A stretch of 34,172 bases of DNA, from the NCBI GenBank assembly GCA_022843805.1, contig JALHMY010000103.1:1-34172 (forward strand), read 5' to 3'. The notes beneath the pieces were generated by a model. It was not told the origin of the DNA and ran no database searches. It saw only the letters and a program-made list of their open reading frames with translations. Below are positions 1 to 34,172 of this stretch, piece by piece. Position numbers and translations under genes: made by a program. This DNA is from Fuerstiella sp. (lineage in GTDB: Bacteria; Planctomycetota; Planctomycetia; Planctomycetales; Planctomycetaceae). Numbering within the stretch: position 1 is the first letter of the stretch; every line of letters begins with the position of its first letter.

Positions 1-9
1 ACTCGGTGG

Positions 10-64
10 GCTGACGCCACACCGCTCGCCTTTGGACGCGTCAGGCGAGCGGAGCGGCGTCAGC
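10..64. repeat. long imperfect palindrome (two-part stem hairpin)
   Basis: Positions 10-18 (GCTGACGCC) pair with 56-64 (GGCGTCAGC), and 22-31 (CCGCTCGCCT) pair with 43-52 (AGGCGAGCGG). A symmetric 3-nt internal loop separates the stems and an 11-nt loop closes the hairpin. That makes 19 perfect pairs. It may be a terminator for a gene left of the window or a REP-like element; no T-run follows, so an intrinsic terminator is not established. Confidence 0.6.
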
Positions 65-489
65 GATTCAGGGATCCTGGCAAAGATCAGATTCATTTGC
101 AAAAATTCCCGACAAATCGGGAATTCGCCCGGATCGGAACCAACAGGAATTGTCACATGCCCGCCCCACGTACCGAATGCGGCCCTCCTCGCGGAGCGAG
201 GTTTGATGGTAGCCAAGCGGGGTCAACCCCCAAAAGACTTTCCCAGTTGGTCGCCACTCGTCATGTTCATCACCGGCCTGCATGCCTTACCTTACACGGA
301 TCGTATGTCAGTTGTATAAGGCTTACCCACGATGACTCTCGGGCTGTCGCGGCTTCGCCGCTGGGAATCGCAGCGATGCGATGCCCGGTTGCGTCGTGAC
401 GAAGTCGTCAGATTTCGTGATGAAGCCATGAAACAATTGAATCCCGAGACAAGGCAAAGATTCAATCGCGAAGCGATGACAGCATGTAG

Positions 490-509
490 CCGTGGGCGTC
501 AGCCCACGG
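490..509. repeat. 8-4-8 hairpin, REP-like intergenic element
   Basis: CCGTGGGC and GCCCACGG form a perfect 8-bp stem around the tetraloop GTCA. The same 20-nt geometry (8-bp stem, 4-nt loop) occurs at 16233-16252, 16451-16470 and 16475-16494 with different stem sequences. I take it as a planctomycete intergenic repeat; its function is unknown. Confidence 0.6.
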
Positions 510-732
510 ATTGATTGTACGACATATTGGGGAGCCGTGTAACGGCGGCAGCAGGGGCCGGTTGTCGCAGCTTCACCGCTGCGGACGACCAGAGAACGAG
601 GCCTGCCCCCATTATCCCTCAACTCTCGCAGGCATTCACAGGCGATTTCAACGGTTTTCGATGAACAATCACCTTAAGCATCTGTGCGGACCACTCGCTT
701 AGAATACACTGTCCCTACAGAGCCCCACGATT

Positions 733-1572
733 TCAAGGCGCACTGTCAGTCGCTTTGTCAGGGGCGAGATGGCTTCTAATCTTCGGACATCGAGCCTTCA
801 GGCGAGACACTGCAGCATCTGCGTACTGATCTTCATCGAGCCATAGCCACGTTAAACTTCCGCATTCCAGTTGGTCAAAGAATTCACCCGAGACAGCCGT
901 ACGTGAGAGGTTAATTGCCTGGATTGTCGGATGTGCCCCTATAACGGAGTATAACGAATTCGTTATTGAGGTTCCGGCAAGGTTAGCCGCAACGAGATTT
1001 GGGGCCAACGATAACAGACGGGAAGCTCCATCATTTTCAATTGGGCAGTCCGTACCTGAGAATGTTTCCAGGCGATCAAAACGTGGGCAGCTTTCCAGTG
1101 TGATCTGCGTTCTGGAAACATTCAGGATTTGCAGACGCGGGGCAAACTTCAGATTTCTGAGGCACTGATCCGTCACTAATGTCGATTCAAGATTCAGCAG
1201 TCGAATGGTCTGGTGCGAGGCGATCTGAACGATACCGCGATCTGACACTGAAGTACGTGCCAAATCCAACTGAGTGAGGCCATCAACCTGGCTTATGCAC
1301 CATAGGTCATCATCGGCAATGGCAGTATCACTAAAGTCAAGAAATTTTTGCGTCGGTTGCCATATGGAAGAGCTTGTCGTGGTGTGCGGATTCAGAATTC
1401 TTTGAGTGCGGTGTTTTTGTAGTGAAGCAATTAACGCATCACAACGCGCCAAAGCGATTTGTCGAATCATAAACCGGTAGACGCCAGGCAATGCCCATAA
1501 AATAACGACGGATACCAGTGCCGCCTTTTGCCATAGTTTCAGCCCTTTATGCGTCGAAAAGCCTCTAGTCAT
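733..1572 (-). CDS. membrane-anchored leucine-rich-repeat protein
   Basis: The product is about 279 residues. One hydrophobic segment near the N terminus (ALVSVVILWALPGVY) acts as a signal anchor, followed by a Ser/Thr-rich linker. The rest holds five or more leucine-rich repeats of the pattern LxxLxLxxTxVxDxG, for example LTQLDLARTSVSDRGI, IRLLNLESTLVTD and LVAANLAGTSITN. Small LRR proteins of this kind are abundant in planctomycetes and usually have no known function; binding to another protein outside the membrane is a guess. An in-frame ATG at 1629 would add 19 residues. I chose 1572 because it puts the membrane segment near the N terminus, but neither start has a clear Shine-Dalgarno sequence. 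The gene stands alone and its upstream side abuts the ISL3 remnant. Confidence 0.72.
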   Translation of the reverse strand: MTRGFSTHKGLKLWQKAALVSVVILWALPGVYRFMIRQIALARCDALIASLQKHRTQRILNPHTTTSSSIWQPTQKFLDFSDTAIADDDLWCISQVDGLTQLDLARTSVSDRGIVQIASHQTIRLLNLESTLVTDQCLRNLKFAPRLQILNVSRTQITLESCPRFDRLETFSGTDCPIENDGASRLLSLAPNLVAANLAGTSITNSLYSVIGAHPTIQAINLSRTAVSGEFFDQLECGSLTWLWLDEDQYADAAVSRLKARCPKIRSHLAPDKATDSAP

Positions 1573-1730
1573 ATTCCGAATCCACTCGAGATGAAGAATT
1601 TTCGACGAACCTGGGACTACCCACTCCATCGGTGTCCAAATCGGATGCGTACCAAATGGGGCGTTCTGCGCGAAATGAAGTGCGAGCTGTTAAGTTGATT
1701 TTTTTGCGAGGGTTTACGAAAGGTGGTTGA

Positions 1731-1777
1731 CTCGGCCTGATGAGCAGTACTAAGGCTGTTTCATCAGGAGAACCGAG
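1731..1777 (+). promoter_or_regulatory. hairpin masking the ribosome site of the transposase remnant
   Basis: CTCGG plus CCTGATGA (1731-1743) pair with TCATCAGG plus CCGAG (1761-1768, 1773-1777), leaving a 4-nt bulge (AGAA) on the 3' arm. The Shine-Dalgarno AGGAG (1766-1770) lies within the 3' arm and bulge, 7 nt before the ATG at 1778. Hairpins that hide the transposase ribosome site in transcripts reading in from outside are known in several insertion sequences; applying that to this element is inference. Confidence 0.55.
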
Positions 1778-2181
1778 ATGACCACCGAGCGAGAATTGTA
1801 CAAGGCGTTGAGGGTTGCTGACTATGAGCCGTTGGCTTGCTGGCGAAAAGAAGGAGTCTTTCAATCGCGAATGTCGGCTATGGCGACCGACATGTCGAGT
1901 GCATACTACGCGACCGTGTTCAACAGCGTGCCGCATGCCCTGCAGGTGTTCGATCGATTCCACATCGTGAAACTAGTGAATGACAAGCTGTCTCAACGGC
2001 GTCGCCACCTGCAGCGAGAAGCGAGACTCATGGATCGCACCGTTCTGAAGGGCATGCGCTGATTGCTGCTGAAGCGTCCGGACAATCTGGATGAATCAAA
2101 GAAGAAACGCGTTCGACTGCAGGAAGCACTGGACCTGAGTCGGTCGCTGGCAGTGGCCTGCTATCTGAAAGAACATTTAAG
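1778..2181 (+). pseudogene. ISL3-family transposase remnant
   Basis: This is a decayed transposase. The first residues (MTTERELYKALRVA) resemble the start of an ISL3 transposase, but after about 25 codons the frame jumps into the DDE catalytic domain: MATDMSSAYYATVF followed by HALQVFDRFHIVKLVND. These match the family's DMSxAY and VFDRFHVVKL blocks. Most of the N-terminal half (zinc finger and helix-turn-helix) is therefore gone. At 2060-2062 a TGA interrupts what should be KGMRWLLLKRPDNL, a Trp codon turned into a stop. Beyond it the frame continues with LQEALDLSRSLAVACYLKEHL and is lost at about 2181, where a 109-bp repeat begins. Deletion, nonsense change and 3' truncation together mean it cannot be active. 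The start keeps a good Shine-Dalgarno site. Confidence 0.8.
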
Positions 2182-2290
2182 CAGGCCTTGCCTGCGGAAC
2201 GTGGCCGTTCGAAGGGAACTCCGCCTGGCGCAGAGGCGAGGTAAACCCACGAGGCAAGCTCGCGGGCGATTGAGTCGCGTTCCCCAGCCC
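2182..2290. repeat. 109-bp direct repeat, copy 1
   Basis: The copy begins CAGGCCTTGCCTGCGG and ends CGTTCCCCAGCCC. It matches copy 2 (2330-2438) at an offset of 148 bp with only a few differences, for example CTTGCC/CTTACC and CGCCTGG/CGTCTGG. It starts exactly where the transposase remnant loses homology, so it probably replaced or invaded the 3' end of that element. Confidence 0.8.
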
Positions 2291-2311
2291 CCCACGAGTT
2301 CACCTCGTGGG
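2291..2311. repeat. palindrome between the 109-bp repeats
   Basis: CCCACGAG (2291-2298) pairs with CTCGTGGG (2304-2311) around a 5-nt loop. The same CCCACGAG octamer also occurs inside each 109-bp repeat, so the spacer between the copies is itself built from related sequence. Confidence 0.6.
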
Positions 2312-2329
2312 CTCGCAGGGCCTTTGCAC

Positions 2330-2438
2330 CAGGCCTTACCTGCGGAACGTGGCCGTTCGAAGGGAACTCCGTCTGGCGCAGAGGCGAGGTAAACCCACGA
2401 GGCAAGCTCGGGGGCGATTGAGTCGCGTTCCCCACCCC
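2330..2438. repeat. 109-bp direct repeat, copy 2
   Basis: This is the second copy of the repeat at 2182-2290. It ends at 2438, directly next to the TAA stop (2439-2441, minus strand) of the amidohydrolase gene, so the repeat fills the whole 3' flank of that gene. Confidence 0.8.
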
Positions 2439-3518
2439 TTATGCGGGCAGACGGTAAAGACGCTGAGCATTCCGGTGAAGCAGTTTTTCCTGATCCATTA
2501 CTGGCCGATCTGCAATGATGGTCCGCAACGCCATCACCCAGTCCTTAAAGGATCCACCCAGCAGACAAACAGGCCAGTCGCCACCAAACACAACTCGATC
2601 GGGCCCGAAGGAATCGAGGCAATGATTGACAACCGGGGCCAGTGATTCCGCAAACGGAATGTCTTTCGGCGCTGAAGCGATGATTCCGGAGATTTTGCAG
2701 ATCACGTTGCTGCAGGCCGCAAGTGCCTGAATATCGGATTTCCATTGTTTCGGATCATGCGGCAGGGGAGCTGAGGGTTTTGCAAGAAACGCACCGGGAT
2801 CCGCATTTCCACAGTGATCCACAATGAACATGGTCCCCGGACACTTCTTCGCCAGTGCAACGCCATCTGACAGCTCACCCGGACGCATGCAAAGATCGTA
2901 GCTAAGCCCCAATTCTCCGAGCAGGCTCATCGATTTGACAAACTGTGGACGCAGGCAATAGCCCTTTTCGGTGCTCTCGCCATGCAGCACCTGACGGACT
3001 CCCCGGATTTCGGGCTTGCCCGCGTATTTCCGGATGTATGCCGCAAACCCTTCGCTGTCCGGCCTGCCGGAAATCACGGCGGCGACGGTGGGTGTTTTTT
3101 TCGCCTGACAGATTTCGAGCAGAGTATCGGCCTCCATCACCTGCTGAGCCGGATCAATATCCACTTCCATATAGACGGCCTTGATGACATTCAAACCTTC
3201 CGTCGCCGCGGCATACTCCTTCAGCCAGTACGTGTGATTCAATACTTCCGGAGAACCTTTCAGCCATGGGAGATTCTGTGTTTTCAAATCCCAGAGATGC
3301 TGATGAGTATCAATGAGCGGAATTGAAGGGGCTGCCGACTTTGCCGCCTGCGATTTTTCCTGGCCACTTACGACTGAGAATCCTGATGAGATTGCCCCTG
3401 CCAGCAGCGCTGACTGCGTCAAAAATCCGCGGCGAGTCGAACGATCCATACCGTAAACCGATGTTACGGGCTGAGACTTTTTGAACAGTTCCGACTGATC
3501 TGTTTCATAAGAGGACAT
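2439..3518 (-). CDS. Tat-exported amidohydrolase family 2 protein
   Basis: A 359-residue metal-dependent hydrolase of the amidohydrolase-related TIM-barrel family (COG3618 type, which includes lactonases and decarboxylase-like enzymes). Around residues 26-52 it has a twin-arginine signal (STRRGFLTQSALLAG), so the enzyme is predicted to be exported folded. The mature part opens with the metal-binding IDTHQHLW (HxH at residues 72-74). Later come VDHCG, which supplies a further metal-binding His, and GGDWP, with the expected catalytic Asp. The substrate is unknown; sugar lactone hydrolysis is common in relatives. The frame stays open upstream to 3791, but that extension looks like leader sequence. 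Starts at 3518 or at 3452 (just before the RR motif) are both possible. It is divergent from the large fusion gene at 3731. Confidence 0.85.
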   Translation of the reverse strand: MSSYETDQSELFKKSQPVTSVYGMDRSTRRGFLTQSALLAGAISSGFSVVSGQEKSQAAKSAAPSIPLIDTHQHLWDLKTQNLPWLKGSPEVLNHTYWLKEYAAATEGLNVIKAVYMEVDIDPAQQVMEADTLLEICQAKKTPTVAAVISGRPDSEGFAAYIRKYAGKPEIRGVRQVLHGESTEKGYCLRPQFVKSMSLLGELGLSYDLCMRPGELSDGVALAKKCPGTMFIVDHCGNADPGAFLAKPSAPLPHDPKQWKSDIQALAACSNVICKISGIIASAPKDIPFAESLAPVVNHCLDSFGPDRVVFGGDWPVCLLGGSFKDWVMALRTIIADRPVMDQEKLLHRNAQRLYRLPA

Positions 3519-3573
3519 CTTGATGACTTTCCGGAAAAAGAATGACAAACTCAACGACGATATGAACTGTCCA

Positions 3574-3603
3574 AAAAAACGCTGCTGCAAAAAACGCTGG
3601 TGC
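3574..3603. repeat. tandem 15-bp repeat in divergent leader region
   Basis: AAAAAACGCTGCTGC is followed at once by AAAAAACGCTGGTGC, two 15-bp units with one mismatch. They lie in the 212-bp space between the divergent amidohydrolase and fusion genes. This may be chance slippage or a paired protein-binding site. Confidence 0.5.
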
Positions 3604-3730
3604 TGCAGCAGTATGCCAAATTGCTTTGCCGTTGGCCACTCCCGATTGACGTACCTGTCACAACCCTGGATTATCTGAGGGTTCGGCATCCTTAAAATCT
3701 GGAAAACCCCGTTGAGCAGGAGCTCCGGCC

Positions 3731-6700
3731 ATGAGGCACACATTCCTTCCGTCTGGAAAACCGACAACGGTGATCGCCTGCTGTCTGGCATACTGTCTGA
3801 TCATCATGGCAGCTGGCCGCCCGGATGCGAATATGAGTGGCTGTTGGGCTGCTGATGTCGCCCCGTGGACCGATCCGAACCTTTCTGTTCGTTCCGGGCT
3901 TCGCCTGTGGCTCGACGCGTCCCGGCTCGACGGCGGCTCCACGGAGAACGGCGGCAAAGTGGCAGCTTCGGGGACTGCAGTTGCTGCCTGGAGGGACGGA
4001 GCATCGCAACTCGTGCTGAGCCAGAAGGATGCCGGACTGCAGCCAAAAAGACTGCGTAGAGGAGATGCGTGGGTTGTCCGATTTGATGGAGCGGATGATT
4101 ATCTGCGGTGCACTGAAACGGCAATGAACCTGAACACCGCCACTCTGTTTATTGTTGCATCTCCACACTCCAATGCGGGCGAGTTTCGCGGCATCTTTGC
4201 TGCGAATGCCGCTGGTGAACGGGACTATGAATCCGGGCTGACCATTGACCAGGGACCATCCGCAACTCCGGCGTTTGATCAGTTGAATATCGAAGGGCGA
4301 GGATTTGGAGGAGCTGCTGGCCTGCTGAAATCTTCCCATGCCTTCAGCACTTTACACACGATTCAGGCGGTGATCGACGGGGAGACTCAAGGCGTTCGGC
4401 TCAGTCTTGACGGCCGGCCCGAAGGAACTCGTCCGTTTTCACCGTCCAGTCTTTCGTTTGATCAGCTGACCGTCGGCGCACGCTATTACACCAACGGACC
4501 GGGAGATCAGCAGGTTCGAGGCCCTTTTGCCGGCGATATAGCAGAAATCATCCTCTTTGACCGGGTGCTGACGGATGAAGAAACGATTGCGGTAAACGAT
4601 TACCTGAATTCGAAATATCAGAAGCTGAAGGACGAGCTTCTTGCGGCTGTGCCCGCCGTTCAGGCCAACGCTGTTCCTCTGGTAAGAGTGCCGTCGCCGT
4701 CGCCCATTACAATGCTGATGCCCGGGTTTACGGTCCGCGAAATTCCACTGCAGCTCACGAATGTCAACAACGTCCGATTTCGAGCAGACGGGAAGCTGGT
4801 CACGCTGGGATACAACGGCGATTTGCATTTGCTGAGCGACACTGACAACGATGGTCTCGAAGATACCGCAGAAGTTTTCTGGAAAAACACGGGCAGCCTG
4901 CGCGGCCCCATCGGCATGCTGCTGACCCCGCCTGACTATGCGAAAGGAGAGGGGGTTTTCGTCCCCAGCAAAGGCAAGGTCTCACTCATTGTTGACACGA
5001 ACAATGATGACGAAGCGGACGAAGAGATTGTTGTCGCAGACGGATGGAAGGAGATCCCGCAGAATGTGGATGCCGTCGGAATTGCAATGGACCGCGATGG
5101 CAGTCTGTATTTTGGAATAGGAACGGCCAACTACGCGAATGGATGGCTGGTTGATGACGCGGGAATTGGCAGATACGACCTGAAGTCAGACCGAGGCACT
5201 GTTCAGAAAGTGTCACCGGACTTCACGAAACGCGAAATCGTCTGCACGGGAATTCGCTTTCCGATCGCATTTGCCTTCAATCAGCATGGTGACCTTTTTT
5301 GTACAGAACAGGAAGGAGCCACATGGCTTTCCAATGGAAATCCATTCGATGAATTGCTGCATATTCAGCCGAAGCGACACTACGGATTTCCACCTCGCCA
5401 TCCTCGCCACAATCCCAACGTCATTGATGAACCGTCCACCTATGATTACTCGCCTCAGCATCAGTCCACGTGCGGAATGGTGTTTAACGAATCAGTGAAT
5501 GGTGGTCCTGTTTTCGGACCTGCAGCATGGGCCGGCGATGCGATCGTTTGCGGAGAATCCCGGGGAAAAATCTGGCGAACCTCACTGATAAAAACGCCAC
5601 CCGGATATGTGGCCTCCTCACAGCTGATTGCCTGTCTGCAGCTGTTAACGGTGGATGCCTGCGTCGCACCCGACGGCGATCTGGTTGTGGCCTGTCACAG
5701 CGGACCTCCGGACTGGGGAACCGGCCCGGCAGGAATTGGGCGGCTGTTTCGCATTGAGATGTCCGAGCCGCACGCTCCACGCCCTGTGATGACGTGGGCT
5801 GAGAGCCCGCAGGAGATTCGAATCGCCTTTGACAATCCACTGGACCCTCTCACGCTGAATCAGCTTTCAGAAAGAATCCATATTGAATATGGAGATTACG
5901 TGCGTGCGGGTGATCGTTATGAGCACCTGATTCCACCGTATGCCGTTGTTAAATCGCAGCTTGCGAAGCCTCGCTATACTTTGCCAGTTAACGGCGCGAC
6001 CGTTACGTCAGACCTGAGAACTCTGATTGTCAGCACTGATTTGATGAAGGACAGCGGTCATTATTCTGTAACGATCGGCCGCGCGGGTTCGTCGAGCACA
6101 GCCGTTGCCGCGGACTCTTCCGGTTCAGCAGACAGTCCTGATTCTGACCATCGCGCGACAACAGACACCGATGTCGACTTTTCACTGAACGGCGTAATGG
6201 CCGAGTGGGCTCCTGCCGGGTCGAAATCACCGGTGTGGTCCGGATGGCTGCCGCACCCTGATCCTGACGTTTCCCGGAAACTTCTGGCCGGTTCAGCAGG
6301 CCATGATGCGCTCTGGCCACTTTTGTCCACTGCAGGCAGGCTGACTTTGAGAACTCGCGTAAGTCTCCGGGATATTCTGAGACCTGCCGTTCAGCCTGGA
6401 TCCTCCCTTGATTACGAATGGCCGCCGGAAATCCCGGCACTGACACTCGTCAGCAGGCATGAGCTGGTGGTGGCGGCAACAACGTTCGTCGACAAGACGA
6501 TGATCGATCTGAACGTCGTCTGCAGTCGGGAAAAGGAAGATCTGAAGCTGGCTGTTCTGACCGTGCCGGCAGATTTGAAGAACCCGGTCGATCTGGTCAT
6601 CACTCTGGAAACGGATGGTTCCAGTCCGGAACTGCATGCTGTTTTGACGACGAACGAAGATCCGACGCCCCGGCCGGTGCCACTTCATCGATTTCAGCAG

Positions 6701-8020
6701 CCATGGGTGACTCCGGGCGATCAGAGTACCGCTGATGATTCGGAACAAGTCAGAGTCGCAGAGCTTCAGGGTGGCAGCTGGGCGAGAGGACGTCGAGTGT
6801 TCCACAGCGAGGCGGCTGGCTGCTTTAAGTGCCATACACTGGGTGGCGGCGCACCGGGTGGTGGCGCATTAAGTGGCAGCGTCAACAATGCCTCAGCTCG
6901 CGCGACCATTGGCCCGGACCTTGGGAATCTGATTCATCGCGATTACGCATCGGTGCTGCGAGATGTGTCGAATCCGGGATTTGCCATTAACCCGGATTAC
7001 ATCAGCCATATCGTGGCACTGAATGACGGAAGAGTGCTGACCGGCGTACTTCAGACTCAGGGCGATGCTCTTCTGATCGGCGACGAAAAAGGAACGGTTA
7101 CTCGCGTCGCGGCCAGTGACGTGGAAACACTCAGACCATCATCCGTATCAGTGATGCCGACAGGCATCGCTCAGAAACTGAGTGGCGAACAGCTGAAGGA
7201 TCTGTTGACTTATCTGTTAACCAAACCTCCCCACATGCCGCTGAATTCTCCGTTGACTGCACCACCGGTACGTACGACTGCCGAGGTTGCTGCAGCGCTC
7301 GCGGACGCCCCAAAGCAACCTCTGGCAGCTCGCCATCTGAACATTGTTCTGGTAGATGGTCCCAAAGACCATGGACCGGGAGAACATGATTATCCGGCAT
7401 GGAAGTCTGTCTGGGAGGAACTGCTGTCCGCCGCCGAGAATGCGACTGTTTCAACAGCGACGGAATTTCCCTCGGATGAACAGCTGCAGTCTGCAGACGT
7501 TGTTATCTTCTTCCAGAAGGGAAGTTTCGAAGGCGACCGCCCCGCAAAGCTCGACAAATTTCTGCAACGCGGAGGGGGAGCTGTCTATATTCACTGGGCC
7601 GTGAATGGCAATGATCAGGCGCTTGAGTTTTCGCAGCGGATCGGTCTGGCATCGTGGGGAGGCCGAATCAGTTTTCGACACGGTCCTCTGACGCTGGATA
7701 TGCACAATACAGATCATCCGATACTCAGAAATTTCCACCAGATTCAGCTTTACGATGAGAGCTACTGGAAGCTGACGGGCAGGCCGGAGGATGTAACACT
7801 TCTGGCATCCAGCACTGAAGACAACATTCCAACTCCTCAGATGTGGGTGAAGGAGGCAGGCCGGGGTCGGGTATTCGTTTCAATTCCGGGTCATTATTCC
7901 TGGACTTTTGACGATCCATTGTTCCGAATCCTGCTTCTGCGCGGAATTGCCTGGTCTGCCCGTGAACCGGTCGATCGTTTCAATGACCTCGTCGTACCGG
8001 GTTCGCGTATGTCGAGGTAG
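3731..8020 (+). CDS. LamG / sorbosone-dehydrogenase-like / cytochrome c / ThuA fusion protein
   Basis: A 1429-residue exported protein. An AGGAG lies 8-12 nt before the ATG, and the N terminus is a signal sequence ending near residue 40. Then come a LamG/concanavalin-like domain (about 50-295, LWLDASRLDGG to DRVLTDEETIAVNDYLNSKY), a PQQ-dehydrogenase-like beta-propeller of the L-sorbosone dehydrogenase type (about 328-680), and a linker with Ig-like stretches. A planctomycete-type cytochrome c domain has the heme motif CFKCH (C1031, C1034, H1035) and GPDLGNL. A C-terminal ThuA-like domain starts near 1203 (NIVLVDGPKDHG to GIAWSAREPVDRF). The propeller and heme suggest sugar or alcohol oxidation in the periplasm; ThuA-like domains are tied to sugar use, and LamG may bind glycan. 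The substrate is unknown. A Gly-rich insert (GGGAPGGGALSG) follows the heme motif. APC permease starts 37 bp downstream. Confidence 0.88.
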   Translation: MRHTFLPSGKPTTVIACCLAYCLIIMAAGRPDANMSGCWAADVAPWTDPNLSVRSGLRLWLDASRLDGGSTENGGKVAASGTAVAAWRDGASQLVLSQKDAGLQPKRLRRGDAWVVRFDGADDYLRCTETAMNLNTATLFIVASPHSNAGEFRGIFAANAAGERDYESGLTIDQGPSATPAFDQLNIEGRGFGGAAGLLKSSHAFSTLHTIQAVIDGETQGVRLSLDGRPEGTRPFSPSSLSFDQLTVGARYYTNGPGDQQVRGPFAGDIAEIILFDRVLTDEETIAVNDYLNSKYQKLKDELLAAVPAVQANAVPLVRVPSPSPITMLMPGFTVREIPLQLTNVNNVRFRADGKLVTLGYNGDLHLLSDTDNDGLEDTAEVFWKNTGSLRGPIGMLLTPPDYAKGEGVFVPSKGKVSLIVDTNNDDEADEEIVVADGWKEIPQNVDAVGIAMDRDGSLYFGIGTANYANGWLVDDAGIGRYDLKSDRGTVQKVSPDFTKREIVCTGIRFPIAFAFNQHGDLFCTEQEGATWLSNGNPFDELLHIQPKRHYGFPPRHPRHNPNVIDEPSTYDYSPQHQSTCGMVFNESVNGGPVFGPAAWAGDAIVCGESRGKIWRTSLIKTPPGYVASSQLIACLQLLTVDACVAPDGDLVVACHSGPPDWGTGPAGIGRLFRIEMSEPHAPRPVMTWAESPQEIRIAFDNPLDPLTLNQLSERIHIEYGDYVRAGDRYEHLIPPYAVVKSQLAKPRYTLPVNGATVTSDLRTLIVSTDLMKDSGHYSVTIGRAGSSSTAVAADSSGSADSPDSDHRATTDTDVDFSLNGVMAEWAPAGSKSPVWSGWLPHPDPDVSRKLLAGSAGHDALWPLLSTAGRLTLRTRVSLRDILRPAVQPGSSLDYEWPPEIPALTLVSRHELVVAATTFVDKTMIDLNVVCSREKEDLKLAVLTVPADLKNPVDLVITLETDGSSPELHAVLTTNEDPTPRPVPLHRFQQPWVTPGDQSTADDSEQVRVAELQGGSWARGRRVFHSEAAGCFKCHTLGGGAPGGGALSGSVNNASARATIGPDLGNLIHRDYASVLRDVSNPGFAINPDYISHIVALNDGRVLTGVLQTQGDALLIGDEKGTVTRVAASDVETLRPSSVSVMPTGIAQKLSGEQLKDLLTYLLTKPPHMPLNSPLTAPPVRTTAEVAAALADAPKQPLAARHLNIVLVDGPKDHGPGEHDYPAWKSVWEELLSAAENATVSTATEFPSDEQLQSADVVIFFQKGSFEGDRPAKLDKFLQRGGGAVYIHWAVNGNDQALEFSQRIGLASWGGRISFRHGPLTLDMHNTDHPILRNFHQIQLYDESYWKLTGRPEDVTLLASSTEDNIPTPQMWVKEAGRGRVFVSIPGHYSWTFDDPLFRILLLRGIAWSAREPVDRFNDLVVPGSRMSR

Positions 8021-8057
8021 TTCGCCCGTCGGATTCGATAGAAATACAAGTGACGGA

Positions 8058-9302
8058 ATGAATCAGCAAACGCTGACGCGAGAGATCGGAGTTTTCGGCG
8101 CAACGATGATGGGACTTGGTTCAATCATCGGCACCGGAGTCTTTGTGACAATTGGTACTGCTGCTGGAATTGCTGGTTCAGCAGTTTTGCTGGCCATCAG
8201 CATTGCCGCTATGGTAGCGGTCTGCAATGCGCTCAGCAGCGCGCAGCTGGCCGCCTGCCATCCGGTGAGCGGAGGTACTTATGAATATGGGTATCGATTT
8301 TTGAATCCATGGATGGGATTTTCTGCAGGCTGGCTGTTTCTTCTCGCAAAGTCGGCGTCAGGTGCAACTGCCGCACTGGGGTTTTCGGGATACCTTATCA
8401 ATCTGACGGGCATGGAGCCGTCATGGCAAAAGCCGATTGCAGCAGCGACCGTCATTTCTCTGACAACGATCGTCATCAGCGGAATACGATTGTCGAGTCG
8501 AGTCAATACAGTGATTGTTGGCATCACTCTGTGTTCGCTGGCTGCTTTTGTCATTGGCGGACTGCCGGAACTTCGCATTGAAAAACTAACCGAACAGTTT
8601 GATCCATCGTCGCTGGCGCATGCGACTGCGCTATTCTTTGTTGCTTACACCGGATACGGGCGTATTGCGACGCTGGGTGAAGAAGTCCGTGATCCGCGGC
8701 GAACAATTCCTCGAGCGATTATTGCCACGTTACTTGTTTCCATGTTTCTCTATGCCTCTGTAGCGATTATCGCTGTTGGCACCGCGGGAGCAGCGGAGCT
8801 TGCAAGTGTCACCCAGCAGCGTTCTGCTCCTCTTGAAACCGTTGCCAGAGAATTTCGATTACCTGTAGCCGGAATTGTTGCCGTCGGGGCCATGACCGCC
8901 ATGCTGGGAGTTTTGCTGAACCTTCTGCTTGGCCTCTCACGCGTTCTGCTGGCGATGGGTCGGCGAGGCGATATGCCACGAGGCACTCAGAATATCAGAA
9001 TTTCGGTGCTGACTTGTGGCGCCGTGACGTTGCTGCTTGCGATCACTGGCAGCGTCAAAACCACATGGTCGTTCAGCGCATTTACCGTTTTGATCTATTA
9101 TTCTGTGACCAATGCGGCTGCACTAAAACTTCCGCCTGACGCTCGGCTCTATCCCCGATTTCTTGCCTGGGGCGGACTGATCGCCTGTGTTTTTCTGGCT
9201 TTCTCCCTCGAGCAGAACATCTGGCTGCCCGGAATCGGCGCTCTGGTCATTGGTCTGCTATGGCACACACTGGCGTCCGTCCTGCGCCACCGCAGGATCT
9301 GA
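8058..9302 (+). CDS. APC-family amino acid permease
   Basis: A 414-residue integral membrane protein of the amino acid-polyamine-organocation superfamily. TM1 carries the family signature GLGSIIGTGVFVTIG, with the helix break that binds the substrate backbone. The loop motif GYGRIATLGEEVRDPRRTIPR is typical of the family. Hydrophobic segments continue to the C terminus and fit roughly 12 helices, although the protein is slightly short. The open frame reaches back to 7908, inside the preceding gene; I chose ATG 8058 because the first membrane segment begins about 10 residues later. It starts 37 bp after the fusion gene on the same strand, so co-transcription is likely, but a functional link is not evident. 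The substrate cannot be read from the sequence. Confidence 0.9.
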   Translation: MNQQTLTREIGVFGATMMGLGSIIGTGVFVTIGTAAGIAGSAVLLAISIAAMVAVCNALSSAQLAACHPVSGGTYEYGYRFLNPWMGFSAGWLFLLAKSASGATAALGFSGYLINLTGMEPSWQKPIAAATVISLTTIVISGIRLSSRVNTVIVGITLCSLAAFVIGGLPELRIEKLTEQFDPSSLAHATALFFVAYTGYGRIATLGEEVRDPRRTIPRAIIATLLVSMFLYASVAIIAVGTAGAAELASVTQQRSAPLETVAREFRLPVAGIVAVGAMTAMLGVLLNLLLGLSRVLLAMGRRGDMPRGTQNIRISVLTCGAVTLLLAITGSVKTTWSFSAFTVLIYYSVTNAAALKLPPDARLYPRFLAWGGLIACVFLAFSLEQNIWLPGIGALVIGLLWHTLASVLRHRRI

Positions 9303-9729
9303 CACGCCTGTCGGAGCACCACTCAACTGGCGGTGAGTTTAAGTGTGGCTCGCCGACGACTCTCTGATACGTAAGGCTGGGTGCCCAAAGGCACTATGGA
9401 CCCATTAGAGTTATTAAGTATTCGTTGTGAAACCCGTCCCGCGTTAAGTCATCAATCGTCCCATCCCGTTACTGACTGATATGCAGTTCATTTGTCGTTC
9501 AACCGGAATCTGCCTGGGGGCGCAGCGGTACCAATTACCTAAACAGCAAACCGGGAAAATTCGGCTCCGCCCGGTATGAATTGGGGATGCACGGGTCCTT
9601 TTTAAGTCAGTTACTCAGGGATGTTTCGATAATGCATCATCTGATGCAGCTCAAGATCCCCGCTTTGTCGTCGAAAACTGTATCACGGATGAGATGCATT
9701 CGTTATGAATTCTCTGAGGAGTCAGGAAC
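9303..9729. other. intergenic region between permease and small ORF
   Basis: No gene is seen. Just after the permease stop, 9308-9356 can form a loose imperfect hairpin (GTCGGAGC...GCTCGCCGAC) that might end transcription. Nearer the next gene there is a 16-bp palindrome (9633-9648) and a GAGGAG ribosome site before 9730. Confidence 0.5.
9633..9648. promoter_or_regulatory. 16-bp palindrome, possible operator
   Basis: TGCATCA and TGATGCA are perfect inverted arms around TC, about 80 bp before the small ORF at 9730. The length and symmetry fit a dimeric repressor site. No regulator is identified, so this is a candidate only. Confidence 0.35.
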
Positions 9730-10029
9730 ATGCTGAACCTGCCGGCTTCGTTAAAATGCGTGTCACTCCTGTTCGTTGCCAGTACTCTGGCCGCGGGCAT
9801 TTATGTGAAAAACCAGTCTGATCACGAGCCTTTGGTCGCTGCACGCTACCATCTGCGGAGCCATGCTTCGGCTGCCTCAAATCGAACAGGTGGTTTCAGC
9901 GGACGCAGCATTCAGCGTGAAAGGAATGGTCGATCCGTTCCAGCCGGATTTGATATCCCCGACAATCAGCTGAATCGCAATCCCCGATCGATGATTGCCA
10001 TCAGGCCCGGAACACGGGTGCGTTCGTGA
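9730..10029 (+). CDS. small putative secreted protein, unknown function
   Basis: A 99-residue reading frame preceded by a GAGGAG about 8 nt before the ATG. The N terminus (LKCVSLLFVASTLAAGIYV) looks like a signal peptide or anchor. The rest is basic and rich in Arg, Ser and Asn, with no recognisable domain. I do not recognise the family. It stands alone, and the following gene is on the opposite strand. Support comes from the ribosome site and hydrophobic start; the lack of any conserved motif keeps confidence moderate. Confidence 0.45.
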   Translation: MLNLPASLKCVSLLFVASTLAAGIYVKNQSDHEPLVAARYHLRSHASAASNRTGGFSGRSIQRERNGRSVPAGFDIPDNQLNRNPRSMIAIRPGTRVRS

Positions 10030-10154
10030 TGCTGGTTGTCTGAGAAATCCCGGTTTGTAAATTTGCAGAACAACTCGTTGACGCCCACCTGCTGACGCTG
10101 CAGTGATCAGGCTCTCTGCATTGATTTCTGATTCCAGCGGCAGCAGGCTCTTTT

Positions 10155-10214
10155 AACTACGCCAACTCGTTCAACTACGCCAACTCGTTCAACTACGCCA
10201 ACTCTTTCAACTAC
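10155..10214. repeat. 18-bp tandem repeat over the DUF1501 stop codon
   Basis: The unit AACTACGCCAACTCGTTC occurs at 10155, 10173 and 10191, with a partial fourth unit at 10209. Read on the minus strand, each unit carries GTAGTT, so the TAG stop of the DUF1501 gene (10211-10213) is repeated in frame every 18 nt. Confidence 0.8.
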
Positions 10215-11644
10215 GACATTATGCCGTCGACGACATGGCCATGCACGTCGGTCAGGCGACGCTGCACTCCATTGTGGTAATACGTTAATCGCGTATGGTC
10301 CAGCCCCAGCAGATGCAGAATGGTGGCATGGAAGTCGTAGATGGTTACCGGGTTCTCGACAGCGAAATAGCCGACTTCATCCGATGCTCCAAAGACAATT
10401 CCTTTTTTGACACCGGCTCCTGCAAGAAAACAGCTGAACGCGTCGGGGTGATGATCCCGCCCCGGACTGTCGATTCCCTGTGTGGCCGGACCGCGGCCGA
10501 ATTCCGTGCACCAGACAACGAGCGTATCGTCCAGCATTCCCCGCTGCTTCAGATCCTGAATCAATGCAGCCACAGGCCGGTCCATGGTTGCCGCCATCTT
10601 GCCATGATTCTCCACAACGGATTCATGTGCATCCCAGTTATTTCGAGGCTGGCCAAATGCTCCGCCGCTGAATAGCTGAACAAATCTAACACCGTTTTCC
10701 AGCAGTCGGCGGGCCATCAGACAATTCCGCCCGAGTCCTGCGGAACGAGAATCATTCAGGCCATAGGCATCCTGAGTGGCTGCGGTTTCCTGACTAATAT
10801 CAGTCACTTCCGGCACGGTTGTCTGCATCTTCGCAGCAAGTTCGTAAGATCGAATTCGTGCAGACAGAACACTGTCGCCCGGATGACGACTGGCATAGTC
10901 GGTGTTGATTTGCTGAAGCAGTGACAGACTGGCAGAGCGAGCCGTCTGCGAAATGCCGTCCGGAGTTCGCAGATCCTCAATCGGTTCACTGCCCGTCTGA
11001 GTTCGGAATGCCACGCCCTGAAATGCGGCCGGGAGAAACCCGGCCGTCCAGTTAATTGAACCGCCAGCCGGCATTCCCGCCGGGTCAGGAAGCACGACGA
11101 AGGTTGGCAGGCTGTCGTTCATCGTTCCCAGACCGTAGCTTAACCAGGCACCCATGCACGGGTAGCCGTTCAGTGTAAAGCCGGAGTTCATATGAAAAGT
11201 GGCGGGGGTGTGATTGTTGGACTTTGCCACCATGGATCGAATGATGGCCATGTCGTCAGCACATCCTGCCAGTGCCGGTAACAGATCACTGACCCACGCA
11301 CCGCTTTGTCCATGCTGAGCAAACTGGAACGGACTTTTCATCAGGCGGCCTGGCTGGCCGAAAAATCCTTTGTTTTCCCCTTTATTGTCCAGCGTTTTGC
11401 CGTGAAGTCGTTCCAGTTCCGGCTTGTAGTCAAACGTGTCGATATGGCTGACACCGCCGCCGCAAAAAATCTGAACGATCCGGCTGGCACGCGGCGCAAA
11501 ATGTGGCCGAATGGCGGAACTTACGGTTGTTGAACCGTCAGCTCCTGCGTCCTGATGCAGCATCCAGGCGAGTGCAATACCACCAAGGCCAGCACTGCCG
11601 AGGTTAAGACCGCTGTGGGTCAGGAATTCTCGTCGAGTATTCAT
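10211..11644 (-). CDS. DUF1501 domain protein, Tat-exported
   Basis: A 477-residue protein. It starts with a twin-arginine signal (NTRREFLTHSGLNLG) and continues as a DUF1501 domain, a fold related to sulfatases and alkaline phosphatases. Typical blocks are QIFCGGGVSHIDTFDYKPEL, NHTPATFHMNSGF, LVVWCTEFGRGP and the C-terminal GRDHHPDAFSCFLAGAG and TIYDFHATILHLLGLDH. The biochemical function of the family is not established. It almost always sits beside a PSCyt1/DUF1549/DUF1553 protein, as here: that gene ends 9 bp upstream, so the two form an operon. They are thought to act together at the cell surface, possibly on sulfated polysaccharide, which is inference. The length is normal. Confidence 0.93.
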   Translation of the reverse strand: MNTRREFLTHSGLNLGSAGLGGIALAWMLHQDAGADGSTTVSSAIRPHFAPRASRIVQIFCGGGVSHIDTFDYKPELERLHGKTLDNKGENKGFFGQPGRLMKSPFQFAQHGQSGAWVSDLLPALAGCADDMAIIRSMVAKSNNHTPATFHMNSGFTLNGYPCMGAWLSYGLGTMNDSLPTFVVLPDPAGMPAGGSINWTAGFLPAAFQGVAFRTQTGSEPIEDLRTPDGISQTARSASLSLLQQINTDYASRHPGDSVLSARIRSYELAAKMQTTVPEVTDISQETAATQDAYGLNDSRSAGLGRNCLMARRLLENGVRFVQLFSGGAFGQPRNNWDAHESVVENHGKMAATMDRPVAALIQDLKQRGMLDDTLVVWCTEFGRGPATQGIDSPGRDHHPDAFSCFLAGAGVKKGIVFGASDEVGYFAVENPVTIYDFHATILHLLGLDHTRLTYYHNGVQRRLTDVHGHVVDGIMS

Positions 11645-11653
11645 GTTCGCCCG

Positions 11654-14600
11654 CTAATGGATGTAAAGAAATTCGGTGGCATTCAAAAGCGTCCAGCAGA
11701 GTTGCTGCAGCCCATGCTCTCTGACAAGTCGTGTTCCGGCTTCAAGTTCTTCCGCAGCAGGATCACGTCCGAAGCATATCTGCCATGCTCGGCGCATGCC
11801 TGCGGATTCGCGATCAGTGTCGGGCAGCTCCGCAGCCACTCGTTGAGCAAGATGTTCTGACTGGCGCTGGACAAAGGAATTGTTCATCAGTGCCAGTGCG
11901 GCCAGCGGGGTTGTTGTCACCCGGCGAGCCGGCGTTTTGATCGACGGGTCCGGACAATCCAGCGCGTCCATCATGGAACTCTTGCCGCTGTTGATGTTTG
12001 CCCGATAAATTGATCGCCGATTGAATTCCGGTCCTGTCAGGTCTTTTGGCTGATAAAAATCGGAATTGAAGCTGGTAACGAGAAACGGCTTGAAGCTGGG
12101 ACCACCCATCTGAGCATTCAACTGTCCGGACACAGCCAGCATCGCATCGCGAACAATTTCTCCTTCCAGTCTCCGCGGAGTAAATCGCCACAGCAGTGTG
12201 TTGTCAGTGTCCACGGCGGCAGCCTGTTCATTGTACGCGGATGATTGCTGCCATGTGGCAGACATCAGAATGAGTTTTTGGATATGCCTGATCGACCACG
12301 GAGATGGACCTTCGGTGAACTCGGCGGCCAGCCAGTCCAGCAGTTCCGGATGAGTGGGTCTGGCACCGTTGAATCCGAAATCATTCGGCGTTTCGACGAT
12401 CCCGCGACCGAAATGATGATGCCACAGGCGATTCACCAGCACACGAGATGTCAAAGGATGTTCTGGATGGGCCAGCCATTGCGCCAGCTGCTGCCGACGG
12501 GCGGCTTCCGGAGCATCAGCCGTTAATCCCAGGTCACCTGAAGGTGATCGAATCACTGACAGCCCCGCCGGAACAGCAACCTCCGCCGGCGAATTTACAT
12601 CACCGCGGACCAGCCGGAAAGTGGGCGCCGGCTGCTGCCGTATTCCACAATACGAAATCGGTGGCTGTGACAGTGAGACGGTTTGCCGCTGAAGTTCGCG
12701 AAGTGTGTCCCTCTGCGAGAAATACTTCTGACGCTGCTCGTCGGACATGGCTGCCAGCATTTGTTCGTTCGTTACGACCACGCCGCCATCCGGCCCGGCA
12801 TTGAAGGAGTCAGCAATTTCATCATCGGTCAGAACTTTGTCATAGAGCGAAGCCGACTCAATCTCAGCGTTCAGGAATCCGTTTCCTGCGCCGAGGTGCC
12901 GCAGTCCCAGCAGCACATGAGATTTGCCCGCTTCATAGCTTTGCAGTGAACCTTTGGTATAGCGGCTGCCCCAGGGCCGTCCATTGCGATAGACGGCGAT
13001 GGAGTGATCGCTGCGGTAGACGATCGCCATATGAATGAGTTCGCCTGGTGCCGATGTTTCCTGTGCCGCCGACAGATCCTGCGTTCGCTGAAATCCGGTC
13101 GACCCGGCAATCCAGCAGCCCGGCTCACGTTCTGCAAAAACTATCGCATCAAACCGAACTCCATTGTCGGACTCGAGCGTAATCACGCCTCCTCCACCCT
13201 GTTGCAGAGTTGGCAGAGCGACCCATGCTTCGAGTGTTTTCTCAGAGATACCGGAGTTCAATGGGGCGGTTCGCAGGTACTGCCCGTTTCCGCTGACAAT
13301 CAGCCGTCCGTCACGAACGCTGGCGCCGCCGGTGAGCTCGCCGTGCAGTGCCCCCACCACATCTGCTGCATCCTTCTGAAATGTCCAGCGGGCGAGCGGC
13401 GCCGGGGGATATCTTCGAGCCGGCGAAAGGGATGCCGGATCCGGAGTTGCATCGGGAGAGGCACTGAGTTTTTCTGCAGCAGCCGTTCGAGCGACCTGCT
13501 CCATCTCTTTGAGCTGTTCCTGCAAATCGGCATTTTGCTGGCGGAGGGCCGTTAGCCTGGATTCCCGTGATTGACGATCTGATTCCGATTCGACCGCACG
13601 CTCACCATGTCGGACACCTTCAAAAACTGCCTTGAAGCGATAATAGTCTTCCTGTGAGACAGGATCGAATTTGTGAGAATGACAGCGAGCACAGTTGATG
13701 GTCACGCCCAGAAACGTCTGTCCAACAACACTCACCAGATCCTCAAGCTCTTCTTCGCGAGTAATCTTCTTTTGAGTGACATTCGCCTGAGCATTTCCAG
13801 CCTGATCCCATGGACCACAAACCAGAAGGCTGGTGGCGATCATGCCTTCAGCACTGGCTGCCTGATCGGGATGGGAGAAGTTCTGTACGTCGCCAGCAAT
13901 CTGTTCCTGAACAAAAATGTTGTAGGGCTTATCGCTGTTGAAAGCATTGATGACGTAATCACGATAGTGCCATGCATTGGGACGGAATCGATCGTATTCA
14001 AAACCCTGGCTTTCCGTGTAACGAGCGACATCCAGCCAGTGGCGTGCCCAGCGTTCGCCATAATGCGGGGAATCAAGAAGCTGATCGATCAGTTTCTCAA
14101 TCGCATTCGGAGAGTCATCGGCCACAAAGCGGCTGATTTCCTCCGGTGAAGGCGGAAGCCCCGTCACATCAAAATACAGACGGCGAATTAGCTCTCGCCG
14201 ATTGGCCGGGCTGGCGAGCGTCATACCTCGCTCTTCCAGTTTCGCCAGCACAAATGCGTCGATCGGATTTTTCACCCGCTCTGATTGTTTGACCACGGGA
14301 ACGTGCGGACGCACAACAGGTTTCAGCGACCACCAGTCCGCTCCGGCTCGCGAGCTGGTTGTGTAGGCGAACGGGTCGATGGTTTCGGACTGGCCCCACT
14401 GAGCGCCACTGTCAATCCATTTCCGGAACAGTAATTTCTCGTCAGCGGACAGTGGCTTTTTGGGCGGCATTTGATCGCTTTCGATCTGTTGCCACAGGAG
14501 GCTTTCACTGGGATTACCCGGGACAATAATGGGTTGTTCGTGTTTCAGGACTTTGGCCCGTGAGCTGAGATCGAGATCCCCTTTGAGGTCGGTGGAGTTG

Positions 14601-14764
14601 TGGCATTCCAGGCAGCGAGCTGCGATCAGCGGGGCGACAGATTTGTCGAAATCAGGACGGCCAGTTGCGGATTCATCCGAGGCAGCGGAACTTCCGGGCG
14701 CGAACGCATTCAGAAATACTGCAAGATGGAGCACACATGGCACCAGTTTCATCATACCTGTCAT
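11654..14764 (-). CDS. PSCyt1 / DUF1549 / LamG / DUF1553 protein
   Basis: A 1036-residue exported protein, first gene of a two-gene operon with the DUF1501 gene. A signal peptide is followed by a planctomycete cytochrome-like domain with CLECH (C51, C54, H55). DUF1549 covers about residues 165-370 and ends with a second heme-type motif, CARCH (C358, C361, H362), in NCARCHSHKFDP. Next come a coiled-coil-like Gln/Glu-rich segment, a LamG domain (about 450-650, VGALHGELTGG to YDKVLTDDEI) and DUF1553 (about 720-1000, LVNRLWHHHFGRGIVETPNDFG, RRLEGEIVRDAMLAVSG). GGGAG lies about 10 nt before the ATG. The role is probably electron transfer or carbohydrate binding at the envelope; no substrate is known. 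It is divergent from the PAS-LuxR regulator. Confidence 0.93.
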   Translation of the reverse strand: MTGMMKLVPCVLHLAVFLNAFAPGSSAASDESATGRPDFDKSVAPLIAARCLECHNSTDLKGDLDLSSRAKVLKHEQPIIVPGNPSESLLWQQIESDQMPPKKPLSADEKLLFRKWIDSGAQWGQSETIDPFAYTTSSRAGADWWSLKPVVRPHVPVVKQSERVKNPIDAFVLAKLEERGMTLASPANRRELIRRLYFDVTGLPPSPEEISRFVADDSPNAIEKLIDQLLDSPHYGERWARHWLDVARYTESQGFEYDRFRPNAWHYRDYVINAFNSDKPYNIFVQEQIAGDVQNFSHPDQAASAEGMIATSLLVCGPWDQAGNAQANVTQKKITREEELEDLVSVVGQTFLGVTINCARCHSHKFDPVSQEDYYRFKAVFEGVRHGERAVESESDRQSRESRLTALRQQNADLQEQLKEMEQVARTAAAEKLSASPDATPDPASLSPARRYPPAPLARWTFQKDAADVVGALHGELTGGASVRDGRLIVSGNGQYLRTAPLNSGISEKTLEAWVALPTLQQGGGGVITLESDNGVRFDAIVFAEREPGCWIAGSTGFQRTQDLSAAQETSAPGELIHMAIVYRSDHSIAVYRNGRPWGSRYTKGSLQSYEAGKSHVLLGLRHLGAGNGFLNAEIESASLYDKVLTDDEIADSFNAGPDGGVVVTNEQMLAAMSDEQRQKYFSQRDTLRELQRQTVSLSQPPISYCGIRQQPAPTFRLVRGDVNSPAEVAVPAGLSVIRSPSGDLGLTADAPEAARRQQLAQWLAHPEHPLTSRVLVNRLWHHHFGRGIVETPNDFGFNGARPTHPELLDWLAAEFTEGPSPWSIRHIQKLILMSATWQQSSAYNEQAAAVDTDNTLLWRFTPRRLEGEIVRDAMLAVSGQLNAQMGGPSFKPFLVTSFNSDFYQPKDLTGPEFNRRSIYRANINSGKSSMMDALDCPDPSIKTPARRVTTTPLAALALMNNSFVQRQSEHLAQRVAAELPDTDRESAGMRRAWQICFGRDPAAEELEAGTRLVREHGLQQLCWTLLNATEFLYIH

Positions 14765-14802
14765 GACCGGATTCTCCCGCAGATGCTGTCAATACTGCGA
14801 AA

Positions 14803-14808
14803 ATTATA
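14803..14808 (-). promoter_or_regulatory. candidate -10 element for the DUF1553/DUF1501 operon
   Basis: The minus strand reads TATAAT here in an AT-rich patch, 38 nt before the ATG at 14764. The hexamer 17 nt further upstream is a poor match to TTGACA, so an activator might be needed. This is a candidate from sequence only. Confidence 0.4.
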
Positions 14809-15018
14809 ACAAATTTCCCGTCCTGCGTCTGTGCTGGTGCAGGGAAAACAGCGAGACGGGCAATATGGTGTTTCCGTGTTGCTCACACACCTTAGGCCAC
14901 TGTAAACTACCGCCAAAATAATATTCTGGTGTGATCTGCTCAAAGCTGACCAGGCATACGGCGTTCGCTTCAGGACCCGCCGACATTATCTGACACCCTT
15001 GTTTTGGCCCCGTTCTTC

Positions 15019-15687
15019 ATGACGAACGAATTTTGGACGCTTCTGAAAAGTCAGCCAGGAGTTGGGATCCTGATTATCGATGAGGATGGCCTCGTTTTGT
15101 ACTGCAATAAGCAGGCTCAGAAAATTTATTACGGTGATAATTTTAACCCGGTGGGAAAGACCATTGAGGATATCGAAGGACCGGATTTCGCTGCCGAGCG
15201 AATGCCAGTAATTCGGCAGGTCATTGCGACAGGCCAGCCGGTGATGCTTCGCCATGTTCGGGGTGGCAAGTGGACAGAAGCCATGATCTGGCCCATGGAG
15301 CCAGTTCCGGAAAGAAAACCACGAATCATTTCCGTGACGCGACAGGGTTGCGACGTCGTGGAACCGGGAGTTGAATATCGCGTCGTGGATTCGCAGCTGA
15401 TCGACCTTGGCCCGCTGGATGTACTGACACACCGTGAACTGGAAGTCTTCACTCTGGTTGGTCATGGAATGCCGCTAAAGGCGATCGCCAGAGAAATGGG
15501 AGTCGCTCAACGCACCGTGGAACGCTATCGCTCGGATATCTCCCGCAAGCTGGGTATCTCATCCATTGCGGAAATTGCTCGAATGGTTCAGACGGCCGGG
15601 CTTGAGATTCCTCATGCGGATATGCCGAGGTTGAATCGCTGGCGGGGTGAATCGAACCAGGAAGAACATTTAGACCGATCCACGTAA
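15019..15687 (+). CDS. PAS-LuxR transcriptional regulator
   Basis: A 222-residue regulator. Residues of about 5-125 form a PAS-like sensor domain (GVGILIIDEDGLVLYCNKQAQ, VGKTIEDIEG). About 135-195 is a LuxR/FixJ-type helix-turn-helix (LTHRELEVFTLVGHGMPLKA, then VAQRTVERYRSDISRKLGI), in which the recognition helix carries RTVERYRS. No transmembrane segment or receiver domain is present, so it should be a cytoplasmic one-component sensor and DNA-binding protein. An upstream TTG at 15004 is in frame, but ATG 15019 fits the PAS start; neither has a clear ribosome site. It is divergent from the DUF1549/DUF1553 operon, which is a plausible target, and is followed after 105 bp by a second LuxR-type gene. 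Confidence 0.85.
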   Translation: MTNEFWTLLKSQPGVGILIIDEDGLVLYCNKQAQKIYYGDNFNPVGKTIEDIEGPDFAAERMPVIRQVIATGQPVMLRHVRGGKWTEAMIWPMEPVPERKPRIISVTRQGCDVVEPGVEYRVVDSQLIDLGPLDVLTHRELEVFTLVGHGMPLKAIAREMGVAQRTVERYRSDISRKLGISSIAEIARMVQTAGLEIPHADMPRLNRWRGESNQEEHLDRST

Positions 15688-15792
15688 TGAAGTGCTCCGG
15701 TCTGTCGGAAACCCGCCATACGTGTTTTTGCCATTGCTACTAACATCCGCGAGCAGTGCGATCTTGATTCTCAGCGAACGGATGATCCAGTA

Positions 15793-16110
15793 ATGCCCTC
15801 AACTCTGAATTTTACTCCCTCAGGCCAGGTTTCCCCGACGAATTCCGAAACTCTTGTCGAATGCCTCAGGGAACGCCAGCGTCGTGCTGCCAGTCTGCTG
15901 AAACGGCTGAGCGTTCGGGAACGACAGGTGGTTGAAATGGTCGCTCAGGGGCTGCCCAACAAGACAGTCGCGATCAGACTGCAGTTGAGCATAAAGACGG
16001 TTGAGAAGCACCGTGGAAACAGCATGCGTAAGCTGCAGCTGCAGACAACCTGTGACCTGCACCGCTTCTGGTTCCAGCTGACCTGGGACGAAGACCTTCT
16101 GACATCCTGA
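15793..16110 (+). CDS. short LuxR-type DNA-binding protein without sensor domain
   Basis: A 105-residue protein that is almost only a LuxR/FixJ-type helix-turn-helix: LSVRERQVVEMVAQGLPNKT, then LQLSIKTVEKHRGNSMRKL, the usual recognition helix with KTVEKHR. About 40 residues precede the domain, too few for a receiver or PAS module, and the C-terminal tail is short. The HTH resembles that of FixJ-type response regulators more than that of its neighbour. It could act as a competitor or heterodimer partner of the PAS-LuxR protein encoded 105 bp upstream; that is inference. No frame upstream encodes a missing receiver, so it is not an obvious truncation. Confidence 0.82.
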   Translation: MPSTLNFTPSGQVSPTNSETLVECLRERQRRAASLLKRLSVRERQVVEMVAQGLPNKTVAIRLQLSIKTVEKHRGNSMRKLQLQTTCDLHRFWFQLTWDEDLLTS

Positions 16111-16232
16111 AGCCTGGTCAACAGATTGCCGCAGGCTCCCAAACGGCCGACACATTGATGGATCGCGATCAGCACCTGAGTGCCTGTCATCGAAATCGTC
16201 TAACGACTGTCACTGCCATGAGCGCCGGCGAG

Positions 16233-16252
16233 CGGCCGGTGTAAACCGGCCG
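16233..16252. repeat. 8-4-8 hairpin
   Basis: CGGCCGGT and ACCGGCCG form a perfect 8-bp stem around GTAA. The geometry matches the hairpin at 490-509. It lies about 120 bp after the LuxR stop in a convergent region and could help end transcription, although no T-run follows. Confidence 0.6.
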
Positions 16253-16450
16253 GTGATCTCGCCTGGATGAGATTCAGTATATCCTTCGTTCAGGCAGGGA
16301 GGCCATGGGATCGATTTTGGATTTCGTGCGGCAGATGAGCAAGCTCGGAAGTGCGGCGATTTGTATATCTCGGCACTCCTGAGCAAGGTAGAAATCGACG
16401 GGGCGATCGAGGCGGTAAATCTATGGTTTCTGCTGGCGGCACGATACAAA

Positions 16451-16494
16451 GTCCGGCTGGAAAGCCGGACGTACGTCAGCCTTTCCAGGCTGAC
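16451..16494. repeat. head-to-head pair of hairpins (REPIN-like)
   Basis: Hairpin A (16451-16470) has stem GTCCGGCT/AGCCGGAC and loop GGAA. Hairpin B (16475-16494) has stem GTCAGCCT/AGGCTGAC and loop TTCC. They abut at the palindrome ACGTACGT (16469-16476). Read on the opposite strand, A becomes GTCCGGCT-TTCC-AGCCGGAC, the same plan as B, and the flanks ACAAA and TTGT also mirror each other. The block is thus an inverted pair of one element type, like the REP doublets of proteobacteria. Confidence 0.65.
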
Positions 16495-16917
16495 TTGTGG
16501 TCGTCGGGTGGCGGTCGTCAGCCCGCGATTTTCCGAACATCGGTCGGGAGATTGAAGCCCGTGCGGCTCGGCGAGACGGTTCAGCGGTTTCAGCGATCGC
16601 AACAGTTTCCTCGGTGACCTCGTGTTTGAAACCAACAGAACGATCAACCGTGACGAATTCACTGCTCAGACGCGGCGTTCCCGAAGAAATCCAGCAGGGT
16701 TGAGTCGAGCACTGACAGCCTGCACTGTCCAATACGGAGGATGGTATTGTTTCTCCACCTTTTTTGCATTGATGAGCGTTTATAGGCGTTCATCAGCGGT
16801 TGAAACTCATATTTTCTCGCGGTTCTCTGTTTGGCTGACGCTTAGGTCCGGACATGGAGATCCCTCGCTGTAGCATTTGCTTCGTCCCGGGTCGCGCCTT
16901 TCATTTCGCGCAGAACC

Positions 16918-19299
16918 CTATTTTTCGGGACGCATGGGTGTGAGCAGAAGGCGATTTCGGGCGACTTCTTCGACTTTGGTTCGTGAATAGGCAAGCGGAA
17001 AGTACTTCCCATCGGCCCAGAGAGGCAGAAGATCGTCGTAATGAGGACTCCCCGGCTGTCCGGATTGCCCAGGAGCACTGCTGGCCTGTCCCAGATCCCA
17101 GTCCGCCAGATCGAACACATGACGATAGGTCGCTCCATGGATCTGCCGGAAATCACGATCGTGACGGGTGTTCATGGGAGTATTCGCGTCGCCGCCTCGT
17201 GGTACGGATCCTGTGTTAAAGGCACGTGCATACTCTGGCCCAAGGTTCTCAAACGGATGCCTGAACGTTGCCAGATGCAACTGGCCCCACTTCCATGCAG
17301 ACTCGTCATTCCCCAGAAGTTCCTTCGTCCTCAAGACAGCCTTCGACAGAGTCTTAAACAGCAATTCATTGCGAGCAGACACCGGCTGAACTCCGAACCA
17401 CGATTCATCTGGTTCCTCGAGATGGTTCAGGATCACCGCGATGCTGCGCAGGTCCCCACGCTCTGTCACTTCCGGCAATGTGCCATGCAGAGCATACATG
17501 GCAGTCATGAGCTCCTGAATCCAAACAGCGTACAGCGGCCCTGCTGACGAATCCGCGCTGAGCTGACAGTCCCAGCTCAGAATTTTTTCAGACCAGATCT
17601 GCAACTCTGCCGGAAACTCAATCCTGCGAATGATGGCCTGCAGAGTTCGTGCGGGCAGCGACATTGTGTCATGCTGAATGCTTTGAAAGGACTGAATCGT
17701 GAACGGCTGCTCCGTTTGCAATCGCTCTTCAATCCGCCGAAAACGATAAGGGGCCGACCAGTCAAAAGCGACGAAATGCGAATAGCCATCTGGAACGATC
17801 CGATGATTGGCGGTCGCCAGCCAGCCTGACTTCGGGTTAAACGACTGTGGCAATTCCGTGACGTCGAGATAGCGGTCCCATTCGTAGTCATCGGAACTGC
17901 CTGGAACCGGCAGAAGGCCATTACCATTGCGTCGCACGGGAGTTGCCGCTGCGGCAATCCAGCCGATTTTCCCTCCGCGATCGGCATAAACAAAGTTCAG
18001 GCAGGGTATCTTCCATCTGGAGATGGCTTTCATGAACTGTTCGTGATTTTGTGCACGACTCACCGCCAGACTTGCAAGATAGGCAGCACTGCCCGGTTCA
18101 CTGCCAGCCCATTTGAGAGCGATGGCCGAATTCTTTGCCTGATCCTGATAAACCACGGGACCGTGTCGAGTGTAACGGAGCTCGAGTTCAACCGGGGTGC
18201 TTTTCCCTAACACCTCGATGGATTCACGTACAACGGTCATGGGTTCCCAGCGATCGCCGATCTGATAGAGATCCGGATTGTCCGGATGGGTTCGCTCCAC
18301 AAAAAGATCGGCCTGATCTGTACCGATGATCGTAAAACCCCATGCAATCTGTTCGTTGTGGCCGATGGCAACACCTGGAAGGCCGGGTTCTCCGCTTCCG
18401 ATCACATTCCATCCGGGTGCGTTCAGATGAACGAGGTAGCGAAGCGAAGGCAGAGTTGTGGAACGATGAGGATCGCTGGCAAGCAGTGGCTTTCCTGAGG
18501 CCGACAATCGTCCGTCGACGACCCAGTTATTGCTTTCGGACGTGGATGGTGTAAATCGAAGAATGCGGGTTGCCGTACGGAGGCCACTGAGAATCTCAGT
18601 CGTAATCAGGTCGAGCTGCAGTTGAGCGTCAGGAGTAAAAAGAGTGGGTGGGTCAGTCGGAGCCAGCAACCGTGCTTTTTCGAGGCCGACAGCCTGAATC
18701 AACAGAGCGCGGGATACTTCCTTTTCCCAGTTGCCGCTCATGATAATTCCGGACATACGCCCCAGAATATCTTCCGGCTGCCAGTGTTTGGGTCGGTAAC
18801 CAGCCAGCTGAAACTCGATCGGCAATCGATCCTGATGAGCATCGATACAAGCATTGATCCCCTGAGTAAACGCGGTGGCGATTTCCAGAGTGTCTTCAGA
18901 GTACCCTGTCCACTCCGCCTTCATATCACCGCGATAGCGAAGCAGTCGTGCGAACCGATCTGCAGCAATGGCTTCTTCGCCGAAAATCTCGGCAGTCTCC
19001 CCAACCGCGATTCTGCGCCAGAGATCCACCTGGAAGAGCCGATCCAGGGCCATTGAATATCCCTGAGCAAAAAACAGATCGTGACTGTTTGATGCGTAGA
19101 TATGAGCGACACCCCACTGATCGCGAATAATCTCAACCGACTGCTGCAGTCCTGGCAGTTCGACCTGGCCGTCGATCTTTGCCAGTACGCTGCGTGCCTG
19201 CGCGAGTAGCTTCGCGGCCTGCTCATCAGCGTCACCGGCAACTGATCCTGTTTCCGTCATCATGATAACCACCGACAGTAAAAGAAACCTCGTGAACAT
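16918..19299 (-). CDS. penicillin acylase family Ntn-hydrolase, periplasmic
   Basis: A 793-residue precursor of the N-terminal-nucleophile hydrolase family that includes penicillin G acylase and acyl-homoserine-lactone acylases. It opens with a signal peptide (FTRFLLLSVVIMM). The alpha chain carries RDQWGVAHIYASN and AQGYSMALDRLFQVDLWRR. The expected self-cleavage site is before Ser256 in SESNNWVVDG, which would become the beta-chain nucleophile. VAIGHNEQIAWGFTIIGTDQ and the C-terminal GQSGQPGSPHYDD are further family blocks. It removes acyl groups from amides in the periplasm, but the substrate (antibiotic, AHL or peptide) cannot be told. Start 19299 was chosen because AGGAGG lies 7 nt upstream. 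It follows the ABC permease by 87 bp on the same strand. Confidence 0.9.
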   Translation of the reverse strand: MFTRFLLLSVVIMMTETGSVAGDADEQAAKLLAQARSVLAKIDGQVELPGLQQSVEIIRDQWGVAHIYASNSHDLFFAQGYSMALDRLFQVDLWRRIAVGETAEIFGEEAIAADRFARLLRYRGDMKAEWTGYSEDTLEIATAFTQGINACIDAHQDRLPIEFQLAGYRPKHWQPEDILGRMSGIIMSGNWEKEVSRALLIQAVGLEKARLLAPTDPPTLFTPDAQLQLDLITTEILSGLRTATRILRFTPSTSESNNWVVDGRLSASGKPLLASDPHRSTTLPSLRYLVHLNAPGWNVIGSGEPGLPGVAIGHNEQIAWGFTIIGTDQADLFVERTHPDNPDLYQIGDRWEPMTVVRESIEVLGKSTPVELELRYTRHGPVVYQDQAKNSAIALKWAGSEPGSAAYLASLAVSRAQNHEQFMKAISRWKIPCLNFVYADRGGKIGWIAAAATPVRRNGNGLLPVPGSSDDYEWDRYLDVTELPQSFNPKSGWLATANHRIVPDGYSHFVAFDWSAPYRFRRIEERLQTEQPFTIQSFQSIQHDTMSLPARTLQAIIRRIEFPAELQIWSEKILSWDCQLSADSSAGPLYAVWIQELMTAMYALHGTLPEVTERGDLRSIAVILNHLEEPDESWFGVQPVSARNELLFKTLSKAVLRTKELLGNDESAWKWGQLHLATFRHPFENLGPEYARAFNTGSVPRGGDANTPMNTRHDRDFRQIHGATYRHVFDLADWDLGQASSAPGQSGQPGSPHYDDLLPLWADGKYFPLAYSRTKVEEVARNRLLLTPMRPEK

Positions 19300-19306
19300 G
19301 TCCTGT

Positions 19307-19312
19307 CCTCCT
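19307..19312 (-). promoter_or_regulatory. strong Shine-Dalgarno deciding the acylase start
   Basis: The minus strand reads AGGAGG, 7 nt before the ATG at 19299. An upstream in-frame ATG at 19326 has no such site and lies before this one, so 19299 is the preferred start. Confidence 0.75.
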
Positions 19313-19386
19313 GGCATTGTCGGCAACTTTAGACGCTGTGCTAAAATTCGTCACTGGAACTGAGATCGAGCTGAATGCTAATCCTG

Positions 19387-20583
19387 TCAAAACAACAACT
19401 GACGCAGGGACTCTGCGATGAACTGCTTCGAAATCCAGGCCGTAGTAACTGCGATGACAGAGCCGGCGAACAGCATCAGAGCAAGCTCGGCACCCAGCAA
19501 CATGATAATCGTCCGGCGACTGCATCCAAGCCGATACATGGTCTGCATTTCTGCGGCACGCAGTCGAATGGAAAGAGCCATCACCAGTGCCAGAAGCAGG
19601 CTCGTCACCAGAACAGCAATGGCTGAACTGACCCAAACCAGTTGCTCGATGCGAAAAACAACGCTCAGCAGCTCGGCAACAACATCCGGCGGCTTCAGGC
19701 ACTGGGCAGTCGGATTTTCCGATGAGTACCGCCCGATCAGCAGTACCCTGGACTTTTCGGAATCAGGGATTGCCAGAACAGCAGTGAGAGGAAATTTTGC
19801 CGGGTTTCCGTGAAAGTGGAACGAATCCAGATTGCCCGGAGTGATCTCTGTATACGGAAGAACCGCGGCGCTCGCCGTCACCTTTCCGCCGTCGCGATTC
19901 AGTACAAGATCCTGGTCGGACGATTTGGAAATGTCCTGATGGCCATGTCCGATGCCGTCAATGATCCACACCGTTTTCGTATCAGTAAAAATCACCTCGT
20001 CGTCAGGCGAGTGAGCAGCATCCAGAACACCCGTCACGTTCATTCTCAACGGGTAATCGCCTGCAAGATTGAAGGCATTGCGGGGAGCAGACAGGATTGT
20101 ATCCCCTGGTTTCAGCTGCAGTCTCTTCGCTGCATTGTAACCAGCCACGCAGTCGCCCAGTACGGAAGGTATCCGTCCAGATGCAATTCGCAGCTGACGA
20201 AATCTGTAATAGTCGGGTGAAGTCCCAACAATCGGTACGCCCGGCTGACCTTCGCGGCTCTGCGTTCGATACTTTGCATAGATCGGGATTGCAGTTGCCA
20301 GACCCGTTTTTTGTACCTCGCGAGCATCGCCGGAGGTTGTCGTGCCGGGAGGAAGGGCTTCGAAATACAACGCGTGCAGTGCCAGATCGATCCGACTTCC
20401 CTTTGCACCAATGACCAGCGGAGTTGAATCAGCTCTGGCTGAGATCTCCTGTCGGAACTGCTGCAGGAGGAGCCTCACGGTGAGTGGCAGCCAGAGCGTC
20501 AGAGCAAGGCACAGAATGATGGTGACGGCTCGTCCGAAGTGCCAGCGCAGCGACCGAATCGCGAGGTAAACTGCATTTTTCAT
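19387..20583 (-). CDS. ABC transporter permease, FtsX/MacB-like
   Basis: A 398-residue inner-membrane protein of the FtsX-like permease family. It has TM1 near residues 18-40 (AVTIILCLALTLWLPLTV) and a large periplasmic domain of about 250 residues. TM2 (WVSSAIAVLVTSLLLALVMA) is followed by the coupling-type segment MQTMYRLGCSRRTI and TM3 (LLGAELALMLFAGSVIAV). Family members normally have a fourth helix after TM3; here the protein ends about 20 residues later at RQLLF, and no other frame downstream supplies it. It overlaps the ATPase gene by 4 bp (ATGA), so the two are translationally coupled and should form one exporter or mechanotransmission complex, probably for lipoproteins or lipid-linked cargo. 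Confidence 0.88.
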   Translation of the reverse strand: MKNAVYLAIRSLRWHFGRAVTIILCLALTLWLPLTVRLLLQQFRQEISARADSTPLVIGAKGSRIDLALHALYFEALPPGTTTSGDAREVQKTGLATAIPIYAKYRTQSREGQPGVPIVGTSPDYYRFRQLRIASGRIPSVLGDCVAGYNAAKRLQLKPGDTILSAPRNAFNLAGDYPLRMNVTGVLDAAHSPDDEVIFTDTKTVWIIDGIGHGHQDISKSSDQDLVLNRDGGKVTASAAVLPYTEITPGNLDSFHFHGNPAKFPLTAVLAIPDSEKSRVLLIGRYSSENPTAQCLKPPDVVAELLSVVFRIEQLVWVSSAIAVLVTSLLLALVMALSIRLRAAEMQTMYRLGCSRRTIIMLLGAELALMLFAGSVIAVTTAWISKQFIAESLRQLLF

Positions 20584-21260
20584 TTGGCCGCCTTTCCGTG
20601 ATCCGACGTCCGAAATGTCTCAAACGGAATGACGCGATCAAATGCAGGAAGAAGTGAATGATCGTGAGTCACGGTCACAATTGTTGCGCCGGTTTCCCGC
20701 GCCTGTGACAACAGCAGCTGCAGTATTTCGTTTGAAAGTCGGGGATCCAGATTTCCGGTTGGTTCGTCGGCAAGCAACAGCACCGGGTTCAACAGCAGAG
20801 CTCGGCAGATCGCCACTCTCTGACGCTCTCCCTGAGAAAGACGTGTGACCGATTTCGTAACATGTAAACTCAGTCCAACACGTTTCAGCAGTTCGGCAGC
20901 GCGATCCCGATGTTTCGAATTCAGGACAATTGTTGACGAAATTCGACAGGGAAGCAGCACATTGTCTAAAACGCTGAGGTAATCAATGAGTTGAAAGTCC
21001 TGGAACACAAGCCCGATCTTCTGCAGACGGAATTCTCGTCGCTGGGCATCTGTCAGCTGGCTGACGCAGATTTCATCGATGTTCAGAGTGCCCTGAGAGG
21101 GAAGCAAAATTCCAGCCAGCAGGTTCAGCAGTGTCGTCTTCCCGCACCCACTGCGGCCGGTTACGGCAACTGCCTGACCTGACGGAATGCTGAGATGAGG
21201 GATATGCAGGTCGAACGAATCGGCGGGGTAGGCAAATCGAATCTCCGAAAGTTCAATCAT
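20580..21260 (-). CDS. ABC transporter ATP-binding protein, LolD-like
   Basis: A 226-residue nucleotide-binding subunit. Walker A is GRSGCGKTT, the Q-loop region is LVFQDFQLIDYLSV, the signature is LSQGERQRVAICRALL, and Walker B is LLLADEPTGNLD. The H-loop is in TVTHDHSLL. The GNLD motif is typical of the MacB/LolD/FtsE group, whose partners are FtsX-like permeases, as here. The open frame extends to 21404, but ATG 21260 gives the usual start (IELSEIRFAYP) and length. It is first in a minus-strand run with the permease and the acylase, and divergent from the VOC gene. Cargo is unknown. Confidence 0.93.
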   Translation of the reverse strand: MIELSEIRFAYPADSFDLHIPHLSIPSGQAVAVTGRSGCGKTTLLNLLAGILLPSQGTLNIDEICVSQLTDAQRREFRLQKIGLVFQDFQLIDYLSVLDNVLLPCRISSTIVLNSKHRDRAAELLKRVGLSLHVTKSVTRLSQGERQRVAICRALLLNPVLLLADEPTGNLDPRLSNEILQLLLSQARETGATIVTVTHDHSLLPAFDRVIPFETFRTSDHGKAAK

Positions 21261-21395
21261 AAGTCCATCCGTTTGCCACCTCAAAACCAATTTCCGTCCG
21301 TGACACTCGAACTTTGGTGACGGAATTGCCAAAGGATCGCTGCAACAATAAGTTACCCTCGCATTCGTCAGGCCTGGCCTGTCAACCTGACCGAG

Positions 21396-21405
21396 TGTGA
21401 TCACA
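21396..21405. promoter_or_regulatory. 10-bp palindrome in divergent promoter region
   Basis: TGTGATCACA is a perfect palindrome in the 235-bp gap between the divergent ABC and VOC genes, a usual place for a shared operator. The half-sites lack the 6-bp spacer of a CRP site. Ten base pairs can occur by chance. Confidence 0.25.
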
Positions 21406-21495
21406 TTTGTGGGAAGGATAAACGCTGTCCCATGTTTAAGCGATCACGGAGGTCGTCGGTTTGCAAACCTTTGTCCTGTTTGGGAGACTTTCGAA

Positions 21496-21972
21496 ATGAA
21501 CAGCCCCGTTTCACCGATCCCGGCTGGCTATCATTCAGTTACGCCGTATTTGCTGATACGCGGGGCATCCGAGGCAATCTCGTTTTACCAGAAGGCATTT
21601 GGTGCGGTGGAGGTCATGCGATTGCAGGGGCCGGATGGCAGAATTGGCCATGCTGAAATTCAAATTGGTGATTCACGAGTGATGATTGCCGATGAACATC
21701 CGGAAATGGATTTTCTGGGTCCGCAAAGCCGCGAAGGAACGACAGTAACAATGCTGCTCTACGTTGCTGATGCCGACGCCGTGTTTAACAGTGCACTCGA
21801 AGCAGGTGCGACAGAGCTGCGACCGCTGTGCGATCAGTTTTATGGTGATCGATCAGGAACCGTTGTCGATCCCTGGGGGCACATCTGGAGCATCGCAACA
21901 CATATTGAAGATGTCAGTCCGGACGAAATTCAGCGGCGATTTCAGGAGTTTTTCGGAGATGCTTCGGAATGA
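21496..21972 (+). CDS. VOC-family (glyoxalase/PhnB-like) protein
   Basis: A 158-residue protein of the vicinal oxygen chelate superfamily, PhnB-like group. The paired beta-alpha-beta-beta-beta modules are visible: VTPYLLIRGASEAISFYQKA, GHAEIQIGDSRVMIADEHPE, then TMLLYVADADAVFNSALEAG and QFYGDRSGTVVDPWGHIWSI. The group binds a metal or small molecule and includes many proteins of unknown substrate. The frame extends upstream to 21397, but ATG 21496, in front of SPVSPIPAGYHSVTPYL, is the usual start. Its stop overlaps the next gene's start by ATGA, indicating translational coupling. Confidence 0.88.
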   Translation: MNSPVSPIPAGYHSVTPYLLIRGASEAISFYQKAFGAVEVMRLQGPDGRIGHAEIQIGDSRVMIADEHPEMDFLGPQSREGTTVTMLLYVADADAVFNSALEAGATELRPLCDQFYGDRSGTVVDPWGHIWSIATHIEDVSPDEIQRRFQEFFGDASE

Positions 21973-22310
21973 AAGGTCCCGGCTCAAAACCAGGTCTGCT
22001 TTTTCAGCTTGTTGTACCGGCGACCGCCGTATTCATCATCACGATCCTGTCTCTGATCGCGGTGTTGTTTAGTGACGAACGTGCGCCACTGGCTCAATGG
22101 CTAAACCGCAACGGCAATACTCTGCTGCTCGCCGAACTTGTTGCTGTGATTGCTCTCAGCATTCTGGCGATGGCTGTTGACCGCTGGAAAACACTCCGCT
22201 CTCTCGCTGCTGCTCGACCGGCAAAATCTTCGCACGAGTTTGCTGACGGAAAAAATGGTGAGGCCAGTTCCAGTGCAACAAACTCCGGCAACGTACATCC
22301 GGAATCGTAG
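21969..22310 (+). CDS. small two-helix membrane protein, unknown function
   Basis: A 113-residue protein with two hydrophobic segments (about 11-34, LFQLVVPATAVFIITILSLI, and 50-68, TLLLAELVAVIALSILAMAV). They are followed by a charged, low-complexity cytoplasmic or periplasmic tail rich in Ala, Ser and Asn. I do not recognise a family. The start overlaps the stop of the VOC gene by 4 bp (ATGA), which supports it as a real, co-translated gene. The ligase gene follows 96 bp downstream on the same strand. Confidence 0.65.
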   Translation: MKGPGSKPGLLFQLVVPATAVFIITILSLIAVLFSDERAPLAQWLNRNGNTLLLAELVAVIALSILAMAVDRWKTLRSLAAARPAKSSHEFADGKNGEASSSATNSGNVHPES

Positions 22311-24518
<2,208 letters not shown>

Positions 24519-24658
24519 GGGGCAATGCGTTGAAATTTCTGTCCGAATCGGATCAATTTGTAAAACGCCGGGTGATGCTGCGTGTATGTGAGAATTTCCC
24601 GATGACCGGGCAGATGGAATCGTTGCGGAGACGACAGGCAGATGGACAGTAGACGAGG

Positions 24659-26386
24659 ATGACTGTGGCCAGGGCGACACTATTGGTCATCAACGGGCCA
24701 AATCGAGGTAGCCGTTATGAGATTTCTTCTGATGAAGAGGTCATCATCGGTCGCAGTGTCGGCAGCCATGTGCGACTGGACGACAGCGAAGTGTCGCGGC
24801 ATCATGCAAGAATTCGCCACAACGGTTCAGATTTCGTCATGATTGATCTGAATAGTGCAAACGGCACACTTTTGAATGGTCAGAAAGTAACGGAGAAGCG
24901 TCTTAGAAACGGCGACAGTCTGCGACTTGGTACAACTCTGCTGACGTTTCAGTCGACTGCCAGTACACCTCCGTCTATCGCCACTGGTGAACACATTCGT
25001 TTTGTTGACGATCTTCAGTCCTCGCCGCAGTCCGCAATTGTTCAAAAGGTAGAAGTCACTGCTCCCCTGCTGACTGTTCCCGCAACGGATCGAAAATTTG
25101 GGCCCGAACTTCTTTATCAGGTTGCTGAAGAGCTGGTGACCCCCGCTCATACGCTTGATTCGCTTCTGCAGCGAATCCTTGAACTCAGCATGCTGGCACT
25201 TGGTGCTGATCGCGGTTGTGTACTGCTGAAAGATCCCATTGGATCCGATCTCACCGCAATGGCCTTTTTTCGCTCGCAGACACAGGGCCCGGCTTCGGCA
25301 GGACAGATGCCGGTATCGCGGTCAATTACAGATTACGTCATGCGGACGGGCCAGGCCGTCCGAACGTCCGACGCAATGCTGGATGATCGGTTCGATGCGG
25401 GCCAGAGCATTGTCACGTCCGGAGTGCGGGAAGCGATCTGTGCTCCCATGAAGGGACGATCTGATCTGCTGGGTGTCTTCTATATCGATACAACTTCTGC
25501 GGTCGATCCTCTCGCCACAAAAATGGCTCATCAGCGACTGACCGATGAACATCTGCGAACGGTGCTGACGGTGGCGAGACAGTCAGCACTTGCCATTGAA
25601 TCACGACAATTTCAGGAAGCCCTTGTGCGAGCAGAGAGGTTCGCGGCGATGGGGCAGACAATTACGGTGCTCAGCCACCATATCAAGAATATTCTTCAGG
25701 GTGTCCGTGGCGGAAGTTATCTGATCCGCATGGGCCTCGATCAGCAAAAGGATGAGATGATTCGCCAGGGATGGGGAATTGTGGAGCGGAATCAGACTCG
25801 GATCTATGACCTCGTTATGGATATGCTCTCATTCAGCAAGGATCGGGTTCCCTGTCTTCAGCGTTCTGATCTGAACCGGGTCATCAGTGAGGTCGCGGAA
25901 CTGGCTGCTGCGCGTGCTCAGGAATGCGGAGTCTCCTTTGATTATCGTCCGGGGGCGGATATTCCGGCAGCCCTGTTCGACCCCGAAGGCATTCACCGGG
26001 CCGTACTGAATATTGTTTCAAACGCCATTGAAGCAGTGGATGATGCGGAAAACGGAGCAGTCGTCCTTCAGACAGGTTATGACAAAGCCGCTTCCATGAT
26101 GCTGGTTGCAGTCAGTGACAACGGCCCCGGAATTCCTGACGATCAGCGAGCCGCGATCTTTAACGTTTTTGAGTCGTCAAAAGGTTCCCGTGGAACGGGA
26201 ATTGGTCTGCCTGTCAGTCGCAAAATTATGCGAGAGCATGGCGGGCGAATTCGAGTCGAAGGTGGTCCCGGTGAAGGGACCCGATTCGTACTTAGCTGGC
26301 CCCGCGGAACATCAAATTCAACCGATTCAGGCGTGGACAATCCCCCAATGATTCCCGGCCACGGCAGCTCAGTCATTCGCCTTTAA
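24659..26386 (+). CDS. FHA-GAF sensor histidine kinase
   Basis: A 575-residue soluble kinase. The N-terminal FHA domain (about 8-95; GRSVGSHVRLDDSEVSRHHA, NGTLLNG) should bind a phosphothreonine protein. A GAF domain follows (about 140-310; LELSMLALGADRGCVLLKD to DLLGVFYIDT). The kinase core has the phospho-acceptor His340 in LSHHIKNIL, then an ATPase domain with NIVSNAIEAV (N box), DNGPGIP (G1), GTGIGLPVSRKI (G2) and GEGTRFVLSWP. There is no transmembrane segment and no receiver domain, and no response regulator gene lies nearby, so the partner is unknown. FHA at the front of a His kinase suggests cross-talk with Ser/Thr kinases, numerous in planctomycetes. It is convergent with the efflux locus across the repeat array. 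Confidence 0.92.
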   Translation: MTVARATLLVINGPNRGSRYEISSDEEVIIGRSVGSHVRLDDSEVSRHHARIRHNGSDFVMIDLNSANGTLLNGQKVTEKRLRNGDSLRLGTTLLTFQSTASTPPSIATGEHIRFVDDLQSSPQSAIVQKVEVTAPLLTVPATDRKFGPELLYQVAEELVTPAHTLDSLLQRILELSMLALGADRGCVLLKDPIGSDLTAMAFFRSQTQGPASAGQMPVSRSITDYVMRTGQAVRTSDAMLDDRFDAGQSIVTSGVREAICAPMKGRSDLLGVFYIDTTSAVDPLATKMAHQRLTDEHLRTVLTVARQSALAIESRQFQEALVRAERFAAMGQTITVLSHHIKNILQGVRGGSYLIRMGLDQQKDEMIRQGWGIVERNQTRIYDLVMDMLSFSKDRVPCLQRSDLNRVISEVAELAAARAQECGVSFDYRPGADIPAALFDPEGIHRAVLNIVSNAIEAVDDAENGAVVLQTGYDKAASMMLVAVSDNGPGIPDDQRAAIFNVFESSKGSRGTGIGLPVSRKIMREHGGRIRVEGGPGEGTRFVLSWPRGTSNSTDSGVDNPPMIPGHGSSVIRL

Positions 26387-26430
26387 AATCAGTTGGACGG
26401 CCTTTAAGGCGAGTGGAAAAATTGTTGTCA

Positions 26431-26904
26431 CCGGGAGGGCGAGGCTCCCGCCGAGCCGAGCTTTTGCCGGGAGGGCGAGGCTCCCGCCGAGCCGAACTTT
26501 TCGCCGGGAGGGCGAGGCTCCCGCCGAGCCGAACTTTTCGCCGGGAGGGCGAGGCTCCCGCCGAGCCGAGCTTTTCGCCGGGAGGGCGAGGCTCCCGCCG
26601 AGCCGAACTTTTCGCGGGAGGGCGAGGCTCCCGCCGAGCCGAACTTTTCGCCGGGAGGGCGAGGCTCCCGCCGAGCCGAACTTTTCGCGGGAGGGCGAGG
26701 CTCCCGCCGAGCCGAGCTTTTCGCGGGAGGGCGAGGCTCCCGCCGAGCCGAGCTTTTCGCGGGAGGGCGAGGCTCCCGCCGAGCCGAACTTTTCGCGGGA
26801 GGGCGAGGCTCCCGCCGAGCCGAACTTTTCGCGGGAGGGCGAGGCTCCCGCCGAGCCGAACTTTTCGCGGGAGGGCGAGGCTCCCGCCGAGCCGAACTTT
26901 TCGC
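26431..26904. repeat. array of 13 direct 36-37-bp repeats
   Basis: Thirteen units start (GGGAG) at 26433, 26469, 26506, 26543, 26580, 26616, 26653, 26689, 26725, 26761, 26797, 26833 and 26869, with periods of 36 or 37 bp. Each has a 26-nt core beginning GGGAGGGCGAGG and ending GCCGAGCCG, plus a short linker of the type AACTTTTCGC. The core can fold (GGGAG with CTCCC). Linkers vary only as AACTT/AGCTT and CGCCGGG/CGCGGG. All three forward frames stay open, so spurious proteins are predicted across it. The array lies between convergent genes. Confidence 0.92.
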
Positions 26905-27022
26905 GGCTCAGCAGGAGCTTCGCCCTCCCGGCTTCGGCTCAGCAGGAGCTTCGCCCTCCCGGCTTTGGCTCAGCAGGAGCTTCGCCCTCCCGGCTTTGGC
27001 TCAGCAGGAGCTTCGCCCTCCC
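26905..27022. repeat. four inverted, diverged copies of the array core, 31-bp period
   Basis: Units start at 26905, 26936, 26967 and 26998 and read GGCTCAGCAGGAGC, then TTCGCCCTCCC. The reverse complement differs from the 26-nt array core at about three positions and lacks the final G. These are an opposite-strand, diverged subfamily placed head to head with the 13 direct units. The linker GGCTTT or GGCTTC gives the 31-bp period. Confidence 0.85.
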
Positions 27023-27062
27023 ATCTGCCGAGATGATTGGTATGTTTTCAACTGCCGCTCGC

Positions 27063-27596
27063 CTAATGGTCGTGGTCGTGGTCACTATGGGCATCGTGTG
27101 AATGAGTGATCGTGCCGCGATAAGCAGTTCCGCTGATCGAAACATTGAGCCTGGGAGCTGCCGATTTTTCATCAAGATGTCCGGCCAGCTCAGCATTCTC
27201 CAGAACGAACCGAGATGACTGGCCGGCAGGATCCCCGGCATCTGCGGAAGCAGGCAGCGAGAATTGTTCCGGCTTGCCATCGTGAACAAGGTTGATGGTA
27301 ACTTCCGATGCGTCAATCGGCACGGCTTTTGATGCGGCACTATCGAGAATGTAAATCGTCACCACTGAGGCATCATGAACAAGCTCAGCGTGATATTCTT
27401 CCTTTCCAAGTTCGATCAGAGTTCCATGGTGCGGGCCTTCTGAGGGATGATCATGGTGGTCTTCGGTCGCGGCCTTACCGCCAGACGCCGCTGCATTCGA
27501 TTCGTTCGATACGGAGCCCGACTGTGGTTCACTGCAGCCAGCCACAGTCAGAACGACAAGAAACAACGCAGAGAAAACGAAAGTCGTCAGTTTCAT
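27063..27596 (-). CDS. His-rich lipoprotein, possible metal binder
   Basis: A 177-residue exported protein. The signal sequence ends in the lipobox LTVAGC, so Cys21 should be lipidated. Two His-rich clusters flank the middle: EDHHDHPSEGPHHG near residue 50 and the C-terminal HSHDAHSDHDHDH. Between them is a predicted beta-rich domain (VVTIYILDSAASKAVPIDAS). Such clusters suggest binding of zinc, copper or nickel outside the inner membrane. The gene is last in the minus-strand efflux locus, 62 bp after the RND pump gene, which supports a role as periplasmic metal buffer or chaperone; this is inference. The family is not one I can name. Confidence 0.8.
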   Translation of the reverse strand: MKLTTFVFSALFLVVLTVAGCSEPQSGSVSNESNAAASGGKAATEDHHDHPSEGPHHGTLIELGKEEYHAELVHDASVVTIYILDSAASKAVPIDASEVTINLVHDGKPEQFSLPASADAGDPAGQSSRFVLENAELAGHLDEKSAAPRLNVSISGTAYRGTITHSHDAHSDHDHDH

Positions 27597-27658
27597 GGTA
27601 AGATCCTTCTAAAAAACAGTAACAGCGAATTCAAAATTCATGGGATGGCAACCGCACA

Positions 27659-30600
27659 TCAATCGTGGGCGGCTCTGTCACTGGCAGTCGAAGTTAAAGA
27701 GGCTGCGGATGCCTGAGCATTTACGGGGGCTGCTGCCATTGGGTGGATCAAATGTGATTCTTCTTCCAGTATCACGTGCTCACGCGATTCTCGGACGACA
27801 CCTTCTGCTGCAGTACGTCCAAAAAGCCAGAACAGAGCGGGATGGACAAAGAAATCAAGCAGTGTGGAACTGATAAGCCCGCCAAGGATGACCGTCGCAA
27901 CAGGATACAGAATCTCTTTTCCCGGCTGATGTGCCGCGAGGACCAGCGGGACAAGTCCAATGCCAGCGGTCAGCGCCGTCATCAGGACGGGAGCCAGTCG
28001 CTCCAGACCGGCTCGAACAATCATCGATTTGGAGAATGTTTCTCCTTCGTATTTGACCAGGTGCAAATAATGATTCAGCAGAAGTATTCCGTTTCGGGAA
28101 GCCACTCCGCCCAGCGAAATGAATCCCACCATCGCGGCAATGGTGAGTGTCTGCCCCGTCAGAACCAGTGCTGCGACAGATCCAATAAAAGCCATCGGCA
28201 GTGCGGCCATGACCTGCAGCGAAAGATTGACAGAGCGAAACATTGTAAACAGCACCATAAAGACGCCGATCAGGGATACGAAAAAAAGTGCGGCAATCAT
28301 TCGACTGGCCGTCTGCTGACTCTGAAACTGTCCGCCATATTCAACGAAATAACCGGCAGGAAGTGTTTCCACGACTGGCCTGACCATGCGCTGCAGATCG
28401 GCCACAACATCCACAACACCTCGGTCAGCGACGTTGCACTGAATCACAACACGGCGGCGGACATTGTCGCGGTTGACGGCATTGGGTCCGCCGGATTCAT
28501 AAATACGGGCAACGGCAGACAGCGGAATAGTTCCTCCTTCGGGCAACTCAATGGAAAGTCGCTTCAGGGCGGAGATATCTTCGCGGTAATCATCCTTCAT
28601 CCTGACAACCAGATCGAAGGTTCGCTGGTCCGTAAGAATTTCCGAGACGACTTTTCCGTTCATGGCCGTTTGAATAAAGGAATTTACGTCAGCAACTGTC
28701 AGCCCGTGTACCAGCAGCTTTTCACGAATCAGCTCGATGCGCAGCTGAGGAATAATCACCTGTGGTTCGATCATCAGATCCTTAACGCCGCGAACCAGTT
28801 CGATTTCTGCCTTCATGGCTTCCGCCTTTTGTCGCAGCAGATCGAGGTCGTCGCCATAAATTCGAATACCGATCTGAGCCTTAACTCCGGAAAGCATATG
28901 AGAGATCAGATGAGAAATCGGCTGTTCGACGGCCGTGACAATGCCCGGCACTTCTTCCATCGCCATGCGAATTTCTTCCAGCTGCTGCTCCCTGTCATGC
29001 GTGGATGCCTGGTCCATTTCAATGATATATTCGCTCATGTTCACGCCTTCGGCATGCTCATCAAGCTCCGCACGACCTGTGCGCCGTGAAAACCGTTCAA
29101 TGTCCGGGATCGTCATCAGCTGACGTTCAACCGTCCGGTTAATATCATTTGATGTTGCCAGGGAGGTGCCGGGAGGAAGCACAACATTCAGCTGCATCGT
29201 GCCCTCATTGAAGGGGGGCAGAAAATCGCGATCCAGCCCCACAGCAAAAAGCCCGGCAATGGCAACCAGCAAAAGGGTGGCAGCAAGATTGAATCGGGGA
29301 AAAGTCAGGCTGAAGCGGATCACTCTGTCGGCAATCCATTTCAGCACTCTAAGAAGTGGACCGTCCTTCTCGTCATGACTCGAGGCTGAACTGAGCAGCC
29401 AGTAGGAAAGAACGGGGGTGACCGTCAGCGAAACGATCAGTGATGCGAGAATGGAAACAATGTAGGCGAGCCCCAGAGGAGCAAACAGCTTTCCTTCCAT
29501 TCCGTCCAGTGCAAAAAGAGGAATAAACACCAGCACCACAATCATTGTGCTGAAAACGATCGAATTCCGTACTTCTGTGCTGGCCCGGAAAACGACGAGT
29601 AACGGATGCAGAGGAACGGGGGCGACCCGATTTTCCCGGAGGCGTCTAAAGATATTCTCCACATCAACGATTGCGTCATCGACCAGCTCCCCAATGGCAA
29701 CGGCGAGCCCTCCGAGTGTCATCGTGTTAATGGAGATGCCCAGAATTCCGAACACAATCGCCGTCATGACAAGTGAAAGTGGAATTGCTGTCAGGGTGAT
29801 GAACGTCGTTCTGAAATTCATCAGAAACAAAAACAGAACGATGATCACCAGTATGCCGCCGTCTCGCAGTGCTTCAATCACATTGTCGATTGCACGGTCG
29901 ATAAACGCCTTCTGTTCATAAACCGGGATGATCTGTGTTCCAGATGGCAGCGATGACTTCAGATCGACCATTGCCTGACCGATGGCCTCGGTAACCCGAC
30001 GAGTATCAGCGCCTGGCTGTTTGTTGATTGTGAGGATGACCGCGGGCCCGCCTTTCCATTCTCCCGGCCCACGCTCGTCAGCGTCGCGGGAAGAGATCTG
30101 CTCGCCGGAAGCGATCGGTTCGTTTGGATCGCTTCCGTATTTCGCGTCGCTCCCCGCATTAGCAGTGCTGTCAGACAGGCCGTCCGCTGATGTTCCGGTC
30201 GACGCACTTCGTCTGACGAACGCACTGCTGTCGCCTCGCTTCACCTGAGCGGCCTCCACGACTTTCGCGACCTGAGCCAGTGCGACGGGACGGCCCTCTC
30301 GAATGGTGACGACAATTTGCTCGAGGTCATTCGTTGTCTGGATTCGCCCAAGCGCTCGGACCAGCAATTCACTCGGCCCCTGCCGATCCAGATATCCGCC
30401 CGTGGCGTTTTCATTGCTGTTTAACACGGCCTGTTCGATTTGCTGCAGTGTTACTCCAAACCGCAGCATAGCCTCCGGGTCAACGAGCACCTGAAATTGC
30501 TTACGCTCGCCTCCCATCGTGAAAACCTGCGACACTCCGGGTATCGTCAAAAGCCTTTGACGAACAACCCAGTCAGCCGCTGTTCGCAACTCCATTGGGC

Positions 30601-31054
30601 TGACGGCCCTGTCGTCGCTCCACATGGCCAGCATCACGATTTGGCCCATGATGGAAGAGACGGGTGCGAGCTGAGGAGAAATCCCAGGGGGCAGTCGGTC
30701 CTGAACGATCTGTAATCGCTCTGCCACAATCTGTCGATCGGTGTACAGGTTGGTACCCCATGCGAACTCAACGTAGACGACAGAGATTCCAACTCCCGAA
30801 GAACTGCGAACCACTTCGACACCGTTGGCTCCGTTCATTGCGGTTTCCAGCGGAAACGTAATCAGTGATTCCACTTCCTCGGGCGCCATTCCCGGAGCCT
30901 CTGTCATGATGACGACGCGAGGTCGGTTCAGGTCCGGAAAGACGTCAATCGGCATCTGCATCGCCTGCCACGATCCGTAGCCTGTCAGAAAGATGGCAAA
31001 GACGATGACGAGCAATCGCTGATGCAGTGCAAATCGAATAATGGCATTGAGCAT
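27659..31054 (-). CDS. RND efflux pump, CusA/CzcA-like inner-membrane subunit
   Basis: A 1131-residue proton-driven pump of the resistance-nodulation-division superfamily. It has the usual duplicated plan: TM1 (LLVIVFAIFLTGYGSWQAMQ), a periplasmic porter domain (MPIDVFPDLNRPRV), TM2-6 with the acidic TM4 motif AIGELVDDAIVDVEN, a second porter domain, and TM8-12 (LGGVASRNGILLLNHYL). The group exports metal ions or small molecules; CusA/CzcA similarity and the His-rich neighbours favour metals, but the ion is not certain. At about residues 272-331 there is a low-complexity, Ser/Asp/Gly-rich insert, making the protein longer than the usual 1040-1060. Start ATG 31054 (MLNAIIRFALHQR) is preferred to the frame's upstream start at 31216. 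Confidence 0.93.
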   Translation of the reverse strand: MLNAIIRFALHQRLLVIVFAIFLTGYGSWQAMQMPIDVFPDLNRPRVVIMTEAPGMAPEEVESLITFPLETAMNGANGVEVVRSSSGVGISVVYVEFAWGTNLYTDRQIVAERLQIVQDRLPPGISPQLAPVSSIMGQIVMLAMWSDDRAVSPMELRTAADWVVRQRLLTIPGVSQVFTMGGERKQFQVLVDPEAMLRFGVTLQQIEQAVLNSNENATGGYLDRQGPSELLVRALGRIQTTNDLEQIVVTIREGRPVALAQVAKVVEAAQVKRGDSSAFVRRSASTGTSADGLSDSTANAGSDAKYGSDPNEPIASGEQISSRDADERGPGEWKGGPAVILTINKQPGADTRRVTEAIGQAMVDLKSSLPSGTQIIPVYEQKAFIDRAIDNVIEALRDGGILVIIVLFLFLMNFRTTFITLTAIPLSLVMTAIVFGILGISINTMTLGGLAVAIGELVDDAIVDVENIFRRLRENRVAPVPLHPLLVVFRASTEVRNSIVFSTMIVVLVFIPLFALDGMEGKLFAPLGLAYIVSILASLIVSLTVTPVLSYWLLSSASSHDEKDGPLLRVLKWIADRVIRFSLTFPRFNLAATLLLVAIAGLFAVGLDRDFLPPFNEGTMQLNVVLPPGTSLATSNDINRTVERQLMTIPDIERFSRRTGRAELDEHAEGVNMSEYIIEMDQASTHDREQQLEEIRMAMEEVPGIVTAVEQPISHLISHMLSGVKAQIGIRIYGDDLDLLRQKAEAMKAEIELVRGVKDLMIEPQVIIPQLRIELIREKLLVHGLTVADVNSFIQTAMNGKVVSEILTDQRTFDLVVRMKDDYREDISALKRLSIELPEGGTIPLSAVARIYESGGPNAVNRDNVRRRVVIQCNVADRGVVDVVADLQRMVRPVVETLPAGYFVEYGGQFQSQQTASRMIAALFFVSLIGVFMVLFTMFRSVNLSLQVMAALPMAFIGSVAALVLTGQTLTIAAMVGFISLGGVASRNGILLLNHYLHLVKYEGETFSKSMIVRAGLERLAPVLMTALTAGIGLVPLVLAAHQPGKEILYPVATVILGGLISSTLLDFFVHPALFWLFGRTAAEGVVRESREHVILEEESHLIHPMAAAPVNAQASAASLTSTASDRAAHD

Positions 31055-31074
31055 TGAGAAACCAGACCGTATGA

Positions 31075-31099
31075 GGGCGAGGGCGGGGGCGGGGGCGGG
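31075..31099 (+). repeat. G-tract run, possible G-quadruplex
   Basis: Five runs of three or more G are separated by CGA or single C between the adaptor and pump genes. They meet the usual quadruplex rule with very short loops. The genes are transcribed from the other strand, so the mRNA is C-rich here and any quadruplex would form in the template DNA strand. The run sits 21-45 nt before the pump start codon. Confidence 0.55.
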
Positions 31100-31121
31100 A
31101 TCTAAACCAGAAAACGGACGA

Positions 31122-32630
31122 TTAGTGATTGTGCCCGGCGTGTGGGTCCGCACCTGCTCCCGACTTGTTCCTGATGGCCATCTGCATCTGATGGGCCGAT
31201 CGTCTCGCGATGACATCTCCCGGAAATACGGCGCCGTCGTTTGCGATCACGACGCTGGTCTGATCCCGATGAAGAACATGAACCGGAATCCGATCAAAGT
31301 GTGCTCCATTCTGCTGGAATACATACCAGTCGGCACCTTCGTTTATGACCGCATCCACCGGAACAACGAGCTGATCCTTCCACTCCTCGACCGGTACTCG
31401 CAGCTGAAGTCGCTGGCCAGGACGATATTTCCATGACACGAAAGTCTGCCCTTCCGAATTTCTCGTCTCCCGCGTAATTTCGTTGGGAAGATTGACGAAG
31501 AAGGAAAGTGTACGCGAATGCAGATCCACCTCATTGCCAACAAATGACAGTTTCAGACCCTCCAGAATGTTGTCGCCTTCAGGGCCTGAAAAGATCGCAG
31601 AAACCGGCCAGTCATTTTCGGCCGCTTTGCCGATCGCTGGTGCGTCCTGGTCGAATGCCTGCCCTTCAATAAACAGCTGTGTAAAATCTGCCAGCGAACA
31701 GAGGTGATCGCCAGCCTTCACAGCCTGACCTTTGTGGACCGCCAGATGCTCAATCACAAGACGTCGTGTTTCGGATTCGCTCGGTGGCTCCGAGACATCG
31801 CGAGGCGACGAGACTGGTCGGACGGCAGTTCCGCTAAGGCGAAGCTCCTCATGCTCTGAATGCTCATCAATACTCGGTGCAACAATCTGCAGCTCCTGCA
31901 GCAGCCTGCGTTCGGTGGCGATATCATCGACCTGCCTGTCCGACAATCCATGCAGCTTTAACGCTTCCCGCATTGCCTGCAGCAGGGCTTCGAGCTTCTC
32001 TTTGGCGTACTTGCGATCGAGCAGGCTCTTTCCGGATACAGCTCCACTGTTCACAACGGTTTCCAGCCGAGCAATCTCGCGTTCCTCAACGGCCAGCTCG
32101 CCCAGGGCCTTAAGAAATTCAGTCTGAGCCGTCACCAGTTCCTCATGCGTCAGACGTATTTCAAATAACAGTGTTCCGGGAACGACCGTTTCCCCTGTTA
32201 CCGCATGAACGTGAGTGACAACACCGGTTAACGGAGTTGCGACCTGAATCTGTGTCCTTCCAGGACGCGGAACAACAACCGCCGGTATTGTGATTGAACG
32301 TCGGTAGACAGACAGTTCCAGCGGCTTCAGATACTCGGCCGTCAGTCCCAGATTCCGTCTTGCGGCCGCAGATAGTTCGAGAGAGCCTGTTTCAGAAGCG
32401 TTCCCTTCCGCACCATGATCATGCGAATCACCTTCGTCGCCTGCCTCTGGTTCATCATGTCCTGAGTGCTTCAATGAAAGACTCTGAGCGGAATCTTTCG
32501 TGATTCCTGCCCACCTGAACAGTGTCGGCAGCCAGATGCCGGATGTCGCTGCTGCAGCAACGACGACGACCCCGATCCCAATACCCCATCGAAGGAGGTT
32601 CCACGGCAATACGGAATGCGAAATCTTCAT
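31122..32630 (-). CDS. RND efflux periplasmic adaptor (membrane fusion protein), CusB/CzcB-like
   Basis: A 502-residue membrane fusion protein that should link the RND pump to an outer-membrane channel. The N-terminal anchor is WGIGIGVVVVAAAATSGIWL. It is followed by a His/Asp-rich stretch (SGHDEPEAGDEGDSHDHG), then the barrel-sandwich hybrid (VATPLTGVVTHVHAVTGETV), an alpha-helical hairpin (LVTAQTEFLKALGELAVEE), and the returning half (VIEHLAVHKGQAVKAGDHLC). Beta-barrel and membrane-proximal domains end in PVDAVINEGADWYVF. The C terminus is His-rich (DPHAGHNH), consistent with metal contact. A Pro/Ser-rich insert near residues 260-290 is unusual. The pump gene starts 67 bp downstream on the same strand. 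Confidence 0.92.
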   Translation of the reverse strand: MKISHSVLPWNLLRWGIGIGVVVVAAAATSGIWLPTLFRWAGITKDSAQSLSLKHSGHDEPEAGDEGDSHDHGAEGNASETGSLELSAAARRNLGLTAEYLKPLELSVYRRSITIPAVVVPRPGRTQIQVATPLTGVVTHVHAVTGETVVPGTLLFEIRLTHEELVTAQTEFLKALGELAVEEREIARLETVVNSGAVSGKSLLDRKYAKEKLEALLQAMREALKLHGLSDRQVDDIATERRLLQELQIVAPSIDEHSEHEELRLSGTAVRPVSSPRDVSEPPSESETRRLVIEHLAVHKGQAVKAGDHLCSLADFTQLFIEGQAFDQDAPAIGKAAENDWPVSAIFSGPEGDNILEGLKLSFVGNEVDLHSRTLSFFVNLPNEITRETRNSEGQTFVSWKYRPGQRLQLRVPVEEWKDQLVVPVDAVINEGADWYVFQQNGAHFDRIPVHVLHRDQTSVVIANDGAVFPGDVIARRSAHQMQMAIRNKSGAGADPHAGHNH

Positions 32631-33003
32631 ATCAGCACAATACCTTTACAGGGAATGGTCGCAGCTCGAGCTTATGCGGATCGTTACCGTTCCCTGAGAT
32701 CGCGGCGAAACGAAAACTGAGCGAGAATGCAAATGTGTTGCATCCGAACAAACAAGCAAACGCTCTGGTGCGATGTCAGGACTTAACCCCGGGGTAGGAT
32801 GGGCGTTCCTGCCCGTCGAAACACTGTCGGTCAAAAATGTCCAACCTGCGTTTTGACATTCGACGAAACAATACCCGGAATGGCTCTTACAGCCTGGGAA
32901 ACATGAAGCCAGGGAAACAGACGGCCGTCGAATTGCGAGAAGCTCGCATAGAAATGTTGGGCAGCTTCTTCAGAAAATCGGCGCATAACCGTATCGGGTG
33001 GTG
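32631..33003. other. intergenic region before the efflux genes
   Basis: No gene is seen; the small open frames here are not protein-like. It lies between the stop of the Cys/His-rich gene and the adaptor start, both on the minus strand, and presumably contains the adaptor leader. A hairpin (GATGGGC 32798-32804 with GCCCGTC 32811-32817, one G-T pair) could attenuate or end transcription from the upstream gene. No metal-regulator operator is recognised. Confidence 0.45.
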
Positions 33004-33555
33004 CTAAACCAGCCAGCGGCCCAGCTGCGCGCACCGCGAAATGGCAGAGACTCCGCAGGTGAAGTAATGGCGACGGCATCCGGCAACGCCCCCCCTGCGA
33101 TTCGCATCAGCAGTTTCAGCGGACTTTGCGTTTTCAAAAGACGCTGGCGAAGTATCTCGTTTCGTACCAGCTACCGCCTGTTTCACTGCAACATAACTGC
33201 AACGCCCCTGATCACAGGCATGTGAACCTCCCGGGATCGACGTCGGCATCGGTGAGGCAACAGCGCGGTCGAACGTTTCCACAACAGAGGCGGATTTCAC
33301 TGACCGTTTTGTGTGATTCGTCCTGCAATCATTCGCGTGTTCAGACTGATCGAAAGGATTGCGGTGACAGTGGCTCGAATGACAGGCGGAGTTGCCCGAA
33401 TGCGAGCTGTCTGAAGAACCATGTACATCATTTACGGATGCACTCGGACTGCAATTGCACTTGGACTGTGAATCACAGGCGGCATGTGAGTGATGAACGC
33501 AGCAGCCTGCAACGGCGTGGACCGAAAAGGTCACGAGCGTCAGAATGTTGATCAT
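33004..33555 (-). CDS. Cys/His-rich exported small protein
   Basis: A 183-residue protein. It starts with a short hydrophobic segment (INILTLVTFSVHAVAG) and then has a dense run of Cys and His: CCVHHSHAACD, CNCSP, HSSHCHRNPF, and CDQGRCSYV. This composition fits a metal-binding or redox-active envelope protein. Comparable small Cys/His-rich proteins are, to my knowledge, found upstream of RND efflux operons in planctomycetes. The C-terminal 60 residues are less distinctive. The frame reaches upstream to 33624, but ATG 33555 places the signal-like segment at the N terminus. It lies upstream of the adaptor gene on the same strand with a 373-bp gap, so it may have its own promoter. Confidence 0.65.
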   Translation of the reverse strand: MINILTLVTFSVHAVAGCCVHHSHAACDSQSKCNCSPSASVNDVHGSSDSSHSGNSACHSSHCHRNPFDQSEHANDCRTNHTKRSVKSASVVETFDRAVASPMPTSIPGGSHACDQGRCSYVAVKQAVAGTKRDTSPASFENAKSAETADANRRGGVAGCRRHYFTCGVSAISRCAQLGRWLV

Positions 33556-33791
33556 CACAGAAAACACGGAATTTCCCCGAAAAGCACCCAAAAGTTCAGC
33601 TGAGCAGAACGAAAACTGCCACATTCACGGTTACTTTTGTGTTGCAGGCGTTTCGCATTACATCAATTCACTCGGGATTTGGATCCCGATGCCGCAATGA
33701 TACGCGCACAGTATTGTCAGGGCGTCTAAAACCTGCAGAGATCTTTTGCGCCACGCCCCCGTCTGGTATCAAACCAAGATGGTGTTGTTTG

Positions 33792-33818
33792 TGTCAATAT
33801 CAACCGGATGTCAATATC
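33792..33818. repeat. 10-bp direct repeat TGTCAATATC
   Basis: TGTCAATATC occurs at 33792-33801 and 33809-33818, with a 7-bp gap (17-bp period). It lies about 240 bp upstream of the Cys/His-rich gene. It could be a paired binding site or chance. Confidence 0.4.
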
Positions 33819-33914
33819 TTCTGAGTTCACGCAGTTGCCGCGCATAAGCTTCCATTTCAAAAACGCGATTGATAGTTTAAGGATGAGTTCATCAAGGCGC
33901 TGGAAGGGACGATG

Positions 33915-33973
33915 CGATAAACACGTGACGAGGATTTGGCGATTCGGGAGGGCGAGGCTCCCGCCGAGCCGAT
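33915..33973 (+). repeat. 59-bp repeat with array core, copy 1
   Basis: It contains the 26-nt array core at 33946-33971, preceded by about 30 bp (CGATAAACACGTGACGAGG...) that also precede the core in the copy at 34114-34172, with about six mismatches in the whole 59 bp. Confidence 0.75.
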
Positions 33974-34050
33974 CACGCGCAATCTTTTGCCCCCCGAAAC
34001 AATCCGCGTTACCGCATAACGAAGGCGCGTTCGATGGTGACGTGCGTCCA

Positions 34051-34076
34051 CGGCTCGGCGGGAGCCTCGCCCTCCC
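34051..34076 (-). repeat. array core, inverted copy
   Basis: CGGCTCGGCGGGAGCC, then TCGCCCTCCC, is the exact reverse complement of the 26-nt core. It lies between the two direct 59-bp copies, giving a direct-inverted-direct order. Confidence 0.8.
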
Positions 34077-34113
34077 GGGTCTTCACCGGCCGCGGGAAAT
34101 TGCCGGAGGCACG

Positions 34114-34172
34114 CGATGAACACGTGAAGAGGATATCGCGATTCGGGAGGGCGAGGCTCCTGCCGAGCCGAT
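34114..34172 (+). repeat. 59-bp repeat with array core, copy 2
   Basis: The second copy of the 33915-33973 element has its core at 34145-34170. One core base differs (CTCCTGCC instead of CTCCCGCC). The window ends here, so its right limit is unknown. Confidence 0.75.

Follow-up and report, generated by a model that had tools for sequence, protein, structure and literature searches.

An exported-type planctomycete protein combining predicted LamG, propeller, Ig-like, PA14-like, haem c, and ThuA modules in a single chain

Modules of the encoded chain

The window analysed here, a 34,172-nucleotide stretch of DNA from Fuerstiella sp., contains an intact open reading frame (3731-8020, forward strand, as are all features of the chain given below) that encodes a protein of 1429 amino acids. 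From N- to C-terminus the chain consists of six predicted modules: LamG, propeller, Ig-like, PA14-like, haem c, and ThuA. The original prediction, that one exported-type chain combines a glycan-binding-type module or modules, a sugar-dehydrogenase-fold propeller, a haem motif, and a ThuA domain, is borne out. Its count of four was too low: the four named modules are all among the six predicted, but the Ig-like and PA14-like modules between the propeller and the haem had been overlooked. The modules and their order, the predicted folds of five modules, and the conservation of the unit were computed, and the haem ligands are assigned by homology. The chain opens with a Sec-type signal-like N-terminus (3731-3853; about residues 1-41), read by eye from the sequence, in which a hydrophobic stretch is followed by CWA-AD. 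The starts of the relatives L048 and L078 resemble it.

The first module is a predicted LamG, or concanavalin-A-like, domain (3893-4630; about residues 55-300). Its Laminin_G_3 match (residues 119-284) scores 25.8 bits, just below the Pfam cut-off of 27.6. Seven relatives were scanned for LamG (L009, L016, L018, L019, L020, L055, and L056), of which three exceed the cut-off: L009 (36.2 bits), L016 (31.2 bits), and L020 (31.3 bits). The Pfam scan gave no LamG match in L018 or L019, and none was expected in L055 or L056, whose match to the window protein does not include that region. Beyond the propeller, VIA structure comparison identifies an Ig-like domain (5777-6187; residues 683-819), with Z scores of 11.5 to the S-layer SbsC and Sap domains and 8.1 to CopC. 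It also identifies a PA14-like beta-sandwich (6182-6730; about residues 818-1000), which matches 6qe7 (Z 11.1), Cea1A (10.1), protective antigen (9.0), and Epa1, Epa6, and the Marinomonas PA14 domain (8.3-8.7). Pfam PA14 has no match anywhere in the window. It is present in the relative L055 (39.8 bits), at the C-terminus, a different chain position from that of the window's domain.

The haem c domain (6770-7225; residues 1014-1165) is of the TIGR02603/Kustd1711 type by profile and structure matches. TIGR02603 scores 60.2 bits in the window, below its cut-off of 68.15, and passes in all five relatives scanned (L009, L016, L020, L055, and L056; 76.3-90.5 bits). The domain matches 7zs0 with an hmmsearch E value of 7.1e-18 and a VIA Z of 14.7 (rmsd 2.6 over 143). 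The only CxxCH in the chain is the attachment motif CFKCH (6821-6835; residues 1031-1035). The predicted distal ligand is Met1142 (7154-7156); its aligned counterpart in Kustd1711 is Met292, which is Cys in the M292C mutant chain. C1031, C1034, H1035, and Met1142 are each kept in 36/36 sequences of alignment A1, the window's included.

A Gly-rich insert of 16 residues (6842-6889; exact ends uncertain) follows the haem motif and had been singled out as unusual. The insert is real, the spacing from CxxCH to IGP being 27 residues in the window versus 11 in the other 35 sequences of A1, but it is private to this genome (1/36 of A1, and 1/48 in a wider motif-bearing set). It has low pLDDT in both predicted models, and within it a 15-bp stretch is directly repeated (6842/6857), imperfectly, with 11/15 bases alike. 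Finally, the C-terminal ThuA domain (7328-7990; about residues 1200-1420) scores 87.2 bits against PF06283, above the Pfam cut-off of 33.4, and Foldseek matches its model to 4e5v, 4jqs, and 4pxy. The motifs KDHG.GEHDYPAW, RHG, DESYW, and GH..W.FDDP are strictly kept in all 24 sequences aligned for this count.

Conservation and neighbouring genes

Matches at E<=1e-100 occur in 30 of the 170 family genomes and 13 of the 58 genera, the window's own included, and are near full length and in one piece in 24 of those 30 genomes. The homologue survey proposed earlier shows that relatives keep the module set as a unit. Module order is identical in genomes drawn from two collections, whose proteins are 45-64% identical along almost the whole chain, and the full-type proteins form a cluster on the tree. 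Parts of the query also recur within its own genome: with the gene itself set aside, its haem, propeller, or ThuA regions match 38 other places, some of these being two per protein.

Two neighbouring genes lie outside the conserved unit. The divergent one (2439-3518, reverse strand) encodes an Amidohydro_2 protein (132.6 bits) whose N-terminus holds a twin-Arg-like RSTRRGFL. The other (8058-9302, forward strand) begins 37 bp downstream and encodes an APC-type amino acid permease. The original prediction had tentatively placed both in one sugar pathway with the fusion protein. Both are real genes, but the permease is of the amino-acid type. Relatives of the amidohydrolase and permease are found at 0/36 orthologous loci, and the pathway linkage is not supported. 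The original prediction had itself named absence of the amidohydrolase linkage as evidence against it, and absence is what was found. At two orthologous loci, L014 and L015, a GDSL plus 3-keto-disaccharide-hydrolase gene lies two genes upstream (Pfam scan: L015 only), and the 3-keto-disaccharide-hydrolase neighbour is restricted to one small lineage.

The propeller and its pocket

The propeller (4709-5770; residues 327-680) is related to DUF7133/TIGR02604 and scores 37.6 bits against DUF7133, above the Pfam cut-off of 27; Pfam GSDH (PF07995) reaches 18.8 bits, below its cut-off of 25. Foldseek places 2ism, sGDH, and AA12 at the top of the matches to its AlphaFold2 model. The model has the six-bladed sGDH-type fold, with a VIA Z of 31.6 to 6jt5 (rmsd 2.9 over 310) and 31.2 to 1qbi (rmsd 2.9 over 320). 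The range from 28.6 to 31.6 takes in sGDH, AA12, archaeal and bacterial sugar dehydrogenases, and E. coli Asd. HHIP (24.9) comes next, with propeller lactonases and their kin: the RPA3624 lactonase (24.8), Drp35 (24.3), and SMP30 (23.9).

We take His144 to be the catalytic residue and Asn229 a PQQ-site residue of GSDH/AA12, with sGDH numbering verified on the 1c9u chain. Among the 26 sequences aligned for the propeller, the His144 position is Val446 in 25 (Asn in the remaining one) and the Asn229 position is Phe510 in 25 (Tyr in the remaining one), while the active-site Arg228 is retained as R509 in all 26. Beyond the range covered by hhalign, sequences were aligned by hand, and there the positions of Lys377, Arg406, and Arg408 tentatively correspond to S610, L639, and V641. 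GSDH proteins of the same genome retain the His in 6/6 aligned, equated with His144 by eye. A search for PQQ synthesis genes at cut-off across the 170 family genomes found PqqC and PqqE in none of the 30 carriers, and only in G056, a non-carrier. Aldose oxidation by sorbosone/glucose-dehydrogenase (PQQ) chemistry, as first predicted, is therefore unsupported, since the His144 and Asn229 positions are replaced and the carriers have no PqqC or PqqE over cut-off. Missing cofactor residues in the propeller and ThuA domains had been listed beforehand as a result against that prediction; for ThuA, which has no known cofactor residue to compare, the family motifs are strictly kept.

Other polar residues are invariant in 26/26 sequences: D447, R509, D540, E541, H550, H557, D566, Q576, H577, R611, K613, H656, and D661. 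D642 is kept in 25/26, and N346 and N347 at 90% or more. Given these residues and the ThuA motifs, neither the propeller nor the ThuA domain looks degenerate.

Candidate functions and known counterparts

We tentatively favour, at somewhat less than an even chance, an exported monohaem redox protein that acts on carbohydrate through a propeller with a non-PQQ pocket, a haem, and a ThuA domain that acts on the sugar once it is oxidised. In this proposal the glycan would be held by the LamG and PA14-like sandwiches. The propeller, with Val-Asp447 replacing the catalytic His, Arg509 retained, and Phe510 replacing Asn, would begin the chemistry, most likely with an oxidation that relies on some cofactor or metal and not on PQQ made by the cell itself. 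This oxidative role is inferred from the fold and the fused haem, in a propeller that has lost the best-known catalytic residue of its fold. The His/Met haem c would take up the electrons and hand them to an acceptor in the periplasm. The C-terminal ThuA may act on the oxidised (keto) sugar, an analogy drawn from thuAB and its 3-keto-disaccharide route; thuAB has been linked to 3-keto sugars (PMC4765114). The 3-keto-disaccharide-hydrolase gene upstream at L014 and L015 also speaks for the proposal, and its restriction to one small lineage against it. Counter to this proposal, propellers of this fold include binding-only proteins such as HHIP, sugar binding is not a given for LamG and PA14-like modules, and the single study located on a TIGR02604 protein, Lac161_ORF7, reports beta-galactosidase activity (PMC5342196).

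A further, unlikely reading is that the single chain cleaves glycans outside the glycosidase families by oxidation and elimination at the envelope: the propeller would oxidise a polysaccharide unit in a new non-PQQ site, a high-potential haem would take the electrons, and ThuA would cleave or rearrange the keto-sugar.

Rather unlikely, among the alternatives to a redox enzyme, is a metal-dependent hydrolase or lactonase resembling SMP30, RPA3624, and Drp35, in which conserved Asn, Asp, Arg, and His would bind a metal and the haem would have another role, such as docking or electron transfer elsewhere. The lactonase Z scores just below HHIP, the kept N346, N347, D447, H577, and D642, an SGL match just under cut-off (25.9 against 26.3 bits) in the distant relative L092, and the freeing of glucose from lactose reported for a TIGR02604 protein (PMC5342196) are consistent with it. 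The fold is nevertheless clearly closer to sGDH (Z 31 against 25), and a haem motif in 36/36 sequences is hard to account for in a hydrolase. Less probable is a surface adhesion and electron-transfer scaffold whose propeller and sandwiches only bind and whose haem belongs to an envelope electron chain. Adhesins often contain LamG, Ig-like, and PA14-like modules, and several adhesins appear among the VIA matches; HHIP, with a propeller of this fold in a non-enzymatic role, binds hedgehog. Against this, the strictly kept polar residues in the propeller and ThuA suggest active sites, and we know of no ThuA domain that serves as a binding module.

The earlier view of a PQQ-dependent aldose dehydrogenase with its own cytochrome, turning sugar into a lactone opened by the neighbouring amidohydrolase, is now improbable. 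The fold match, the kept R509, and the Pfam GSDH score of L092 (34.1 bits, cut-off 25) speak for it, and scavenged PQQ could serve as the cofactor: E. coli makes no PQQ, yet has Asd. It is opposed by the Val446 and Phe510 replacements, the tentative S610, L639, and V641, the His kept in the genome's own GSDH proteins, the distribution of PqqC and PqqE, and the 0/36 amidohydrolase count. A chance fusion or assembly error uniting unrelated genes, for which the odd length of the protein is the sole point, has a negligible probability and is rejected by the order shared among relatives and their clustering on the tree.

Planctomycetes encode many large haem-propeller proteins, and this subfamily shows propeller, haem, ThuA, and sandwiches travelling together. 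It also yields a clear prediction, namely a propeller without the usual kind of PQQ dependence. The window protein is an intact, testable unit in which the haem itself offers an optical read-out when substrate is oxidised. Glycan breakage by oxidation, if true, would be a route beyond the glycosidase families.

Among known proteins, those closest to this one are the 'PVC-type heme-binding CxxCH' proteins (TIGR02604 and TIGR02603; DUF7133), which share the propeller superfamily and haem domain and are here rearranged and below curated cut-offs. TIGR02604 scores 55.7 bits in the window, against a cut-off of 122.2, and is also below it in L009, L016, L020, L055, and L056 (45.7-80.9 bits). We treat the window protein and these relatives as a sister group of the TIGR02604 proteins and do not count it among them. 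The genome encodes another protein of this kind, L089, whose gene adjoins a GFO/IDH/MocA oxidoreductase gene and which has ThuA, a DUF7133 propeller, and a TIGR02603 haem in a different order: ThuA-propeller-(long helical-looking stretch)-haem, compared with LamG-propeller-Ig-PA14-haem-ThuA. Near the pocket position it has, by eye, a His (DTH) where the window has NVD. The recurrence of the same parts reordered in L089 argues that the pairing of ThuA, propeller, and haem is functional.

Soluble PQQ glucose dehydrogenase and AA12 (GSDH, PF07995) share the fold (Z about 31) and the Arg228 position, and differ in the His144 to Val and Asn229 to Phe replacements, the sub-cut-off Pfam GSDH score, and the fact that carriers of the window-type protein have no PQQ synthesis genes above cut-off. 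Rhizobial ThuA of trehalose utilisation shares the family, over cut-off, and the fold, whereas the window's is exported-type, fused to a haem protein, and has its own strictly kept motifs. Kustd1711, the Kuenenia diheme cytochrome c (PDB 7zs0), is described as a His/Met cytochrome whose potentials lie near +350 mV (PMC11791136). Its haem-domain fold and CxxCH/Met pair are shared with the window protein. It has two haem domains, whereas the window protein has one, set within a large fusion. Lac161_ORF7 (AGW45552), from a clone assigned to Chthoniobacter, likewise pairs a TIGR02604 propeller and a TIGR02603 haem in one protein; by its description it has a HEAT repeat, lacks LamG and ThuA, and shows beta-galactosidase activity, with glucose released from lactose rather than oxidation (PMC5342196).

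Module composition and conservation of the fusion protein

The fusion gene (3731-8020, forward strand) is a single intact frame of 1429 residues whose N-terminus, read by eye, is of the exported type. In the encoded protein, ThuA and DUF7133 score above their Pfam cut-offs and LamG and GSDH below theirs; of the NCBIfam models, neither TIGR02603 (haem domain) nor TIGR02604 (propeller) reaches its cut-off. Relatives close the gap left by these scores. Among seven scanned homologous loci, LamG exceeds its Pfam cut-off in L009, L016, and L020; for Cytochrom_C the loci above cut-off are L009, L016, and L056. TIGR02603, for which five relatives were scanned, is above cut-off in all five (TIGR02604 in none of them). 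The original prediction of LamG, a sorbosone-dehydrogenase-like propeller, cytochrome c, and ThuA in one chain is therefore correct, for LamG as a probable module: LamG and TIGR02603 are sub-cut-off here, LamG exceeding its cut-off in some of the scanned relatives and TIGR02603 in all.

Two AlphaFold2 models were built from alignments of relatives: model 1 covers residues 317-1429 (pLDDT 84.1, pTM 0.74) and model 2 residues 683-1192 (pLDDT 80.4, pTM 0.61). In the models, residues 327-679 form a six-bladed propeller; an Ig-like domain, a beta-sandwich, the haem domain, and ThuA follow. With LamG from the sequence scans, the fusion protein is predicted to contain six modules, two more than first proposed. 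Structures were compared by VIA, whose match lists may be filled by one domain, so that absent folds carry no weight. The propeller comes closest to sugar dehydrogenases such as soluble PQQ glucose dehydrogenase, AA12, and their kin (Z 28.6-31.6), followed by HHIP (Z 24.9) and propeller lactonases (Z 24.8 and below). This kinship to solved structures is visible by fold and not by sequence: a search of the PDB with the profile of the propeller alignment (A2, 26 sequences) gave one chance match only (E 1.8). The Ig-like domain has counterparts among S-layer protein domains (Z 11.5). The beta-sandwich matches PA14-fold proteins at Z 8-11, where values near 8 can reflect a common arrangement, and its predicted PA14-like assignment is of moderate strength. 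Foldseek matches to model 1 include the ThuA-like chains 4e5v, 4jqs, and 4pxy.

The fusion protein is conserved as a unit. Thirty of the 170 genomes in the window's family match it at E<=1e-100, and 24 of these carriers align unbroken from the N-terminal domain to the end of ThuA (own genome included in both counts), the other 23 at 47-67% identity. One genome (G012) spans the same range as two pieces in one frame, two (G060 and G063) have matches truncated at contig ends, in G117 much of the N-terminal part is missing, and in G013 and G002 the match is restricted to the propeller-to-haem core. A further 19 loci were found in the public genome collection, and 10 of 392 genomes sampled from the wider phylum match, five of these 10 belonging to the window's family. 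The carrier at locus L023 is a culturable species, Roseiconus nitratireducens. A literature search confined to open-access papers listed no title on the six-module architecture.

Other domain combinations occur among the homologous loci. L056, L079, and L080 are core-only, L055 adds PA14 at the C-terminus, and L092 pairs the core with ThuA. L077 has a LamG region recognised by alignment, with no Pfam match, in addition to the core; the L078 frame stops before the haem; and L018 aligns from residue 46 yet has no Pfam LamG match. L019 is labelled as core plus ThuA because its match begins at residue 317. An unrooted tree was built from 40 cores. Of its rows, 32 were labelled full, by similarity and not by six verified domains each; these form one group with L019 inside it and the other forms outside; two of the full-labelled rows, L021 and L051, are truncated by contig ends. 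This pattern points to propeller-Ig-PA14-haem as the likely base unit, around which LamG and ThuA were gained or lost.

Key residues of the propeller and haem domains

Residue conservation was assessed on 49 homologous frames (48 plus the window). The haem alignment (A1) takes 36 of these, omitting eight near-copies (L010, L028-L031, L034, L036, and L054) together with L026, L027, L048, L052, and L053. Near-copies and pieces were likewise omitted from A2 (26 of 35 eligible rows), the ThuA alignment A3 (24 of 33), and a further alignment, A5 (28 of 36).

The PQQ-type oxidation expected of a sorbosone-dehydrogenase-like propeller is not supported, since two key positions have changed. Alignment by hhalign to six GSDH stretches of the window's own genome, spanning profile columns 23-242, places Val446 at the conserved GSDH His and Phe510 at the second residue of the Arg-Asn pair (E 1.8e-8). 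By eye, and with the numbering of 1c9u checked, these GSDH positions were linked to the catalytic His144 and the PQQ-site Asn229 of that structure. The His is retained in all six GSDH stretches. In A2, the first column is Val in 25 of 26 sequences (Asn once) and the second Phe in 25 of 26 (Tyr once), the Arg228 position (R509) being invariant (26/26). Because hhalign covers only those columns, the mapping of Lys377, Arg406, and Arg408 comes from manual motif reading and is tentative.

PqqC and PqqE each exceed their cut-offs in a single family genome of the 170, G056, which is outside the 30 carriers; neither does so in any carrier. PqqE gives sub-cut-off signal in 169 of the 170 genomes and also in all 14 controls, so that only its cut-off is informative. 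PqqC gives no signal in any of the 14 controls, leaving G056 as the one positive. It is the residue losses that carry the argument, because PQQ could be scavenged despite gene absence, and the His-bearing GSDH proteins of the own genome are equally without PQQ synthesis genes above cut-off.

Asp447 is invariant in all 26 A2 sequences, as are a number of His, Asp, Arg, and Lys residues. The propeller is far from degenerate; it is not a normal sugar dehydrogenase and appears to have a different chemistry rather than none.

The own genome holds 11 GSDH-family matches above cut-off, several within long open frames (L083-L088), despite which it has no PQQ synthesis gene above cut-off. For the L084 stretch, the closest solved relative by sequence is HHIP.

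In the haem domain, C1031, C1034, H1035, and M1142 are invariant in all 36 A1 sequences. CxxCH is present in 48 of the 49 frames (window counted), the exception, L027, being a frame that starts downstream of the motif. Kustd1711 chains rank first in Foldseek for model 2, and VIA superposes the haem domain of that model on Kustd1711 with Z 14.7 and rmsd 2.6 over 143 residues. Met292 of Kustd1711 aligns with M1142; one mutant chain reads Cys there, and M292C is named in PMC11791136. The same paper describes Kustd1711 as a cytochrome with His/Met ligation, whose potentials lie near +350 mV and vary with calcium close to the haem iron. By analogy, a high potential is plausible for the haem of the fusion protein.

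The Gly-rich insert is a private loop expansion of the own genome. The region has 27 residues in the window and 11 in the 35 other A1 sequences, and the wider list of 48 frames, near-copies counted, holds no second case (L053 has 12 residues). Its DNA contains an imperfect 15-bp direct repeat. A functional role was rejected, since slippage in a loop suffices to explain an insert that is absent from every other sequence and holds a short direct repeat. The insert probably accounts for the sub-cut-off TIGR02603 score of the window's protein.

Gene neighbourhood

A pathway from sugar to lactone to acid, completed by the adjacent amidohydrolase (2439..3518, reverse strand) and permease (8058..9302, forward strand), is unsupported. 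Relatives of either neighbour were found by tblastn (E<=1e-3, window excluded) at none of 36 orthologous loci, with flanks of 1.5 kb or more to either side of the gene in 26, less in 10, and all within about 10 kb. The permease is of the APC amino-acid type, and the amidohydrolase scores 120 against a fuconolactonase equivalog cut-off of 400.

An operon hypothesis was also dropped, as neighbour clustering across 37 loci (window counted) revealed no gene common to most. The commonest clusters, FtsW/RodA (7 loci, annotated from one member), sulfatase (6, from two scanned members), and PSD/PSCyt (5), have no functional coherence. At L068 a longer overlapping frame was chosen, which left the fusion protein out of its cluster. 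Promoter and terminator scans were near shuffles (3 found vs a mean of 1.9, and 6 vs 4.0).

Elsewhere in the window, 10211-14764 (reverse strand) encodes in tandem a DUF1501 protein and a PSCyt1-PSCyt2-LamG-PSD1 protein with a LamG of its own; among the 36 orthologous loci, DUF1501 relatives occur at 4 and PSD relatives at 5. At 16918-19326 (reverse strand) lies a Penicillin-amidase family protein (715 bits) that is weakly PvdQ-like (64.1 bits vs a cut-off of 950). One lineage has the gene of another giant haem protein immediately upstream of the fusion gene (L057:2838-7706, L058:12199-17034, L059:11987-16819, and L035:3-1274); the L057 protein, the one scanned for domains, has FG-GAP repeats with TIGR02604 and TIGR02603 above cut-off. 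L014 and L015 carry an upstream GDSL hydrolase with a 3-keto-disaccharide-hydrolase domain, separated from the fusion gene by a protein with no Pfam match (both scanned in L015), and L016 has such a GDSL gene at greater distance. PMC5673643 describes DUF1080 proteins as common in planctomycetes. PEP-hydrolase-like (PF09370) and UPF0261 genes sit beside the fusion gene, or close to it, at L060, L067, L069, and L042 (both scanned in L067).

Functional reading and relation to known proteins

The ThuA domain is above its Pfam cut-off, and KDHG.GEHDYPAW and DESYW are among the motifs kept in all 24 A3 sequences. In PMC4765114, thuAB is tied to 3-keto sugars. We tentatively propose, with rather less than even confidence, that the fusion protein is an exported glycan-active redox protein. 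The non-PQQ propeller site would oxidise a glycan, the His/Met haem would relay the electrons, and ThuA would take the oxidised product as its substrate. Against this redox reading counts the activity of Lac161_ORF7, a related TIGR02604 protein that releases glucose from lactose according to PMC5342196, and propellers of this kind may equally be hydrolases. The glucose-release assay, as described there, would presumably not by itself separate oxidation-elimination from hydrolysis.

The own genome also holds a second arrangement of ThuA, propeller, and haem domains. Six ThuA matches are present in the own genome (fusion gene counted), one of them in L089, a 1479-residue frame that runs from ThuA through a TIGR02604 propeller (207 bits) and a long helical-looking stretch to a TIGR02603 haem domain (104.4 bits), both NCBIfam matches being above cut-off. 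A GFO/IDH/MocA oxidoreductase gene adjoins it. The reappearance of ThuA, propeller, and haem in a different order suggests functional cooperation among the three. The fusion protein is real, conserved, and more elaborate than originally described, and it is a variant of a known, uncharacterised kind: a reshuffled sister of the PVC-type CxxCH proteins.
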